Positions 1-64,000 of a DNA stretch of 64,000 nucleotides are shown here, piece after piece. A program made the translations under genes and the position numbers. The stretch is taken from assembly GCA_026388715.1 (NCBI GenBank), contig JAPLJF010000010.1:248001-312000 (forward strand), given 5' to 3'. Position 1 is the stretch's first letter, and every line of letters begins with the position of its first letter. The notes beneath the pieces are model-generated. The model was not told the origin of the DNA. It ran no database searches and saw nothing but the letters and a program-made list of their open reading frames with translations. The stretch is from Deltaproteobacteria bacterium (GTDB lineage Bacteria; Desulfobacterota; Desulfobulbia; Desulfobulbales; Desulfocapsaceae).

Positions 1-827
1 CAATTGTGTTAAAGGGAAGTGCAATTTCCCAGGATATCTATCAAAACATCAATTCCAGGACATCCTGTGATATTGATCTTCTTATAAAAGAATCAGATGT
101 TGAAATTGTAGATAGTATCCTTGTTAATAATGGTTTCATTCGTTCTGACCCCGAACCATTGCCTTTCTTGCGATATCGACGGCATCATACGACATATTTA
201 CCCAAAGATTCCTGCCAACAAATTCCAATTGAAATTCATTGGAGTTTCTCTATCCCCGGATTTTTCAATTTCTCGTCTCAGCAAATATGGCAACAAGTTG
301 AAGAGCATAAAGATGGGACCCTCAAGTTGTCATCACAGGTGAATCTTATTCAGCTTTTGATGCATCATCATATGCACGCTTTTAAGCAATTGAGAAATGT
401 GATCGATTTGTTCTGGGGGATTTATGTTTATGATAATAAAATTGACTGGTCTGATTTTGCTGAAAATATTAAACAAATAGGATTGCTTGGTACTACAAAA
501 AATACTATCAAGCAAATTGAAGACCTATGGCCGGAAAGTAGCAAGGGACTACGCGGGTTACAAATTTTAAAAAATAGAACGAACAAGACGCTATTTTTTT
601 TACCTGTTCACGGTCTGATCAAGTTAGAACCAAATGCAGGCCCCCTATGCATAAAAGATAAAATTATTTTTCGGCTGGCCCTTGATAGTTGGGATACTCG
701 AATTTTTTCCTTTATGAAATCTGTTCTGCCTTCACCTAAAATTATAGAGGAGCTCTATAAAGATGACAACAACAAAGGAATGATAAGGAATTATTTACGG
801 TTTATCCGTTGGCGCTTCTTCACATAG
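1..827 (+). CDS. Nucleotidyltransferase family protein (5'-truncated by window)
   Basis: The frame is open at the left edge of the window, so the N-terminus is missing; about 275 residues are visible and it ends with TAG. The visible N-terminal part reads LKGSAISQDIYQN followed by SCDIDLLI, which matches the pattern of the uncharacterised nucleotidyltransferase_5 family (LKG..la..lY then R..DIDLLV). That family is common inside capsule and O-antigen loci, but its reaction is not established. The rest is Trp- and His-rich (HHHMHAF near the middle), as in the family. It is the only gene at this end on the plus strand and converges on the WecG-type gene. The sequence is AT-rich relative to the housekeeping half of the window, in keeping with an accessory locus. 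Family assignment is moderate; the function is unknown. Confidence 0.6.
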   Translation, partial: IVLKGSAISQDIYQNINSRTSCDIDLLIKESDVEIVDSILVNNGFIRSDPEPLPFLRYRRHHTTYLPKDSCQQIPIEIHWSFSIPGFFNFSSQQIWQQVEEHKDGTLKLSSQVNLIQLLMHHHMHAFKQLRNVIDLFWGIYVYDNKIDWSDFAENIKQIGLLGTTKNTIKQIEDLWPESSKGLRGLQILKNRTNKTLFFLPVHGLIKLEPNAGPLCIKDKIIFRLALDSWDTRIFSFMKSVLPSPKIIEELYKDDNNKGMIRNYLRFIRWRFFT

Positions 828-868
828 TCGACTGGGTCTTCCTGTAAATGTGTTATCACGTTCATCTA

Positions 869-1633
869 TTACCTTTGTTGTCCAAGCTTCTGTAAAAACA
901 CCCGCCATAAAAACAACGGGCTTGATATGAAATTACGCTTAAATAGTCTTTGTGGCTCTTGTAGGAGTCTTGGCAGCCATTCCAGCCCCATCCTCTGAAA
1001 AACAGGATGGGAACGCTTGACGTTGCCTACATAAAAGTCAAACACTGCGCCCACTGCCCCGATAAACTTAACATCCAGCCGGTCCCAGTGCTGATCGATC
1101 CACTTCTCCTGCTTGGGGGCGGTCATGCCGACCCAGAGCACATCGGGCCGGGCTGCGTTGACAGCCTCCACCATCTTCCGGCTCTCCTCTGCACTGAATT
1201 CCGGCTTGTATGGCGGGGAATAGGAACCGGCAAACCTGATATCGGGGTACTCCACTGCCATTTTTTCCTTAATCGCAGCCAGGGTCTCTTCGCTGGAACC
1301 CAAAAAGAAGTAGCTCTTCCCCCCCCTCTTGTTCAAATGGGCACTTAACCCCCAGAAGATATCGCTGCCGGTGACCCGCTCCCGGATGGTGCCGCCCAGA
1401 ACCTTAGAGGCAATGATGATGCCGACCCCGTCCGGGGTGACGAGGTCGGCGTTGTGGATCGCCTGCTGGAATAGAGGGTCATTGTTAGCCTCAACTAGAG
1501 AATGGGGATTGGCGCAGACAAAGACCTTGCCTTTCTCGCCGGCATCAAGCCATTTGTTAATCAGGTCAACACATTGATCAGGCAGTTGACTGGTTACCGA
1601 ATAGCCGAGGATGTTTTCAGTTGGTATCTGCAT
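869..1633 (-). CDS. WecG/TagA/CpsF family glycosyltransferase (GT26)
   Basis: A protein of 254 residues, full length for the family. It carries the family signatures: FVCANPHSLVEANNDPLF near the N-terminus, DLVTPDGVGIIIASKVLGG with the RVTG.D block around residues 65-90, and WVGMTAPKQEKWI with FIGAVGAVFDFYVG in the C-terminal third. Known members transfer N-acetylmannosamine or N-acetylmannosaminuronic acid from UDP to a lipid-linked acceptor at the inner face of the inner membrane. The UDP-GlcNAc 2-epimerase encoded near 21 kb would supply the UDP-ManNAc precursor, which supports such a role here. It is the last gene of the minus-strand polysaccharide block and converges on the nucleotidyltransferase gene. 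The exact sugar is inferred, not shown. Confidence 0.85.
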   Translation of the reverse strand: MQIPTENILGYSVTSQLPDQCVDLINKWLDAGEKGKVFVCANPHSLVEANNDPLFQQAIHNADLVTPDGVGIIIASKVLGGTIRERVTGSDIFWGLSAHLNKRGGKSYFFLGSSEETLAAIKEKMAVEYPDIRFAGSYSPPYKPEFSAEESRKMVEAVNAARPDVLWVGMTAPKQEKWIDQHWDRLDVKFIGAVGAVFDFYVGNVKRSHPVFQRMGLEWLPRLLQEPQRLFKRNFISSPLFLWRVFLQKLGQQR

Positions 1634-1798
1634 TGTTTCTTTGTTTCTATTGCTTTCAATGTTTATTCGGCGATTCCCGATTGCATGTCGATAAGCCGTA
1701 ATGAAGATTTGGTGATTATCTTAATGATAGTCCTGGCCTCCAATATGTTGCGAACATGTAGCCGATTATTTGATTTCATGAGGATCTCGTGATAATCT

Positions 1799-3016
1799 TC
1801 AGTCGCCCCTTTCATCTACATCCTTCTGCCGTCTGTTGACCGCTATCGCCTGCGCATAAATCCCCATGAGCGCTTCATAGTTCGACTTTTCGGTATAAGC
1901 CTCCTCAAACGACTGTCGTGCCCCGTGGGCCAACCGCTCAAGTAGCCCCGGTGTACGCCAGGCAGATTGCACCTCCCGCAACAGCGACTCCGGATCGGCC
2001 GGGGCAAAGAGAAGGCCGTTGTTTCTGTGCCGGACGATGGAAGGGAGCGGCCCTAATGCCGATACCGCCGCCGGGGTGCCGAAGGCAAATGCCTCCCGAA
2101 CCACCATGGGAAAACCTTCGAAGCACTCTGAAGGTAAGATCAGCAGCTTTGCTTGGGCGATCTGGGCCTGCGCTTCATCCATCGAGAGCTGCCCCAGAAA
2201 GCAGATCGATTTCCCGGCCGACAACCGTTCAAGCTGGCCGCGCAGTGGCCCGTCTCCTACGATCCGGAGTTCCGGCGCCTCTGCTCCCCACAGGCCCCAT
2301 GCCCGGACCAGCGCCTCCACCCCCTTTTCCGGAGAGAGTCGACCGACAAATACGGCATGGTCTCCCCGGTCACCCCAGGGAACAACCTGCGGATTGCCGG
2401 GATAGAAGTTCGGCTTTACCTGCACCCGCTCGGCAGGTAGCCCTGCCCGCACCATCACATCCCTCTGGAAATCGGACAGGGCGATGAAGGCATCCACCCG
2501 ATCCGTCCAGGTACCAAGAGCGCGATGAAGGGCAACACCGGCAGCCAGCGGCAGTGTCGCCATGCGGCTGCCGCGGTAGCAGCCGTGCACCAGGGAAGGG
2601 ATCACCGTATGCCCTTCCAGGCAGTCGATACAGGGCCGGCCCTCCCGCATGGGAATGGCGGCCGGGCAGAAGAGGCGATAGTTGTGCAGGGTGAGCACCT
2701 TCGCGCACCGTTGGCCAATTGCATAAAACACGCCGGGAGAGATGAGCGGAAAGGTGTTATGGGCATGCACCACATCGGGCCGGAAACGTTCCACCTCTCG
2801 CCGCACGGCGCGAACCATCCAGGGATTCCAAGGTACGGCCAGTGCGCCCTGTATCGCGCCCAATACTCCCTTCGTGCGGATCTCATCACTGTGGCGGGTA
2901 AACTCGACGACTTCGTGACCATGTTGGCGGAGCAGGTCCCGTTCCGCCTCGTAGACCGCGTTTTCGCCGCTGGGGGCGTTGGAGCCGTAGAAGTTGTGTA
3001 TAGCCAAGATCTTCAT
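1799..3016 (-). CDS. Glycosyltransferase family 4
   Basis: About 405 residues with a complete GT-B fold plan. The N-terminal domain starts MKILAIHNFYGS and contains DVVHAHNTFPL. The nucleotide-binding C-terminal domain carries FVGRLSPEKGVEALV, RIVGDGP and the ECFEGFPMVVREAFAFGTP donor-site block. It has the CPAAIPM..G.PCIDC cysteine pattern seen in a subset of GT4 enzymes from O-antigen loci. I placed the start at the ATG preceding KILAIHNFY; upstream in-frame ATG and GTG codons exist (3019 and 3043), so the start could be slightly earlier. The gene is visibly GC-rich compared with several neighbours, which suggests a separate origin. Sugar specificity cannot be read from sequence. Confidence 0.85.
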   Translation of the reverse strand: MKILAIHNFYGSNAPSGENAVYEAERDLLRQHGHEVVEFTRHSDEIRTKGVLGAIQGALAVPWNPWMVRAVRREVERFRPDVVHAHNTFPLISPGVFYAIGQRCAKVLTLHNYRLFCPAAIPMREGRPCIDCLEGHTVIPSLVHGCYRGSRMATLPLAAGVALHRALGTWTDRVDAFIALSDFQRDVMVRAGLPAERVQVKPNFYPGNPQVVPWGDRGDHAVFVGRLSPEKGVEALVRAWGLWGAEAPELRIVGDGPLRGQLERLSAGKSICFLGQLSMDEAQAQIAQAKLLILPSECFEGFPMVVREAFAFGTPAAVSALGPLPSIVRHRNNGLLFAPADPESLLREVQSAWRTPGLLERLAHGARQSFEEAYTEKSNYEALMGIYAQAIAVNRRQKDVDERGD

Positions 3017-3089
3017 CATATTAACTGATAACGCTCCTTCCACAGCCTGAGAAGAAACCGATCAAGCAGCCAGGTATGTTTCCACGAAC

Positions 3090-3662
3090 CTAACCAAGTG
3101 ACACAAAATGTGCATTTCGGTTGGGTAGGCGGATGCGTTTGTTTGCAACTGGCAGCAGCGATCGTTCTGCCAGTTGGGCGGTGGTCCCTATCGGGCGTGC
3201 AGGAACCCCTGCGACTACTAGACCGTCCTTGATGATTCCGGTAACCACCGAACCCGCAGCTACGATTACATTAACACCAATATGCGTTCCCGGCATGATG
3301 ATCGAGTTGAGGCCGACGAAACTGTTACGGCAGATGATCACATCGCCGACAAACGGAAGGCCGGGGCTGCTTCCAGTCGCTGATATCTGCGCATTCACAA
3401 TCGAATAATCATGCGTGAGCACAATCACCCCTTCCGAAATGGTTACCCCGGCCTGGATCTCAATTATCGCACTGGTATCGAACCGCGCGGTCAATCCGAT
3501 GAATCGTGGCGTTCCGTTGATGCGGATGCCCATGTGACTGTAGAAGCGGCATTGCAGTTGCCTGAATCGGGCCGCAGGCAGAATGGGGCGCAAAAGAAGG
3601 AGGCCCCGTTTGAGTAAAATATCGAAAAGCCGATTCAAGACATGTACAAGTTGGAGTTGCAT
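3090..3662 (-). CDS. Hexapeptide-repeat O-acyltransferase (LbH fold)
   Basis: 190 residues. From about residue 60 to 160 the chain shows the repeated [LIV]-G-x4 pattern of a left-handed beta-helix: TISEGVIVLTHDY, VIICRNSFVGLNSIIMPG, THIGVNVIVAAGSVVTG, then VVAGVPARPIG. The last block is the hallmark C-terminal motif of the maltose/galactoside acetyltransferase type. The likely role is O-acetylation of a sugar in the polysaccharide repeat, using acetyl-CoA in the cytoplasm. The N-terminal 50 residues are basic and hydrophobic, and the C-terminal tail after the helix is longer than in minimal family members. It lies between two glycosyltransferase genes on the same strand. The substrate is unknown. 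Confidence 0.75.
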   Translation of the reverse strand: MQLQLVHVLNRLFDILLKRGLLLLRPILPAARFRQLQCRFYSHMGIRINGTPRFIGLTARFDTSAIIEIQAGVTISEGVIVLTHDYSIVNAQISATGSSPGLPFVGDVIICRNSFVGLNSIIMPGTHIGVNVIVAAGSVVTGIIKDGLVVAGVPARPIGTTAQLAERSLLPVANKRIRLPNRNAHFVSLG

Positions 3663-3848
3663 TATTTTAGACGTCTCTATTGGTTAGGGCAAGCATGTTG
3701 AGCAAGTCGAAATACCGTAGGGGGCGACGGTGGACCCAAGCGTTTGGGCAGCCTGAGCATGGGAAAAAGCTATGAGTCTGTTTTTCCATAAAAGTCTGGG
3801 GCTGCCTTTAAAATTGAAAGGTTATAGTAAACCTCATCCGGGGTTTTG

Positions 3849-4742
3849 TCATCGCCTGCTTGCCTTTTGGGCGCGCCAATGGGTGCGCAAAATTCTAACA
3901 ACATGTATGCACTGCAAGAGCCATGATGTCAGCCAATCAGGCGTGCTTACCAGCACAAGATAAAGAAGGAGTCGAGGGCCTTTCCGGCTGTAACGCATCA
4001 TTTGACGGATTTCTGTCAATCCTTTCTCTTTCATCCCTAACCGCAAAAACATGGAGGCTTGGGTCTTATGCCACCAACCGATATAGTGTTGCAATGCAGC
4101 CTTCTTTTCCCCAGTCAGGGACTGCGCCATTTTTTTCAGTTCATTACCGACCTGATCAATTTCGTCAGGGATCCGGGTGGGCCTGTCATTATCAGCCGCT
4201 CTGAGCCAGAAGGTTGCAAGGGGTTTAGTGCAATAAGCGATATGGAACCTCACTGCCAACCGTGCCCAGGTAAGAAGATCCGCCCCGCTTTTCACCCCAA
4301 CCGGGAAACTGCCAATAGCAATAAGAGCTTTCTTTTTGACCGCAACAGCCGATGAACACAACGGTGGGTCGGACTGCGAGGCTATTTCAAAATAATTTTC
4401 CAAGACGTCTTCCCATAGACCAGATGGCATTCCCCGGTAGATCGGCTGGCGGAATGCGCCATTGACATCCCGGCAGCGGTAATTAGTCGCAAGCACAGCG
4501 CATTCCGGGTGTTTGGCCGTCAGGCGCATGATGGTTTCAAGAAATTCCGGCAACCATTCATCATCGGCATCCAGAAAAGCGATCAGGTCGCCTCTAGACT
4601 CAGCAATGCCTCGGTTACGGGCAGCTGAGACACCAATATTCTCCTGCCGGATCATCCTCACCCGCGGGTCCCCACAGGTAGCCACGATGGCCGGACCGTT
4701 GTCGGTGGAGCAGTAGAAGTTGTGGACAAGGAGGATTTTCAT
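3849..4742 (-). CDS. Chimeric glycosyltransferase: GT4-type head joined to an N-terminally truncated GT2 domain
   Basis: 297 residues. From about residue 11 on this is a GT2 (GT-A fold) enzyme: STDNGPAIVA, RMIRQENIGVSAARNRGI and the DXD-containing AFLDADDEWLPEFL. The usual GT2 beginning (a hydrophobic strand with V.VIIP.YN and the segment up to DDGS) is absent. In its place stand ten residues, MKILLVHNFY, that belong to the start of a GT4 enzyme and nearly match the N-terminus of the GT4 gene 1 kb away. The DNA on either side shares a short GGCTCC-like stretch, so an in-frame deletion or recombination by microhomology is the likely origin. The frame is intact, but loss of the first nucleotide-binding strand makes activity doubtful. 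The start lies 5 bp from the stop of the upstream gene. Confidence 0.75.
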   Translation of the reverse strand: MKILLVHNFYCSTDNGPAIVATCGDPRVRMIRQENIGVSAARNRGIAESRGDLIAFLDADDEWLPEFLETIMRLTAKHPECAVLATNYRCRDVNGAFRQPIYRGMPSGLWEDVLENYFEIASQSDPPLCSSAVAVKKKALIAIGSFPVGVKSGADLLTWARLAVRFHIAYCTKPLATFWLRAADNDRPTRIPDEIDQVGNELKKMAQSLTGEKKAALQHYIGWWHKTQASMFLRLGMKEKGLTEIRQMMRYSRKGPRLLLYLVLVSTPDWLTSWLLQCIHVVRILRTHWRAQKASRR

Positions 4743-4747
4743 GATGG

Positions 4748-5836
4748 TTATGCATTGTAAACGAGATCAAAATATTGCTGGCAGATATTCTCCCAGCGGA
4801 ACTGATCACGCTCTTTGCGGGCATTTGCTGCGACCTTGGCGCACAAGTGTTGATCTGGAAGTATGTGAAGCAGAAGTTCAACAAGATCATTTTCGTCATT
4901 GAAAAAAAATCCTGTTTCTTCATGGCGGATGATGTCATCCGCAACACCGACATGGCGGGTAATGACAACCCTCCCCAGGATGAACGGTTCAACGATGCAA
5001 TGACCAAAGGTTTCAACATTGGATGAGACGAGGGCATACTGGCAGATAAGATACAGGTTGAGCATTTCTGTACGGTTGATAAATCCGGGGAAATGCACTT
5101 TATCCTGCAAACCGAGTTTGCGGCAAAGTGCTTTGCATTCTTCCAGCCGCTCCCCCTTCCCCGGTAGGTACAGCTCGATGTCGGTATCGCCAGTTTTTTC
5201 AATATATCGTTTTACAGCTCGGATCAGCATATCCTGATTTTTGCCGGTCCTGAATTCACCGGGAAACACCAGGCGTTTGGTCTCATGGAAATCGGGCGGA
5301 GGGTGGCTGTCAAACAGGGCATCGTCTTCCCCGATGAAAACGATCTTGTTCTTGCTGCCAAGGAAGTTGAATTTATTCTTCAGAAATGAGCATGGGGTAA
5401 TGACGTCATCTGCAAAGAGATAGAGGCCTGTACCGATAAGGAACCTGGCAATAATGGAACGAAATCGATAATTGTGCCGGTAGCCGTTCATTATATAAAG
5501 AATTTTGAAGTTGCGCCGGGAGAGGAGCCGTGCCGAAACGGCAATAGCCAACTGCCAGTTGGTTGAGACCGTTACCCAATCAGGAACTGCCGCTTCGACC
5601 AGTGATTTGAATTCGGTTACCAGGCGACCGTAATCCGCATGGTCATCCAGTCCGGCAATGGTGACATAGGGACTCTGGGCCTGATCAAGGCGATTGAACA
5701 GACCTGGGAACTGTTCTTTTTCCCCGGACAGGAAGGTAAAGCTTGCGGCGGGAATTTTCGAAAAAGCGATAGCCTGTTCGGTAAGTTGGCCGGTCAGACC
5801 GATTTTGTGCGAAGAGGTAAAACACAATATATTCAT
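4748..5836 (-). CDS. Glycosyltransferase family 4
   Basis: 362 residues. The first half is divergent; the second half has the GT4 donor-binding plan: VFPGEFRTGKNQDMLIRAV, LYLPGKGERLEEC, VHFPGFINRTEM and ALVSSNVETFGHCIVEPFILGRVVITRHVGVADDII, where the E...G...EP block positions the nucleotide sugar. It should act in the cytoplasm on the lipid-linked repeat unit. Its ATG overlaps the stop of the upstream FkbM-type gene in an ATGA arrangement, which indicates translational coupling within one operon. The following gene starts 5 bp downstream. Donor and acceptor are not identifiable. Confidence 0.8.
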   Translation of the reverse strand: MNILCFTSSHKIGLTGQLTEQAIAFSKIPAASFTFLSGEKEQFPGLFNRLDQAQSPYVTIAGLDDHADYGRLVTEFKSLVEAAVPDWVTVSTNWQLAIAVSARLLSRRNFKILYIMNGYRHNYRFRSIIARFLIGTGLYLFADDVITPCSFLKNKFNFLGSKNKIVFIGEDDALFDSHPPPDFHETKRLVFPGEFRTGKNQDMLIRAVKRYIEKTGDTDIELYLPGKGERLEECKALCRKLGLQDKVHFPGFINRTEMLNLYLICQYALVSSNVETFGHCIVEPFILGRVVITRHVGVADDIIRHEETGFFFNDENDLVELLLHILPDQHLCAKVAANARKERDQFRWENICQQYFDLVYNA

Positions 5837-6702
5837 TCAGCCATCAATCCTGAACATAATGAATAAAAGGAAGAACATTTATTAACTGCTACACAGTTCC
5901 AGGTCTCATCCAAATGATTGTCAAGCAGGCCATCACGGCTTCGTAATCTGTAAATCAGGTAGTCGTCTCCCAATTCTTGCGACATGGAACTCAATGTAAA
6001 ATATTGTTTTGAAACTTGATTATATTCAAATATGATTAAGGGTTTTATTCTTTGGATAAATTCTCTACCTCCCTTAACGACATCAAGCTCAGCACCTTCT
6101 ATATCTATGAGGACAACAATATTACCGGAAAGATCTGTTGTTTCGTGATCAAGAGTAGAAGCCTCAATCGAGGCTTTATTATTACTTGAATCATAACAAA
6201 TACCTGATGCGTTTTGGTTGGTGCTGTCAATATTGAAGCTCAACATCCCTTTATTTTTACTCAGTGCTTTATTACGAACTTCAATAACAAAACTGTTGAG
6301 TTGTGCTGATTCGTAACAAGCTTGTGCACACTCGGCGACCGGCTCAAAGGCTATAATTCTCCCGGAACTTGAATAATGAGCTACATCGATAACCATTTCG
6401 CCAATATTTGCTCCAACATCGATAAAGTGAATTGGTCCTTCAATTCGAGTAAATATCTGTTTGAAAAACTTATGCGTTTCAGGTTCATTCCAAAGATTTC
6501 CCACCATCACGGCATAACATCCAGACACGTTATGGTTAAGAAAAAATTTAAAACCTTTGCATTCGAAAATTCTATCAATGGTTAACTTCCTGAGTAGAAA
6601 ACCGATACCAATAAATTTTATTCCTATTAAATCATGGAAGGTATTGTTCACTTTTACCCAGATCTTTATAGTAAAGAATAATAGCTCATCAACTATTTTC
6701 AT
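5833..6702 (-). CDS. FkbM family methyltransferase
   Basis: About 289 residues. The SAM-binding motif FIDVGANIGEMVIDVA is followed by IIAFEPVAECAQACYESAQLN, and the late motif VVLIDIEGAELDVVKGG is diagnostic of the FkbM family, which O-methylates sugars and polyketides. The likely role is methylation of a hydroxyl on a sugar residue of the polysaccharide. I chose the ATG at MKIVDELLFF; an upstream in-frame GTG (6717) would add five residues. The gene is AT-rich compared with the GC-rich glycosyltransferases nearer the left end. It is translationally coupled to the next glycosyltransferase through a 4-bp overlap. Confidence 0.8.
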   Translation of the reverse strand: MKIVDELLFFTIKIWVKVNNTFHDLIGIKFIGIGFLLRKLTIDRIFECKGFKFFLNHNVSGCYAVMVGNLWNEPETHKFFKQIFTRIEGPIHFIDVGANIGEMVIDVAHYSSSGRIIAFEPVAECAQACYESAQLNSFVIEVRNKALSKNKGMLSFNIDSTNQNASGICYDSSNNKASIEASTLDHETTDLSGNIVVLIDIEGAELDVVKGGREFIQRIKPLIIFEYNQVSKQYFTLSSMSQELGDDYLIYRLRSRDGLLDNHLDETWNCVAVNKCSSFYSLCSGLMAE

Positions 6703-6889
6703 GTTTAACCTACCCACTCAAGTGAGCCAACTTCAATTAACTTCACTAAATCAACTTGGTAAAAGTATAACATGAATCTGTCCATACTGTCGTGCACTGG
6801 GGGAAATAATCCTTTTGTATTTGAATAGCATGATTCGTGTCCATTTCTATGCCTAAGTTAATGAAATTACGATTTTCGATCCGTACCTT

Positions 6890-7630
6890 TTAGAAACCTG
6901 CGCCTGATGAACCACCAAGTTTTCTGTTTTCAACAACAAATGACATTCCACCGCCTCCACCACCAAATGGCATGAACGGGACAAGTAGCCAGTCCGGATG
7001 ATCTTTGAAAAATTCAGAGCAGGCCTTTCGTTCGCCGGAAATTTGAGTGGCCGACCAGCAGTAGTAGTCATCGAACGCAATAATCATCCCATGCTTCAGC
7101 CTGGGCATAAGAAACTGAAGGACGGTTTTTGTACTGCTGTATAAATCACAATCGACATAAGCAAGGCAAATGTTCGCAGGTAAGTTTTGGCCATGAGGCT
7201 CGGCAAGGGTCTTGTTGTAAAAGCCGGGCACCAGAGTATATTCAGAGTGAGGAATCTTTTTTTCACGACAAATCTTTACAAACTCATCCTCTCCGATTGC
7301 CATTGTCCCTTGTACCCAGATGGGATGTTCGTCCTCGCTCAAGGTTTGTGGTGGCAGACCGCAAAATGAATCAACCGCCCATAAGTGAGGATGATATTGA
7401 TACCTCCTCGAATATCGATATGCCAAGCCGAAGGTCATCGCTCCACAACATCCGAATTCGGCATAATCACCATCGATTCCGTTGAACGCCAACGCTCTGA
7501 AGGCACAATGGAAAAAGACTCTGCGACCTTCGAACTCGTAATAATGGGCATCCTTTAAAAGAGGGGAGATATATTTTCTGTACATCCTCCGCATTCGCAT
7601 AGGGACATACTTCCTGAGAATATTTTTCAT
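6890..7630 (-). CDS. TylF/MycF-type methyltransferase (macrocin O-methyltransferase family)
   Basis: 246 residues. GDYAEFGCCGAMTFGLA is the SAM-binding loop of the TylF/MycF family, followed by LWAVDSFCGLP. ICLAYVDCDLYSSTKTVLQFLMPRLKHGMIIAFDDYY carries the acidic cluster that binds the catalytic Mg2+ in known members. These enzymes O-methylate deoxysugars, so a tailoring role on a capsular sugar is likely. The C-terminus ends in an unusual glycine run (six Gly before MSFVVENRK). About 170 bp without a gene separate it from the FkbM gene, in which I see no clear signal. Confidence 0.8.
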   Translation of the reverse strand: MKNILRKYVPMRMRRMYRKYISPLLKDAHYYEFEGRRVFFHCAFRALAFNGIDGDYAEFGCCGAMTFGLAYRYSRRYQYHPHLWAVDSFCGLPPQTLSEDEHPIWVQGTMAIGEDEFVKICREKKIPHSEYTLVPGFYNKTLAEPHGQNLPANICLAYVDCDLYSSTKTVLQFLMPRLKHGMIIAFDDYYCWSATQISGERKACSEFFKDHPDWLLVPFMPFGGGGGGMSFVVENRKLGGSSGAGF

Positions 7631-7707
7631 TTTGTACCCATTAATGATTGGTTCATGAGATGTTATCTTTATTGAAAAGCTCTCTTCGATTGGTTGATTT
7701 TATATCA

Positions 7708-8886
7708 TCAGATGGAGCGGAAAAAATCAGCTGTTTTTTTAGCGGTATTTTCCCAGCTAAGATCTTTGCTAACAGACAACGCTTTCTTTCGCATATATTC
7801 TCTCTCTTCGTCAGAGCAAGAAAGTTTAATAATCTCTTCTGCCAATAAATTAGGATCACGTGGGGGTACCATGTGAACTCCAAATCTAGTGGTGTAATCA
7901 GGTTGATTGGCTGGTCCAGAGGTAATTATTGTCGGCAGGCCATGAGCTAATGCCGCAAGCATGCTGCCACTATTCTCTCCTACTCCATTAACAAATGGAT
8001 AGACGGCAATATCGGATATGTGCAGATAACGAGAAACTGTGTCGGGTGGAGGGCTTTCAATTATTTTAATCTTGTCAGCAAGATTAAAATCACTTATCAA
8101 TCTTTTGATTTTTTCATGATATTCTGTATTGACTCCGTCATTGTGGAATCCTCCGATACCATATAATATAAAAGATAGTTTGTTATCAAGTTTAGTTACA
8201 TGGTGTAATGATTCTACAAGATATTCAAATCCTTTATTTTTTCCAATTCCTCCAAAAAAAGCTATTGCAATATCTTTCTCGGTAAGACCTTGCTCTTTAC
8301 GCCATTGTGCTCTTTCATTGTTAGAACAAGAAATGGGGATAATGTTTCCAGCTATAGGAATTTTCATTAATTTTGAATCTGAAAATCCACTGTACCTTTT
8401 CAATACATCTTTGTTGAAACTATCGACGTAAATAATGCCATGTGCTGCTCTTAACATTGGCAAAGTACGTAATCGAAAAAGACGAGACTGCTCCCAAAAA
8501 CCATGCATGGTTACTATCGTTTTGACAGAAGGGGCAAATATTCTCAAAATAATTGGCAAAAAATTGATAAAAAGACGCCTGCCGTAAGTGCTCGGGCAGT
8601 AGTATTGGATATTGACAACTGTACGATTGGGATATTCTTTAATGATTTTGAATATTTTGGATACTTCCGCCCATTTCCAGCTGTTAATAATTGGACGAAC
8701 ATCAAGACCGTAATAATTCATATCAGTAGGGGCGGATAAGTATTTTCTAGTGGTTATAACAGTGACTAAAATATTTAATGATCTTAGCGTTCTCGAAATG
8801 TGCCAGGAGTAATCACCAACTCCACTCAATTGTGGGGGAAAATCTCCAGATATCATCAATGTCCTATATTGTTTATGTCCTTTCAT
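7708..8886 (-). CDS. Glycosyltransferase family 4
   Basis: About 392 residues. The N-terminal domain has MISGDFPPQLSGVGDYSWHI, the glycine-rich acceptor loop typical of GT4. The C-terminal domain has IAFFGGIGKNKGFEYLVESL, a YGIGG segment and IAVYPFVNGVGENSGSMLAALAHGLPTI. The usual donor-site glutamate appears within GENSGS, a variant spacing. The chosen start is an ATG that overlaps the 3' end of the upstream O-antigen-ligase gene by 14 bp; a start 42 bp further upstream is also in frame. It is AT-rich and low in rare GC codons compared with its upstream neighbours. It probably adds one sugar of the repeat unit; specificity is unknown. Confidence 0.78.
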   Translation of the reverse strand: MKGHKQYRTLMISGDFPPQLSGVGDYSWHISRTLRSLNILVTVITTRKYLSAPTDMNYYGLDVRPIINSWKWAEVSKIFKIIKEYPNRTVVNIQYYCPSTYGRRLFINFLPIILRIFAPSVKTIVTMHGFWEQSRLFRLRTLPMLRAAHGIIYVDSFNKDVLKRYSGFSDSKLMKIPIAGNIIPISCSNNERAQWRKEQGLTEKDIAIAFFGGIGKNKGFEYLVESLHHVTKLDNKLSFILYGIGGFHNDGVNTEYHEKIKRLISDFNLADKIKIIESPPPDTVSRYLHISDIAVYPFVNGVGENSGSMLAALAHGLPTIITSGPANQPDYTTRFGVHMVPPRDPNLLAEEIIKLSCSDEEREYMRKKALSVSKDLSWENTAKKTADFFRSI

Positions 8887-10138
8887 AGCTGGAGCTCGAC
8901 AAATATTTTTTCTCGCATAGAGCCCCATAGGCCATCCCCAGAATCGTGAAATGCAGGTTGCCGAAGTACGAGGCGTAGACCATGATGTTATCGGTAAACA
9001 TCATAATGGTAAACGGAACGAAGGCGGAAATACCGGTGTAGAACAGCAGCCTGATTTCAGGGGCAGACTCCTGTCTTGCCTTAAAAAACCCATGTCTAAT
9101 CGTAAGAATCAGGCAAAGTATATAGAGCGCGACCCCCAGGTAACCGTAATCGAAAAAAGTCAGCAGCCAGTCGTTGTGCGGGTATGCTATGTTTCTCGTA
9201 AGCCGGTACACGAAAGTCTCCCCCATGCCTGTGCCGTGACCGGTCCACTCTTCATCCTTCGCTGCTGCTCGCATCTTCTCCCACATGAACGTGCGGCCGG
9301 AGGTGGCAAAGTCCTCATTGCTGCTGCTGATGTCCTCAAGAGTCCCACCGCCGGAATAGAACATTTTCTTCTGTACATGCTCGGAATTGAAAACGGCCAC
9401 CCCTGCCAGGGCGATCAGTGCCAGGGCCACGATCCGTCGGGATAGGGGAAGCGGGGCGAGGGAGAGGGGAAAGGTCAGCATTGCGGCAGCGATTGCCGTA
9501 CGGGTCACAGCGATGATAGGAATACAGGAGAGCAGCGCCCAGAGGATCAGATCATTTTTCGAGCGGGTGATGATATGACTGGTGGCAAACAGGCTGCAAA
9601 AGAGCGTCACTGCGATCGCCTCCGCCGCCATGCCGGTGACGGAAGGGAGTACGCCGGTCAGCAGCACGCCGGTCTTCAGGAGTACGATTAGCAGAAGCAG
9701 GTAGGCCAGACGGCGGCAGGTGGCAAGGAAAGCCTGCAAATCAACAGCATTCGGGCGCCAGGTAGAGACGGCCATGCCGACCGCCAGCGGGCTTAACAGT
9801 TGCAGGGTGCGCTGCAGCGGGATCACACGCGGGTCGAGTTGTGCCCAGTCTACAAGTAAAAGAGAGATAAACAAAAGCAGCACCCAGGGAAGCCAAAGGA
9901 AAAAGGGAAAGGTGACTCGGCTCATATTCCGGGCCAGCACCAGCAGCGAGAAGGCAAATGGGATCACCCAGGCCAGCCCCGTCAGGTTATAGCCCAGGAA
10001 AGAGCTGTTCCAGACAAAGATGACGATCATGAACAGCAGCACCAGCTGGATGATCACCGGCAACCGTTTCAGATCGGCCAGCAGATCATCTTTCGCAACC
10101 GTTATGGCGTTTGCTCGAAATTGTTTGGTAAATCTCAT
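8873..10138 (-). CDS. O-antigen ligase / polymerase-like membrane protein (Wzy_C)
   Basis: 421 residues with about ten hydrophobic segments. A large periplasmic loop of roughly 80-90 residues sits in the second half and contains SGRTFMWEKM and TGHGTGMGETF, then PHNDWLLTFFDYGYLGVALYI. The R..MW and H.D.L...D.G..G patterns characterise the Wzy_C (WaaL/Wzy) superfamily, whose members either ligate or polymerise lipid-linked repeat units on the periplasmic side of the inner membrane. A second, TPR-containing member is encoded near 23 kb; which of the two polymerises cannot be decided by sequence. It overlaps the next gene by 14 bp, and the upstream glycosyltransferase gene ends 3 bp before its start. 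Confidence 0.78.
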   Translation of the reverse strand: MRFTKQFRANAITVAKDDLLADLKRLPVIIQLVLLFMIVIFVWNSSFLGYNLTGLAWVIPFAFSLLVLARNMSRVTFPFFLWLPWVLLLFISLLLVDWAQLDPRVIPLQRTLQLLSPLAVGMAVSTWRPNAVDLQAFLATCRRLAYLLLLIVLLKTGVLLTGVLPSVTGMAAEAIAVTLFCSLFATSHIITRSKNDLILWALLSCIPIIAVTRTAIAAAMLTFPLSLAPLPLSRRIVALALIALAGVAVFNSEHVQKKMFYSGGGTLEDISSSNEDFATSGRTFMWEKMRAAAKDEEWTGHGTGMGETFVYRLTRNIAYPHNDWLLTFFDYGYLGVALYILCLILTIRHGFFKARQESAPEIRLLFYTGISAFVPFTIMMFTDNIMVYASYFGNLHFTILGMAYGALCEKKYLSSSSYERT

Positions 10139-10141
10139 GTG

Positions 10142-11305
10142 TTACCTTCTACCTTGAGAGGCCTCGTAAGCGGCAAGAGTACATTCGGAAAATCTTTGCA
10201 GCGAAAAGTGCTGCTCCACGCGCTGCTGCCCCTTGCTGCCCATCATGGAAGCTGTTTTGGGTGAGGCGAGGAGCATGATCAGGGCGACAGCCAGGGTATC
10301 GGCATCCTGCGGCGGCACCAGCCGGCCGGTCTCGTTGTCGATAATGATCTCTGCCAAACCATCCACCGCTGTTCCGACCACCGGCAGCCCTGCCGCCATC
10401 GCCTCGGCAGCCACCAAGCCGAATCCCTCGAAGATGGACGGCACCGCCACCACGTCCATGATGCCATAGAATTGAAATACATCTTGCTGGGATTTTTGAC
10501 ATAGCCAGATGATGCTTGTCTCTATACCTATTTTTTTTGCTTGACTCTCAAGGTCTTCTCGGTCGGGGCCATCGCCGACAACCAGCAGGACAGTCTTGGG
10601 GATTTCCTGAACCACCTTGGCAAATGCGGCAATGAGGATATGAGGCCCCTTTTCCCATCTCAGGCGACCCACATAGCCGACGACTTTCTTTCCCGCAAGG
10701 TTGAGTGACGAGCGTAGCTGGGCAACGTTTTTGGAACCGGCTTCTCTGGCAATCCGTTCGGAATCGACAGCATTATAGATTGTAAAATGGTTGCGGCCCT
10801 TTTTGAACAACTCCGGATCAAAAAAAGCACTATCGCCAAACCATGATTCTTCCGCAGATTTGGAGACACAGAGAAAGAGGTTACAAAGACGGGCCCCAAA
10901 CCGCAACATCAGTCTGGCCTTCCATCCATAGGTGCGGCCTGGCTGATGGACAGTGGCAATGACCTTTTTTATGCCTGCAAGGCGAGCAGCTATAATCGGA
11001 ATAAGACCCGGGGCCACATACTGGACATGAACAATATCCGGGGAGAGTGCTTTAAACAGTACTATCAGCTTTTTCAGCAAACTCAACAAACCATCCTCAC
11101 GTTGTAGTTTGAGCAATATAACCTCCGCCCCAGCCTTTTCCATATAACCTACCATCTCACTTTTATACTCGTAATAGCATAAGACAACCACTCCATAACC
11201 TGCGCCATAGAGTACCTTGACCAGGTTCAAGGTTTGTATCTCTGTCCCCCCTGTTAACAGTACAGGGATGGCAATTACCACTTTATTTTGTGCTTCCGTT
11301 AGCAT
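10142..11305 (-). CDS. Glycosyltransferase family 4
   Basis: 387 residues and a textbook GT4 enzyme. The N-terminal domain has VLLTGGTEIQTLNLVKVL and DIVHVQYVAPGLIPIIAA. The C-terminal domain has VVGYVGRLRWEKGPHILIAAF, LLVVGDGPDREDLE and VVAVPSIFEGFGLVAAEAMAAGLPVVGTAVDGLAEII, with the E..G....E donor-binding residues. It transfers a sugar with retention of configuration, in the cytoplasm. Its start overlaps the end of the upstream FemAB/GNAT-like gene by 7 bp, and the O-antigen-ligase gene follows 3 bp after its stop, so the three are probably one translational unit. Sugar specificity is not identifiable. Confidence 0.85.
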   Translation of the reverse strand: MLTEAQNKVVIAIPVLLTGGTEIQTLNLVKVLYGAGYGVVVLCYYEYKSEMVGYMEKAGAEVILLKLQREDGLLSLLKKLIVLFKALSPDIVHVQYVAPGLIPIIAARLAGIKKVIATVHQPGRTYGWKARLMLRFGARLCNLFLCVSKSAEESWFGDSAFFDPELFKKGRNHFTIYNAVDSERIAREAGSKNVAQLRSSLNLAGKKVVGYVGRLRWEKGPHILIAAFAKVVQEIPKTVLLVVGDGPDREDLESQAKKIGIETSIIWLCQKSQQDVFQFYGIMDVVAVPSIFEGFGLVAAEAMAAGLPVVGTAVDGLAEIIIDNETGRLVPPQDADTLAVALIMLLASPKTASMMGSKGQQRVEQHFSLQRFSECTLAAYEASQGRR

Positions 11306-12378
11306 TCCGGACTTTGGCGTACTACTAGTGGTTTCACTTTCTCGACCATGAAAGATTTGACACTGCTTGAAATGGTATTTTTTCTTCGAACAAAATTACT
11401 CAATTTTTTTGCTTCGTTAGTCCAGCCAGACTTATATGATTCTTCCCCGCGCAGGTGGTCATAAACAGACAGCTTAAGACGAATCGCCTCTTCTACACAT
11501 TTAAGTAGGTGGACCTTCCCTGGAGATAACTTGGAGAACGCAGGGTCAATCGCCGGGAGATAATAATAGAATCTATCACCGTCAACAAAACCAAGGTGCC
11601 AACTGATTGGTGTTCTATTTAGGCGAAGTTCAGAAAAATGGACAACGCCTTCTTTAAGACCGTGCCGCAGTAAGTTTTCATGAAAGTGGGGGGCTTTGTA
11701 GGCATTTGGCCAACGTTTTGCGTGAAGAGTCAAAAATTCAGGGAGAATTGCCAGGCTTGCATCCAAGTCATCCGGGGAATAAACATGGTACGTTAATTCC
11801 CCCTGTTCCTGTAGCCTTCTGATCTGCCGCCTCAAATCACCCCGCAAACTTTGTTTAAGAGTTGGCAAAAAATCTTCAGGAGTTGTAAAGCCTGAAATGT
11901 TGCAAAATGGGCATATCTCATCTTCATGCCAATTTGGACCTGTGCCAGCGAACTCCGTCCTGATGCCAGTGATATTTATGGCATCGTAACCCAAACCAAG
12001 CAGGTCTAATTCCTCAAGAAAACTCGACCAGAAATTATCCGGTTCAAAGATTTCTCTGTTCCCAACAATTATTGGATCATGGTAATCGAAGTCTGAATAA
12101 CCCAACGGAATTACCTCGCGCAGAAAGGCATTCTTCCAGTTCCTCCGCCAAAGGAGCAGGGGGAAGAAGACGGTTATGTTTTTTTGCCTGGCCACCAGGA
12201 AAAGAGGTTTGATGTCCTGCAAGGGCAAATAGGTTTCTGCCCAGGCCCGCGCCAGCGAAGGATGGTAAAATACATGGCTCGACCAGCTTTGATCCATCCA
12301 AGCATTCCACAGCCTTAGAAAATCATCAGACCAGATTTTTTCCCAGTCAGTTATCCATTCAAATGTCCATTGTGTCAT
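11299..12378 (-). CDS. GNAT/FemAB-like acetyltransferase (CelD/BcsL type)
   Basis: 359 residues. The central part, SLRGDLRRQIRRLQEQGELTYHVYSP, and the downstream HFSELRLNRTPISWHLGFVDGDRFYYYLPAIDPAFSKLSPGKVHLLKCVEEAI match the GNAT_6 (CelD/BcsL/FemAB-like) domain, with the S..PG..L acyl-CoA-binding turn. HLRGEESYKSGWTNE near the C-terminus is also typical. Such proteins are frequent in exopolysaccharide loci and are thought to N- or O-acylate sugars, but few have been characterised. It overlaps the following GT4 gene by 7 bp. The family is fairly secure; the substrate is unknown. Confidence 0.7.
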   Translation of the reverse strand: MTQWTFEWITDWEKIWSDDFLRLWNAWMDQSWSSHVFYHPSLARAWAETYLPLQDIKPLFLVARQKNITVFFPLLLWRRNWKNAFLREVIPLGYSDFDYHDPIIVGNREIFEPDNFWSSFLEELDLLGLGYDAINITGIRTEFAGTGPNWHEDEICPFCNISGFTTPEDFLPTLKQSLRGDLRRQIRRLQEQGELTYHVYSPDDLDASLAILPEFLTLHAKRWPNAYKAPHFHENLLRHGLKEGVVHFSELRLNRTPISWHLGFVDGDRFYYYLPAIDPAFSKLSPGKVHLLKCVEEAIRLKLSVYDHLRGEESYKSGWTNEAKKLSNFVRRKNTISSSVKSFMVEKVKPLVVRQSPEC

Positions 12379-12397
12379 AAAATATTCATCATGCGTA

Positions 12398-13528
12398 TTA
12401 AGTGAAATATGATTTTAATTTCAGGCAATGTTTTTCATAGGCATGCCAACTAACAAATGCCATCGCGGATGAACAGCTTATTGCTAAGAAAAAATAAAGT
12501 GAAATACCGACAAAAGGTGAACCTGTTGCAGAAATAAGCGCTTCCCTTGGAAAATATTTTTCAAACAATGGACGAAAGATACCGTGGAATATATATATGC
12601 CATAACTGTACATTCCAAACTTTATTAATATTTTATTTTCGAACAACCGAGTCAATTTGCTTTCTTGTTTAGACGTCACCAAAACAATTAATAAAGCAGA
12701 AAACATAACCCAAGTTAGTGGGTACATAATACTAGTAATGATTTTTTCAAAAAAACTTCTAGGAACAAAGACTAAAAGCGAAACAATTGGCATACATGTA
12801 TATACAATTTTCATTGCACTTTTACATAAGTTGCCTTTTTTATAATCATAAAGGTAAATGGCACAATAACTGCCAAGAGCCAAACCACCACTATGAGTAA
12901 TAGAAGACCAATGAAGCCATAGAATATCAAAATTTGTAATTGCGTCTAAAACACCAGCAATTGAACTTACAGCAAACCAACTCAGGCAAATTGTCTTTAA
13001 TAAATGTCGGTCAAACCGTGCGACAACAAATGGCCAAATCAAGTAAAAATGTTGTTCAACAGCCAATGACCAGAAATGCCCTAATTTAAAAATATCAGAT
13101 GTGTCCCAATTAAAGCCAGATAATGGGAAATTACCCATATATCCCCACAACCAAATTTGTCTGTGAGAAATTTCTATTGCCTGCTCATCAAATTTGAAGA
13201 TGTGTGGCATAATAAAAAAAATTAAAAAAAGAGATGCGTAATAAACAGGGAAAATTCTTAAAAATCTTCGAGAATAAAAATTAATAAAAAAACGTTGTTT
13301 CCCCTTTGAGCCTAATAAAATGGACGTAATCAGGTACCCTGACAAAACAAAAAACAGGTCCACACCGCGCAGACCAAATAAAACAATTTTTGTGAATACC
13401 GGGCCTGCGACCGGATAATATTGTTTTAATATTGCTTCCCCACTAAAATGACCAAACAGAACCATTAAAATAGCCAAGCCACGAAACCCGTCTAACGCGG
13501 GGATGTATTTTTTTATATTGTCTGCCAT
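12398..13528 (-). CDS. Acyltransferase family 3 (OafA/YrhL-like) membrane protein
   Basis: About 376 residues with ten or so transmembrane segments. YIPALDGFRGLAILMVLFGH contains the R and H of the conserved RG...H motif. FGLRGVDLFFVLSGYLIT and FYSRRFLRIFPVYYA are the next family motifs, and KLGHFWSLAVEQHFYLIWPF is the catalytic-region signature. Members O-acetylate cell-surface polysaccharides across the inner membrane. This is one of the most AT-rich genes in the window, consistent with recent acquisition. Two in-frame ATG codons are possible starts; I took the second, MADNIKKY, because the first lies only 2 bp from the AAGG Shine-Dalgarno-like sequence. It lies just downstream of the PIG-L deacetylase gene, suggesting linked deacetylation and acylation steps. 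Confidence 0.82.
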   Translation of the reverse strand: MADNIKKYIPALDGFRGLAILMVLFGHFSGEAILKQYYPVAGPVFTKIVLFGLRGVDLFFVLSGYLITSILLGSKGKQRFFINFYSRRFLRIFPVYYASLFLIFFIMPHIFKFDEQAIEISHRQIWLWGYMGNFPLSGFNWDTSDIFKLGHFWSLAVEQHFYLIWPFVVARFDRHLLKTICLSWFAVSSIAGVLDAITNFDILWLHWSSITHSGGLALGSYCAIYLYDYKKGNLCKSAMKIVYTCMPIVSLLVFVPRSFFEKIITSIMYPLTWVMFSALLIVLVTSKQESKLTRLFENKILIKFGMYSYGIYIFHGIFRPLFEKYFPREALISATGSPFVGISLYFFLAISCSSAMAFVSWHAYEKHCLKLKSYFT

Positions 13529-13557
13529 AAAAATCATTACCTTATCTGAAAAGTCAA

Positions 13558-14307
13558 CTAGATGACCCTAAAGAAAAGTTCCTTTTCCCATTCAAACGCT
13601 TTCATTAGTTCTTCCGGTAACACTCCGGACCATGGATTACCGCAAGGAGCACATGGCCCCATGTATTCTTTTATCGCCTTCTGTTTTTGTACATACACAT
13701 CGCTAATATCAAGTGCAACCGCATTTTTCCAATCGCACATCAGACTTTTGCGTAGCGGCATTGAGAGCCAGAACCAGACACAGTAATAATAAAAGGTTGT
13801 TTTGACGTTGCTGCGTTTTATTGCCTCTCGGGTTATCTCTTGAGCGGCGACATGGTCAGACCAACCTTCAAAAGGATGGGGACAGAAGATATTTGCAGGT
13901 TTTAACCGGGCCAATAATGCCGCTAATTCGTCAACTCTGGTATCAAAATCAGGATGATCAGAAAGAGGTAATTTGCCATCCTCCCAGTCAAGGAAGGTGA
14001 TTTTGTTAGAGTTAAGGCCAAGGGTTTTGAGCGCCTCTTTTGTAAGATTCCGCCTTTCTCGCTTGACTTCTTCTTGGCTGATTCCACAACAGTTGTCGTG
14101 TGAAGCGCCGCCACCTGTCAGGATGATGACTTCTACATTTACCCCTTTTCTAGAAGCTTGCGCGATGAGGCCACCACATCCCAAAACTTCGTCATCTGGA
14201 TGGGGGGCAATAATCATCACATCATCGTCAAAATGAAGATCTACTGTTGTCTGCTGGATTAATCTCCTTAAAAAAAACTGCCTTGCCAACCGAAATAACT
14301 GTTTCAT
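13558..14307 (-). CDS. PIG-L family deacetylase
   Basis: 249 residues. VMIIAPHPDDEVLGCGG holds the PHPDDE zinc and catalytic motif near residue 33, and PFEGWSDHVAAQEI supplies the second histidine cluster (H.....DH). Members of this LmbE/PIG-L family remove the acetyl group from N-acetylglucosamine-type sugars, so the protein probably deacetylates an amino sugar of the polysaccharide or its lipid-linked precursor in the cytoplasm. The ATG overlaps the stop of the upstream glycosyltransferase gene by 4 bp. The family's zinc ligands are all present, so it should be active. Confidence 0.85.
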   Translation of the reverse strand: MKQLFRLARQFFLRRLIQQTTVDLHFDDDVMIIAPHPDDEVLGCGGLIAQASRKGVNVEVIILTGGGASHDNCCGISQEEVKRERRNLTKEALKTLGLNSNKITFLDWEDGKLPLSDHPDFDTRVDELAALLARLKPANIFCPHPFEGWSDHVAAQEITREAIKRSNVKTTFYYYCVWFWLSMPLRKSLMCDWKNAVALDISDVYVQKQKAIKEYMGPCAPCGNPWSGVLPEELMKAFEWEKELFFRVI

Positions 14308-15554
14308 GGATGGCTTACCTCGAACAACTTCTCATATTGCTTAATAATGGTTGAACTTTGGCAATAGTCATGAAGTTTTTTCGAGAATAAAACATCAACT
14401 GTATTCTTCTGCCAATGTGAAAAAATGGTTTGGAGTCCCTGGTAAATAACATCGGCTGAAGTACAGTCAACAGCAATACCCCCGTCATATTTATTAAGAA
14501 TATCTCTGACAGTTCCATTTCCCGGTGATACAGCCAGTATTGGACGCCCGGCCTGGACATAATCCGCAAGTTTGGAGGGCAGAAAAACCCCTTCTTCACA
14601 CTGTGCCTCGATAAGCACCGGAACGGTAGACTGGGCTAGTCGGCTGATTGTGTTGAGATAGCTCATGGCCCCTAGGCAATGAACATGGCCTTGCAGGTTC
14701 AATTGCAATATCTGATGTCTGAGCCTGTCGTTTTCAACCCCGATGATATCAAATTCTACAGTTGTACCTTTGCCGTCGTTATCGATCAGTCGTCGAAGAG
14801 CAGTAAGAAATGGACCGGGATCTCGTTCATTAGCCAGGTTGCCGGCGTGGCATAGACGGAAAACTTCAGACTCTGGTTTTGTTTTAGGCTCATATCCGTC
14901 TAGCATCAGATGAGGGATGATCCTGGTTTTTTCAGCAGGAAAGCAGTTCAGGCGCTTCTGCATATAGTTGGCCAGTCGTTCCGAGGGGAAAGTGTTGAAA
15001 GTCGCGGCCTCTGCTACTGCCCGATAGTACCTGGACCAGATTGATTTCCAAAACGAATTGGTTTTGATGTGGTATGGGTCCGGGAAAAGAAAGCCTGGCG
15101 GGTCATTCCAGTTGGCGATCCAAGGCACTCCAGTTTTCTTGTGAAAGGCTAACGCCGGGAGATGGCTCACGCATGAAATTGAGCGTGAAAGGATGATGTC
15201 GTATGGCTTGTTTTCGTGGAGTTCCATCCCTTTCCTATATGCTTGCCGAGCCCACCGGACATACGGGAGAGGGTGGCCCATAGTGATACTGTCGAGGCAA
15301 CGTTTAAAGAATAAAAAAGAAGATGAAGCGCTATTGTTAGTTATTTCATAGGTGTTGTTTCTGAGTTTAAGCCATGGTTCAGTCCAGGTTGAAGAATAAA
15401 CTGGTCCTTCATCCGCGGCGGATATGATATCGACATGCCAGCCACGATTCTGCATGGCCAAGGCCAGTTTGCTGTTGACCAGATTCTCTGAGAATGAATA
15501 CGGAGCAAAGCCAGTGGCAAACATTAATATGCGGTATTTTTTTTTATGTGGCAA
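14304..15554 (-). CDS. Glycosyltransferase family 4-like protein
   Basis: 416 residues. The N-terminal part, RILMFATGFAPYSFSENLVNSKLALAM and then WHVDIISAADEG, resembles the acceptor domain of GT4/GT1-like enzymes with a GFAP..F.E loop. The C-terminal domain has RLCHAGNLANERDPGPFLTAL, FDIIGVENDRLRHQI and VPVLIEAQCEEGVFLPSKLADYVQAGRPILAVSPGNGTVRDIL. That arrangement (E.GVF.P.K..DY...G.P) is seen in the UDP-GlcNAc-type GT4 subgroup with weakly conserved motifs. It is coupled to the PIG-L gene by a 4-bp overlap and follows the methyltransferase gene after 95 bp. Confidence 0.72.
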   Translation of the reverse strand: MPHKKKYRILMFATGFAPYSFSENLVNSKLALAMQNRGWHVDIISAADEGPVYSSTWTEPWLKLRNNTYEITNNSASSSFLFFKRCLDSITMGHPLPYVRWARQAYRKGMELHENKPYDIILSRSISCVSHLPALAFHKKTGVPWIANWNDPPGFLFPDPYHIKTNSFWKSIWSRYYRAVAEAATFNTFPSERLANYMQKRLNCFPAEKTRIIPHLMLDGYEPKTKPESEVFRLCHAGNLANERDPGPFLTALRRLIDNDGKGTTVEFDIIGVENDRLRHQILQLNLQGHVHCLGAMSYLNTISRLAQSTVPVLIEAQCEEGVFLPSKLADYVQAGRPILAVSPGNGTVRDILNKYDGGIAVDCTSADVIYQGLQTIFSHWQKNTVDVLFSKKLHDYCQSSTIIKQYEKLFEVSHP

Positions 15555-15649
15555 AGGAATTGTCGGTTGTTGATATTAAGCGCACTATGATGAACTCATT
15601 GCTAAAAGTATTTTTGTTTCTAATCTTGCTACATTGCAAAAAATTTAAA

Positions 15650-16615
15650 CTAAACGGAAGGTGCTGGGGCTTTCCTTGCCAATACAATTAAGGTTGCCTT
15701 GCCGACCAGGAAGGGATCAAAAGACCTTTTGGGAAGTAAATATCCCAAAATTCTTTTAATTATAGAAACACTTTTGTGCTCCCCCCGTGCGGTAGCTAAT
15801 TGATTGATTTCCCAATATTGTTCAACATAGAAGCCAAATCTAGCAAGAAATTCTGATAGTGTCTTGGGAGACCAATAATTAAGATGTTCAAAATCTACTC
15901 TGAAACCGGCCCAAGAGTGGCCTATTGTTTCGAAATTTGCACCGTTAGGTAAACTCAATAAAAGCATGCCATCTGAGTGGAGCTTGTCGTGGACTTCAGC
16001 AATAATCTCACCTGGGTTTTCTAAATGCTCAAATACGGATTTTGCACAAATAATATCTTGAGATTCCGGGAGGTCTTTTATCTGTCTATAAGTGCTTATT
16101 CGTAGTTCTTTTTCTAAAAAATCACATGATTTCTCATCAATTTCTACTGCTTTTACCTTTGATCCCTTATGTCGGGCCAACTGAAGAAATTCCCCATATG
16201 ATGCACCAATCTCACAGATTTTTTTGTTTGGCATTAATCCATATCTCTCGATAATAGCAATCAATATGTCTACATGTGCTTTTTTTACTTTACTTAACCA
16301 AGACATTTTTTTTTGAAATTTAATTGAAGAAGAATATCCCTTATAATCACTATAATTATCATATAAACTATGAAGTTCTATCTCACTTGGAATAAAACCT
16401 AAATAAACCATGCCACACTTGTTACACAGGTGAACTTGTAGTTTATCTGGTCTGGTGCAAATTGGTGAGGGTGAGTCTGTGTTACAAGTGGGACACTGAC
16501 GTTTCCTTAAATTTTTAAGGTTCCACTTTGGCACTGTGGCACAACTCAAATCACTTGGCAAAGGTGGTAAATATGGGACTATCTTTTCTGCGTGCATTTT
16601 ATATTTTTCACCCAA
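15650..16615 (-). CDS. Class I SAM methyltransferase with N-terminal zinc-ribbon
   Basis: 321 residues. The N-terminal part has four spaced cysteines in two CxxC pairs (RQCPTCNTD and LCNKCGMVYLG), a zinc-ribbon of the kind found in C-methyltransferase-like proteins. From about residue 130 the SAM domain follows: KICEIGASYGEFLQLA, VKAVEIDEKSCDFLE, IICAKSVFEHLENPGEIIAEVHDKL and LLLSLPNGANF, then the HLNYWSPKTLSEFLARFGF block usual in this Methyltransf_23 family. A role in methylating a nucleotide sugar or sugar residue is inferred from the locus. An alternative start six codons downstream is possible. The gene is AT-rich. Confidence 0.75.
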   Translation of the reverse strand: MGEKYKMHAEKIVPYLPPLPSDLSCATVPKWNLKNLRKRQCPTCNTDSPSPICTRPDKLQVHLCNKCGMVYLGFIPSEIELHSLYDNYSDYKGYSSSIKFQKKMSWLSKVKKAHVDILIAIIERYGLMPNKKICEIGASYGEFLQLARHKGSKVKAVEIDEKSCDFLEKELRISTYRQIKDLPESQDIICAKSVFEHLENPGEIIAEVHDKLHSDGMLLLSLPNGANFETIGHSWAGFRVDFEHLNYWSPKTLSEFLARFGFYVEQYWEINQLATARGEHKSVSIIKRILGYLLPKRSFDPFLVGKATLIVLARKAPAPSV

Positions 16616-16760
16616 ATTTGTGTCGATTATTTGTTTGTATCATTAGGGGGTTACTTATAACTTTGTCGAACATTTTGGTTAACTCGTCGGAGCTAGTGTT
16701 TTTTATCACTCAGACAATCTTCTAATGGACATAGCTCCGGGGTAGTCCTTATAAATACGA

Positions 16761-18011
16761 TTAACTTTCAAGCATGTTTTTGAAGCTTGATGAGACAACG
16801 CTTGAAAACGCTTGGCATTTAGTTGCCTCTTTCTCATATATCGAAAGTGATTCAGCTATGATTCTGTCCAGCATTTGAACCAGTGCTTCTCCGCCTAATT
16901 CACTATCATCTATGCAGTTTTGCTCAAGACCGAAAAGTGTGAGAAAGTCCCTGGCTTTTGGATGATAAGCTATTGCAAGTAAGGGGGTGCCGGTCAGTAA
17001 GGCGAATATTATCGAGTGGGTCTTGTGGCCAACGAACAATCTGCATTTGGCAACCTCATTTATATGATCAATCATGTTGTCGCAATCTTGAAAAACCGTA
17101 CAGGCATCTCTATTATTTATCATGGTCAGGATGTCATTAATACAAGGCCTGTCGTCTGCTACTTCTCCAGCGACTTGCATTGAGAAAAAAACAATCTTGT
17201 ACCCAAGGCTGATCGCGTGGCGGGCTACCGTTGCAATACTTTCAATATATTCTTTGTAGGCGAGAGCCTCGCGGGACTGTGCGCTATAGACAGAAATTCC
17301 AAGTATTGCCGGTCGCTCCAGGGGAGAGGCAAGTGGCTCTATATAACGGGAAAGGCCAAAGACTGATTCATAGGTTTTCACCAAATTATTTTTGCCTAAA
17401 CCAAGCTTACCAATTTCCTCAAACGACAAGATATCTCGGATGAAAATTTGCGCGGCCCGCGAAAGGATATTTTTTATAAATAATTTATTTCTGTCATCAA
17501 TCAATGTAAAAGGCCCGATGGATTGAGACCAGAGGTGAAGCTTTTTGCCGCAGAGCAGAGCTGTTGCCATTTCGAAGGTTTGAGGGGAGACTGTGTCGGG
17601 GGCGAGGATGCTCGTAACATGATGTCCGCCGGTGCTAACCACTAAATCGGCACTTTGGAGGGCTGGCCGGTACTCTCTGGCGCAACATAAACGGACCAGC
17701 AGGTGCCAATGCTTATTATGATTAAGCATGTACCGCACGACCTTATAGCTCAGCTTGAAAAATTCCCGCCTGAGCCGATACCTCACTCTGGTTGCAAAAC
17801 GCTTGTCAGGTGCCTTGGAGACGTTCCAACCCCACGGGACGACATTAATGTTTGCCAAGCCTTGAAGATGATCCACATTGCAGCAAGAAGGTTCGTTGGC
17901 AGAAACCGTAATGTCTTTGACCCCATTCTCAATAAGTTCCCGGAGGACAAACTCAAGGACGGCTTTGTCCCCTTTGTTTGTCGAGCAATGATTGATCACA
18001 AGTACTTTCAC
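16761..18011 (-). CDS. Polysaccharide pyruvyl transferase family protein
   Basis: About 416 residues. VKVLVINHCSTNKGDKAVLEFVLREL is the usual N-terminus of the family. DLVVSTGGHHVTS, LHLWSQSIGPF, AQIFIRDILSFEEIGKLGL and RLFVGHKTHSIIFALLTGTPLLAIAYHPKARDF follow as expected. Members of this WcaK/AmsJ/CsaB superfamily transfer pyruvate from PEP to sugars of surface polysaccharides as a ketal. I chose the GTG start because GGAG stands nine bases before it and the upstream nitroreductase-like gene ends 4 bp before it; an upstream in-frame ATG would overlap that gene by 89 bp. The pairing with a nitroreductase-like gene is tight. Confidence 0.82.
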   Translation of the reverse strand: MKVLVINHCSTNKGDKAVLEFVLRELIENGVKDITVSANEPSCCNVDHLQGLANINVVPWGWNVSKAPDKRFATRVRYRLRREFFKLSYKVVRYMLNHNKHWHLLVRLCCAREYRPALQSADLVVSTGGHHVTSILAPDTVSPQTFEMATALLCGKKLHLWSQSIGPFTLIDDRNKLFIKNILSRAAQIFIRDILSFEEIGKLGLGKNNLVKTYESVFGLSRYIEPLASPLERPAILGISVYSAQSREALAYKEYIESIATVARHAISLGYKIVFFSMQVAGEVADDRPCINDILTMINNRDACTVFQDCDNMIDHINEVAKCRLFVGHKTHSIIFALLTGTPLLAIAYHPKARDFLTLFGLEQNCIDDSELGGEALVQMLDRIIAESLSIYEKEATKCQAFSSVVSSSFKNMLES

Positions 18012-18015
18012 GGAA

Positions 18016-18963
18016 CTATTCTCCCTCGACAAAGGTATATGCGTTGAAATCTGATTTGCGGACTGGTGTGGGTGCCCCATGTCCAGGCCAGCCAAGTAAG
18101 GCATTGGCTACTATTCGGTAATGGGATGGGATCTTTAATAGTTTTCTCAGGGCAAGGTCTTGTTGCCTGGAGTGGTGGGTCCAGTTCAGAATAGTCATGC
18201 CAAGGCCCAGGGAGTGTGCAACCAGGGCGCAATTCTGAATGCCGAGGGCAGTGTCAAGGACAGGAAGAATCATTTCCTGGGGCATCAGGTAGGGGCGAAG
18301 ATCTGCACAGAATGACATGAAACATGGAGGTTTATGACTGAAGCATGTTGCTCCGCTATTGTTTTCGATACATGACTCAATTAATTTTGGGTCATCAACA
18401 ATGAAAATTTTTGATGTCTGACGATTGCAGCTGGAAGGAGCCCATTTCATACTTTGGGCAATTTTTCTCAAATCGGCGCGTTGTATAGGTTTGTTTTGAA
18501 AGTCTCTAATCGACCTCCTGGTTTTGATCAGACTGTCAATCTGAGCAAAGTTACAGTTTGCCTCTTTAAATTCTTCACAACCGCTAGCCTGTTTGTCTTC
18601 TGCCTGGAACTTCTCATAGGAACTGATTATTTCTTTCGCCCAGTTGACCGAGTCGTCATTGAGGTACTCAGGGGACTTAATCTCCATTAAACAATCTTTG
18701 GCTTGTTTGAAAAAATCACTGCTATGACCGGGCTCACAATCACAACGCTGGAGCCCTTTATCTAGGATATGAGCAAATTTTCGAAGTTCGGCCGACCAGA
18801 ATGCATCGTCAAGATTATTTTTAGATGCTCTCCAGGATAACACTGTTTCGGCCAATTCAATCTCATCACGATAGTCAGTGGGGACGATCATGGGGTGGAA
18901 CAGTTTCCGTCTGATACTTAAGGGAAGCAACCGGGTTACGATTTTTTTTAGGACATCCTTCAT
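18016..18963 (-). CDS. Nitroreductase family protein in the polysaccharide locus
   Basis: 315 residues. The nitroreductase/FMN-binding domain starts near residue 145 with LIKTRRSIRDFQNKPIQ, continues with MKWAPSSCNRQTSKIFIV, and has VLDTALGIQNCALVAHSLGLGMTILNW and ALLGWPG near the end; these contact FMN in characterised members. About 140 residues precede it, with LPLSIRRKLFHP and a cysteine-rich segment, and are not part of the minimal domain. The gene lies 4 bp upstream of the pyruvyl transferase gene on the same strand, so the products probably act together. Which redox step a flavoprotein would provide for a surface polysaccharide is not known to me. Confidence 0.72.
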   Translation of the reverse strand: MKDVLKKIVTRLLPLSIRRKLFHPMIVPTDYRDEIELAETVLSWRASKNNLDDAFWSAELRKFAHILDKGLQRCDCEPGHSSDFFKQAKDCLMEIKSPEYLNDDSVNWAKEIISSYEKFQAEDKQASGCEEFKEANCNFAQIDSLIKTRRSIRDFQNKPIQRADLRKIAQSMKWAPSSCNRQTSKIFIVDDPKLIESCIENNSGATCFSHKPPCFMSFCADLRPYLMPQEMILPVLDTALGIQNCALVAHSLGLGMTILNWTHHSRQQDLALRKLLKIPSHYRIVANALLGWPGHGAPTPVRKSDFNAYTFVEGE

Positions 18964-18978
18964 TATTATCCTTTGCTG

Positions 18979-20508
18979 TTAAATATTTCTTCTAAGCAAA
19001 TTGCTCTGGCTGATAGCACTTTTTAAGCTCCGGGAAAAAACAGTAGCACAATTATCTTTGCCACCAAATAGCACTTCACTGCATCCCAATATTATGGAAA
19101 GACCTAAGGTAAAAATACTAGCTTCGGCAAAGAGAATCGGCCAACTGATAGGGGGGTAGAAATCTTGCAGCTTAAAACCAATGAGTATGGCGATACATCC
19201 TATTGCCAATGGCATTAAAAAAATTCTGCATAATATGCGCCACGGTCCTTTTTTAAGAAAATACTTCCAGGTAAAAAACATAGCGACAAAACCCCAGATA
19301 GTTGTGGCGCAATACGAGTATCCTGCTCCATTTAATCCATACTTAGGTATAAGCGTAAAATTCAGAAGCAGGCTTGTAATCCCGACGCAGAACGCGATGG
19401 CTGTGACATACTGAGGTTTGTTAACCCCTTTAAAAAGTTCCTGATATACAATAAATGCCCCTCTGACCATTGAGCTAAAGGCAATTAACTGGCCAACCGT
19501 AGAACATTTTTCAGCAAAATCATTTGAGATCCATAAGGTTAGAAAATCTTTCATAAATACTGTTAATGGGGCAAAAATGAGTATCGAAAACATGAGCATT
19601 ACCCATGTGGCGTTTATGTATAATTTTTCAATTTCAGCGGGGCCTTTTGCTGAGCTGAATTTTGGAAAAAGGACCGCCCCTCCTTGGCCAACTACGGATA
19701 AGGCTCGTAATGCCAAATCCTGTGGGACAGTTAAAAAACCAACGGCAGAAGAACTTACAAATGAACCAATAATTAGGCGGTCGGAGTAGCTGAAACTTAG
19801 GCCAAAAAGGTGGGTCAGGAAAGAAAAAAAGCCGTAGCCGGTGACCTCTCTAATCCCGGCAGCAGAATATGCTGGGGTAAATTTTGTCTGGGGTAAGATC
19901 CGCTTGGCCAACAAGATGTTAATTGTTAGAGATAAGATGTTTGTGCTGAGAACAACAAATATCAGCTCGGTTATCCCCCCCGATGATTTTATTACAACTA
20001 TGGTTGCAAGCGCCTGGAAGATGGCTGCTAAAATAACATTTTTTGTTTGTATATCGTATCGTTGTACTCCCTGGATGATCGCAACAGCAACTCCGTTAAT
20101 GAGCGTTACGGCAAAACAGAGCGCCGATATTCTCAACAGTACTTCTGCTTGGGATATTGATTCCGCGGGGATAGAGAACAGAGACAATAAGATAGGTGCC
20201 AAAAGGTTAACTGCGACAATTACCAATAATCCGATCGTAATATATAAGAATAATGTTGACCTGACAACTCGGTTGATTCCTCCCAAGTCGTTCTGGATGT
20301 GATAATGGGCAACATACCTGAGGGTGGCATCGCCCAAGCCAAAGGACATGACCCCCATAACCCCGCTAATGCTCATGATCAACATGTAAAGGCCATAGTT
20401 GCTAGCGCCGATATGTAAAATCAGAAATGGGGTAATAAAAAATGTTATTGCCAGAGGAACAACGCGGCCAATAATGTTCCAAATAGCGTTACCTGTTAGC
20501 GAGCGCAT
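18979..20508 (-). CDS. Polysaccharide flippase (Wzx/RfbX-type, MATE/MOP superfamily)
   Basis: About 509 residues with 12-14 hydrophobic segments. The N-terminus, SLTGNAIWNIIGRVVPLAITFFITPFLI with LGASNYG-like IGASNYGLYML, and SFGLGDATLRYVAHY match the polysaccharide flippase family. SFSYSDRLIIGSFVSSSAVGFLTVPQ is the mid-protein signature. It should move the lipid-linked repeat unit from the cytoplasmic to the periplasmic leaflet of the inner membrane. The start is uncertain: I took the ATG of MRSLTGNA, while a GTG four codons upstream is also possible. It lies 15 bp upstream of the nitroreductase-like gene and downstream of the epimerase gene. Confidence 0.82.
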   Translation of the reverse strand: MRSLTGNAIWNIIGRVVPLAITFFITPFLILHIGASNYGLYMLIMSISGVMGVMSFGLGDATLRYVAHYHIQNDLGGINRVVRSTLFLYITIGLLVIVAVNLLAPILLSLFSIPAESISQAEVLLRISALCFAVTLINGVAVAIIQGVQRYDIQTKNVILAAIFQALATIVVIKSSGGITELIFVVLSTNILSLTINILLAKRILPQTKFTPAYSAAGIREVTGYGFFSFLTHLFGLSFSYSDRLIIGSFVSSSAVGFLTVPQDLALRALSVVGQGGAVLFPKFSSAKGPAEIEKLYINATWVMLMFSILIFAPLTVFMKDFLTLWISNDFAEKCSTVGQLIAFSSMVRGAFIVYQELFKGVNKPQYVTAIAFCVGITSLLLNFTLIPKYGLNGAGYSYCATTIWGFVAMFFTWKYFLKKGPWRILCRIFLMPLAIGCIAILIGFKLQDFYPPISWPILFAEASIFTLGLSIILGCSEVLFGGKDNCATVFSRSLKSAISQSNLLRRNI

Positions 20509-20550
20509 ACTGTAAACCACATAAATTTATACCTGCAGATAAGGTTGCGG

Positions 20551-21675
20551 CTAAATGGTTAAGCACAAATCAGCTATTTTTATGGCGGCAGAACCATTGC
20601 CATACGGGTTATGGGCAAGGCTCATTTTTTCGTAAGCCTTGGAGTCGGTCAATAACCGGGATGTCTCTTTTACGATTTTGTCCTGGTTTGTACCTACCAA
20701 TAAAACAGTCCCGGCCTCGATTGCTTCGGGTCTCTCGGTGGTCTCTCGCATAACTAACACCGGTTTGCCAAGGGATGGGGCTTCCTCCTGGACACCACCT
20801 GAATCTGTAATGATTAGACAGGAGCGATTCATCAGGTAAATGAAAGGGAGGTAATCTTGCGGCTCAATCAGATGAACTCCCGGAATACCGCCAAGGATAC
20901 GTTTGACCGGTTCCTGGACTTGAGGATTGAGATGAACTGGATATACGATTTCCACATCATTATGGGCTTTAACTATAGCCTTAAGGGCCATGCAGATATG
21001 TTCGAAACCTTCACCGAAATTTTCACGGCGGTGGCCGGTTACGAGGATTAGTTTTTTATCAGCCTGAAGAAAAGAGAACTGTTCGGCCATATTGCGTTGC
21101 AGGGCTTCATTATTACGGATTTTCTCAACAACCACGAGCAGGGCATCGATCACGGTGTTGCCAGTGACAATGATCGACCCGTCGTTGACCCCTTCATGTA
21201 ACAGATTTTGACGTGCCCGCTCGGTTGGTGCGAAATGGTATTTGGTAATCGCCCCGGTCAGACGGCGGTTCATCTCTTCTGGCCATGGCGAGTAGATGTT
21301 GCCGGTTCGTAAACCTGCTTCAACGTGACCTACCGCAATTTTATGATAATAGGCCGCCAGACTGGCTGCCATGGTTGTGGTGGTGTCGCCATGGACAAGT
21401 ACGACATCTGGCTGGAAATCTTCTAATACCGGGGCCAAGCCCTGGAGTACATTACATGTGATGTCAGTAAGAGACTGGCCAGGTTTCATGATGTCGAGAT
21501 CATAATTGGGGCGGATCTCGAACAGGTCGAGAACCTGATCGAGCATTTGTCGGTGTTGCGCTGTTACACAGACACGACTGTCGAAGGCCTCTTGGCGTTT
21601 CCCAAATTCCTTGACCACCGGGGCCATCTTGATGGCCTCAGGGCGTGTGCCAAATACGGATAGGACTTTTTTCAT
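20551..21675 (-). CDS. wecB: UDP-N-acetylglucosamine 2-epimerase (non-hydrolysing)
   Basis: 374 residues, the normal length. [23 protein letters not shown] is the canonical N-terminus. [60 protein letters not shown] and [32 protein letters not shown] are all present and carry the catalytic Asp, Glu and His residues. It interconverts UDP-GlcNAc and UDP-ManNAc in the cytoplasm. This supplies a substrate for the WecG/TagA-type glycosyltransferase at the other end of the block. UDP-ManNAc dehydrogenase (WecC) is not seen in the window. It is downstream of the GDP-fucose synthase remnant. Confidence 0.92.
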
Positions 21676-21700
21676 TTAAACACCTGAAAGGAAGGAGTGC

Positions 21701-22040
21701 TCATGCCGTAGCTTGATCTATATACCACTTATATGTATTCCCTTGGCTTTCTCGCAAAAGGGTCGTCGCCTTCCAGTCCATTTGATTCAGCTTGCTCACA
21801 TCCAGCAACTTCCGCATCGTTCCACCTGGTTTGGAGGGATCAAAGGTAAGGTTGCCAAAGCCAACCACATCCCTGACCAACTCCGCCAATTCGCAGATGG
21901 TCAGGTCTTCACCGGGACCGATGTTTACCAGCGGTTGCAGCTTTTCTTCCGGTTGTTCCAGCAGATAGAGGCAGGCTTCCGCCATGTCGTCGCTGTAGCG
22001 CAATTTGCGCTTCTATGTACCTGTGCCCCGTAACGAGATG
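21701..22040 (-). pseudogene. GDP-L-fucose synthase (fcl/wcaG) C-terminal remnant
   Basis: The open part (21701-22003) encodes about 100 residues matching only the C-terminal third of GDP-L-fucose synthase: RYSDDMAEACLYLLEQ, NIGPGEDLTICELAELVRDVVGF and SKPGGTMRKLLDVSKLNQMDWK, then TYKWY. Reading the same frame upstream gives GTGT, a TAG stop, then KRK, at the position where intact enzymes read GTGTPKREFL.VDDMAEA. The nonsense codon and the loss of everything further upstream (NAD-binding Rossmann domain, catalytic Ser-Tyr-Lys) show a degraded gene. The break falls just before a palindromic repeat at 22111-22172. It lies at the junction between the conserved export core and the variable block, so it is probably a scar of past cassette exchange. 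Confidence 0.8.
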
Positions 22041-22110
22041 CAAGGTGCAAGGCTCAAGTTGCAAGGAGACGTCCTTTCAGGTCGATGGGAATGAACCCGT
22101 GGACCAGAAC

Positions 22111-22172
22111 AGCATAAGGAGCAGTAACGAAATAGTTATAAAGAGACAAGTTGTTTTGTAACGGTTCCTAAC
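22111..22172. repeat. Diverged palindromic repeat (family 1, copy D)
   Basis: The left arm AGCATAAGGAGCAGTAACGA and the right arm TTTTGTAACGGTTCCTAACC are imperfect inverted repeats. They resemble the arms of the better-conserved copies at 46695-46813 and 60816-60932, in the same orientation. It sits in the 208 bp between the fcl remnant and the Wzy_C-TPR gene. The match is weaker than between the two best copies, so membership is moderate. Confidence 0.5.
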
Positions 22173-22211
22173 CGGGCGTCAGTGATCAATTTTCGATAAT
22201 AGTAATCCTTT

Positions 22212-24539
22212 TTAAAGTGCCTTCAGCCGTTCCAATATGGATTCGTTAGCGGGTTCAAGAATTCTGGCCTGTTCGTATTCTTCCTTTGCCCGGTAGGGGA
22301 TGTTCTGCTGTTTATAATAATCGCCCAGATAGAGGTGAAAGGGGGCGTAGTCAGGCAATCTCTCAATCCCCTGGCGAAGGACGGCAATCGCTTTGTCGGT
22401 TTGTTTCTGTTGTTGATAAAAGGAGTATAACTGAAGGAAATACTCTGGCTTGACTGACTCTTCCCTGTCAATAAAATCAAGGGCGTGGCGTCTGTAATAT
22501 TCTGCCTCTTCCATCTGTCCAAGATCTTCCTTGAATTTTCCGTATTGTATCCAGATATCCACTTTTTCGGGAAATATAGCCTCGATTTCTTCCCTGCTGA
22601 ACGGGGAGATCAGAAGTTGCGAGAAAAACTTGGGGGTCAGATGGGGAAATTGAGAAAAACCCTGATGAAGAGCAGTTATCGCTTCTTCTCTTCTATCCAT
22701 GCGTTGCAGCCATTCGGTCCAGGTGAAGATCAGCTTTTCTTTATTCAGGCTCCTGGCGTAACCAGCGGCCATAAGCTGTGCAGCCTTGTCGATGTTGGTG
22801 TTACTCAGAAACATTCCCAGTCGTTGCAGATACACACCTTCCAGGGGATCTTTATTGGCAGCCAGTAGATAATTGGCGAAAGCGGGTTCGGGCTGTTTAA
22901 GTGTGAAGAGCAGATTCCCCTTGTAGTAGGGGTAGCTGGCTTCCAGGGGATCAAGACTGATGGCTTTGTTGATGGTTGTCAGCAGCTTCTGCAGGGTTTG
23001 CTCTGAGAGTTGGGGGTTAAGGTAAATACGGGATAATTGCTGGTAGAGATTGCCGGCCATGAGGATTCCGCCCTGGAAGGTGACGGTCAGGAGAAGCAGA
23101 GGAAGAACTGCAAGGCAGGTCCATCTCCATTGGGAAGAAACAGGGGGAAGCAGGGTGGGGCGGTTGTGGTATTGCAAGCGGGTATTTCCGGCTGAGATCA
23201 GGAGGCCGCACAGGAAAAAGAAATAGAGCCCGTTTGCCCCGTTGTGCATGTTGAAGTCGGTAAAGCTGTGCAGGAGCAGGGAAAAGATGGCGGTGAGGCC
23301 GGCAATAATGATGAGGATCGAGTAATGCTCCCGTCTGCTTCGGAGTTTCTGGAAGCCGTGGGTGAGGATGGTCAGCACAAACCAGGCGGCCAGGAGAAAG
23401 CCGATAATGCCGCCGTCTGTGAGCAGTTCGATATAGTCATTATGGGCATGATCGAAAATAGCGGTGGAGGGTATGGTGCTGTATTGTGGATAAACATGGA
23501 TAAAGGTGCCAAATCCCGTGCCGGTAAAGAGAAAATTCCGGATCATGGGGGCACAGTCCTGCCAGATCAGCAGGCGGCCGTCACTGATCCCGCCGGTTTC
23601 GGTGAAGGTCTTATCGAATTTGGCGAGGATCGGGTCCCAGCCCAGCCAGGTGACGGCCAGAAGAAGGCTGCCGATAAGGACGAGTGGCAGGACGCTCCCT
23701 GATTTCGCCCGTTTACTGCTAAGAAGCAGCAGGAAGAAAAACAGGCCAAGGTTGATGGCAATGATTCCTCCCCGGGAAAGGGCGATGAAGACGGAGGCCA
23801 GAATGAGGACAACACCGAATCCCAGGAAAAAATGCAGGTTGGAGCCAGGGGCAGAGAAGAGGGACGCGACGCGAGAACGGAAATTGTGCTGATATGTAAA
23901 TGTCGGACGATAATAAAAAAAGAGGGCCAGGGTCAGGGGAAAGACGAGCTCCATGAATCCGGCATAATGGTTCTGGTACACCCAGGGACCCACTGGGCCA
24001 AAAATGCTGGGGGTCGGGCGAAACCAGTAGATTGCCCGGGGGGAGGTAACTCTCTGAATAATGGCAAGAAAGGCAATGCCAATGGCCAGCCAGGCAATGA
24101 TCTTGACTGTTTTGGTTAACGATTCGCTACGACCTAATAGTTGCACGGTCAGGATGTAAAAAACTCCGTATGAAGAGAGGCGGATCCATTCCAGCAGGGA
24201 AGCTTTCTGGTTGACTGTAAGCGGGATCCAGTGGTTGTTCCCGTTGAGGTCGAGAAGTGGTGCGTATGTCTGGTGAATGGCAGGAGCGATCAGCTTGACA
24301 AGATCCGGCGGCAGGGGGATCAGTTGCAGAAACATCCATAGGAGCAGGAGCGACAGGGGAAGGATGCCCGGTATCTGCAGGATTGCTTCGCCCTGGCGAT
24401 GGATATGGAAAAAGCAGGTCAGGGCAGTCAGGAAAATCAGGCATTCAACAATGCCGATGGACCAGGTTTCCACACTGCCAAAGGCCAGTGGTGCAAAAAC
24501 CAGTGTGGCCATGAAAAGGAAGTAAGAGAGGGCGCGCAT
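22212..24539 (-). CDS. O-antigen ligase/polymerase-like protein with C-terminal TPR region
   Basis: 775 residues in two parts. Residues 1 to about 440 form 10-12 transmembrane segments with a periplasmic loop carrying ISDGRLLIWQDCAPMIRN, FTGTGFGTF and FDHAHNDYIELLTDGGIIGF, the Wzy_C superfamily signature (R...W, H.D......G). Residues from about 480 on are soluble and rich in tetratricopeptide-like helices, e.g. YYKGNLLFTLKQPEPAFANYLLAANKDP and APFHLYLGDYYKQQNIPYRAKEEYEQARILEPAN. Wzy_C-TPR fusions are common in exopolysaccharide loci and are thought to polymerise repeat units, the TPR part mediating protein contacts in the periplasm. It starts 3 bp after the stop of the phosphatase gene, in the conserved export core. 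Confidence 0.8.
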   Translation of the reverse strand: MRALSYFLFMATLVFAPLAFGSVETWSIGIVECLIFLTALTCFFHIHRQGEAILQIPGILPLSLLLLWMFLQLIPLPPDLVKLIAPAIHQTYAPLLDLNGNNHWIPLTVNQKASLLEWIRLSSYGVFYILTVQLLGRSESLTKTVKIIAWLAIGIAFLAIIQRVTSPRAIYWFRPTPSIFGPVGPWVYQNHYAGFMELVFPLTLALFFYYRPTFTYQHNFRSRVASLFSAPGSNLHFFLGFGVVLILASVFIALSRGGIIAINLGLFFFLLLLSSKRAKSGSVLPLVLIGSLLLAVTWLGWDPILAKFDKTFTETGGISDGRLLIWQDCAPMIRNFLFTGTGFGTFIHVYPQYSTIPSTAIFDHAHNDYIELLTDGGIIGFLLAAWFVLTILTHGFQKLRSRREHYSILIIIAGLTAIFSLLLHSFTDFNMHNGANGLYFFFLCGLLISAGNTRLQYHNRPTLLPPVSSQWRWTCLAVLPLLLLTVTFQGGILMAGNLYQQLSRIYLNPQLSEQTLQKLLTTINKAISLDPLEASYPYYKGNLLFTLKQPEPAFANYLLAANKDPLEGVYLQRLGMFLSNTNIDKAAQLMAAGYARSLNKEKLIFTWTEWLQRMDRREEAITALHQGFSQFPHLTPKFFSQLLISPFSREEIEAIFPEKVDIWIQYGKFKEDLGQMEEAEYYRRHALDFIDREESVKPEYFLQLYSFYQQQKQTDKAIAVLRQGIERLPDYAPFHLYLGDYYKQQNIPYRAKEEYEQARILEPANESILERLKAL

Positions 24540-24542
24540 GGG

Positions 24543-25238
24543 TCAGGCCGGAAGCGGAGGGAGGATGCCGACCGCCACGACCAGCTTTTTGGCTTGCTCT
24601 TCCCCGATGATTTTGGCGGCGTGTCTGACGGCCTTGCTTAAGATGGGTGCTCTGAATCCTGGCGCGTGGGAATCTGTGGCCAGGTAGTGAACATGTTCGT
24701 TCCGGAGAAGGTATTCGGCACAGTTTTTTGCGGCCATACCCAGATTGCCGGTGAGGCTTTCAGCGGTAATTTGTATTTTTGCTCCCATTTCCAGGAGCGT
24801 ATTCAGTTGCCATGGCTCGCGTCCTATCTGGATGTTTCGTTCCGGATGGGCAATGATCGGGGTGATTGACCGGGTTGTGAGCGCGGAAATCAGTTCTCGT
24901 GCGTCGGCTGGCAGGTAGCTGTGGGGGAATTCCATAAGCAGGAAGGAGCTTTCGGCCAGACAGAAGCGATCCGCAACATTCAGGGCGACGTGGGCCTGTA
25001 CTTCGGCCCCGAAGAGAATGGTAATCGGAATGGACTGTTGCTGAAGAGCCGTATTTAATTGGGCCACGGCTTCAATCAATTTTTCCCGTGGGTATGCGGC
25101 GCTGGTCAGGTGGGGGGTGGCAATGATGGTATGAATGCCGTCATTTGCGGCTATCCTGGCCATGGCGATCGATGTTTCCGTATCCGGGGCGCCATCATCA
25201 TCGACGCCGGGAAGGATATGACAATGAATATCGATCAT
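24543..25238 (-). CDS. Tyrosine-protein phosphatase, PHP type (CpsB/YwqE/CapC)
   Basis: 231 residues. MIDIHCHILPGVDDDGAPDTETSIAMA has the first metal-binding motif H.H.LPG.DDG. IIATPHLTS, LFGAEVQAHV, LLMEFP, TPIIAHPERN, QITAESLTGNLG and YLATDSHAPGFRAP are the remaining PHP-family metal and substrate residues. Members dephosphorylate the C-terminal tyrosine cluster of the Wzc/CpsD autokinase and so control polymer export and length. The kinase gene lies directly upstream on the same strand, separated by a palindromic repeat, which supports this pairing. All predicted Mn-binding residues are present. Confidence 0.9.
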   Translation of the reverse strand: MIDIHCHILPGVDDDGAPDTETSIAMARIAANDGIHTIIATPHLTSAAYPREKLIEAVAQLNTALQQQSIPITILFGAEVQAHVALNVADRFCLAESSFLLMEFPHSYLPADARELISALTTRSITPIIAHPERNIQIGREPWQLNTLLEMGAKIQITAESLTGNLGMAAKNCAEYLLRNEHVHYLATDSHAPGFRAPILSKAVRHAAKIIGEEQAKKLVVAVGILPPLPA

Positions 25239-25280
25239 GAAAATTCGCTGGGTTAAGGGAAACAGTGTTGCCGCGTATCC

Positions 25281-25345
25281 GGTTTAGGAGCCGTTACAAA
25301 ATAAATAGACCATTTCAAACTATTTCATTACGGCTCTTTATGCCG
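25281..25345. repeat. Palindromic repeat (family 1, copy C) overlapping the 3' end of the tyrosine kinase gene
   Basis: The left arm TTTAGGAGCCGTTACAAAAT and the right arm ATTTCATTACGGCTCTTTAT are inverted repeats around a short AT-rich centre. Relative to the copies at 46695-46813 and 60816-60932 it lies in the opposite orientation. Its right edge enters the kinase gene; the TAA stop of that gene is part of the repeat's CCGTAATG segment. It could fold into a hairpin in the kinase-phosphatase mRNA. Confidence 0.65.
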
Positions 25346-27634
25346 TTTTTGACCAATAGATGACCATGTCATTTTTTTCAGCGGCTGGGTCGATACCTCT
25401 TGTTTACTATAATAATCGTAATAACCATAGTAGCCGGAATTGTTATTATTTTTATGAAGACCGTTAATGATGACACCCAGGATATGAGCGCGTACCTCAT
25501 GCAATTTCTTCAGACCGGATTCTAGCATGTCATAGGTTGTTTTGCCGGCACGGGTTACCAGGAGGGTGCCCTCCACCAGTCGGCTTAAAGTCAGGCTGTC
25601 TGTGACACTCTGGACCGGCGGAGAGTCGAGGATGATGAAGTCAAAGATCTTCAGCATGTCATCGATCAACAGACGCATTCTGGTTGAGTGGAGAAGCTCG
25701 GCCGGATTGGGAGGGATGGAGCCGGAAGTAATGATGGAAATGTTTTCTCCCTCAATATTTTTTACCAGATTTTTTTCTGTGATACCTGTCAGATAGTTGC
25801 TCAGGCCGTAAGAATTGGGGACAGCGAAAAGTGAGTGGATGCGGGGACGCCGCATGTCACCGTCAATAATTAGAATTTTCTGGTTATTTTGTGACAGAAT
25901 ACGGGCCAGATTGGCTGCAGTAGCCGTCTTGCCCTCCTGTGGAGACATACTGGTGATGAGGATAGTGCGTGGCGGGTGGTCAGGAGATGACAGCAGCAGG
26001 CTGGAGCGGATAAGGCGATAACTTTCGGCGAAAGGTGACAGTGGGTTTTTGAGAAGAAATGTCTCAACTTTTTCTGTTTTGTCCGTGATCTCTTCGACAG
26101 AGCCAAGGACTGTCAGGCCAAACTTACGTTCCAGGGTCTTGCCATCCTTGACGGTATTATCCAGATATTCAATAAAGAATGCCAGGCCAATACCGCCAAG
26201 GAGTCCCAGAAGAAGACCAAGTTCAAGATTACGGGTTTTACGTGGTTTGGAAGGAGACAGGGGTAGTTCAGCTTTTTGGACTACCCATATCTTGATTTCT
26301 TGAGATTGTTCAGTCACGGTGGATTTTTTGATATTTGAAGTCAGGGTGTCATAGAGTACCCGATTAATGTCTACTTCCCGTTTCATAATCGAGTATTGAG
26401 TGAATCGCTCATTGACATCCAGCATTTTTTGTTTGGCGCCGGCCAGAAGTTGTTTGAGATTTTCTTCCTTGGATTTTGCGAGATCGTAAGAGTTTCGGGT
26501 TGCCTCTATGATTCTGTTAATCTCAAACTGTTTTTCCTTGAGCAGCAGATCCCTTTCTGAGTTGGCGTTCACCATGCTCGGGTGTTTTGGTCCATATTTT
26601 TTTGAGAGATCCTTGATGTTCTGCTCTGCTACAAAAATTTTTTCGCGTAAACTCTGCAGAACTTTGTTGTCAGCAAAGATGGGTATGGTTTCAATGTTCT
26701 GGTAGTTGCCGTTTGAGCTTTTGATCCGGGCATTCAGAGATTCAAAGTCTTTTTGTTCTGCCTGGGCTTTTGAAAGCTGGGAACTGAATTCGGCAAGTTT
26801 TTCCGGATAGACCGCTAGTTTGTCTTCAGTGGTTACCAGGTCATTATCTCGCATGTATTTTTGCAGAGCCAGTTCCGACACTTCGAGTTTTTTCCCTTCT
26901 TCAGTGGCCTTGCTCGTCATCCACTGCAGTGAGTAGTTGCTGTTAGCGAGTTTTATTTCCAGGATTTCATCCATATAAGCCTGGACAACTGCATCGACAA
27001 CAATCTTGGCCATGGCCGGATTTTTATCACTATAGGTGATGCGAACGGTTTTGGTATTGACAACGGGGATGATGGTTAGATTTCCCTGAATCACCGCGGC
27101 AATAATATCAGCATCTGTCATTGGTTCGGCCGTTACGGGTAAGGAATCCTTGTCCGATTGATTCCCGGCCGGTTCACCTGGAGTTTTGGAAGAAAACAGG
27201 CCAGAAAAAAAGCTCTTCATTCCCTTTTTCAGGTTACTGAAAAAAGTAAATGTCCCTTCTTCGTTGTTTTTCAGAAAATAATGTTTGTATTTAATGTCCA
27301 GTTGTAAATTTTTGACAACTCGGTGAGCAACATTGGAGCTGCGGATGATCTCAAATTGGGTGGTGAGAAAATCGGGATCATAGAAGGAGTACGGATTGCT
27401 ATTTTCAAGCGAGCCGGAAGCATAGTTTTTTTCTATGAGAACCTGAGATGAAGCCGTGTAATAAGGAGTGACAGTAAAGGTGCCGATCATAACAGTGAAA
27501 AAGGTGAGAGCAAGAAAGGTGAGGATCGTTTTTTTACGTTTCTTGAGAACACGGATGTAGTCACGGAGATTGATTTCTTGCTCCTGATTATCGGGCATGT
27601 TGTTTTGTTGGTTGAAAGAGGTAGTGTTTGTCAT
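25328..27634 (-). CDS. Polysaccharide co-polymerase / tyrosine autokinase (Wzc-type, BY-kinase)
   Basis: 768 residues. After a short cytoplasmic N-terminus (INLRDYIRVLKKRKK), TM1 spans about residues 35-56. A long periplasmic Wzz-type domain with coiled-coil segments follows to about 450, including KKYGPKHPSM and a P.P..P..P segment (PLSPSKPRK). TM2 is at about 470-490. The cytoplasmic kinase domain has Walker A SMSPQEGKT (562-570), Walker A' DGDMRRP (591-597), Walker B FIILDSPP (666-673) and a C-terminal tyrosine cluster GYYGYYDYY (734-742) for autophosphorylation. It controls polymer length and export with the Wza-type protein upstream and the PHP phosphatase downstream. The last codons and the stop are inside a palindromic repeat. 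Confidence 0.92.
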   Translation of the reverse strand: MTNTTSFNQQNNMPDNQEQEINLRDYIRVLKKRKKTILTFLALTFFTVMIGTFTVTPYYTASSQVLIEKNYASGSLENSNPYSFYDPDFLTTQFEIIRSSNVAHRVVKNLQLDIKYKHYFLKNNEEGTFTFFSNLKKGMKSFFSGLFSSKTPGEPAGNQSDKDSLPVTAEPMTDADIIAAVIQGNLTIIPVVNTKTVRITYSDKNPAMAKIVVDAVVQAYMDEILEIKLANSNYSLQWMTSKATEEGKKLEVSELALQKYMRDNDLVTTEDKLAVYPEKLAEFSSQLSKAQAEQKDFESLNARIKSSNGNYQNIETIPIFADNKVLQSLREKIFVAEQNIKDLSKKYGPKHPSMVNANSERDLLLKEKQFEINRIIEATRNSYDLAKSKEENLKQLLAGAKQKMLDVNERFTQYSIMKREVDINRVLYDTLTSNIKKSTVTEQSQEIKIWVVQKAELPLSPSKPRKTRNLELGLLLGLLGGIGLAFFIEYLDNTVKDGKTLERKFGLTVLGSVEEITDKTEKVETFLLKNPLSPFAESYRLIRSSLLLSSPDHPPRTILITSMSPQEGKTATAANLARILSQNNQKILIIDGDMRRPRIHSLFAVPNSYGLSNYLTGITEKNLVKNIEGENISIITSGSIPPNPAELLHSTRMRLLIDDMLKIFDFIILDSPPVQSVTDSLTLSRLVEGTLLVTRAGKTTYDMLESGLKKLHEVRAHILGVIINGLHKNNNNSGYYGYYDYYSKQEVSTQPLKKMTWSSIGQKRHKEP

Positions 27635-27737
27635 GGTGTGTTGAGATAGATGAAAAGCGGATGCAAGTATAAAGAGAATGACTTGCCGTTTTGTTTAAAG
27701 GAAGTCGGAAAATTGAACTATTCAGCGATGGTCGTTT

Positions 27738-28592
27738 CTAAAAAAAACTTTCGGGCACAACGATAATATCGTCGGCAATTACAGTGGTATTGAGCTCGAC
27801 ATCTTTCAGAACGGTTTTTTCATTATTGACTATGCGAACAATACTTATACCGGATTTTGAGGCTTTGCCGGTAAAGCCGCCGGCAAGAGCGATGAGCTTG
27901 AGAACTGTTGCGTCTTGAGTGCAGGGGTAAGCATTTGGTTTATTTACCTCTCCCGTCACATAGCAGGTGCCACCTTCTGAGATATAGACGGTGTCCCCAT
28001 CGTGGATGGAAATGTTCTGGTTAACATTGCCGCCTTCCACCAGGGATTTGAGATTGAGCACTATTGTTTCCTGTTTTCCGTCTGTTACTCTTTTGATGGT
28101 GGCCGTATCTCCTGCTCCATCCTTTAACCCTCCAGCCTGAGAAATTATTTCAAGAAAGTTGATTGCACCTCTGATTTCGACAAGTCCGGGCTTGTTCACA
28201 TGGCCAAGGACAACAGCTTTTTTGCTGCGGAACTCTTCAATAAAAATATTGACCTGAGGATTTACAATATAACCGTTTGCCAGGAGTTTTGTCAGCTCTG
28301 CTGTTACGTCAGATGTTTTCATCCCCTGGACTTTGACTTGACCCAGAAGTGGCATGGTAATGAAGCCATCTTCAGTGACCCTTACAGTGGTTTGGAGATC
28401 ATTGTGGTCATAGACTGTAATTTTCAGGACATCGCCCGGGCCGACAATATAGTCTTCAGCAATTCCTGATAAAGGAAACAGGAGGGCAGACATAAAAACA
28501 ATTGTCAGGATGAGAGTATGAAAATTGAATTGGTGAAGATTGAATATCATTTGCGACTCATTTTTCTGCAGTGTTTGTTTGACGTTATTCAT
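27738..28592 (-). CDS. Polysaccharide export protein, Wza type (periplasmic/outer-membrane, SLBB domains)
   Basis: 284 residues. A hydrophobic segment at about 25-45 ends in SGIAEDYIVGPGDVLKITVYDHNDL, the start of the Poly_export domain (GPGDVL signature). Two SLBB domains follow: KAVVLGHVNKPGLVEIRGAINFLEIISQAGGL and TCYVTGEVNKPNAYPCTQDATVLKLIALAGGF. I see no lipobox cysteine, so it is not an evident lipoprotein, unlike E. coli Wza. A second in-frame ATG at codon 15 could be the true start, giving a more normal signal peptide. It forms the export channel or its adaptor with the Wzc-type kinase and the beta-barrel protein encoded 18 bp upstream. Confidence 0.88.
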   Translation of the reverse strand: MNNVKQTLQKNESQMIFNLHQFNFHTLILTIVFMSALLFPLSGIAEDYIVGPGDVLKITVYDHNDLQTTVRVTEDGFITMPLLGQVKVQGMKTSDVTAELTKLLANGYIVNPQVNIFIEEFRSKKAVVLGHVNKPGLVEIRGAINFLEIISQAGGLKDGAGDTATIKRVTDGKQETIVLNLKSLVEGGNVNQNISIHDGDTVYISEGGTCYVTGEVNKPNAYPCTQDATVLKLIALAGGFTGKASKSGISIVRIVNNEKTVLKDVELNTTVIADDIIVVPESFF

Positions 28593-28610
28593 AAGCTGCT
28601 TTTTGATGGT

Positions 28611-30062
28611 TTACAGTGCTGTGTTGAACGAGAGAAAGATTGTATTGGTGTCGTAATTATAAATATTGACTGCTGAGTTTCTGGTGTCGAACTGATATGC
28701 CAGTTCAACCATCAACCAATCACGGAAAACATACTGGACGGCAGGCTTGAAAATATAACGATCATCTGTACGATCAAAAGAATCAAGAGACTGATTATAG
28801 TCAGCATGTTCATAGGAAAAATCACAAATTCCATGGATCCGCTCGGTAAACTGTTGTTGATAGTGGAAGACACTCCCAAAGATTTCTTTGCTGAAAGCTG
28901 TGTAGCTGTCACTCTCGTCAATCTTGTGGTTGAGAGTAAGTGATACCTTTGTTTTTTCCCGGATCTGATATTGAAGAGCAAGTTCAAGGGCCAAACCACC
29001 ATTATTTGAATCTGTTATGGCCTTGATGGTTGCATCTGTTGCGTTATTTTTGTAATCTCGTTTTTGGTATCCTGCCTTGAGATTAATCGCGATTTTATCC
29101 GAATATTTCCAGTTGATACCACCATAGATGTAACTTTGTGTGTTGTCACGCAGTACTGAACTGTCATAACTGACATCCATATATTGATATTGCATGTACA
29201 AAGCTGTTTTTACACTATAATTATAAATTTCATAAAGAGATCCAGTGTTATCAGTTCTGTCCATAAAATTAACTGAGGCGTCATTGTAGTTGAGCAGGAA
29301 GTTGGAGTATTCGATTTTTGTCTGAAATTTTTCTGAGAATTTCCAGTCAATATCCGACAAGGCAATATTGGAATTGTATTGTCGCAGTTTGTCCGTTGCG
29401 TTTACATTGCCGGCATCAAAACGATCCTGACCACGGGTAAAACTGTCCACAACACGAAAAGAAAGTCCGCCCCGGAGGTTGTACTTAAAGAGCCCTTGCA
29501 GGCGGGCACCATTGTCATTGAGATTTGAGTCCTCCGAGTAGTATTTGAAGTCGGTTGATCCCAGGAGATAGGTGTTGAATCTGTCAAATCCTTTGTAATC
29601 AGGCATGGCCATCTGCAGACCACCAGCCGATGTATTATTGGCCATGATTGCTATCGGCACTTCCTTTAATTGCGGAGCCGCCAGCCAGATACCTGGTGTT
29701 ATTGTGGTCAGAAAATTACTTGTTTTGTTTTCGTTAATATTGAAAAGGTTGTCGGTGTATTCAGTACCAAGACTAAGAAAGGGATGAATATAGCCGCCAC
29801 CAGGAAGACCAAACAAACCTTCGTCCACATCGTTTTTTCGGGTGTTCTCTGGAAGAAGATTTGGTGACTTTTCCGGCCCCTGACCCATGGGGATATCTTG
29901 AACAGAACTGAGAGCAGGTATTGGTACTGATATGTCGGGGATATCGTTCTGGGCAGTTGCCATATTTTTGTTGATATCCAACCATTGAGAATCACCAGCA
30001 TGAGCTGATAAAGGACAGGTAAGCAGCAAGGTTGAAAGGATCACGTGATACTGACGTTTCAT
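28611..30062 (-). CDS. Outer-membrane beta-barrel protein of the polysaccharide export operon (EpsL/BBP2-like)
   Basis: 483 residues. A clear signal peptide (MKRQYHVILSTLLLTCPLSAHAG) is followed by a low-complexity Pro-rich segment. GYIHPFLSLGTEYTDNLFN comes next, the typical entry to the putative beta-barrel family found in exopolysaccharide loci (EpsL/TIGR03016-like). The rest alternates polar and aromatic residues with many strand-like segments such as YSNFLLNYNDASVNF and INLKAGYQKRDYKN, and ends in FLSFNTAL. An outer-membrane pore or secretin-like partner for the Wza/Wzc proteins is likely. It is the first gene of the conserved export core. Upstream, only 50 bp separate it from a strong terminator hairpin. 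Confidence 0.75.
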   Translation of the reverse strand: MKRQYHVILSTLLLTCPLSAHAGDSQWLDINKNMATAQNDIPDISVPIPALSSVQDIPMGQGPEKSPNLLPENTRKNDVDEGLFGLPGGGYIHPFLSLGTEYTDNLFNINENKTSNFLTTITPGIWLAAPQLKEVPIAIMANNTSAGGLQMAMPDYKGFDRFNTYLLGSTDFKYYSEDSNLNDNGARLQGLFKYNLRGGLSFRVVDSFTRGQDRFDAGNVNATDKLRQYNSNIALSDIDWKFSEKFQTKIEYSNFLLNYNDASVNFMDRTDNTGSLYEIYNYSVKTALYMQYQYMDVSYDSSVLRDNTQSYIYGGINWKYSDKIAINLKAGYQKRDYKNNATDATIKAITDSNNGGLALELALQYQIREKTKVSLTLNHKIDESDSYTAFSKEIFGSVFHYQQQFTERIHGICDFSYEHADYNQSLDSFDRTDDRYIFKPAVQYVFRDWLMVELAYQFDTRNSAVNIYNYDTNTIFLSFNTAL

Positions 30063-30112
30063 GCTGTACCTTTAGGAGTATATGAACTAGACAAAATTTT
30101 AGCTATGAAATA

Positions 30113-30148
30113 AAAAACAGCCCTGTATGGGAGTACAGGGCTGTTTTT
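30113..30148 (-). terminator. Strong intrinsic terminator (symmetrical) between the small secreted-protein gene and the polysaccharide operon
   Basis: A 15-bp perfect stem (AAAAACAGCCCTGTA at 30113-30127 with its complement at 30134-30148) encloses a 6-nt loop, and both sides end in A/T runs. It lies 28 bp past the stop codon of the secreted-protein gene and only 50 bp before the start of the beta-barrel gene. Because of its symmetry it would terminate transcription from either side. Transcripts of the polysaccharide operon must either start in the 50-bp gap or read through this site. Confidence 0.88.
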
Positions 30149-30175
30149 GAAAAATATTTTTCTGCTTGTTTTTTA

Positions 30176-30619
30176 TTAGAAAGTTGAAGGGCTGGCGTAA
30201 CTTGAACCGCCAGAGGCGCCAGGAGGCGGCATGCTGGCAAAACTTGGAGCGGCAGCGGTATTTGCAGGGGTGTATGCCTGAGTGTCAGCTACCTGATCAC
30301 CACACTCGGCAACACTTTTTTCATAGGCGGCAACAAGCAAAATGTCAGAAATACCGGCTTCATCTGCCGCTGCCTTGATATCATCTCCTTTCACTCCGGC
30401 ACAATAGAGAGCTTTAATAAGATTCTGGGGATTCAATCCATCAATCTTCAGTCCTTCATTAATAATAGCACTCGGACCATTACCCTCTTTCAGTGCCTGT
30501 GTGACGGCAGCATCTATTCCTTTACTTTTGAAGAGCGATGTAAAATTTTCGACCCAGTCTGCGTGTGCAACTGAAACAATAAGTAAACAAAAGAGCATGG
30601 TGAATGTAATTTTTTTCAT
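30176..30619 (-). CDS. Small secreted protein of unknown function, upstream of polysaccharide operon
   Basis: 147 residues. MKKITFTMLFCLLIVSVAHADW is a clear signal peptide with an AHA-D cleavage site. The mature part has an alpha-helical region (FTSLFKSKGIDAAVTQALKEG, ...LIKALYCAGVKGDDIKAAADEAG) with two cysteines about 40 residues apart that may form a disulphide. The C-terminal 30 residues are Pro/Ala/Ser/Gly-rich. I do not recognise the family. A perfect AGGAGG Shine-Dalgarno sequence precedes the ATG and a strong intrinsic terminator follows, so it is probably a well-expressed single-gene transcript. Its position next to the export operon suggests a link with polysaccharide secretion, but this is only contextual. 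Confidence 0.75.
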   Translation of the reverse strand: MKKITFTMLFCLLIVSVAHADWVENFTSLFKSKGIDAAVTQALKEGNGPSAIINEGLKIDGLNPQNLIKALYCAGVKGDDIKAAADEAGISDILLVAAYEKSVAECGDQVADTQAYTPANTAAAPSFASMPPPGASGGSSYASPSTF

Positions 30620-30659
30620 ATTTCCTCCTAATTAATTAGATATTTCATATTATTATTTA

Positions 30660-30689
30660 ATAATAACACCATTAAATAATGGAAGGCAA
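30660..30689 (-). promoter_or_regulatory. Probable sigma-70-type promoter of the small secreted-protein gene with a palindrome in the spacer
   Basis: On the minus strand TTGCCT (30684-30689) and TATTAT (30660-30665) are separated by 18 bp. The spacer contains the perfect palindrome CCATTA-AA-TAATGG (30669-30682), which could be an operator. The start codon of the secreted-protein gene is about 40 bp downstream, behind AGGAGG. Based on sequence only. Confidence 0.45.
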
Positions 30690-31065
30690 TAAAAATAAGT
30701 TGAAATGTTTAAAAAACAACTTGACAGATAAAATTGTGAAATAGTCTTTCCTGTTCCCTCAACTCGGAAAGTTGAGGGAACAGATCGAAGTACCTATTCC
30801 TTGGGAATAATTTTCTTGCTATTGTGTTAGAATCTACAGTTTAATAAATAGGAATCGTTTTTAATTGTGGTAGATATATGTAACTTGATGAAATATTAAT
30901 AATAGAATCCCTGAACGATTTTTAAAAACTTTATATAAGAGACATGTGCGTTTTCAGGGATATGACATACAGGAAATACATGGCAAAGACTGAACCGTAG
31001 CAAGAACGAAATAGATGAAGTGTTTTTGTGATATAATTAAAAGTTGAATTTACGCAGGTAAGGCA
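30690..31065. other. Divergent intergenic region with several inverted repeats
   Basis: The 446-bp space between the divergently transcribed secreted-protein gene and the SurA-like gene has no credible coding sequence and is AT-rich. It holds three inverted repeats: a 14-bp perfect hairpin with a 5-nt loop at 30751-30783 (CTGTTCCCTCAACT arm, no T-run), a short palindrome TATTCC-N3-GGAATA at 30795-30809, and a wide pair ATCCCTGAA/TTCAGGGAT at 30907-30915 and 30953-30961. These are candidates for regulator binding or RNA structure. I could not identify a convincing plus-strand promoter. Confidence 0.5.
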
Positions 31066-31806
31066 ATGAAATACATTTTTGCAATTTTTTTTATAGTGGT
31101 TCTGAGTTCAGCGATCATGCTTTACTTTCTCTGGCCCAATAAATCGATCTTGCCGCAGGATGTTGTCCTGCGGGTTAACGGATATCCCATGTCACAGAAG
31201 CAGATTGACGCCCAAATTCAGAATCAGGGGTATCATGGGGAAAATCGGGAAGATCAAGTGGAATCTCTTGTGACACGGCAAATCCTGATTCAGGAGGCGC
31301 AGCGCCTGGGTATTGATAAGGAGGAGAGTTTTCGTAAGGCCCTGAAGCTGTATTATGAACAAACTCTTATCAAGGTCCTTACGGATCGTAAATTGGCTTC
31401 AATTACAGTTGATGTCAGTGAGAAAGATATTGACCGATATTTATCCTGTTTCGGGAAAATATATACCTTTACTGAGACGCCGGTAGATAAAGGGGAGATT
31501 CTAAAAGCGCAAGGACGGCAGCATACAGCTCTTTTTGATAATCTATCAGAATCCATGTGTCTGTTATTGTCTTCCCTGCAGCTGGGTGAAAGTGTCAGTC
31601 AGTTTTATACCGGTACTGAAATCAGTAGTATTCGTCTGGACAAGATAGAAAAGGAGGATGCAGTGAAGGTGGTATATGATCGTGATCTGGCCAGAGAGTT
31701 ACTCAGTAATTATAAACGAAGTAGAGAGATGGACCTCTGGATGCATATGCTGCACAAAAACGCATCTGTCATTGTGTATGATAAAGAGAAGAAGAGCCAT
31801 GACTGA
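31066..31806 (+). CDS. Membrane-anchored SurA-N-like protein (foldase-related, no evident PPIase domain)
   Basis: 246 residues. An N-terminal membrane anchor (FAIFFIVVLSSAIMLYFLWP) is followed by VVLRVNGYPMSQKQIDAQIQ and VESLVTRQILIQEAQRLGIDKEESFRKALKLYYEQTLIKVL, which resemble the N-terminal domain of SurA/PrsA/EpsD-type peptidyl-prolyl isomerases. The expected parvulin domain is not recognisable; instead there are about 100 residues without a clear family match. It could be a periplasmic chaperone lacking isomerase activity. It begins a three-gene unit in which each gene overlaps the next by 8 bp. GGTAAGG stands seven bases before the ATG and may serve as ribosome-binding site. Confidence 0.6.
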   Translation: MKYIFAIFFIVVLSSAIMLYFLWPNKSILPQDVVLRVNGYPMSQKQIDAQIQNQGYHGENREDQVESLVTRQILIQEAQRLGIDKEESFRKALKLYYEQTLIKVLTDRKLASITVDVSEKDIDRYLSCFGKIYTFTETPVDKGEILKAQGRQHTALFDNLSESMCLLLSSLQLGESVSQFYTGTEISSIRLDKIEKEDAVKVVYDRDLARELLSNYKRSREMDLWMHMLHKNASVIVYDKEKKSHD

Positions 31807-32404
31807 TCTCCCTTACAAGAGAAGAAACTATTTTATTAAAAAGAATTTTCAAGGAAAGTTGATCCTTGGCTATTTCCTTTTCATGGTGGGAGGTTGTTTC
31901 CTTTTTACCATCATTCTTGCGGCTTTGTCTGCTGATACGTTGACGGTCGTGTACCGGAATAACGACCTGCAGTTGGGGCAGACTCCTCTGATGCTGCTTA
32001 AGCAGATCCTGACTGCTTACTGGATCTTCATCATTGTCGGCGGCGGGGTTATCATCGTCGCGGCCATGCTCATTACTCATCGGATGGCTGGTCCTATATT
32101 CCGATTGGAGCGAACGTTGAATAATATGGTCAGCGGCAGGCTGGATGATGTGATTTGTCTCCGGAAAAAAGATGAGGGAAAGGAGATTGCGGCAAAACTG
32201 AATCAGTTTAATCAGGAGTTATCGGAAAAAATAAGACAGGTAGAGAATTGTTCTAAAAATATTGATGCTCTGCTTGTGCAATATTCTATTCTGGATTCCT
32301 CAACAGCAACCCGTGAGGATATCCAATCCATTCATGCGTCGATTGCCGGTCAGAACCAGGCTATTCAGACAATTGCCAAGACCTTCCAACTACTTGATGA
32401 GTAG
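31799..32404 (+). CDS. HAMP-domain membrane protein
   Basis: 201 residues. Two transmembrane segments (about residues 21-43 and 73-95) flank a short periplasmic loop of about 30 residues. THRMAGPIFRLERTLNNMVSGRLDDVICLRKKDEGKEIAAKLNQFNQEL directly after TM2 is a HAMP domain, and the remaining 60 residues are helical, coiled-coil-like and end the protein. There is no kinase, cyclase or methyl-accepting output domain, so it would signal only through a partner. The ATG overlaps the end of the SurA-like gene by 8 bp, and its own end overlaps the next ATG by 8 bp. The periplasmic loop is too short for an independent sensor domain. Confidence 0.7.
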   Translation: MTDLPYKRRNYFIKKNFQGKLILGYFLFMVGGCFLFTIILAALSADTLTVVYRNNDLQLGQTPLMLLKQILTAYWIFIIVGGGVIIVAAMLITHRMAGPIFRLERTLNNMVSGRLDDVICLRKKDEGKEIAAKLNQFNQELSEKIRQVENCSKNIDALLVQYSILDSSTATREDIQSIHASIAGQNQAIQTIAKTFQLLDE

Positions 32405-32939
32405 ATTTCTTTTTCCTGTATTGTTTATACTTTCCTGGTTGTTGGTCCTTGGGGCAACAGATGTTCCGGCTCAGGAACAGAAAAGCAGATATGTTACTCT
32501 TGTATATAATGATATGAAGGTCTTGCAGGAATTTAACAGCAACCTGCAGTTGAACAGGACGCTTGAATCCGCCATACATCAAAAAAATATAATCACTGCA
32601 GCTGATGAGGTATTAGCCAAGGTGGATATCATTGTTGAAAAGGTGCAGGTTGTTCTTGATATGTTCCCCAATAATTACCACATTCAGTTGGTTCTGTTGC
32701 CGGATGCTTCTGAGGTGGCACGCACTTATAAACAGAAATATGGCAAGAATGTGAACCACATTGCTTACTACTCGCTTTCCGAGAAAACGATCTACATATC
32801 AGCTGCCGATACTTGCCTTCGAGTCCTGGCCCACGAGATCGGCCATTCCGTTGTTGATTATTACTTTAAGCAGGTACGTCCTCCTTATAATATCCATGAA
32901 TTGATGGCTCAGTTTGCAGAACAACATGTGACTGATTAA
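32397..32939 (+). CDS. Secreted HExxH putative zinc metallopeptidase-like protein
   Basis: 180 residues. A signal peptide (FLFPVLFILSWLLVLGATDVPAQ) is followed by about 90 mostly helical residues and then RVLAHEIGHSVVDYYF, an HExxH zinc motif. A second acidic and histidine segment, NIHELMAQFAEQH, follows about 20 residues later and could supply the third ligand. The arrangement looks like a small zincin. I cannot place it in a named family. It is translationally coupled (8-bp overlap) to the HAMP gene, so the three products probably work together at the cell envelope. Substrates are unknown. Confidence 0.62.
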   Translation: MSRFLFPVLFILSWLLVLGATDVPAQEQKSRYVTLVYNDMKVLQEFNSNLQLNRTLESAIHQKNIITAADEVLAKVDIIVEKVQVVLDMFPNNYHIQLVLLPDASEVARTYKQKYGKNVNHIAYYSLSEKTIYISAADTCLRVLAHEIGHSVVDYYFKQVRPPYNIHELMAQFAEQHVTD

Positions 32940-33101
32940 AGGTGCATTTGCCTCTCGCATCATTGCCTGTTCTCCCGGTTTATAATCAAAATTTCGTTCC
33001 TGTCAATTTCAGCAATTATCGATACAAAAAAGAAGGGGGCTTTTTTGTTGGGAATGGGGTTCGGTGTGGGGGATACTGTTGGGAGCTTAACAGGAAGGCA
33101 C

Positions 33102-33135
33102 AAAAAAAGGGATTCAGATATTCTCTGAATCCCTT
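33102..33135 (-). terminator. Intrinsic terminator behind the initiator tRNA gene
   Basis: On the minus strand a 12-bp perfect stem (33124-33135 with 33107-33118; arm AAGGGATTCAGA), a 5-nt loop and a T-run (A run at 33102-33108 on the plus strand) follow the tRNA 3' end by about 10 nt. Confidence 0.92.
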
Positions 33136-33145
33136 GTATTTGTTA

Positions 33146-33222
<77 letters not shown>

Positions 33223-33258
33223 ATGCATTTTGTAATTATAGCAGATTGGCCGGCTATG

Positions 33259-33711
33259 TCAAGGAAATTTTCCTGGAGACGGTGCGGGGTTGGGGAGAAA
33301 CGGCTGGAGTTTCTTGACGATTTCCATTGGCAGGGAGGTCAGTTTGCCCTCCCTACTGATAGAGGCATGGGTGGTAAAGCCTTTAGCGAGAAGACGTGGT
33401 TTGGCTCCGTCTTCCTCGCGCAGGATCCGGTAGCTGAAGGTGCAGGTAACCTTTTTCAGATCGGTGAGGATGGTCTCGATGATGAGCAGGTCGTCATAGC
33501 GGGCAGGGGCCTTGAAGCGAATATGGCATTCGGTCACCGGCAGGACGATCCCCATCTGCTCGATTTCACGATAGGTACAGACCCGATCACGCATGAATTC
33601 GGTCCTGCCCAGTTCAAAGTAGCGAAGATAATTGGCATTATAGACCACGGCCGCGGCATCGGTATCGCCATAGAGGACGCGGTGCTGGCTGCGGTGGATC
33701 AGCTCATCCAT
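33259..33711 (-). CDS. Acyl-CoA thioesterase, 4HBT/YbgC type
   Basis: 150 residues. HRVLYGDTDAAAVVYNANYLRYFELGRTEFMRD is the hot-dog-fold signature with the catalytic aspartate in YGDTDAAAVVY, followed by LPVTECHIRFKAPARYDDLLIIET. It hydrolyses acyl-CoA (or 4-hydroxybenzoyl-CoA-like) thioesters in the cytoplasm; the physiological substrate cannot be read from sequence. I chose the ATG whose first bases overlap the stop of the upstream phosphomutase-like gene by 8 bp (ATGGATGA); a longer frame would start well inside that gene. It is the third gene of a hom/apgM-like/thioesterase cluster. Confidence 0.85.
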   Translation of the reverse strand: MDELIHRSQHRVLYGDTDAAAVVYNANYLRYFELGRTEFMRDRVCTYREIEQMGIVLPVTECHIRFKAPARYDDLLIIETILTDLKKVTCTFSYRILREEDGAKPRLLAKGFTTHASISREGKLTSLPMEIVKKLQPFLPNPAPSPGKFP

Positions 33712-34933
33712 GTTTACGCCGTTCCAGGAGTTTTTCCATGAGCAGTTCCCCGTTGGCCATACCATTGTGCAGCCGCATGTCTTCGGCCTCTCCAGACTGT
33801 TCGCTGAAGGGGAGATTACTGCCAGGGCTCATTTCCCTGGAATCGTAGAGGATGGTGGGGACCGGGGTGGCGGTATGAGTGCGCAGGCAAAGCGGGGTGT
33901 GGTGATCCATGGTGGCAATCAGGCGAAAGTCCTCACCGCTTGCCTGCAGTCCCTGGAGTATGGGGCCAACAATCTTCCGGTCAAAGTCTTCAATGGCCTG
34001 GATCTTTTCCCGGAGCAAACCCTGGTGTCCGGCCTCATCCGGCGCCTCCACATGGACAAAGACAAAATCCTGGCAACGCAGGCTGTCGAGCGCGGCCTGG
34101 GCCTTGCCGGCATAGTTGGTGTCGAGATAGCCGGTAGCCCCCGGGACATTGATGATGGAGAGCCCGGCGTTCACCCCCAGGCCTTTGAGGAGATCGACGG
34201 CTGAGATCAGGCTGCCGCTTATACTGAAGCGCTCGGCCAGGGTCGGCATTGTCGATAATTTCCCTTCTCCCCAGAGCCAGATGGAGTTGGCGGGATTCTT
34301 GCCTGCGGCGACCCGGCTGGCATTGACGGGATGATCTGCCAGAATGGCCTGGGCCTTGTCGAGAAGCGCTGCCCACTGGGGATGCGCGCGGTAGCGGGTC
34401 CAGGGCGCGCTCACGTCCTTGCCGGTGAAATCATGGGGCGGGACAGTATCCATCTGCGGATAATTGTCCTGCACCAGCAGGATATGACGGTAGCTGACCC
34501 CGGCGTGGAAGTGAAAGGTGTCGGTGGCGCAACCCTCTTCGAGGGCGGCGATCAGCTGGTGGGACTCGTCACTGCTGATATGGCCGGCGGAATAGTCGAT
34601 CATGCGCACCTGATTATCCGGTTCATGGGCCAGGGTGACCAGATTGCAGCGGAAGGCAGTCTGCTCCGGGCTCAGCGTAAGACCCATGGCTGCGGCCTCC
34701 AGCGGGGCCCGGCCGGTATAATATTCCTCGGGTCTGTAGCCCAGCAGGGAGAGATTGGCCACGTCACTGCCCGGTGGATACCCCTCCGGGATGGTATGGG
34801 TGAGAAACAGTTCCCCCTGGCGGCACAGAGAGTCCAGAAAGGGAGTGTTGGCTGCCTCCAGCGGGGTGCGGTTGTTCAGTTCGGCCACAGGCAGGTCGCC
34901 CATGCCGTCACCTACCAGGATCAGGTATTTCAT
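33704..34933 (-). CDS. Archaeal-type cofactor-independent phosphoglycerate mutase family protein; possible homoserine kinase
   Basis: 409 residues of the alkaline-phosphatase superfamily (ApgM, COG3635). MKYLILVGDGMGDLPV holds the first metal-binding Asp. PEGYPPGSDVANLSLLGYRPEEYYTGRAPLEAA carries the catalytic serine region. FVHVEAPDEAGHQGLLREKIQAIEDFDRK and LIATMDHHTPLCLRTHTATPVPTI supply the Asp/His metal ligands. Annotated members are called phosphoglycerate mutases. It sits 66 bp downstream of homoserine dehydrogenase with no thrB in view, and from memory some bacterial members of this family have been assigned homoserine kinase activity, so threonine synthesis is a serious alternative. 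It overlaps the thioesterase gene by 8 bp. Confidence 0.82.
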   Translation of the reverse strand: MKYLILVGDGMGDLPVAELNNRTPLEAANTPFLDSLCRQGELFLTHTIPEGYPPGSDVANLSLLGYRPEEYYTGRAPLEAAAMGLTLSPEQTAFRCNLVTLAHEPDNQVRMIDYSAGHISSDESHQLIAALEEGCATDTFHFHAGVSYRHILLVQDNYPQMDTVPPHDFTGKDVSAPWTRYRAHPQWAALLDKAQAILADHPVNASRVAAGKNPANSIWLWGEGKLSTMPTLAERFSISGSLISAVDLLKGLGVNAGLSIINVPGATGYLDTNYAGKAQAALDSLRCQDFVFVHVEAPDEAGHQGLLREKIQAIEDFDRKIVGPILQGLQASGEDFRLIATMDHHTPLCLRTHTATPVPTILYDSREMSPGSNLPFSEQSGEAEDMRLHNGMANGELLMEKLLERRKHG

Positions 34934-34999
34934 CGAAAATGTCTTGTACTCAATTTGTGGTTGGTTGTGCTGTCAGAAATGCGTTGGCCTTTGTGGTGT

Positions 35000-36307
35000 T
35001 TATTTTTCATCGACGAGAAAACGGATCTTGACCGTTGGCTCGGTACACACCTTCAAGGCGTCGATCTCGGCAATGGCCTTTTGCACGGCTGCCTCCGATG
35101 CCTCATGGGTATGGAGCACGATACTGACCGGCTCATTTTGCTGCCGGCTCTTCTGGATAACAGACTTTATGGAGATAGTATGTTTGCCGAAGATGCCGGA
35201 GATGGTGGACAGCACCCCCGGTTTGTCGAGGGCGGTGATCCTGAAATAATAGGGGCAGCGGAGCTCGGTCATGGGGGTGATGACGGGGGCACCGATATGC
35301 TCGGGCAGATAGGAGAGGGCCGGCACCCGGTTGATCGAACCATGAAGGATATTGCGGCCGATATCAACCACGTCCGCGGCCACGGCGCTGCCGGTCGGCA
35401 TCTTGCCGGCGCCCAGCCCGTAGAGCAGGACATTGCCCACGGTGTCGCCGGTGAAATAGAAGGCATTGTAGGCGCCGTTGATGCTGGCCAGCATGTGGGA
35501 TTCCGGCACCAGGGTGGGATGAACCCGGGCCTCGACATGGCTGCCGTGGTGATGACTGATGGCCAGCAGTTTGATCCGGCAGCCGAATTCCCTGGCAAAG
35601 TCGATATCAATGGGCTGGATCTTGCTGATCCCCTCGGTGTTGATGTCCTTGAGCTGGACATACTTGCCGTAGGCGATGGTCATGAGGATGGCCAGTTTGT
35701 GCGCCGTGTCAATGCCTTCGATATCGTAGGTGGGGTCGGCCTCGGCGAACCCCAGGGCCTGCGCCTCTTTCAGCACCTCGGCAAAGGCGACACCCTGATC
35801 GGTCATCTTGGTGAGGATATAGTTGGCCGTGCCGTTCATGATGCCCATGATGGAAAGGATCCGGTTGGCGACCAGACCTTCTTTCAGGGCCTTGATCACC
35901 GGGATGCCGCCGCCGACGCTGGCCTCAAATCCTACCTCGACGTTGTTCTTGGCCGCCGCTTCAAAGATCTCCTTGCCGTGCAGGGAGAGCAGGGCCTTGT
36001 TGGCGGTGACCACATGTTTGCCGTGCCGGATCGCCTCGAGAAGGAAGGTCTTGGCCGGTTCAATGCCGCCAATGAGCTCAACCACGATGTCAATGTCCGG
36101 GTCATTGAAGATATCCCCGACATCTTTGGACAGGATCGTCTCCTTGAATTGCTCAGGGAGCTGGCTGCGGTTTTTATCGACCACTCGGGAGAGAACGACC
36201 CTGGCGCCAACCTTGCGTATGAGGCGCTCATTCTGCTCGAGGAGGGTCTGGGCCAGGCCGCTGCCCACAGTACCAAAGCCGATAAGGCCTACACGGATAA
36301 CTTTCAT
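35000..36307 (-). CDS. hom: Homoserine dehydrogenase
   Basis: 435 residues, normal for the bacterial form with a C-terminal ACT domain. VIRVGLIGFGTVGSGLAQ is the NAD(P)-binding GxGxxG motif. HVVTANKALLS contains the catalytic-domain lysine, and GIMNGTANYILTKM plus ALGFAEADPTYDIEGIDTAHKLAIL contain the substrate and catalytic residues. The ACT domain starts near YYFRITALDKPGVLSTISGIFGKHTISIKSVIQ and suggests feedback control by threonine. It reduces aspartate semialdehyde to homoserine. The start is the ATG of MKVIRV; the frame stays open upstream but has no family match there. It is the first gene of the cluster with the apgM-like gene, thioesterase and initiator tRNA. Confidence 0.93.
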   Translation of the reverse strand: MKVIRVGLIGFGTVGSGLAQTLLEQNERLIRKVGARVVLSRVVDKNRSQLPEQFKETILSKDVGDIFNDPDIDIVVELIGGIEPAKTFLLEAIRHGKHVVTANKALLSLHGKEIFEAAAKNNVEVGFEASVGGGIPVIKALKEGLVANRILSIMGIMNGTANYILTKMTDQGVAFAEVLKEAQALGFAEADPTYDIEGIDTAHKLAILMTIAYGKYVQLKDINTEGISKIQPIDIDFAREFGCRIKLLAISHHHGSHVEARVHPTLVPESHMLASINGAYNAFYFTGDTVGNVLLYGLGAGKMPTGSAVAADVVDIGRNILHGSINRVPALSYLPEHIGAPVITPMTELRCPYYFRITALDKPGVLSTISGIFGKHTISIKSVIQKSRQQNEPVSIVLHTHEASEAAVQKAIAEIDALKVCTEPTVKIRFLVDEK

Positions 36308-36625
36308 GATTTTTTCTGGATAGTATTCTATTAAAGAGAAAGAACAGGAGCAGGAAAGAGGCGTGGAACAGGCGAGAGACCTAACTTTTTCTGCTTCCTC
36401 GTTGATAATGGCTGTGAAAATAACCTCTTTCCGAGTGAAAGTCAAAAAAGAAGAGTAGATATTTTACTGGCCTCAATTTCTTTTTTGGTTTATACTTTCG
36501 TCCTAGTTATTTTGAGTGAATACTCATTCAGATTTTATTGTATCTGGTTGTTTTTTTTAGACAAGATTTCTGGGCGGTTTTTGAGAAAATCGTAGAATAA
36601 AAAACTTTTGATCGAGGAGAACAGT
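36308..36625. other. Divergent promoter region between hom and adk, with a TetR-type palindrome
   Basis: 318 bp without a gene. It contains the imperfect palindrome TGAGTGAATACTCATTCA (36513-36530), resembling operators of TetR-family regulators (TGA.TGA.TATTCA.TCA pattern). On the plus strand it overlaps a possible promoter TTGAGT (36512-36517) - 18 bp - TATTGT (36536-36541) that would serve adk. Nothing else stands out apart from AT-rich sequence near the adk start. Confidence 0.4.
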
Positions 36626-37306
36626 ATGGCGGTAAATATTCTGGCTTTCGGGCCAAACGGAAGTGGCAAGGGTACTCAGGGCGCTATTGTTAAGGATAAG
36701 TATGGTTGCAAGCATATTGAATCCGGCGCTATTTTCCGGGAGCATATCAAGGGCGGCACCGAGCTTGGCAAGAAGGCCAAAGAGTATATCGACCGGGGCG
36801 ATCTGGTGCCTGATGAGATCACCATCCCCATGGTTCTTGAGACCCTTGCAAAATCCAAGGAGCAAGGATGGCTGCTTGATGGCTTTCCACGTTCTCTGGC
36901 CCAGGCCGAGGCGCTGGACAAGGCCCTGAAAGAGGCGGGTATGGCCCTGAATTATGTGATTGAAATCGAGCTTGACCGGCAGATTGCCAAAGAGCGGATC
37001 ATGGGTCGTCGTTTGTGCGCCAATGACAATAACCATCCCAATCATATTGCCTTTGAGGCCATCAAGCCAGTGGAAAAAGATGGTAAACTGGTGTGCCGTG
37101 TCTGTGGCGGCGAACTGAGCGCCCGTGCTGATGATCAGGACGAGACGGCCATCGGCAAGCGTCACGATATCTATTATGACACCAAGACCGGCACTATGGC
37201 GGCGGTCAATTATTTCAAGAAGGCAGGCGGCGCCAAGGTAATTTCCGTTGATGGTTCTACCTCCATCAAGGATGTAACTGCCGCGATCATGAGCCAGCTA
37301 AAATAA
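36626..37306 (+). CDS. adk: Adenylate kinase family protein with variant LID
   Basis: 226 residues. The P-loop reads FGPNGSGKGTQ (family consensus GPPGAGKGTQ). HIESGAIFREHI corresponds to the AMP-binding segment, and WLLDGFPRSLAQAEAL is the diagnostic motif. The LID begins RRLCANDNN, ends CRVCGGELSARADDQDET and is a long insert. The second CxxC pair of the zinc-finger LID is kept, but the first has lost its second cysteine (C-AND), with histidines nearby (HPNH). It interconverts ATP+AMP and 2 ADP. Start: ATG at 36626, behind GAGGAG with a 6-nt spacer; an upstream in-frame TTG is less likely. It is followed by an intrinsic terminator. Confidence 0.85.
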   Translation: MAVNILAFGPNGSGKGTQGAIVKDKYGCKHIESGAIFREHIKGGTELGKKAKEYIDRGDLVPDEITIPMVLETLAKSKEQGWLLDGFPRSLAQAEALDKALKEAGMALNYVIEIELDRQIAKERIMGRRLCANDNNHPNHIAFEAIKPVEKDGKLVCRVCGGELSARADDQDETAIGKRHDIYYDTKTGTMAAVNYFKKAGGAKVISVDGSTSIKDVTAAIMSQLK

Positions 37307-37376
37307 CTGAGATGGTATGAAAGGGAACCTTGGGCGTGTCGTTTTGAACTTTCAGGAATCCCGGTACTATTTTGGG

Positions 37377-37417
37377 GGGACATGCCAGTACCTGTGACCG
37401 GCATGTCCTTTTTTTTT
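37377..37417 (+). terminator. Intrinsic terminator behind adk
   Basis: Stem GGACATGCC (37378-37386) with GGCATGTCC (37400-37408), extended inwards by a few pairs, followed by nine T residues (37409-37417). Confidence 0.9.
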
Positions 37418-37546
37418 GCCTTTTTGTGCAGGATATCTTAGAGTCGTTTTTCATACGGTTTAACCGTTTCACGGTATAGCAATGGAGGCAGGTTATAAGC
37501 AGCGTCCTTCTATGCTCCGTTTTCTGACTTCTGTCTTCTGATCATT

Positions 37547-38134
37547 ATGCAACAAATACTCCTCACATCATTAAAAAACTCGATACAGGCCCAGGAGGCC
37601 TTTGCTCAAGAGCAGGGCGAGGTCATTGTTGCCCTGGCCTTGCAGATGGTGAAGACCATTCGCCAGGGTGGCAAGATTCTTCTCTTTGGCAATGGCGGCA
37701 GTGCAGCGGATGCTCAACACCTTGCCGCCGAATTCGTCAATCGGTTTCTCATCAATCGTCGGCCCATGGCGGCCCTGGCATTGACGACCGACAGTTCAGT
37801 GTTGACCTCTATCGGCAATGATTTTTCCTTTGACGAGATCTTTGTCAAACAGGTGCAGGCCCTGGGCAAGCCGGAAGATCTGGCCCTGGGGATCTCCACC
37901 AGTGGCGGCTCGGTCAATGTGTTCAAAGCCATGGAGGTCGCCAGAGAGATGGGTATGGTGACGGCGGCGCTCACCGGTGGACTGGCCGGGGACGGCGGGG
38001 CCGTGGGCCGGGCCGCTGATTTTGTCCTCAATGTGCCGTCTGATAAGACGCCGCATATTCAGGAGGCCCATCTCTGGGTTGAACATCTGCTCTGTGAACT
38101 GGTGGAGAGAGAGATCTTTGGGGATGCCGCGTGA
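37547..38134 (+). CDS. gmhA: Phosphoheptose isomerase (SIS domain)
   Basis: 195 residues, the standard length. ILLFGNGGSAADAQHLAAEFVNRF is the diagnostic SIS-domain start of GmhA. PMAALALTTDSSVLTSIGNDF, ALGISTSGGSVNVFKAMEVAREMGM and the closing HIQEAHLWVEHLLCELVE carry the substrate-binding Ser/Thr, Asp, Gln and His residues. It converts sedoheptulose 7-phosphate to D-glycero-D-manno-heptose 7-phosphate for the LPS inner core. The stop overlaps the start of the next gene (TGATG), so the two are translationally coupled. A half-copy of the CTTCAG-type repeat lies just before the start. Confidence 0.93.
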   Translation: MQQILLTSLKNSIQAQEAFAQEQGEVIVALALQMVKTIRQGGKILLFGNGGSAADAQHLAAEFVNRFLINRRPMAALALTTDSSVLTSIGNDFSFDEIFVKQVQALGKPEDLALGISTSGGSVNVFKAMEVAREMGMVTAALTGGLAGDGGAVGRAADFVLNVPSDKTPHIQEAHLWVEHLLCELVEREIFGDAA

Positions 38135-39090
38135 TGATTGAGCCCCTCGATTTCAGCGGGCTGCGTACCTATTCCCTGTATGGGCGGCCGTCCAAGGTGA
38201 CCGTGGCGAACTTTGCCCGGCCCATCCCAGCGGGCAGCACGGTGCGGGCCCTTCTCGACTCCTTGCCGGATCAGTTGCTGGGCCGTGATTTTCCTGAACT
38301 GGTGCACCGTCTGGCCGCAGTCCATCAGGGCGGGCGTCCGCTGCTGGTGGGGATGGGGGCCCATGTGATCAAGGTGGGTTTGAATCCGCTGCTGATTGAT
38401 CTGATGGAGCGCTCCATTATCACCGGCATTGCCATGAACGGGGCCTGCATTATCCATGATGCCGAGATTGCCATGGCTGGTTTTACCTCGGAGGAGGTGG
38501 GCAATGTCCTGGGAGATGGGGCCTTCGGCGCGGCCAGGGAGACGGGTGAAGTCATCAATGGCGCCATTAATCAGGGCGCAAGAGATAATATAGGTATGGG
38601 CGCGGCTGTAGGTGCCGCTCTTGTTGCCGGAAAATTTCCCCATAACGATAAAAGCCTGCTGGCAGCAGCTTCTCGTCTGGGCATCCCGGTCACGGTGCAT
38701 GTGGCGGTGGGCACCGATATTATCCATATTCATCCCTCAGCCTCAGGGGAAGCCATCGGCAAGACCTCCCATCTTGATTTCCGGATCTTCTGTGCCCAGG
38801 TGGCGGGTTTACAGGGAGGGGCCTATCTGAATATCGGTTCGGCCGTCCTTCTGCCGGAGGTGTTTTTAAAGGCACTGACAGTGGTCAGGAATCTGGGCCA
38901 CCAGGTGGATGATTTTACCACCGCAAATTTTGACTTCATGAAACAGTACCGTCCCCTGACCAATGTGGTGAACAGGCCGACGGCCAAGAGCGGTAAGGGG
39001 TACCATGTGACCGGGCATCATGAGCTGATGATCCCGCTGCTGGTTGCCTGCCTGCTTGATGAATTAGAGAGGCTGAAGACGAAAGGCTGA
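38134..39090 (+). CDS. Conserved protein of unknown function, coupled to gmhA (possible deoxyhypusine-synthase-like fold)
   Basis: 318 residues with many glycine-rich Rossmann-like turns: LLVGMGAHVIKVGLNPLLIDLM, ITGIAMNGACIIHDAEIAMAG, VLGDGAFGAARETGEVI and DNIGMGAAVGAALV. TVHVAVGTDIIHIHPSASG, a VAGLQGGAYLNIGSAVLLPEVFLKAL block and SGKGYHVTGHHELMIPLL follow. The pattern of a phosphate- or dinucleotide-binding core with GAHVIKVGL and GAxIxHD reminds me of deoxyhypusine-synthase-like proteins, but I cannot confirm it. There is no signal peptide or membrane segment. Coupling to gmhA by TGATG suggests a role in heptose or LPS core synthesis. The TGA stop lies inside a CTTCAG-type repeat. Confidence 0.6.
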   Translation: MIEPLDFSGLRTYSLYGRPSKVTVANFARPIPAGSTVRALLDSLPDQLLGRDFPELVHRLAAVHQGGRPLLVGMGAHVIKVGLNPLLIDLMERSIITGIAMNGACIIHDAEIAMAGFTSEEVGNVLGDGAFGAARETGEVINGAINQGARDNIGMGAAVGAALVAGKFPHNDKSLLAAASRLGIPVTVHVAVGTDIIHIHPSASGEAIGKTSHLDFRIFCAQVAGLQGGAYLNIGSAVLLPEVFLKALTVVRNLGHQVDDFTTANFDFMKQYRPLTNVVNRPTAKSGKGYHVTGHHELMIPLLVACLLDELERLKTKG

Positions 39091-39179
39091 AGGCCGAAGG
39101 GGCAGGGGGTAATGGTCACGTCTCTTGTACTGTGCGCCGCCCGTCTTTCAGCCTTCAGTCTAATAACCTTCAGTCTAAT
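39069..39179. repeat. CTTCAG-type palindromic repeat (family 2, copy 1)
   Basis: The left arm GGCTGAAGACGAAAGGCTGA with AAGGCCGAAGG and the right arm TTTCAGCCTTCAGTC with ACCTTCAGTC are inverted, each made of near-heptameric units (CTTCAGT or its complement). It spans the end of the gmhA-partner gene, whose TGA stop lies in GGCTGAAGG, and reaches to the start codon of cobA-hemD. Confidence 0.65.
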
Positions 39180-40751
39180 ATGGAACAGCAAACAAAAAAC
39201 ATAAAACCTGGAAAGGTCTATCTGGTAGGGGCCGGTCCTGGTGATCCTGGACTCATTACCCTGCGTGGTAAATATCTTCTCGAACGGGCCGAGGTGCTCA
39301 TTTATGATTACCTGGCAAGTCCCAAGTTGCTGAAGTATGTGCCTAAAGATGCCAAGTTGATCTATGCCGGGAAAAAGGGGGGAACCAAGCATACCCATAC
39401 CCAGGAAGAGATCAACCAGATGCTCGTTGACTGGGCCCTTGCCGGTAAGAACGTGGTGCGGCTCAAGGGCGGCGATCCTTTTATCTTTGGCCGCGGCGGT
39501 GAAGAATTAGAGGAATTGGTCAAGGCGGGTGTACCCTTTGAGGTCGTGCCCGGGGTGACCTCGGCCACGGCGGCCGCCACCTATGCCGGGATTCCCATTA
39601 CCCATCGGGGTTATACCGCCTCCGTGGCCTTTATCACCGGCCATGAAGAGCCGGGCAAAGAGAATTCTAATATCGACTGGTCGAAGCTGGCCACGGGCGC
39701 CGGGACCCTGGTCATTTATATGGGGATCAAAAATCTGCCCATTATCGTCGAGAATCTGACTCGTCATGGTCGTGATCCCAAAACCCCGGTGGCGGTTGTG
39801 CGCTGGGCCTCAACGCCCGAGCAGCATACGGTGGTGGCCACCCTGGAGACTATTGTCGGCCGGGTGGAGGAAGAGGGGATCAAGCCCCCGGCCCTGATTA
39901 TTGTCGGCGAGGTGGTGGCCCTGCGTGATACCCTTGACTGGTTTGAGAAGAGGCCTCTTTTTGGGAAAAGGATCGTGGTGACCAGGACGCGGGAGCAGGC
40001 ATCGGAGCTGGTAGTGGCCCTGGAAGGGTATGGGGCCGAATGTCTTGAATATGCAACCATTCAAATGGATCCCGTGGATTCTTACGCTATCCTTGATGAA
40101 GAGTTGGAGCGTCTGAATGAGTATCATTGGATCCTGTTTTCATCCATCAATGCCGTGCAATACTTTTTTGAGCGGCTGTATGCAAAAGGCCTGGACGCCC
40201 GAGATCTGAAAGGGCCGGATGTGGCGGCAGTGGGAAGGGCTACTGCCGATTTTTTACTTCATTATGGCATTGTCGCTGATCTGATTCCTGCCGTCTATAC
40301 TGCGGAGGGGCTGGCCGAGAGTCTTCTCGATTTTGGGGTTGAAGGGCGTAATATTCTGATTCCGAGGGCGGCAAAGGCCCGTGAGTTTCTGCCTGAGACC
40401 TTGCGTGGGGCTGGCGCTCAGGTAACTGTGGCCCCTGTTTATCAGAATGTTCCGCCTACAGGCTGCAAAGATGGTTTGCGGGCTGAGCTGGAAGGCGGAA
40501 AAGTTGACATGATCACCTTTACCAGTTCCTCCACCGTCACCCATTTTCTTGCCATGCTTGATGCCGCCAGTGAGGAAGAGTTAAGGGCCCTGTTGCACGG
40601 GGTGAAGATTGCCGCCATCGGGCCGGTTACCGCCAAGACCATAACCGACAATGGTCTGAGCGTTGACGTGCAGCCGGAAACGTTTACCATTCCCGAGCTG
40701 GTTGATGCCATTGTCCATTATTACGGGGATCAGAGGGTCAGGCAACAGTAA
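39180..40751 (+). CDS. cobA-hemD: Uroporphyrinogen-III C-methyltransferase / uroporphyrinogen-III synthase fusion (CobA-HemD)
   Basis: 523 residues. Residues 1 to about 250 are the SUMT domain: VYLVGAGPGDPGLITLRGKYLLERAEVLIYD, VVRLKGGDPFIFGRGGEELEEL, VPGVTSATAAATYAGIPITHRG and TLVIYMGIKNL. The segment from about 265 (GKRIVVTRTREQASELVVALEGYGAE) to the end is uroporphyrinogen-III synthase, with WILFSSINAVQYFFERL and MITFTSSSTVTHFL. The fused enzyme closes the tetrapyrrole ring and then methylates uroporphyrinogen III at C-2 and C-7 to precorrin-2, feeding sirohaem and cobalamin or the alternative haem route. Such fusions are usual in sulfate reducers. The start is the ATG of MEQQTKN, immediately behind the repeat; upstream frame has no match. 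Confidence 0.93.
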   Translation: MEQQTKNIKPGKVYLVGAGPGDPGLITLRGKYLLERAEVLIYDYLASPKLLKYVPKDAKLIYAGKKGGTKHTHTQEEINQMLVDWALAGKNVVRLKGGDPFIFGRGGEELEELVKAGVPFEVVPGVTSATAAATYAGIPITHRGYTASVAFITGHEEPGKENSNIDWSKLATGAGTLVIYMGIKNLPIIVENLTRHGRDPKTPVAVVRWASTPEQHTVVATLETIVGRVEEEGIKPPALIIVGEVVALRDTLDWFEKRPLFGKRIVVTRTREQASELVVALEGYGAECLEYATIQMDPVDSYAILDEELERLNEYHWILFSSINAVQYFFERLYAKGLDARDLKGPDVAAVGRATADFLLHYGIVADLIPAVYTAEGLAESLLDFGVEGRNILIPRAAKAREFLPETLRGAGAQVTVAPVYQNVPPTGCKDGLRAELEGGKVDMITFTSSSTVTHFLAMLDAASEEELRALLHGVKIAAIGPVTAKTITDNGLSVDVQPETFTIPELVDAIVHYYGDQRVRQQ

Positions 40752-40788
40752 TTCTCTATTGGCAACAGGGGATTGCTGGGGGCTTTTT

Positions 40789-41418
40789 TTATTTCTTTTT
40801 TGCGCCATGGCCCGTGCACTGGATCTGGGGCAGGATATCAAATTGCAGGACTCCCTGTTGGGTGCGGATACCTACAATGTTCATACTGATATTGATCGTT
40901 TTGCCACTGGTTTCAGCAATCAGAGGTTCCATCTGTTTCATCTTCACTGGAAATTCGCGGTTATTCAGGAAGGCCATGAGCATGGCGTTAATGTCGCCCT
41001 GGGCGGCAGTGGATGACGCCTGCATGTCGGTGATGACCGGTTTGACAAAGAGCATCTGTTTGCTTGGGTCAAAGCGCAGGACGGCGTTGCACTGGAGCTC
41101 CATCTGCAGCGATCCGACCTTGAGTGTGATGGTGTGTCCGCCAATCTCGGTATTGAGGTGCATGTCGTCCCCTTTCAGGCCAATACGACAGGAAAGTCCT
41201 TTGTCCTGAAGCTGCAGGTTGCTGATCTTGACTATGGTGATGGACCCGCTCAAGGTGCCGGAGTTGGTGTCGATGGCAATCGGCAGGGATTTGTCGAGCG
41301 CCTGACTCAAAACGCTCTCGGGTACGGTAAGAGAGATCATTCTGCCGGCTGCGGCCAAGAGCTGGCTTGGCAGGAGAAGGCTAAGAAGAAACAGGATGCA
41401 GGTGACAGATCGAATCAT
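40789..41418 (-). CDS. Exported protein of unknown function (lipid-binding-like)
   Basis: 209 residues with a clear signal peptide (ILFLLSLLLPSQLLAAAG). The mature part alternates short beta-like segments: ISLTVPESVLSQALDKSLPI, GSITIVKISNLQLQDKGLSCRIGLKGDDMHL, GHTITLKVGSLQMELQCNAVLRFD, LFVKPVITDMQA, then MLMAFLNNREFPV and TINISMNIVGIRTQQGVLQFDI. This resembles YceB/DUF1439-like or BPI-like lipid-binding periplasmic proteins, but I would not name a family. No lipobox cysteine is present. The ATG overlaps the stop of the upstream membrane protein by 4 bp (ATGA), indicating coupled expression. Confidence 0.65.
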   Translation of the reverse strand: MIRSVTCILFLLSLLLPSQLLAAAGRMISLTVPESVLSQALDKSLPIAIDTNSGTLSGSITIVKISNLQLQDKGLSCRIGLKGDDMHLNTEIGGHTITLKVGSLQMELQCNAVLRFDPSKQMLFVKPVITDMQASSTAAQGDINAMLMAFLNNREFPVKMKQMEPLIAETSGKTINISMNIVGIRTQQGVLQFDILPQIQCTGHGAKKK

Positions 41419-42323
41419 GGTAAGTCTCCTTGTTGAGGGGTATTGGTTTGGTGGCGAAGGATCAGGGAATGAGCCCATAAAGCGGCAATCAGCAGGAGTC
41501 CGAGGGATGCTGCCTGTGCCCGATACTGGTTATGCCGGTGGAAGGCTGTTACCTGGATGGTGCCGGCATCAATAAAATGCCCTTGCACGGAGAGGAGGCC
41601 GCTTGTTTCGGGGAGTGGACCGTTGAGAGTGAATGTTTCTCCTGTGAATGCCCTGATATTTTTCTTTTCCAGGGAAAACACGCCGCGGTCAAGTTCTATT
41701 TTTTTGCCGATTCGTGCGGTTGGGTTCATCAGGGTACGGCAAAAATGATTGTCGGCCTGGAGGGACTGTTTAAAAAAGAGAAAAGGGCCTGTGCCATAAA
41801 AGAACAGGAGGCAGAGTATAAGAATAATTTTGCCTGCTTGCGGTCGTGCCAGTTGTAAGTCTGTAGCCGCTATTTTCCGCCAGTTCCATGCCAAGAAAAG
41901 CAGGCCCGCCAAGGTGGCCGCATAGGATGCAAGATGTTCCGGCCAGAACCAGTCAAAGCGCAGTAGAGACCATGAAAACGGGACCAGAAGATGGACCCCG
42001 TTTGCCCATTTGATCTGAGTGGCGTCGAGCAGCAGATGGAGCAGGCTGTTGAAGCCAAGTAGTAGAAAGATGCGCAGGGGGCTTCTGGTGGTCAGGGCCA
42101 GGGCCGCTGCCAGGAACAGACAGAAGAAGAGGCTGGCCTGATTCAGGCTGTAGAGCCGCAGGGTGTAGGGATCAATACCCGGAACAAGTTGCAGTACCCG
42201 TTGGGCGATCCAGGGAATATCCGGGATAGTGCATCCCAGCAGCATCCATTGGGGGCTTGTCCCTTTCCAAAGAAGGCTGTTCAGCGGCCCCTGGATGCCG
42301 ATGTGGGCGAGGGTGTTGGGCAC
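41415..42323 (-). CDS. Membrane protein of the YdjM/LexA-regulated metal-dependent hydrolase-like family (DUF457-like)
   Basis: About 302 residues from a likely GTG start. VPNTLAHIGIQGPLNSLL is the family's N-terminal pattern (MPNTLAHIG.QG), and the His together with DIPWI and LLHLLLDATQIKWANG supplies the conserved Asp/His residues found between its transmembrane segments. Four or five hydrophobic segments are visible (e.g. ASLFFCLFLAAALAL, YAATLAGLLFLAW, IILILCLLFFY), followed by a periplasmic-looking beta-rich domain of about 70 residues and a final TM. The frame is open 49 codons further upstream, but that part is Arg-rich and unlike the family. It is coupled to the exported protein gene by a 4-bp overlap. 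Confidence 0.62.
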   Translation of the reverse strand: MPNTLAHIGIQGPLNSLLWKGTSPQWMLLGCTIPDIPWIAQRVLQLVPGIDPYTLRLYSLNQASLFFCLFLAAALALTTRSPLRIFLLLGFNSLLHLLLDATQIKWANGVHLLVPFSWSLLRFDWFWPEHLASYAATLAGLLFLAWNWRKIAATDLQLARPQAGKIILILCLLFFYGTGPFLFFKQSLQADNHFCRTLMNPTARIGKKIELDRGVFSLEKKNIRAFTGETFTLNGPLPETSGLLSVQGHFIDAGTIQVTAFHRHNQYRAQAASLGLLLIAALWAHSLILRHQTNTPQQGDLP

Positions 42324-42520
42324 GGTCAGTGGGCAGTTGATTGAATGAGGGTGATCATATTGATCTTTTCTTCCTGTGCGAAACTGTCTTTGTCGCCGGA
42401 GTCGTAAGGGCGTTGGCAGTGATAGTATGAATACCCTTAAATTTTTACTCTTCTTTGAGCCGAGAGTCAATTCCGAGATTTGATTCCGGCCTTTTTTCTT
42501 CTAACGGCTTAAGGCTTTCC

Positions 42521-43870
42521 ATGCTTACTCTGACTGTGTCATCGGACTGCCTGCTTGCGGGTATCTCTCTCCCCCTGGAGAAGGCCATCAAAGAGCGGCT
42601 GACGATAGATAATCCCAAATATATCTCAGCAAAACGCTATGGCCGCTGGGTGGGGAAGAAGTTGCAGCCGGTCTTGAAGTATTATGAGCCGGTCCCCATC
42701 GGTCTTCGTTTCCCCCGTGGATTTGCCAATCAGGCTATCCGGCTCTGCCGGGAATATATGCAGGAGTCGCCTCAGATAATCGAAGAACGGCGGCTTCTGG
42801 CAGAGGTGGATTTTTCCTTCAGCGGCGCTCTGCGTCCATATCAGGAGCTTGCCGTTGCCCAGGTCGTCACGCGTTCCTTTGGCGTGCTTGAGGCCGGGAC
42901 CGGCAGCGGCAAGACGGTCATGGCCCTGGCCATCATTGCCGCCCGCAGGCAGCCAACCCTGATTCTTGTCCATACCAAGGAGCTGTTGTATCAGTGGCAG
43001 CAGCGGATCCAGGATTTTCTTGGCTTGAGCGCCGGGCTTGTTGGTGATGCCTGCCTGGATATTCAGCCGATCACCGTGGCCATTGTCAACAGCGCCCGCA
43101 AGAGGGTGGATGAGCTGGCGCCTTTGTTTGGCCATCTTGTTGTTGATGAATGTCACCGGGTGCCGGCAGCCCTGTTTACTGATGTGGTCAGCCGTTTTGA
43201 CTGCCATTATCTGTTGGGCCTTTCCGCCACTGCCTTCAGGAGTGATGAGGGGACGACCAGGCTCATCTCTATCTTCATGGGAGACCGGATTCATCAGGTC
43301 GATCAGGCCCAGCTGCAGGCCAGCGGGGCTGTTGTTAAACCCGAACTGATCCGGCGCAAGACCGCATTTACCCACCGGTATCGCGATGATTATCAGGCCT
43401 TGATTACCGCCCTTGTCTCCCATCAGGGCAGAAACCTGCAGATTATCGAGGATGTTGTGCAGGCGGCAGGACGCGCAACAACCGGTGTTCTGCTGGTAGT
43501 TTCGGATCGGGTCAGTCACTGTGAGGTGTTTGCCGGAGAACTTGGCCAGCGGGGACTGAACGTGGCCCTGCTCACCGGCCAGACCCCGCCTGAAAAGAGG
43601 ATTGAGATTGTGAGAATGGTCCAGGATGGAGAAGTGCGGATTCTGGTGGCCACTCTGCAGCTCATTGGTGAAGGCTTTGACTGTTCGGGCTTAAGTACCC
43701 TGTTTCTGACCACGCCCATCACCTTTGAAGGCCGCCTGTTGCAGGTCCTTGGCCGCATCATGCGACCTGCCGCCGGCAAACAGGCCCAGGTTTATGATTA
43801 TGTGGATGACTCGGTCTCCGTGCTCCGCCGCTCTGCGGAGAGCCGAAGAAAGATACTGGCCGCATTATAG
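42521..43870 (+). CDS. DEAD/DEAH-box (XPB/Ssl2-like, SF2) helicase
   Basis: 449 residues. About 80 N-terminal residues lead to the SF2 core: GALRPYQELAVAQVV (Q-like motif), VLEAGTGSGKTVMALAI (motif I), LVHTKELLYQW (Ia), LVVDECHRVPAALF (motif II, DECH), LLGLSATAFRSD (III), then a second RecA-like domain with LLVVSDRVSHCEVFA, LLTGQTPPEKRIEIV, ILVATLQLIGEGFDCSGL (V) and RLLQVLGRIMRP (VI). It is short for the family and has no nuclease domain. It is probably a DNA repair or restriction-type translocase; the exact function is unknown. The chosen ATG is preceded by a weak TAAGG; an upstream ATG 66 bp earlier is in frame. Confidence 0.82.
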   Translation: MLTLTVSSDCLLAGISLPLEKAIKERLTIDNPKYISAKRYGRWVGKKLQPVLKYYEPVPIGLRFPRGFANQAIRLCREYMQESPQIIEERRLLAEVDFSFSGALRPYQELAVAQVVTRSFGVLEAGTGSGKTVMALAIIAARRQPTLILVHTKELLYQWQQRIQDFLGLSAGLVGDACLDIQPITVAIVNSARKRVDELAPLFGHLVVDECHRVPAALFTDVVSRFDCHYLLGLSATAFRSDEGTTRLISIFMGDRIHQVDQAQLQASGAVVKPELIRRKTAFTHRYRDDYQALITALVSHQGRNLQIIEDVVQAAGRATTGVLLVVSDRVSHCEVFAGELGQRGLNVALLTGQTPPEKRIEIVRMVQDGEVRILVATLQLIGEGFDCSGLSTLFLTTPITFEGRLLQVLGRIMRPAAGKQAQVYDYVDDSVSVLRRSAESRRKILAAL

Positions 43871-44104
43871 GATTTTTGTCGCTCTTTTAGCTCTTTCCTT
43901 GCAAAACCTGCTCTTCTCTGGTATAAAGAAAGTTTTTGTGAGTTTTAGGAGATTGAGAAGGGGTGCCTGCTAAACAGCAGTAAATCTTAATCGTCTTGGC
44001 AGTGTATCTGCATCTGTCCGTTTTGTAAGGTAATTAAAGTGGTCAGGTGTGTTTGTGTTCTTGTGAAGCCATCATTTTTTGCGTTTGCATGAGTCATAAT
44101 CGGT

Positions 44105-44135
44105 AAGCACTCGTCTTTTTACGGGTGCTTTTTTT
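44105..44135 (+). terminator. Terminator-like hairpin 30 bp upstream of typA
   Basis: AAGCACTCGT (44106-44114 region) pairs with ACGGGTGCTT (44121-44130) with one G-T pair and a loop of about 6 nt, followed by seven T residues. It lies so close to the typA start codon (44166) that a separate promoter behind it is hard to fit; it may act as an attenuator in the leader. The 43871-44104 stretch upstream contains no gene. Confidence 0.72.
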
Positions 44136-44165
44136 ATTTTGATCCTAAGGGTCAGGGAAGAGGAA

Positions 44166-45968
44166 ATGAAACAGGAAAAAATTCGTAACGTGGCTATTAT
44201 CGCCCATGTTGACCATGGCAAGACTACGCTCGTTGATCAGTTATTCAAATACTCCGGGATGTTTCGTGAAAATCAGGACGTGGCTGAGCGGCTCATGGAT
44301 TCCATGGATCTCGAGCGTGAGCGCGGTATTACCATCACTGCCAAGAATGGTTCGTATCAGTACGAGGATTTTTCCATCAACATCATTGATACCCCAGGGC
44401 ATGCCGATTTCGGGGGCCAGGTGGAGCGGGTGCTGCAGATGGCGGACGGGGCCTTGCTGCTTGTTGATGCCCAGGAGGGGCCGATGCCCCAGACCTATTT
44501 CGTCCTGAAAAAGGCCTTGCAGAACAACCTTCCGGTTATCGTGGTGATCAACAAGATTGATAAACCGGCGGCGCGCTGTGCCTGGGTGGTTGATCAGGTC
44601 TTTGACCTTTTTGTCAAGTTGAACGCCCCGGACGATGTCCTTGATTTTCCTGTTGTCTATGCTTCGGCCAAAGATGGGTATGCCATGGCCGATCCTGATG
44701 ATTCCAAGGAGGACGGCATGGGGATGCAGATCATCTCCAAGATGATTACCGAGTTTATCCCGGCCCCTACCGGCTCACCCGATGCCCCCCTGCAATTGCA
44801 GGTGAGCACCATTGATTATTCCCCGTATCTTGGGCGTCTGGGCATTGGCAAGGTGATTAATGGCACGATCGCTATCAATCAGCCTCTGGCAGTGGCCCGT
44901 CGTGATGGCACCATCAAGCCGGTGCGGATCTCCAAGATCTATCGCTTTGAATCTGATGGCAAGGTGCCCATCGACAGCGCCAGCGTAGGCGAGATAGTGG
45001 CCGTGGCCGGTATGGAGGATGTAACCGTGGGAGTTACCTTTACTGATCCGGACAATCCGATGCCTCTCCCCCTGATCGCCATTGATCCGCCCACCATCTC
45101 CATGAATTTTATCCCCAATGATTCACCTTTTGCCGGCAAGGAAGGGAAATTCGTTACTTCTCGCCATATCGAAGAGCGTCTGGCCCGTGAGGTCCTGTCG
45201 GATGTCGCCCTTCATTATGAGGCGCTGACTGATGCGGTCGGCTACCGGGTATCCGGTCGTGGCGAGCTCCATCTCTCTATCCTCATTGAGAAGATGCGCC
45301 GCGAGGACTTTGAATTTCAGGTGACCCGGCCCGAGGTGATCATGAAAGAAGAAAATGGCAAAATCATGGAGCCTTTCGAGTCACTCACCATTGATGTGGA
45401 CGAAAAGTATCAGGGCGCGGTTATTGAAAAGCTGGGTAAGCTCAAGGGCCAGATGGAGGAGATGACCACTGGTCATGCCGGGATGATGCGACTGGTATTC
45501 AAGATTCCGACCCGCGGACTGCTGGGGTATCGCTCCCAGTTCATGACTGATACCAAGGGCATGGGGATGATGAGTTATGTCTTTGCCGAATATGGCCCAT
45601 ACGCCGGGGAGATAAAAAACCGGATTAACGGGGTGCTGTTGGTTAAGGATCCCTGTACTGCCGTGGCTTACGCCCTGTTCAGTCTTCAGGAGCGGGGTAC
45701 GCTCTTCATTCATCCGGGTGCGCCCTTGTACACGGGACAGATCATTGGTGAAAGTTCGCGTGGCGGAGATATGGTGGTCAATCCGGGCAAAGGCAAAAAA
45801 CTGACCAATATGCGGGCCTCCGGTACGGATGAGGCGATAATCCTGACCCCTCCCCGGGCCTTGACTTTGGAAGACTGCATCGCTTATATTAATGACGATG
45901 AGCTGGTTGAGGTGACACCGAAATCAATCCGGCTGCGGAAAAAAAGTGACGTGCGGATCAGGGGGTAA
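44166..45968 (+). CDS. typA: Ribosome-associated GTPase TypA/BipA
   Basis: 600 residues, full length. The G domain has [19 protein letters not shown] (P-loop), [18 protein letters not shown] (switch I), [12 protein letters not shown] (G3) and [12 protein letters not shown] (G4). Domain II and the EF-G-like domain III follow, then the C-terminal domain with the [16 protein letters not shown] segment and SLEEC-like [19 protein letters not shown] that are specific to BipA. It binds 70S ribosomes and assists large-subunit assembly and growth under stress. The start is ATG at 44166, after AGAGG; the frame is open for nine codons upstream through the leader hairpin. A small membrane-protein frame follows 8 bp downstream. 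Confidence 0.95.
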
Positions 45969-45976
45969 TCCAGGGG

Positions 45977-46138
45977 ATGAAAAATCTGCTGATTTTGCTT
46001 GTTTCAGGGGTAGTCGGTGTGGCCACCTTCGGGTTTATTGCCAAAAAATTTGGCAGTGACTGTATCCCCTGACTGATGCTCTATGGCTCCATAGGTATGG
46101 GGCTTTTTGTCTTCTGGATCCTGCGGCTTATTTTCTGA
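45977..46138 (+). pseudogene. Small membrane protein frame interrupted by an in-frame TGA
   Basis: ATG at 45977 opens a frame of 31 codons, MKNLLILLVSGVVGVATFGF with a further IAKKFGSDCIP, then TGA (46070-46072). The same frame continues [21 protein letters not shown] to a second TGA (46136-46138), which would give a 53-residue two-helix membrane protein. Both halves are coherent, so this is either a nonsense mutation, a readthrough case (TGA as selenocysteine or Trp) or two coupled small frames, the second starting at ATG 46076. Immediately after the TGA comes a palindrome, CTATGGCTCCATAG. It follows typA by 8 bp and overlaps the convergent Nudix gene's 3' end by 11 bp. Confidence 0.5.
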
Positions 46139-46559
46139 TTTTTCGGGCCGCGAAATAATCCGCCAGGATTTGGGCGTGATCAAAGACCAGCTCGGGAAGA
46201 TTGTCCTCGGCAAATAACCCGGCCTCGGCCGCATCATCCCCTGCCTTGGGGTTGTCCCGGGCCTGGCCGATAAAGACCGTTGAGGCGGTATGCTGACGAG
46301 GGTCACGGCCGGGATCGGAATAGGTATGGAACTGAATCAGGTTCTGCACCGCAAGGCCGGTTTCCTCAAGTGCTTCCCGTACCGCCGCCTTTTCATAGGA
46401 CTCACCATAATCGACAAACCCGCCCGGCAAGGCCCAGCCGTATGGCGGGTTTTTTCGTTTGATGAGCACGATCTCTTCGCCAATCTCAATGATGATATCA
46501 ACAGTGGGAACCGGATTGCGAAAAATGGGGATCTGGGTGTGGCAGTGAGGACAGTGCAT
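46128..46559 (-). CDS. Nudix hydrolase
   Basis: 143 residues. The Nudix box is complete: [24 protein letters not shown] (G-x5-E-x7-REUXEEXGU, with the metal-binding glutamates). [26 protein letters not shown] forms the N-terminus, with a CxxC pair that could be half of a zinc-ribbon. ADP-ribose- or nucleoside-diphosphate-type hydrolase activity is likely, but the substrate cannot be read from sequence. I chose the ATG at MHCPHC because family similarity begins there; the frame stays open upstream through AT-rich non-coding sequence. It is convergent with the small frame behind typA. Confidence 0.85.
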
Positions 46560-46694
46560 GGGGATCTTGAGATGTTGAGTCGTTGTTAAAAAAATAACGG
46601 TAAGAGTTATTGTGCTGTAAGTGGGGCATAACAGGTTGTAACAGAACGAACAAGATAGCTGGGGTCGTTTTGTAGTGGCCCTCTTGTGGATTTT

Positions 46695-46813
46695 TGCCAG
46701 ACGCCACTTAAAGAAACAGCCGTAAGAGATTGTCTGTTTCTTTGACGCGGCATAAGGTGCCGTAAAAGAGTTGAGCAATAAAAGACTTGCTCAATTCTTA
46801 ACGGCACCTAAAG
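46695..46813. repeat. Composite palindromic repeat (family 1, copy A)
   Basis: A 119-bp element nearly identical in plan to copy B at 60816-60932. TGCCAGACGCCACTTAAAGA leads into a first hairpin (AAAGAAACAGCC...GTCTGTTTCTTT), then GCATAAGGTGCCGTAA with its inverted partner TTAACGGCACCTAAAG encloses a second, longer stem. Its right end overlaps the HAD-family gene, whose TAG stop is inside CCTAAAG (read on the minus strand CTTTAGG). It could fold as a double hairpin in the HAD transcript and act as terminator or RNA-stability element. Confidence 0.82.
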
Positions 46814-47380
46814 CTCCAGCATGGCGTGAATTTCCTGCCAGCTTTCTACGCTCTGCAGACCATGTTTCCCTTGGTTCCAGGGTTGGGAAAAGACCAGTGG
46901 GGTGATGGCTGCATCTGCCAGTTGCAGACAGGTCTCGGCCCGATCATCGACAAAGTAACGGAGTTTGTGCTCGTGGATGTAGCGGGCCTTGTCATCGTGA
47001 CACCCCATGGCCACCAGACGGATATTGGCGCAGACCGGGGCAGGGAAAAAATGTTGCAGCCAGTCTTCCACTGGTTGGTGCAGGGGGCGGGCGGTGATGA
47101 TGGTCACCGGCGCGGATGCGGTCATTTTTGTGATGATCTCCACCGCTCCTTTCATGGGTTGCAGACCGGTTGTCAGGGAATTGCGAAGGATGGCGTCAAA
47201 GATTGATTCCACCACGGGGATGGGAATGTCCAGGCAATCTTCAACTTGAAAGCTGGTAATGTCTTTCAGGGTAAATGAGCAGAAGGCATGTTCCTCGCAG
47301 GCCAGGCGGATAAAGGCCTCAGCCGTATCGGCAATGACTCCGTCCAGGTCAAAACCAATCTCTCTGCTTTGGATCTTCAT
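46808..47380 (-). CDS. HAD-family hydrolase (5'(3')-deoxyribonucleotidase-like)
   Basis: 190 residues. IGFDLDGVIADTAEAF is HAD motif I with both catalytic aspartates. PVTIITARPLHQPVEDWLQ gives motif II (T), and RYFVDDRAETCLQLADA the late acidic motif, after DDKARYIHEH (the lysine region of motif III). The order and spacing resemble the NT5C/YqfW-type nucleotidase subgroup. It may dephosphorylate a small nucleotide. The ATG overlaps the stop of the ketopantoate-reductase-like gene by 4 bp. Its last codon and stop (CTT TAG) come from the palindromic repeat at 46695-46813, so the C-terminus may be altered relative to an ancestral gene. Confidence 0.78.
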   Translation of the reverse strand: MKIQSREIGFDLDGVIADTAEAFIRLACEEHAFCSFTLKDITSFQVEDCLDIPIPVVESIFDAILRNSLTTGLQPMKGAVEIITKMTASAPVTIITARPLHQPVEDWLQHFFPAPVCANIRLVAMGCHDDKARYIHEHKLRYFVDDRAETCLQLADAAITPLVFSQPWNQGKHGLQSVESWQEIHAMLEL

Positions 47381-48345
47381 ATCTCTTCTATCCTTGTTGT
47401 GTCCTGATTGTACTTCTCTTCTATCTTTTTTATCTGTTGCACCACCTCTTCGTTGAAAGGGGTGGCGATACCAACTCTTTTTCCTTCCCTGACTATTGCG
47501 CCATTGATGGCATCAATCTCGGTTGGCCGCTTGTGGCGTCGGTCCTGGAGCATGGAGGAGATGTTTTTGGCTGTGCTTTTACAGACGGTCAGGGTTGCCT
47601 GCAGCGGATCAACGCTGATGACAATGCCGCAAGCCCTGGCCACTGCCTCTGCCTCATGGACAATGTTTTTCAGACGGCTACGGGCGGCGCAGGAGGTGAG
47701 AAGCTGGCCGTTGGTCCGGTTGTAGATGGCAGTGAGTGGGTTGATCCCGGCATTGATGAACAGTTTGGCCCAGAGTTGAGTGCGTATATCCTGAGACAGA
47801 GCGACCTGAAGGCCTGCCTCCTGAAGGATTCGCGTAAGTTCTGCCAGTTGTTGCTGTTGCCGGTCTGCAGGCTTCTGGAGAAAACCCAGGCAGGTTATGC
47901 CCCTGCCGGCATGGAGAACATGCCCGGGACCCAGCAGGGTGGCACCTTCAGAGCTGCTGGCAAAGGCCGGAGCAGTGGGGAGATCTAGCCGTTCCTGGAT
48001 ATCAAGATGGCTGATACCATTTTGCAGAAAGACAAGAAGGGTCTGGGGAGAGAGCAGGGGCAGACAGGATTGCAGGCAACCGTCCAGGTCGTGCGATTTG
48101 ACACAGAAGAGAACCACATCCATCGGGCTGATCGCCTGTGGATCCGAGGAGACAGGAATAGGATATCGTTCTTGGCCCTTGTCAGTTTCGTACAGGATTC
48201 CCTGCGCAGTGAGCAGCGTTGTCCGCTCCTGATTATGATCAAGGAGCCAGAGGCTGTCTTTCGCACTCTGTTTTTTTGGAAAAAGCAGAGAGACAAACAG
48301 GCAGCCCAAGGCTCCCGGGCCGATAATAGCGATACGTATTGGCAA
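47377..48345 (-). CDS. panE: 2-dehydropantoate 2-reductase (ketopantoate reductase) family protein
   Basis: 322 residues. RIAIIGPGALGCLFVSLL is the NADPH-binding motif (GxGxxG-type). VVLFCVKSHDLDGCL, LVFLQNGISHLDI and the KLFINAGINPLTAIYNRTNGQLL block, where the catalytic Lys and Asn lie, match the PanE family, and the C-terminal domain ends with HKRPTEIDAINGAIVREGKRVGIATPFNE. It would reduce 2-dehydropantoate to pantoate in coenzyme A synthesis, but family members with other 2-keto-acid substrates exist. It is coupled to the HAD gene by a 4-bp overlap. Confidence 0.84.
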   Translation of the reverse strand: MPIRIAIIGPGALGCLFVSLLFPKKQSAKDSLWLLDHNQERTTLLTAQGILYETDKGQERYPIPVSSDPQAISPMDVVLFCVKSHDLDGCLQSCLPLLSPQTLLVFLQNGISHLDIQERLDLPTAPAFASSSEGATLLGPGHVLHAGRGITCLGFLQKPADRQQQQLAELTRILQEAGLQVALSQDIRTQLWAKLFINAGINPLTAIYNRTNGQLLTSCAARSRLKNIVHEAEAVARACGIVISVDPLQATLTVCKSTAKNISSMLQDRRHKRPTEIDAINGAIVREGKRVGIATPFNEEVVQQIKKIEEKYNQDTTRIEEI

Positions 48346-48357
48346 AAGAGGGTATTG

Positions 48358-49386
48358 TTACTGGATGATCTTCGCCTCTTCGACAATGACTGCATAGCTG
48401 TATCCAGCGCCAAAATCCTTATTGGCCCGGACAATACCTTCTATGGTAATGACGTCCTTGTCTTTTGGCGGCTGGGCGCTGGTGGTGATGACCAGATCGT
48501 GGGTATTATTCAAAGGGTCACCGCTGCCATCCTGAAGATGAATCCAGTTCTTGCCCATGATGTTGGGGCTGAATTTGACCACCTTGCCCTGGACGCGAAT
48601 GGTCTTGCCGTCAAGTTTGGTGTTGCCGGCAAAGACCTCCGCCACGGTGTACCCATTTTCTCCTGCGGCTTTTTCCACCTTGATTTCAGTGTAAGGGGCC
48701 ATTGCGCCCAGGCTGCCACCTGATTCGGTCTTGGCCTGCATGGCGGCAGGTGGGGCTTCAGCCTTGACTGCGCTGGCGAACGAATCGGCTCCGGCGGTGT
48801 TGCCCGTATCCGGTTTTGTGGCGTGGGGGTTGGGCGTCGCACTGTTCATGCCTTGCGGAACAGTCTGAGGTGGCGTCTTGTCTGCCTGACCTGCAAGACC
48901 GGGAGAAAAAACGATGGAGTCAAAGGTCCTGTTGAGTGATTTACTGGTGAAATTTGGCATCACCGCACCGTTATGATAGGAGACATCATCTCCTACCTTG
49001 ACTTTGGCTTGCGGAATGGCAACCCACTGTTGGGCCTTACCGGTATCTACTTGCAGATAGGTGTATCCCCCGGCATCCATGGTCTCCAGCACCTTGCCGC
49101 TGATGATATTGTCCTGCTGTTCAGTGACTGCCGGGGCTGGTGTTTTCTGGGTATCGGTGGTCATGGCAGCTGGTGTTGTGTCTCCACCAGCTGCCATGGT
49201 CTTCAATACTTTATTGCCCGGCTTTTCCGTGATCGCCGGAGCTACTGGCGTCTTCTGGGTATCGACGGTCGCTGCCGGCGTTGTTTTTTCAGGGGTTTTA
49301 GTGTCTGTTGTGCTTTTTTGCTGGCTGTCACACGCTGGGAGCAAGAGACAGAGGCAGAGTGCTGACTTCAGGAGTTTATGCTTCAT
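48358..49386 (-). CDS. Lipoprotein with duplicated GKVLETM.AGGYTYLQV (NrfJ-like) segment and C-terminal OB-like domain
   Basis: 342 residues. MKHKLLKSALCLCLLLPACDSQQ contains a lipobox (LPAC). A Thr/Pro/Lys-rich linker is followed by ISGKVLETMDAGGYTYLQVDTG and QWVAIPQAKVKVGDDVSYHN, like NrfJ-related small periplasmic proteins. A second domain near the end reads KTIRVQGKVVKFSPNIMGKNWIHLQDGSGDP and VITIEGIVRANKDFGAGYSYAVIVEEAKI, an OB-fold-like pattern. The linker contains an imperfect direct duplication: DTQKTPVAPAITEKPGN then KVLKTMAAGGDT, and DTQKTPAPAVTEQQDN then GKVLETMDAGGYT. The function is unknown. It is probably attached to the inner or outer membrane facing the periplasm. Confidence 0.68.
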   Translation of the reverse strand: MKHKLLKSALCLCLLLPACDSQQKSTTDTKTPEKTTPAATVDTQKTPVAPAITEKPGNKVLKTMAAGGDTTPAAMTTDTQKTPAPAVTEQQDNIISGKVLETMDAGGYTYLQVDTGKAQQWVAIPQAKVKVGDDVSYHNGAVMPNFTSKSLNRTFDSIVFSPGLAGQADKTPPQTVPQGMNSATPNPHATKPDTGNTAGADSFASAVKAEAPPAAMQAKTESGGSLGAMAPYTEIKVEKAAGENGYTVAEVFAGNTKLDGKTIRVQGKVVKFSPNIMGKNWIHLQDGSGDPLNNTHDLVITTSAQPPKDKDVITIEGIVRANKDFGAGYSYAVIVEEAKIIQ

Positions 49387-49476
49387 GGTATCCTCATGGT
49401 AGATGTTAAGGTTAGTCAGTAATCAGTTGGATAAAGAGAGTGACCGCTGACAATTGATCACGTGTGGTTTGAAAAA

Positions 49477-50001
49477 TTAGTCATCTTCGAGCAGAAAGGC
49501 AATATACTCAAGGATTGATCTGGCCCAGAGATTATATCCCGTTTCGGTGAAATGAATACCGTCCGCCTGAAAAAGTTCGCTTCTGGTATCGAATTTTGAG
49601 AATATATCGAGAAAGCAACAGCCGGATTGTAAGGATAATGCCTCCATTTCGCTGTTGATCCGTTTCATCTCTTCTTTATTCAGTCCGGGTATCTGGAGAG
49701 GGATGAGACTGTTGATAATAATCTCTGCTGCAGGATAGGTATGGCTCAAGTGGACAACAATCTGTCGGAGTGTCTCGGCATAATTATAATCTTCCTTGAG
49801 AAGATTATTGGTGCCGGTTATGATCAATATAATGTGCGGATCACAGACTTGTTCCGGGAGCGATGGCAGCCTCTTCAAAAGCCCCTGCGCCGTCTCACCA
49901 AAAATACTCAGGTTGAGGACTTCAAAATGAGTTATCCGTTCCTGCCAGTTAAAATTGGCGGGATGGGAATCACCGAGGAAAAGCAATCTGCCCTGTTTCA
50001 T
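49477..50001 (-). CDS. SGNH/GDSL-type hydrolase
   Basis: 174 residues. Block I reads GRLLFLGDSHPANF (GDSH instead of GDSL), the NLSIFGETAQGLL glycine follows as block II, IITGTNNLLKED is block III with the catalytic Asn, and DGIHFTETGYNLWA is block V with the catalytic Asp and His. All catalytic positions are kept. There is no signal peptide, so it probably acts in the cytoplasm. It may be a lipase, esterase or sugar O-acetylesterase; nothing in the sequence decides this. It is monocistronic, with the lipoprotein gene downstream after 90 bp. Confidence 0.8.
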   Translation of the reverse strand: MKQGRLLFLGDSHPANFNWQERITHFEVLNLSIFGETAQGLLKRLPSLPEQVCDPHIILIITGTNNLLKEDYNYAETLRQIVVHLSHTYPAAEIIINSLIPLQIPGLNKEEMKRINSEMEALSLQSGCCFLDIFSKFDTRSELFQADGIHFTETGYNLWARSILEYIAFLLEDD

Positions 50002-50330
50002 GTTTGTGTATCAATCGGAGCGATATGATTAAACCGTCATTCACAAATAATTGTGGTATTTATTTGTGGTAAGAACGGTATAAGGAGCCGGTCACTCTTC
50101 AACTATACTCCAAAAGGGCCTGCCAACGGGCGTCTACTCCGCGAGCGATACTAAGCCATCCCTGGTCATCGTAACGAAACGGTTAGAAATGTAATGGTTA
50201 TTTCGTAAAGGCTTCTAAATGGTTCAGTGCCACAGGGGCTGTTCTTGACTCTCATAATCATGATACATTACCACATGATCCGGGCACTGCCAAATTTTTT
50301 TTCTTTTCTCTGTACACTTCTGTCCAGGAG
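50002..50330. other. Gene-free region with a diverged palindromic element (family 1, copy E)
   Basis: 329 bp between the SGNH hydrolase start and the end of glgX. The stretch 50078-50220 is flanked by TATAAGGAGCCGG and AAAGGCTTCTAAA, inverted arms that resemble the family-1 repeat, with a longer, GC-mixed interior that includes a second pair (CGTAACGAAA with TTTCGTAA). A weak inverted pair CAGTGCC/GGGCACTG (50225-50290) follows and could form the terminator of glgX on the minus strand, but the loop is long. I see no coding sequence. Confidence 0.4.
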
Positions 50331-52445
50331 TTATGTCGTCGTTGATCGGGCCTGGAGGACTATTGCACCCATAGACTTCACCTTGATTGTCGTTCCCGGG
50401 GATTTTCCCGGGGCTTGTTGCAGGTCAAGAAAATTGTAAGGGGAATCCAGGCTGGTATCGATAATCTGATGCCAGCTTTGGGTGCCGTTGCCAGGGATCT
50501 GCGGCAGGGTAAAGATGGCATCTTCCTTTCTGGCACCGTTGAGCATGATAAAAAAGTGGTTAATCTGTCCCGTGACTGTTTTGCTGCCACTGAGGAGAAA
50601 GGCCAGGGTATGACAGCCAGCAGACCAGTCCTGCTGGCACGGTGTGAGTGATTGCCAGATGATTTCTGGCTGCTCACCGGTGCATGGTGTCTCTCCTGAT
50701 TGTGGGAAAAAACTTGTCCGATGAAAGATGGAATGATTCTTGCGCAGGTGGATGCATTGTTTGAAAAAATGAAGCAGTCCGTTATTCTTTTCGGCAAGAT
50801 CCCAGTTGAGCCAGTTTATATTGTTGTCCTGACACCAACTGTTATTGTTTCCTTTTTTGCTGTGAGCAAATTCGTCGCCAGCGGTGATCATGGGGACTCC
50901 CTGGGAGAACAGCATGATCAGGATCATGCTCCGCATCCGCCGGAAACGCAGATCCTGGATTGGCTTGCTGCGGGTGAAGCCTTCCGCACCGCTGTTCCAA
51001 CTGATGTTGCGATTGTCGCCGTCACGGTTTTCTTCTCCATTGCCCTCATTGTGTTTTTCATTAAAACTGACCAGGTCGGAGAGGGTAAAGCCATCGTGAC
51101 TGGTGAGGAAGTTGATGGAATTAAACGGGTGGCGTAAACTGGACTGGTAGAGGTCAGAGCTGCCGGCAATCCGGGTGGCCAGGTTGGCCACGGTATTGTC
51201 ATGGCCAGCCATGAAGGCACGGACATCATCGCGGAACCTGCCATTCCATTCGGCCCAGCGCGCATCGGTGGAAAATGTTCCCACCTGATAGAGCCCGGCT
51301 GCGTCCCAGGCCTCGGCGATGATTTTGGTGTCGCGCAGGACCGGGTCTTCGGCGATCATCTCGATCATGGGCGGATTGGCCAGGAGCTGCCCTGAGGTGT
51401 CCCGGCCAAGAATGGAGGCGAGGTCAAAACGGAATCCATCAACGTGCATCTCCATGACCCAGTAGCGCAGAGCATCCCTGATCAGATCCCTGACTACCGG
51501 ATGGTTGCAGTTCATGGTGTTGCCGCAGCCGGAAAAATTTAGATATTCATGGGTATCATGGTCAAGCAGATAGTAGATGCGGTTGTCTATACCCCGGAAA
51601 CTGCTGGTGACTCCGTCATATTTACCCTCGCCGGTGTGATTGAAGACCATGTCGAGGATGACCTCAATGCCGGCCCGGTGCAGGGCCAGCACCAGGGCCT
51701 TGAATTCATTGATGTGCTGGGACTTGTCGGCGGCATAGCCGGATTTTAAGGCGAAAAAAGATATGGGGTTGTAGCCCCAGAAATTTTTCAGCAGTTTTCC
51801 GCTTACCGGATCTCGGAAGATGTTGTCGTTTTCATCAAATTCAGTGACCGGCATGAGTTCCACGGCTGTGATGCCCAGCTCTTGCAGGTAAGGGATCTTT
51901 TCTATTATGCCGCGGTATGTCCCGGGGTGGGTGACTTTTGAGCTTGAATGACGGGTGAAGCCGCGGACATGCAGTTCGTAGATGATGGATTTGGCCAGAG
52001 GGATGTTCAGTGGTTGATCATCCTGCCAATCGAAATCGTGTTTGATGATTTCGCATTTCGGTACATTCAGCTCAGATGGTTTTTCCCCCCAGGCCCGAAG
52101 CGTGTGAATATGACTTGCGGGGTCAAGGAGCAGGATCTGCTCGTCGTACACCAGGCCGTTTGTTTTTTGAGATCCTGCCCCCTTGATCCGGTAGCCGTAT
52201 CTCAGATCGTCCCGGTCTGTGTTGAGAAGGATATGCCAGAGATCGCCTGTTCTGTTGACCTCCGGGTGCAGAGAGATTTCCGTCTGTTGCCGGGGTGTCT
52301 TTGTGGTCTCTGGCAGATCAATGACCAGCGTGACCTCTTGGGCATGTCGCGCAAAAATTGAGAAATTGATACCTTTACTGAGGATAGTACTGCCAGTTGG
52401 CAGGGCGAATCCTCGGCTGGTGGAGAAAGGTTTTTTCTTGGACAT
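50331..52445 (-). CDS. glgX: Glycogen debranching enzyme GlgX (GH13)
   Basis: 704 residues. The N-terminal CBM48-type domain (GINFSIFARHAQEVTLVI) is followed by the GH13 barrel: SIIYELHVRGFTRHSS, EVILDMVFNHTGEG (region I), HVDGFRFDLASIL (region II, nucleophile D341), KIIAEAWDAAG (region III, E378) and INFLTSHDGFTL (region IV, D451). ARWAEWNGRFRDDVR, VPMITAGDEFAHSKKGNNN and WLNWDL are specific to GlgX/isoamylase proteins. It cleaves alpha-1,6 branches of glycogen-derived limit dextrins in the cytoplasm. It is a single gene here without other glg genes beside it. Upstream of it lies a CTTCAG-type repeat. Confidence 0.92.
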   Translation of the reverse strand: MSKKKPFSTSRGFALPTGSTILSKGINFSIFARHAQEVTLVIDLPETTKTPRQQTEISLHPEVNRTGDLWHILLNTDRDDLRYGYRIKGAGSQKTNGLVYDEQILLLDPASHIHTLRAWGEKPSELNVPKCEIIKHDFDWQDDQPLNIPLAKSIIYELHVRGFTRHSSSKVTHPGTYRGIIEKIPYLQELGITAVELMPVTEFDENDNIFRDPVSGKLLKNFWGYNPISFFALKSGYAADKSQHINEFKALVLALHRAGIEVILDMVFNHTGEGKYDGVTSSFRGIDNRIYYLLDHDTHEYLNFSGCGNTMNCNHPVVRDLIRDALRYWVMEMHVDGFRFDLASILGRDTSGQLLANPPMIEMIAEDPVLRDTKIIAEAWDAAGLYQVGTFSTDARWAEWNGRFRDDVRAFMAGHDNTVANLATRIAGSSDLYQSSLRHPFNSINFLTSHDGFTLSDLVSFNEKHNEGNGEENRDGDNRNISWNSGAEGFTRSKPIQDLRFRRMRSMILIMLFSQGVPMITAGDEFAHSKKGNNNSWCQDNNINWLNWDLAEKNNGLLHFFKQCIHLRKNHSIFHRTSFFPQSGETPCTGEQPEIIWQSLTPCQQDWSAGCHTLAFLLSGSKTVTGQINHFFIMLNGARKEDAIFTLPQIPGNGTQSWHQIIDTSLDSPYNFLDLQQAPGKSPGTTIKVKSMGAIVLQARSTTT

Positions 52446-52484
52446 TTTGATAATGAGAACTATATTTATAAAAAAAGATAGATA

Positions 52485-52560
52485 AACTGAAGACTGAAGG
52501 TTTTTAGGGGCAAATAATGCGTAATGATTGAGATACTTCAGTCTTCGGTCTTCAGCCTAA
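52485..52560. repeat. CTTCAG-type palindromic repeat (family 2, copy 2)
   Basis: The left arm ACTGAAGACTGAAGG with TTTTTAG is inverted relative to the right arm CTTCAGT-CTTCGGT-CTTCAGC, which is a clean three-unit heptamer tandem. It lies between the divergent glgX and DUF1566 genes, 40 bp from the glgX start codon, and shares arms and the TTTTTA core with the copy at 53651-53720. Confidence 0.68.
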
Positions 52561-52701
52561 ACACCTGATCCGTTACGTTACAGAATACACCAGGAAGGGG
52601 AAAAGTAGAAAGACTTTGTTGCTTATCTCTCTTATCCTGTTGTTTCATCGGTGTTTCATCCGGCTGTCAGCTTCTATAGCCATAAAAAGGAGGAGGTCGC
52701 T

Positions 52702-53634
52702 ATGGGTATGTTTCAAAGGCTTTCGATGAGTGATTCCACAATAAAGACCATTGACTGGGGGATGACCCCTGATTTGAGTTTCGGAACATTTGAGTCCTGG
52801 GGCGGACGGGAAAGGGTGCGCAATAACAGTGAACGGATCTGTTATTTTTTTATTGATAACTGGGGCAAGGAACCCAAGCTCTGTCTGATGGAGCGGGGGG
52901 TGAAGCATGCCAGGATCCTGGCCGAGATAAGCGCACCGGTCGAGATGGTCAAGGAGTGCGTGCGTCAGCAGGGGAGTTCTTCGGCCTTTGAGAAGAGCTA
53001 TGCAATTAATGGCGCCATCAAGGAGTGGCTGATCGATAATGTTGTTGAGGCCCAAGGCGATGCGTATGTCAAACCGGTGTATGTGGTTAAAGCGGTTGAG
53101 GATATGGGTACTCTTCCCTTGCCGGGCGTTCACCCCTTTACCGGTGAGAGATGTGTTCTGCCGGCGGAGTCCGCCGTGATTAATGACGATCAGATTGAAC
53201 CCCTGATTAAAAAGTGGAATTTTTTTGATTCCATCCTGAATCCTCTGGGGAGATTTGACAACGCGCTGGTGGATAATGGCGATGGTCTCACCGTAACTGA
53301 CGAGCGGACCGGGGTCATGTGGCAGCGGGCCGGGCTTGATATCGCCTCCAGTCGTACCCTGCGGCGCAATATCGAGAAGCTGAACAGCGAAGGATTTGCC
53401 GGATTTCATGACTGGCGATTGCCGACCATAGAAGAGGCCCTGTCGCTCATGGAGCCGGTAATGAACACGAAGGGGCTCTATCTGCATCCCTGCTTTTCCA
53501 GGGAGCAGCCTTTTATCTTTGTGGCGGCTCAACGGAAACCGGGCGGATACTGGTTTGTGGATTATAAGCAAGGCCGTGCCTTCTGGTCATCCGGCACTAT
53601 CCCTGGGGCCTTTGGCAGGTTGTGCCGAAGGTAG
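52702..53634 (+). CDS. DUF1566 (Lcl C-terminal) domain protein
   Basis: 310 residues, no signal peptide. The first 190 residues contain a helical region with KTIDWGMTPDLSFGTFESWGGRERVRNN and IKEWLIDNVVEAQGDAYVKPVYVVKAVEDMG, of no family I know. The C-terminal part, DGLTVTDERTGVMWQRAG then GFAGFHDWRLPTIEEALSLME and KGLYLHPCF, is the DUF1566/Lcl domain (G..V.D..TGLMW, W.LPT..E...L). Its fold is related to the C-type-lectin/FGE-like superfamily, but the function is not established. Translation starts at ATG 52702 behind AGGAGGAGG, a very strong Shine-Dalgarno sequence. It converges on the hybrid kinase gene with a repeat between the two. Confidence 0.7.
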   Translation: MGMFQRLSMSDSTIKTIDWGMTPDLSFGTFESWGGRERVRNNSERICYFFIDNWGKEPKLCLMERGVKHARILAEISAPVEMVKECVRQQGSSSAFEKSYAINGAIKEWLIDNVVEAQGDAYVKPVYVVKAVEDMGTLPLPGVHPFTGERCVLPAESAVINDDQIEPLIKKWNFFDSILNPLGRFDNALVDNGDGLTVTDERTGVMWQRAGLDIASSRTLRRNIEKLNSEGFAGFHDWRLPTIEEALSLMEPVMNTKGLYLHPCFSREQPFIFVAAQRKPGGYWFVDYKQGRAFWSSGTIPGAFGRLCRR

Positions 53635-53650
53635 GGGTCAACAGGACAGG

Positions 53651-53720
53651 TTGAAGACTGAAGGCCGAAGGTTTTTAAGTAAGGGTGATACTTCAGTCTT
53701 CAGCCTGCCACCTTCAGTCT
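53651..53720. repeat. CTTCAG-type palindromic repeat (family 2, copy 3)
   Basis: The left arm TTGAAGACTGAAGGCCGAAG and the right arm CTTCAGTCTTCAGCC with CCACCTTCAGTC enclose GTTTTTAAGTAAGGGTGATA, the same core plan as copy 2. It fills the whole space between the convergent DUF1566 gene and the hybrid kinase gene; the kinase TAG stop (53719-53721) overlaps its right edge. The palindrome could serve as a bidirectional terminator. Confidence 0.7.
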
Positions 53721-56700
53721 ATCTACCTGCGCAGTTAGGCATCAGCAACTTATTGATAATATTCGTGATGTCCTGAATCTGAAACGGCTTGACAATAGCG
53801 GCAATGAATCCATGATCCTGGTAGTGCGCCATGACCGGATCATTGGAATAGCCGCTGGAGACAATAACCTTTGCCTCAGGATTGATTGCCAGGATCTCTT
53901 GCACGGCATTTTCGCCGCCCATGCCGCCGGGAATGGTCAAGTCCATGATAATAATATCAATCGGTTGACCTAATTCATTCTGCTTCTTATAGAGTTCAAC
54001 CGCCTCTTCACCGTCCGCAGCCAAAATCACTTCGTGGCCCAGCATGATAAATATGGCCTTGGCGACATCTCTGACCATCTCTTCATCATCCATGATCATG
54101 ATTTTTGCTTTGTTTGTACTTGTCTCTCTGGTTTCTTTGCTGTTTTCCTTTTTCTGTTCCCTGGTTGAGGCAGGAAGATAGAGGGTAAAGGTTGTTCCTT
54201 CCCCTGGTTTTGACTGCACGGATATGTAACCATTATGTTTGTTGATTATGGAATGCGTGATAGCAAGGCCCAACCCACTTCCATCCTCTTTGGTAGTGAA
54301 ATAGGGATCAAAGATCTTATCAATCAGACTGTCCGGGATGCCGATCCCGCTGTCGCTGATGTCGATTTTGATGTACTTGTCTTTGATGGGCAGGGAAGTG
54401 TCCGGGGTTATCAGGGATTCGATATTTTTGCAGTTGACCTTGATAGTTCCCCCATCCGGCATGGCATGTTTGGCGTTGATGATGATGTTCTGAATGACCT
54501 GGCTCATCTGGCCTTTATCAATATCCACAAGCCAGAGGTTATCAGGCAGGGAATAGCGGCAGATCACATTGCTGCCGTGCAGGACAAAATCAGCCGAGTC
54601 CCGGATAATTTCAGCGATTGATGCCGTCTGTTTAACAGGCTCGCCACCCTTGGAAAAGGTGAGCAACTGCTGGGTGAGGCCTTTGGCTCTGATCGAGGCC
54701 TTTTCCGCTGCACTCAGCAGCTTTCGTGTCCTCTCCTCCAGGTTGCCATCGAGCAGGGCCAGGTTGATATTGCCGAGGATGGCTACCAATATATTATTGA
54801 AATCGTGGGCGATACCCCCTGCCAACACGCCAACTGACTCCAGTTTCTTGACTTTCAGTAGTTCCTCTTCCATCCGGTGTCTTTCCGTAACATCCCGGAA
54901 AACCAGGACAACGCCAATGATCAGGCCTTCCCGATCACGGATGGGCGCGGTGCTGTCCGCTATCTGTCGTTCTGTCCCGTCTCTAGCGATCAGGGTAGTA
55001 TGATTGGCCAACCCTATGATCTCCCCGGATGCTATGACCTTCTCCACCGGATTGTCACAGGGCTTATGGGTCTTTTCATGAATAATGTTGAATACTTCTG
55101 TCAGTGGCTGGCCCTGTGCCTCTTGCTGGTTCCAGCCGGTCAGCGTTTCGGCCACGATATTGAGCAGAACGATCCGGCCTTGGGTGTCGGTGGTGATCAC
55201 CCCGTCACCGATACTGCGCAAGGTAACGGCCAGTTGTTCTTTTTCAGCGGCCAGGTCATCTTCCGCTTTCTTGCGCGGGGTGATATTGATGGCAATCTCC
55301 ATGCGGACAAGGCGGTCATTGGTCCATTGGATCGCCTGATCGCGGCATTCATACCATTCCCTGGTCAACGTATTCTGAAATTCCCAGATCAGAGTACCGG
55401 TGGGATTGCCATTGGCATCGAGGAGTTTGTCATTGGTGCAGAATGGACAGGGCCCGCTCTGGCCCGCTTGCAGGGTCTGCCAGCATAGCTTGCCGGTGAT
55501 CTCTCCCCAGATCTCCTTGCCATATTTATTGATAAATAAAATCTCATACGTTTCCATATCGGCGACATAGACCAGGGCGTCAAGGCTGTTAACCAGGGTC
55601 TGGAAGCGGGCAATCGCCGTATTTCTGTCTTCCTCCATTTTCTTGCGCTCGCTTATATCCCGGACCACGGCGATCAGGCGGTCATCAGCGCCAATTCGCG
55701 ATAAACGCAGGCTGACCTCAATCCAGAAGAGCCGGCCATCCTTGGCGCGGGCATGCCAGTCAAAGACCTGCGGGGCGCCTGCTGTTGCCGCCTGTGTTTT
55801 GGCGATGGCCTCGTCCACCGTGTAGGGGTGGATGCCGGAACTAAAGGTGCCGCTGTCGTTGCCGAGTACCTCTTCGCGAGTGTAGTCGTACATCTCGCAC
55901 ATCCGCTGGTTGATGTCAATAATCTCGCCGGTCATGCTGTCATAAATGAAGATGGCCTCGCCCACGGCATTAAAGATGGCCGCAAAGCGCATCTCGCTGG
56001 CCCGGAGTTCGTTGACATGCGTCGCGACCGCAGCAGCCATGGTATTGAAGTCAGAAGCAAGCATGGCGATCTCGTCGTGGCCGGGGATGAGGATCTGGGC
56101 ACTGTAGTCGCCTTGCGCCACTCGCCTTGTCCCGTCGGTCAGGGCGCGGATATGGCGGGTGACCAGATAGCCGCCGGTGGCAAGAAGAAGCAGGCTCAGG
56201 AGAATCTCAATCGTGGCGATGATGCCCCCCTCTCTGACCACCATGCGTTGCGTAGCCACCATCGAAGCGAGGGAAAGACCAAAACGCACTGTGCCGACTT
56301 CATTGCCGGCGATGGTCAAGGGCAGGCGGACGTCGTAGGTGAGGTCGGTCAGGGCCTCGGCCACGCTGTGGTCTTCCTCGGGTAGCGTCTCCGGATTGAG
56401 ACTGCCGGATGAGGCGATGATCTTCCCAGCCGGGTCAAGGACGGTGATGTAGCGAATTTCGGTGCGCTGGGTGCTGGTCAACCGGTTGAGGATCGCCGTC
56501 ACTTCAGCATGATCGCGCTGGAATACACGGCCCGCGAGTGCGGCGTCAAGCAGGGGGGTAAAAGCCTCCAGCCGCGCCTGGGTCTGCGACTTGACCTCAT
56601 TGTTAAGCAGATAAAAGCTGTTGGTGAGCAAGGCTGAGAGCATGACCAGTTCAACAGTGATGGCGGTGGCCACCAGTTTGAATCGTAACGAACGGTACCA

Positions 56701-56727
56701 GGGGACGGAACGGGATTGATCGGTCAT
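53719..56727 (-). CDS. Hybrid histidine kinase: periplasmic sensor, HAMP, three PAS, HisKA, HATPase, receiver
   Basis: 1002 residues from the ATG at MTDQSRS, 4 bp past the stop of the PhnD-like gene. Order: TM1 (16-41), periplasmic sensor domain (45-165), TM2 (166-190), HAMP (190-242), PAS1 (245-362), PAS2 (370-485), PAS3 (495-618), HisKA with LAGGIAHDFNN (phospho-acceptor H641), HATPase with QNIIINAKHA, ISDSGIGIP and GSGLGLAI (745-853), and a receiver (875-995) with D880/D881, phospho-acceptor D929 and K980. PAS2 has a cysteine cluster, C415, C427, C430 and C461, with GPCPFC. The kinase may sense a ligand through the PhnD-like partner. No DNA-binding regulator is encoded next to it. Its stop lies in a repeat. 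Confidence 0.92.
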   Translation of the reverse strand: MTDQSRSVPWYRSLRFKLVATAITVELVMLSALLTNSFYLLNNEVKSQTQARLEAFTPLLDAALAGRVFQRDHAEVTAILNRLTSTQRTEIRYITVLDPAGKIIASSGSLNPETLPEEDHSVAEALTDLTYDVRLPLTIAGNEVGTVRFGLSLASMVATQRMVVREGGIIATIEILLSLLLLATGGYLVTRHIRALTDGTRRVAQGDYSAQILIPGHDEIAMLASDFNTMAAAVATHVNELRASEMRFAAIFNAVGEAIFIYDSMTGEIIDINQRMCEMYDYTREEVLGNDSGTFSSGIHPYTVDEAIAKTQAATAGAPQVFDWHARAKDGRLFWIEVSLRLSRIGADDRLIAVVRDISERKKMEEDRNTAIARFQTLVNSLDALVYVADMETYEILFINKYGKEIWGEITGKLCWQTLQAGQSGPCPFCTNDKLLDANGNPTGTLIWEFQNTLTREWYECRDQAIQWTNDRLVRMEIAINITPRKKAEDDLAAEKEQLAVTLRSIGDGVITTDTQGRIVLLNIVAETLTGWNQQEAQGQPLTEVFNIIHEKTHKPCDNPVEKVIASGEIIGLANHTTLIARDGTERQIADSTAPIRDREGLIIGVVLVFRDVTERHRMEEELLKVKKLESVGVLAGGIAHDFNNILVAILGNINLALLDGNLEERTRKLLSAAEKASIRAKGLTQQLLTFSKGGEPVKQTASIAEIIRDSADFVLHGSNVICRYSLPDNLWLVDIDKGQMSQVIQNIIINAKHAMPDGGTIKVNCKNIESLITPDTSLPIKDKYIKIDISDSGIGIPDSLIDKIFDPYFTTKEDGSGLGLAITHSIINKHNGYISVQSKPGEGTTFTLYLPASTREQKKENSKETRETSTNKAKIMIMDDEEMVRDVAKAIFIMLGHEVILAADGEEAVELYKKQNELGQPIDIIIMDLTIPGGMGGENAVQEILAINPEAKVIVSSGYSNDPVMAHYQDHGFIAAIVKPFQIQDITNIINKLLMPNCAGR

Positions 56728-56731
56728 TTTG

Positions 56732-57595
56732 TCACTGTGGTTGCACGAGGACATGGACAAAGGGAGCGGCGCTCTCCATGGTCGCGTCGTCAAGCGGCTG
56801 GAAGGATTCGAACTGGCTTTTCTGGAAAAAATCCTTGCCTTCCGGCGTATCCTGAAAGCTTAACAGCGATTCGATCAGGCGGTGGATGGTTGCCTGATCG
56901 GTCTTGGGGCTGGCCATCACCAGAAAGGTCGGAGCCGCTGGTTTGGTGCGGAAGATCTCGCGGAGCTGGCGATGCTGTTCCGCGTTGACGTGCTCCCAGT
57001 TGTCCCAGAGCAGAGTCGGGGTGGCGCCGACATCCGCCTCGCCCAGAAACACCGACTGCACCACGTTGGAAAAGGTCGCGGTCTCGATGACCTCCATATC
57101 CTTGCCCAAGGTGATCCCTTTTTCGGCGAGCGCTTTTTCGGCTAAAAGATAGGTTATGGATCGCCTGTTGCCGACGGTTATCTTCTTTTCGCGGAGATCT
57201 TCCAGGCGCTGCACGCTGGATTCCTGGCGCACCAGAAACACTGCGGCAGTTTTCTGGCCGGATTGCACGACCCGCTGCCAGCCGTCGCGTTTTTCAGCCA
57301 GTCGTCCCATGTGCGCCGCCGTGAGCACCAAGTCGTATTCACCCTTGGCCGTGCGGTCCACATAACTCATGAAGTCGGGAGCAGACACGAGAATGACCTT
57401 CTTGCCCAGCGCCTCCTCGATGCGTTTGCACAGGGGGGAGAGCTGTTCCATCATCTGGTTCGCTGAAATATAAGGGAAGACACCGAGGGTGAGCATTTCA
57501 CCTTGGGGAGCGGCGGAAGCGGCGGGCAGGGCACGAGGAGACAGAATGACGAGGGCGGCAATCGTCAACAGGGCGCGCTTCATGATACTATTCAT
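56732..57595 (-). CDS. PhnD-like periplasmic substrate-binding protein
   Basis: 287 residues. A signal peptide (MKRALLTIAALVILSPRALPAASA) is followed by MLTLGVFPYISANQMMEQLSPLCKRIEEALGKKVILVSAPDFMSYVDRTAKGEYDLVLTAAHMGRLAE, the usual PhnD/PhnD-like pattern. ITVGNRRSITYLLAEKALAEKGI, TFSNVVQSVFLGEADVGATPTLLWDN and the LREIFRTKPAAPTFLVMA block complete the type II fold. No ABC-transporter permease or ATPase gene is next to it; instead the hybrid kinase gene follows after 4 bp. I infer it is a sensory binding protein for the kinase, like TorT for TorS, rather than a transport component. The ligand is unknown: phosphonate, phosphite or another small anion are options. Confidence 0.8.
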   Translation of the reverse strand: MNSIMKRALLTIAALVILSPRALPAASAAPQGEMLTLGVFPYISANQMMEQLSPLCKRIEEALGKKVILVSAPDFMSYVDRTAKGEYDLVLTAAHMGRLAEKRDGWQRVVQSGQKTAAVFLVRQESSVQRLEDLREKKITVGNRRSITYLLAEKALAEKGITLGKDMEVIETATFSNVVQSVFLGEADVGATPTLLWDNWEHVNAEQHRQLREIFRTKPAAPTFLVMASPKTDQATIHRLIESLLSFQDTPEGKDFFQKSQFESFQPLDDATMESAAPFVHVLVQPQ

Positions 57596-57654
57596 AATAG
57601 AGCTCCATTTGCGTATTGACAGGTATGCCGGATGTTGGCCGCAAAATACTCTTT

Positions 57655-57683
57655 ATAGTATCAAAAGGACAACATGAATACAA
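57655..57683 (-). promoter_or_regulatory. Probable sigma-70-type promoter of the PhnD-like / hybrid kinase operon
   Basis: On the minus strand TTGTAT (57678-57683) and TACTAT (57655-57660) are 17 bp apart and point at the PhnD-like gene, whose ATG is about 60 bp downstream. It lies in the 108-bp gap behind the cysK-cysS-like gene. Confidence 0.5.
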
Positions 57684-57703
57684 GATTCGGCTCGGAGGAA
57701 ATG

Positions 57704-60037
57704 TTATTCCTTTTTTTCGTCAAGGGGATTCCACACTGGCCCGGTCGCCGTGTCGATGATCTGGATGCCCTGGCGCAGGAGTTCATCGCGCACATCATCG
57801 GCTGCCTGCCAGTCTTTTTCAGCTCTGGCCTTCTCGCGACGGGCAATCAGGGTGCCCACGGCCGGGGCCAGGGGACAGCCCTTCAGCCGGAAGATCTGGA
57901 GGATCTGATTGATCTTGTTGAAGCTCTCCAGGATATATTTTTTCTGATCGTGGTCGAGATGGTTGACGTGGAGGATGGGGCCCACGGCCTTGATGAATTT
58001 ATAGATGGCGCCCATGCCTTTGGAGACGTTGAGATCATCATCCATGGCCTCAAAAAACTGTTCAGTCATGGTGGAAACAAAGGCGGCGATTTCCGGGTGG
58101 GGTTTGCCCGGCGGCAGACAGAGGAGCTTGCAGGTAAACTCATCAATACGGCGCAGTGCGGTGCGGACGTTGATCAGTCTTTTATAGGAAAAATTCAGTG
58201 GTTTACGGTAGTGAACCGACAGCAGCATAAAACGCACCTCGCGGGGGGTGAAGCCGCGCAGGATCAGATCATTCAGGGTTACCACATTTCCGGCCTCGGT
58301 CGACATCATCTTGCCATCCACCAGCAGGAGCTCGGAGTGCAGCCAGTATTTAGCCAGAGGTTTGCCGGTCAGGGCTTCGGCAATGGCAATCTCGTTTTCG
58401 TGGTGGGGAAAGATCAGATTCCGGCTGCTGGTGTGGATGTCGAGGGTCTGGCCGAGATAACGGGTGGACATGGCCGAACATTCGATATGCCAGCCCGGCC
58501 GTACATTGCCCCAGTCGGTCTCATAAAAGATCCCTTTTTTCAACTCCGCCAGGGTGGAGCGTTTGAGCAGGGTGAAGTCGCGGGGGTTGTCCTTTTCATA
58601 GTTATCCAGATCAACGGTGCGGCCCAGCTGGATCTTGCTCAGGTCAATGCCTGACAGGCGGCCATAGCGCTTGAACTTGGAGATGTCAAAATAGATGGAA
58701 CCATGTTTTTCATAGGCAAAGCCCTTGTGGATGAGTTCGTGACTGATCTCGATCATATCGTCAACATGTTCCGAGGCCTTGGGGTAGCCGGTGGCCCGTT
58801 TGATCCCCAGGCTATCGATGGCCTCCATGAAGCCGTCAATGTATCTACTGGTGAATTCGGAAAGCGACAAGCCGGCCTTGCTGGCGCCATCAATGGTATT
58901 GTCGTCCAGGTCAGTGAAGTTCATGTACGAATCGACGGTCAGGCCCTTACTTTCCAGGTAGCGGGTGATCAGATCGGTGACGATGAAGCGGCGGCACAGG
59001 GAGAGATTAGGCGCTTCATAGGCAGTCGGCCCGCAGGTGTAAAAGGAGACTTTCCCTTCGGTCTGGGGGGTGAAGACCTCTTTCTTCTTGCTCAGGGTGT
59101 TAAAAAAACGCAGTTGCGACTTTTTCTCGCCTGTCTGGATCTTGCGGGTAAACAGGGGGGTGCTCAGATAGCGTTCGCCACTGTCCGGGAGCAGGGTGAC
59201 AATAAATCCATCCTCTAATTTTTTGGCCAGATTGATGGCGGCAAACATGGCCGCGCCACTGCTCATGCCCACCAGCAGCCCCTCTTTACGGGCCAGCAGC
59301 CGGGCCATGTGAAAGGCGTCTTCATCTTCAATGTTGACGATTTCGTTGGCTTTTGATTTGTCAAAGATCCCGGGGCGATAGGATTCCTTCATATTTTTCA
59401 GCCCCTGGATCTTGTGGCCCAGAAATGGCTCCACGGCGATGATACGCACCTGGGGGTGGTGCTCGCCAAACCAGGCGCACAACCCCATCACCGTGCCGGA
59501 GGTGCCAAGGGTGGCCACAATATGGGTCACCTGTCCCTCTGTCTGCTGCCAGATCTCCGGGGCAGTGGTGTTATAATGGGCCTGCCAGTTGGCCTCATTA
59601 TTAAACTGATCGGTAAGGAAATAGCGATCCGGGTGTTCACGGGCCATGGCGTAGGCCTTTTCAATAGCCCCATCGGTGCTGCGGTGGGCCGGGGTCAACA
59701 GGATCTCGGCGCCATAGGCCTGCATGATCTTGCGGCGCTCCAGCGACGCGGACTCGGACATGATCAACTGGCAGCGGTAGCCCTTGGCGGCGCAGACCAT
59801 GGCCAGTCCGATGCCGGTATTGCCGCTGGTGGCCTCGAGGACGATCTTCTCAGGGGTGAGTTCGCCGCTTTTTTCGCCGGCCTCGATCATGGCCAGGGCA
59901 ACCCGCTCTTTGACTGATCCCCCGGGGTTGGAAGACTCCAGTTTTCCATAGAGACGAACCCTGTCATTGGGGTACAGCCGATTAATCCGAATCAGTGGGG
60001 TGTTGCCAATGGCTTCTAAAACTGAGTTATAGAGCAT
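57704..60037 (-). CDS. Cysteine synthase fused to a degenerate cysteinyl-tRNA-synthetase-like domain
   Basis: 777 residues. Residues 1-300 are a PLP-dependent cysteine synthase (SSNPGGSVKER with PLP lysine K43, EATSGNTG, LGTSGTVMG, GMSSGAA, LLPDSGERYLS). Residues about 310-777 follow the class I CysRS plan (FFNTLSKKKEVF, YTCGPTAYE, MNFTDLDDNTI, GWHIECSAMS, FPHHENEIA, C-terminal AADDVRDELL..GI). All four predicted zinc ligands are kept (C335, C520, H545, E549). The HIGH motif reads NLSL (344-347) and KMSKS reads KMMST (576-580), so ATP activation may be lost or changed. It may couple cysteine synthesis to a cysteine-ligating or cysteine-binding function rather than charge tRNA. Whether a separate CysRS exists is not visible. 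Confidence 0.85.
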   Translation of the reverse strand: MLYNSVLEAIGNTPLIRINRLYPNDRVRLYGKLESSNPGGSVKERVALAMIEAGEKSGELTPEKIVLEATSGNTGIGLAMVCAAKGYRCQLIMSESASLERRKIMQAYGAEILLTPAHRSTDGAIEKAYAMAREHPDRYFLTDQFNNEANWQAHYNTTAPEIWQQTEGQVTHIVATLGTSGTVMGLCAWFGEHHPQVRIIAVEPFLGHKIQGLKNMKESYRPGIFDKSKANEIVNIEDEDAFHMARLLARKEGLLVGMSSGAAMFAAINLAKKLEDGFIVTLLPDSGERYLSTPLFTRKIQTGEKKSQLRFFNTLSKKKEVFTPQTEGKVSFYTCGPTAYEAPNLSLCRRFIVTDLITRYLESKGLTVDSYMNFTDLDDNTIDGASKAGLSLSEFTSRYIDGFMEAIDSLGIKRATGYPKASEHVDDMIEISHELIHKGFAYEKHGSIYFDISKFKRYGRLSGIDLSKIQLGRTVDLDNYEKDNPRDFTLLKRSTLAELKKGIFYETDWGNVRPGWHIECSAMSTRYLGQTLDIHTSSRNLIFPHHENEIAIAEALTGKPLAKYWLHSELLLVDGKMMSTEAGNVVTLNDLILRGFTPREVRFMLLSVHYRKPLNFSYKRLINVRTALRRIDEFTCKLLCLPPGKPHPEIAAFVSTMTEQFFEAMDDDLNVSKGMGAIYKFIKAVGPILHVNHLDHDQKKYILESFNKINQILQIFRLKGCPLAPAVGTLIARREKARAEKDWQAADDVRDELLRQGIQIIDTATGPVWNPLDEKKE

Positions 60038-60253
60038 GATAGTCGGGGGTTATGGGAAATATGGGAATGAAGATAATGGGTAACTACTCAGGTTGTTTAG
60101 ACTGTAGTCTGTTGGGTGGACAGGCGTCTTGATTTGTTCTTTGCGCCGTCCTCACAGGCTCCGGTTTACACACCTTCAGATTCTTCACCGAAGTCCTTAC
60201 GATAATGGATATCCATTATTATGGTCAAGTTCTTTCTCAGGAGGTGGGACTCG

Positions 60254-60724
60254 TCAGCTTCTCTGGCAGGAGTGGGACAGGTACCAGAGGCTCATTAAGG
60301 CCTCCCGGATATTTTCGTCCTCGATCCCGGCAATCTGTTTCTGGAAGGAATCCTGGGCGGCGGGTGAGGGCTGGATAAAGCGAACGGTCTGCTTGTTGCG
60401 CTCGACGGTCTGGTCGCAGTTGGTCAGGACGAATCTGATGTCTTCCAGGCGGGAGAGACGGAGTGAATTATTGACGATCTCCAGAAGCTGAACCTTCTGG
60501 AATTGTAATTGCTGCATCCAGGCGGAATTGGCAATCTCCAGCCAGAGGACATTGCCCAAGATCTTCAGGGGGCGGGCGTGGGTACTGGTGGTCTTGTCAA
60601 CCAGTTTGTCCCAATGCAGGAACAGGCTGTGTGTGTCCAGCTGCTGCCGCCATCCTTGTTCGTTGGTAATCCTGGACAGCAGGGTGGAGACGCTTTGTGG
60701 ATCTTTATGGCCATTGTCTTTCAT
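60254..60724 (-). CDS. DUF721 family protein (DciA-like)
   Basis: 156 residues. LDTHSLFLHWDKLVDKTTSTHARPLKILGNVLWLEIANSAWMQQLQFQKVQLLEIVN is the DUF721 core (W..vVG..ia.hs.p..l..g.L.V.v.ss.W..eL). Family members called DciA load the replicative helicase in bacteria lacking DnaC-type loaders; whether this one does is inferred. The C-terminal 55 residues are divergent and helical. The start is the ATG of MKDNGHKD; the frame is open eight codons further upstream. It lies between the cysK-cysS-like gene and a copy of the family-1 palindromic repeat. 216 bp without recognisable signals separate it from the fusion gene. Confidence 0.75.
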   Translation of the reverse strand: MKDNGHKDPQSVSTLLSRITNEQGWRQQLDTHSLFLHWDKLVDKTTSTHARPLKILGNVLWLEIANSAWMQQLQFQKVQLLEIVNNSLRLSRLEDIRFVLTNCDQTVERNKQTVRFIQPSPAAQDSFQKQIAGIEDENIREALMSLWYLSHSCQRS

Positions 60725-60815
60725 TGTTTGCAGGAGAGGGGCGCCCACGAATCACGCCGTCGTTCAAAAAATAATTATAATATTGGATACCGTAACCGGC
60801 TTCTTGTATGTTATC

Positions 60816-60932
60816 TGCCAGACGCCACTCAAAGAAACAGCCGGTAAAGATTGGCCGTTTCTTTGAAGCAGCATAAGGTGCCGTAATAAAATAAGCAAAA
60901 AAGCACTGCTTATTTCATAACGGCACCTAAAG
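60816..60932. repeat. Composite palindromic repeat (family 1, copy B)
   Basis: A 117-bp element matching copy A over its length: TGCCAGACGCCACTCAAAGA, first hairpin (AAAGAAACAGCC with GGCCGTTTCTTT), CAGCATAAGGTGCCGTAAT and the inverted partner TTTCATAACGGCACCTAAAG around TAAGCA/TGCTTA. Its right end supplies the final codon and TAG stop (CTT TAG on the minus strand) of the amidase gene, in the same register as copy A does for the HAD gene. Confidence 0.85.
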
Positions 60933-62900
60933 ACAGGCGGTTATGGTGTGGATGTATCGCTGAAGCCCCTGGACGATCTCTGCGGCCATGGCGTCCTGAT
61001 AACCCTCTTTTTTCATTTGAGTTGCGTCTGTCTTGTTGCTGATAAAGGCCATTTCAATGAGGATTGCGGGCATTTCCGCACCGATCAGGACATAAAAAGG
61101 GGCCTTTTTTACCCCGAGATTTTTTACCTGCAGGCACTTCCTGTCGGTGAGTCCTGAGAAGAGTGCGTCTTGAACCTGCTGGGCCAGCCGTGATGATTCA
61201 TCAATCTTTGAGTTCTTCATGATATCGGCGAGGATATTCTGCAGGTCGCTCAATTGATGGGTCGATGTCGCGTTTTCAAGGGCGGCCACCCGGATGGCCT
61301 CTTTATCGCTGCTGAGGTTGAGGTAGTAGGTCTCAAAGCCATAGATCTTCCCGGAGGGATGGGCGTTGAGGTGCAGGGAGATAAAGAGGTCGGCGCCATT
61401 GGTGTTGGCAATGGCCGTTCTCTGTTCCAGGGAGATAAAGGTGTCGTCGTTTCTGGTAAGAATGACCTCGTAGCCCAGATCCTTTTTGAGCTTGGCAGCC
61501 AGTTTTTTTGCCACCTGCAGGACAATATCCTTTTCTTTCATGCCAAAGGCTGAGGCACCCGGGTCTTTTCCGCCGTGACCGGGATCGAGCACGATACGGC
61601 GCACGCCCAGATTTAATTGCTGGGCCAGGGAGAGCGCGGGGGAGGCAATTGGGGCGTTGAGCTCCGGCGCCGGTTTCTTGGTTTTTTTGGAGATTTTGAT
61701 CTTTTTGTAATCCTGGAGGATAAGGATCGGCGATCCTGGAGCCTTGGTCGCAGGCTCGCTGGCCTTGGGTTGCTCTTCCGTCGAGGCGACCCCTGTCGCA
61801 GGCGATACGGAGGTGTCCTGGGACTGGGACTGCGACTTTGGCGGTGGGGTTTTTTCGGCGGCGGCAACAGCGGCGTTGCTTTGTCCATGGACATCAACAA
61901 TAACCCGGAACGGGTCGGGAAGGCTGTAGATCTTGTAACTTTCGATGGACTCGATGTCGAGCACAACCCGCACTGTATCACGGGAGAACTGCGCGGTGCG
62001 GATCTGTTGAAGCAGGCCGTCTTTTATGGGGACAGGGGCGCGATATTTGGGTTCAATATAGCTCTTGTCAAAATCGATGAAGAGACGCCGGGGTTGTTCC
62101 CCTACCTTTTCCAGCAATTCTTCCTTAAAGGTGACCGGGCGTGAGGTGTTAATCACCACCCGGGTATAATTATTGGAAGACCAGTACTCAACCGGCAGGA
62201 CATAGGTCCGATTTTTTATATTAGGCAGTTCAGCTACCTCTGCTGGTGAAGAAGTATCCGGAGCAGCTTGGGTCGTATTTGCTGTTGTCTTTGCAATTGC
62301 GGGGGGGAGAGGGATGTTATAGTCCTTGGCCAGGGACTTCAGCCTTTCCGTGGCCTTGTCCATCAGGTCGCCGGTGTAATATTCGGTGGTGATTCTGGTG
62401 TATATCCTGGCGGCCTCCTGGGGATTTTTTTTGTCCTCAAGCTGGATGCGGGCCTGAGAAAAGAGGGCGTCATCGGCCAGTGGATGCCAGGGGAAAAGCG
62501 TGATGATGTCCTCGTAATATTTCAGGGCCTGGTCCAGATCGGCAGCGTCTTTGAAGTGTTGGTATCTGCTGTATGTTACTCGTCCCAGCATGAACAGGCT
62601 GGCAGCGGCGTATGCGGACTGGGGTTGCAGGTCATGGATCCTTTGAAAATTATCAATCACTGCTGTCCAGCTTTCCTTGGCACTGGCGCGATCCTTATCG
62701 TTTTTCAGCTCAGTGAAAAAGGATGTCGTCTGCTCGAAATCCTTGGCCAGACTGGCCTCCTGGTCATGGCCTTCTTTTGCTGCCATGGCGACATCCGGGG
62801 CCTCTTTGCCTGGTACTTTTTCCTTGCACAAGAGAGGACGCGCGGAAAAGTGCAGCATGCTCAAGGTGATACAGAGAGAAATGACGATAAAACGACGCAT
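60927..62900 (-). CDS. N-acetylmuramoyl-L-alanine amidase (AmiC type: helical-repeat/AMIN/Amidase_3)
   Basis: 657 residues. A signal peptide at the N-terminus is followed by a TPR-like helical region (residues 55-195: SAYAAASLFMLGRVTYSRYQ, HPLADDALFSQARIQLEDK). An AMIN domain (about 230-340: VEYWSSNNYTRVVINTSRPVTF, RLFIDFDKSYI, VRVVLDIES) and a Pro/Ser linker come next. The Amidase_3 domain (432-655) has zinc ligands H442 (DPGHGG), E456 (MKEKD) and H510 (ISLHLNAH), and catalytic E616 (LIEMAFISN). It cleaves the amide bond between MurNAc and the stem peptide during cell separation in the periplasm. Its stop codon is supplied by repeat copy B. A separate fragment of the same domain order is usual in deltaproteobacteria. 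Confidence 0.92.
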   Translation of the reverse strand: MRRFIVISLCITLSMLHFSARPLLCKEKVPGKEAPDVAMAAKEGHDQEASLAKDFEQTTSFFTELKNDKDRASAKESWTAVIDNFQRIHDLQPQSAYAAASLFMLGRVTYSRYQHFKDAADLDQALKYYEDIITLFPWHPLADDALFSQARIQLEDKKNPQEAARIYTRITTEYYTGDLMDKATERLKSLAKDYNIPLPPAIAKTTANTTQAAPDTSSPAEVAELPNIKNRTYVLPVEYWSSNNYTRVVINTSRPVTFKEELLEKVGEQPRRLFIDFDKSYIEPKYRAPVPIKDGLLQQIRTAQFSRDTVRVVLDIESIESYKIYSLPDPFRVIVDVHGQSNAAVAAAEKTPPPKSQSQSQDTSVSPATGVASTEEQPKASEPATKAPGSPILILQDYKKIKISKKTKKPAPELNAPIASPALSLAQQLNLGVRRIVLDPGHGGKDPGASAFGMKEKDIVLQVAKKLAAKLKKDLGYEVILTRNDDTFISLEQRTAIANTNGADLFISLHLNAHPSGKIYGFETYYLNLSSDKEAIRVAALENATSTHQLSDLQNILADIMKNSKIDESSRLAQQVQDALFSGLTDRKCLQVKNLGVKKAPFYVLIGAEMPAILIEMAFISNKTDATQMKKEGYQDAMAAEIVQGLQRYIHTITACL

Positions 62901-63078
62901 TAGTCAGGGTCTGTGTTTATTTTTTGGCAAAAAAATATACCAGTGGCTCATGAGGGAACAGAAGTAACTATTGAACAGGGTGTATTATCTATTGAATTGT
63001 GGGAACTATACATAAAAGCTGTCTGTATGGCAAAAGAAAATATGGCATGAATTCCGGTCGCAGCTCTTGCCCATCGTG

Positions 63079-64000
63079 TCAGCCTTTGACCAGGGCCTCC
63101 AGTTCATACAATATCTCCAGGGCCTGCCTCGGTGAGAGGGTATCGGCCTTGATCTTCTGGAGATATTCCCGCAGGGGATCCGCCGGTGGGGCGAAGAGAG
63201 AGAGCTGGCTGGGGTGTTGTTTCTTTTTGCCCTTTTTCTCGCCGCGATCTCTGGCGATGCAGGGGGTGCCGTCCCGGTCCAGTTCGCCGCTCTCGATATT
63301 GGCCAGGATCTCGCCGGCCCGCGCCACGACCCGGGCCGGTACCCCGGCGAGTGCCGCCACCTGGATGCCGTAACTGCGGTTGGTCCCGCCCTCCACCAGT
63401 TTGTGGAGAAAGATAATGGTGTCGTTCCATTCCCGCACGGCGATGGAGTAGTTGCGCACCCGGCTCTGGGTGCGGGCCAGGTCGGTGAGCTCGTGATAGT
63501 GGGTGGCAAAGAGGGTCTTCACCCCCTTGTCGTTTTTCAGGACCAGGTCCTCGGCCACGGCCCAGGCGATAGCCAGGCCGTCAAAGGTGGAGGTGCCGCG
63601 GCCGATCTCATCGAGGATCACCAGGCTGCGCTCGGTGGCGTTGTTGAGGATGTTGGCGGTCTCGTTCATCTCCACCATGAAGGTGGACTGGCCGCGCCGC
63701 AGATCATCCATGGCCCCGACCCGGGTGAAGATGCGGTCAACCACCCCGATTGTGGCGCTGTCGGCCGGGACAAAGGAGCCCATCTGGGCCATGAGCACGA
63801 TCAGCGCCGTCTGCCGCAGCACCGTTGATTTGCCGGCCATGTTGGGGCCGGTGATGATCAGCACCTCCTGAGCCTCCTGATCGAGGGCGACATCGTTGGG
63901 CACAAATTTGCCGGTGGGCAGCGACCTCTCAATCACCGGGTGCCTGCCCTCGCTGATGACAATGGCCTCGCCGGCGTTCACCTCGGGCCGGCGGTAGTGA
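63079..64000 (-). CDS. mutS: DNA mismatch repair protein MutS, C-terminal part (5' end beyond the window)
   Basis: About 307 residues are visible and the frame is open at the right edge. They start within the clamp-to-ATPase connection ([18 protein letters not shown]) and continue with Walker [23 protein letters not shown], the [37 protein letters not shown] signature, Walker [24 protein letters not shown] and [13 protein letters not shown]. The C-terminal helix-turn-helix segment ([19 protein letters not shown]) and a short terminal dimerisation region close the protein. It recognises mismatches with MutL. The ATPase domain is intact. Confidence 0.95.

Follow-up and report, generated by a model that had tools for sequence, protein, structure and literature searches.

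A cysteine synthase joined to a cysteinyl-tRNA synthetase-like domain without adenylation motifs in Desulfobacterota: possible control of cysteine production by tRNA-Cys

Introduction

What is the role of a cysteinyl-tRNA synthetase (CysRS) that has lost its adenylation motifs and sits on the end of a cysteine synthase? The question is raised by a gene of a Desulfocapsaceae bacterium (assembly GCA_026388715.1, contig JAPLJF010000010.1), found in a window of 64,000 nucleotides, the whole stretch of DNA analysed here. An earlier note, made from the letters of the window, had described the fusion and considered three functions: a non-canonical cysteine ligase comparable to MshC, a regulator of the synthase, or a synthetase tolerant of unusual motifs. 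Cysteine synthesis is classically controlled by feedback inhibition of the serine acetyltransferase CysE. In other systems, the HisRS-like domain of Gcn2 senses uncharged tRNA, and T-box riboswitches sense tRNA charging and control amino-acid supply.

Domain structure of the fusion protein

The gene and its parts are listed below by position in the window; all lie on the minus strand.

57704..60037 (-), whole fusion gene, CysM-like plus CysRS-like, 777 amino acids, ATG start (ORF and profile matches)
59150..60037 (-), cysteine synthase domain, CysM-like, PLP fold type II, residues 1-296 (TIGR01136/PF00291; Foldseek to 2bhs)
59909..59911 (-), K43, PLP lysine by homology (K in 79/79 fusions)
59384..59416 (-), substrate loop HKIQGLKNMKE, residues 208-218, with K214 aligned with E. 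coli CysM R210 (alignments)
59114..59149 (-), linker, residues 297-308 (low conservation; low pLDDT at about 291-306)
58073..59113 (-), CysRS-like catalytic domain without the usual adenylation motifs, residues ~309-655 (PF01406, dN/dS)
59033..59035 (-), C335, zinc-ligand position (72/79 fusions)
58997..59008 (-), HIGH position, reading NLSL, residues 344-347 (alignment)
58478..58480 (-), C520, zinc-ligand position (74/79 fusions)
58418..58435 (-), HGGGxD position, reading HTSSRN, residues 535-540 (alignment)
58403..58405 (-), H545, zinc-ligand position (79/79 fusions)
58391..58393 (-), E549, zinc-ligand position (E or D in 63/79 fusions)
58295..58309 (-), KMSKS position, reading MMSTE, residues 577-581 (alignment)
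57890..58072 (-), DALR domain, residues ~656-716 (PF09190 at 660-716, 26.7 bits, cut-off 22)
57707..57889 (-), CysS_C anticodon-binding domain, residues ~717-777 (PF23493 at 723-760, 26.7 bits, cut-off 23)
57752..57838 (-), stretch with R734, R738, W743, D747 and D762, corresponding to E. coli R423, R427, W432, D436 and D451 (79/79 fusions)

The fusion claimed in the earlier note is real. In profile searches, the single 777-residue open reading frame matches the cysteine synthase subfamily over residues 7-296 (TIGR01136, 367.6 bits, cut-off 344.15) and CysRS over residues 309-769 (TIGR00435, 383 bits, cut-off 340), and PF01406, DALR_2 and CysS_C all score above their Pfam cut-offs. The synthase half stays below the equivalog cut-offs for both cysM (TIGR01138, 357.6 versus 394.2 bits) and cysK (TIGR01139, 331.3 versus 350.95 bits). 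A naming problem comes to light as well, since the protein scores above the curated equivalog cut-off for cysteine--tRNA ligase. An AlphaFold2 model contains both folds (mean pLDDT 84, pTM 0.59), and Foldseek yielded TM-scores, normalized by target length, of 0.93 and 0.77 for CysRS (8qhp, 1u0b), 0.85 for MshC (3c8z) and 0.91 for CysM (2bhs). Given the low pTM, the placement and orientation of the two halves in the model are uncertain.

The reading of the motifs in the earlier note largely stood. All four zinc-site residues of CysRS, C335, C520, H545 and E549, are present, HIGH is replaced by NLSL, and the DFxLWK segment reads DFTLLK. The loss of KMSKS also held, with a shift in register: the KMSKS of the canonical CysRS from the same genome aligns with MMSTE and not with KMMST (576-580) as had been proposed. 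Beyond these points, the adenylate loop HGGGQD is lost as well, and the anticodon domain is retained.

Distribution and origin

The gene is neither a product of chance nor an assembly artefact: in a search of relatives, the match ran through both the synthase and the CysRS half in 51 of 58 genomes, the genome of origin included and some of these matches being interrupted by contig ends, while the fusion was not found in the other seven. The phylum was then represented by 394 genomes of at least 90% completeness, of which 172 matched the query at E <= 1e-100. Removal of eight weak hits (E 1e-136 or weaker, synthase-only or fragments: G061, G110, G117, G139, G294, G313, G330 and G428, with G117 and G428 possibly being truncated fusions) left 164 carriers, which were assigned by score, some of them also being read residue by residue. 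Carriers among the matches listed include Desulfocapsa, Desulfopila, Desulfobulbus and Desulfobacula. When 101 CysRS and CysRS-like rows were placed in one tree, the 58 fusion rows formed one side of a branch with an SH-aLRT value of 99, the other 43 rows comprising 26 CysRS-like proteins of the same phylum and 17 from elsewhere. This topology argues for a single origin followed by inheritance, and judged from these sequences the fusion is an old and widespread protein of the phylum.

The survey for the fusion covered this phylum and Nitrospirota. Among the 148 Nitrospirota genomes searched, no match at E <= 1e-90 covered both halves; the nearest synthase there stands alone and has a similar K214 loop in the six loci read. 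Spread by plasmid or phage was rejected, as no record with 80% of the query was present among 72,556 plasmid records (E limit 1e-60) or 50,697 phage records (E limit 1e-30). Nor did the gene neighbourhood offer an operon clue to function, which was dropped: no neighbour was common to the 50 fusion loci compared, an ORF read as thymidylate kinase adjoining the fusion in 13 of them, and none of the 21 tRNAs in 40 scanned fusion loci was a tRNA-Cys gene.

Decay and loss of the fusion may be under way in one family (f51). Some of its genera retain the fusion, strongly decayed in the one copy read (L212), and no fusion was found in the 12 sampled genomes of one genus (g100) that have dsrA and CysE.

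Loss and retention in the CysRS half

We compared 79 non-redundant fusions (<90% identity) with 109 standalone CysRS, scoring the adenylation motifs leniently. The HIGH set was present in 4/79 fusions versus 108/109 standalone enzymes, HGGGxD in 1/79 versus 104/109 and KMSKS, even when leniently scored, in 13/79 versus 98/109. The set on the anticodon side (R734, R738 as R or K, an aromatic residue at 743, D747 and D762) was present in all 79 fusions and all 109 CysRS, within an anticodon domain whose median top-residue fraction in the fusions is only 0.44. The corresponding E. coli residues were assigned by alignment with solved chains. In E. coli CysRS, G34 is in contact with R427, D436 and W432, and a water network with this base involves D436 and R423 (PMC12684709). 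The five residues could be retained partly for structure. For D451, the residue aligned with D762, we assume a role on the anticodon side.

The emphasis on the zinc site in the earlier note is borne out by 61/79 fusions, which keep all four ligands, and is weakened by the 18 that have lost at least one. In 11 of these only E549 is changed, while more or other ligands are affected in seven, namely two or three ligands in six fusions and C335 alone in one. The anticodon set is retained even where the zinc site is ruined: in L212, the copy that has decayed furthest, three of four zinc ligands are gone along with the HIGH, HGGGxD and KMSKS sets, yet the five anticodon-side residues are all in place. 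On a tree inferred with the motif columns excluded, each adenylation position required 11 to 14 changes and zinc positions 0 to 7, while R738 and D747 required none.

In the lineage of the window, purifying selection acts strongly on the catalytic domain even though its motifs are gone. Over nine pairings with close relatives, dN/dS was 0.034-0.057 in the catalytic part of the CysRS half and 0.047-0.103 in the CysM part; the DALR plus anticodon part gave 0.063-0.103 (eight computable pairs). For the farthest relatives dS is close to saturation. The catalytic part is thus more constrained than the anticodon part in this lineage, which speaks for a retained ligand pocket as well. Retention of the zinc pocket in 61/79 fusions, with E549 alone changed in 11 of the other 18, suggests that cysteine matters too. 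A pure tRNA sensor would need no zinc pocket, so its retention counts against such a device.

Persulfide synthesis by the CysRS half was considered and rejected. The lysine positions concerned, presumably those of K73, K76, K266 and K269 in E. coli CysRS, are all lysine in 0/99 rows and none of them is in 30/99. The 99 rows, used here and for the conservation of the linker and substrate loop, include the partial sequences L034 and L141 as well as L007, which duplicates the query. The persulfide-synthesis activity of CysRS is named in PMC9774590, in which the residues were not found.

Separate CysRS proteins

The earlier note had proposed a genome search for a second cysS, and this turned up a canonical CysRS with CHIGHA, HGGGQD and KMSKS elsewhere in the same genome. 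Fifty-four genomes were then searched with TIGR00435, and a separate CysRS match was obtained in all 52 that carry the fusion; these include G117, in which the fusion is seen only as contig-cut pieces, and the separate match is partial in G093 and G117. In G148 and G195 the separate enzyme is of another type, with HIGN and KMAKS. These two standalone proteins (L214 and L215) are 37-38% identical to the CysRS of the window genome, belong to a lineage unlike most rows of the phylum, and look in sequence as if they had been acquired by transfer and had replaced the original.

Three other genomes (G173, G292 and G379) encode CysRS-like proteins in frames of about 420 residues (L216, L217 and L218), which form a long-branched group of their own apart from the fusion clade and resemble the described CysRS* in length; in L216, the one scanned, Pfam found no anticodon domain. 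A third CysRS-like protein in G073 (L219:1505-3691, plus strand) combines a CysRS catalytic domain with a following family 2 glycosyltransferase, again with no anticodon domain found by Pfam.

The synthase half and its substrates

K43, K214 and N215 are invariant in 79/79 fusions. In alignments, K214 corresponds to R210 in the CysM of E. coli, but to a glycine in the CysK chain of Mycobacterium tuberculosis O-acetylserine sulfhydrylase. This arginine has been linked to the choice of O-phosphoserine (PMC3805590), and a basic residue, shared with O-phosphoserine sulfhydrylases, is present at this position in all 79 fusions. Since the CysM of Campylobacter jejuni does not use O-phosphoserine (PMC9855970), the family name alone is not decisive on the substrate.

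The absence of CysE bears on the use of O-phosphoserine only indirectly. CysE was not found at E <= 1e-30 in 80/164 fusion genomes compared with 45/230 others, and dsrA was present in 145/164 compared with 59/230, the 230 including the eight genomes set aside and the same-phylum rows not being independent, so that Fisher values are descriptive. With dsrA in most fusion genomes, sulfide should be plentiful there. Twenty-nine of the 80 CysE-less fusion genomes were searched for further CysK/CysM-type proteins (E <= 1e-40), and the fusion was the only one in 28, eight of which are single-contig assemblies; the lone exception, G167, has a second. A separate CysK was present in all six CysE-bearing fusion genomes searched, the fusion standing alone in 0/6. 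In the genome of the window a cysE-like gene adjoins cysK (L220), so there the fusion is a second system. Taken from sequence, the most likely substrates of the synthase half are sulfide and O-phosphoserine, or in place of the latter some other CysE-independent acceptor. A SepRS route was rejected, as none of 35 genomes had a hit above the cut-off, weak hits of 24-29 bits occurring in 12.

Proposed function and alternatives

Among the three options of the earlier note, a regulator of the synthase fits best. We propose a cysteine synthase with a pseudo-CysRS control domain that binds tRNA-Cys, does not activate cysteine and sets the synthase by demand, an explanation that in our judgement has an even chance of being right. 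What the sequences show is two domains on one chain, their single origin, the separate CysRS, the loss of the ATP motifs, the invariance on the anticodon side, purifying selection and, in most of the CysE-less fusion genomes searched, no CysK/CysM-type protein besides the fusion; substrate choice, tRNA binding and the direction of control we infer. Counting against the proposal are the weaker constraint on the DALR and anticodon part than on the catalytic part in close relatives, the lack of a tRNA-Cys gene in the 40 loci scanned and of a neighbour shared by the 50 loci compared, and the uncertain domain orientation in the model. The synthase half would make cysteine from O-phosphoserine, or another CysE-independent acceptor, and sulfide, and the pseudo-synthetase half, its capacity for cysteine activation gone, would read the anticodon of tRNA-Cys. 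Where it is intact, the zinc pocket may also sense cysteine, either free or on the tRNA end, and synthase activity would be set according to demand, as HisZ acts on HisG and as in the HisRS-like part of Gcn2. Loss of ATP chemistry combined with anticodon-side invariance and purifying selection points to a tRNA-Cys-binding pseudo-synthetase, and when such a domain is joined to an apparently CysE-independent cysteine synthase it is most simply its control domain. In this bacterium and many relatives that reduce sulfate, tRNA-Cys may therefore control cysteine production through a CysRS half apparently deficient in loading, and the zinc pocket of 61/79 fusions would fit a reading of cysteine on the tRNA end besides the tRNA itself.

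A more specific form of this proposal is a protein counterpart of the T-box, an enzyme gated directly by the charging of tRNA-Cys in which the anticodon domain would select the tRNA and the zinc pocket would sense whether its end bears cysteine. We regard it as possible but rather doubtful. If true, such gating would take the place of feedback on CysE in anaerobes with abundant sulfide. In the 80 of 164 fusion genomes that show no serine acetyltransferase, the fusion would supply both the cysteine synthase and the missing control. More generally, the protein is a candidate for direct regulation of metabolism by a tRNA via a dead synthetase.

The zinc pocket could instead bind free cysteine and feed back on the synthase in the manner of HisZ, the anticodon part being a passenger. 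The 61/79 fusions with four zinc ligands and the 11 more in which E549 alone is changed are consistent with such a sensor, as are W516 (76/79) and T375 (69/79), positions that we take to line the cysteine pocket. CysE-less genomes, moreover, lack the usual feedback point, and HisZ itself offers a precedent (PMC9437257). The anticodon set, however, is present in 79/79, while two or three zinc ligands are lost in six fusions and C335 alone in another, and in ligand-poor G090, G217 and G238, which have lost two or three ligands, no CysK/CysM-type protein other than the fusion was found. We consider a sensor of free cysteine unlikely.

It is less probable again that the fusion is a scaffold or channel that keeps tRNA-Cys or CysRS close to cysteine production and so favours charging. 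The invariant anticodon set would suit this role, and an active-looking CysRS fused to serine acetyltransferase in Nitrospirota (L238) would be a parallel coupling, but the fusion would face competition for that anticodon from the separate CysRS.

The option of a synthetase tolerant of unusual motifs, that is, a working CysRS in a bifunctional protein like the AGAT-MetRS of Mycoplasma penetrans, is disfavoured and seems very unlikely to us. The score above the TIGR00435 cut-off speaks for it, and in 18/79 fusions HxG is accompanied by a basic residue at each of the two KMSKS lysine positions, three of the 79 having HLGN and KMSRS. As HxGN also occurs in the solved CysRS chains 6ujd and 3sp1, those lineages may still adenylate. 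Against this stand the separate CysRS in 52/52 fusion genomes searched, the repeated loss of adenylation positions, with HGGGxD intact in 1/79, and a query without HIGH, HGGG and the KMSKS lysines.

An ATP-dependent cysteine ligase that, like MshC, makes a small thiol, the remaining option of the earlier note, can draw on the kinship with CysRS and the fold match to MshC, and is highly improbable in view of a score of 190.7 bits against the MshC cut-off of 485.1, the lost ATP elements beside anticodon-side residues invariant in 79/79, and the absence of a common neighbour among 50 loci. Just as improbable is RNA-dependent cysteine synthesis, with the synthase half acting on an acyl group borne by tRNA-Cys: tRNA-reading residues are retained beside a PLP sulfhydrylase, but SepRS is above the cut-off in 0/35 genomes and fold-type II synthases bind a free carboxylate.

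Relation to known systems

The open-access full text of PMC, to which our literature search was directed, yielded no description of a CysM-CysRS fusion. The closest published systems are HisZ, CysRS*, MshC, the RNA-dependent cysteine pathway (PMC5424206) and M. penetrans AGAT-MetRS. Like the CysRS half of the fusion, HisZ is a synthetase paralogue without adenylation that is tied to an amino-acid biosynthetic enzyme (PMC9437257). HisZ, however, serves as a regulatory subunit of HisG, which catalyses the first step of its pathway, whereas here a class I CysRS half with its anticodon domain kept is joined to the last enzyme. The fusion as proposed would resemble Gcn2 and the T-boxes in that the charging state of a tRNA would control the supply of its amino acid; Gcn2 acts via a kinase and T-boxes via mRNA, whereas in the fusion the sensor would be part of the biosynthetic enzyme itself.

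AGAT-MetRS likewise joins an amino-acid-making PLP enzyme to the cognate synthetase (PMC13215547). Both of its activities work and its authors knew of no other organism with the fusion, whereas in the CysM-CysRS fusion the charging motifs are lost and the protein is widespread in a phylum. MshC is a CysRS paralogue that adenylates cysteine (PMC2922099; see also PMC9437257) and is ATP-dependent, in contrast to the fusion without ATP motifs and with an anticodon domain; solved MshC chains match the catalytic part only, up to about residue 630, beyond which the query adds DALR_2 and CysS_C. CysRS* of Desulfobacterales, likewise an additional CysRS-like protein and from related bacteria, has no anticodon domain and charges SelC* (PMC9437257), while CysS_C is present in the fusion. 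CysM and O-phosphoserine sulfhydrylases share the fold, the PLP lysine and the basic residue at the R210 position with the synthase half, but stand alone with no CysRS half.

A different joining of the two functions was seen in Nitrospirota. In G556, one gene encodes a serine acetyltransferase joined to a complete CysRS whose motifs are intact (HVGH, HGGG and KMSKS; L238:477-2609, plus strand), which suggests, from its sequence, a parallel coupling of cysteine synthesis to CysRS. Many other CysRS hits in this phylum lie in frames of 706-757 residues (one of 817) and may represent the same serine acetyltransferase-CysRS fusion.
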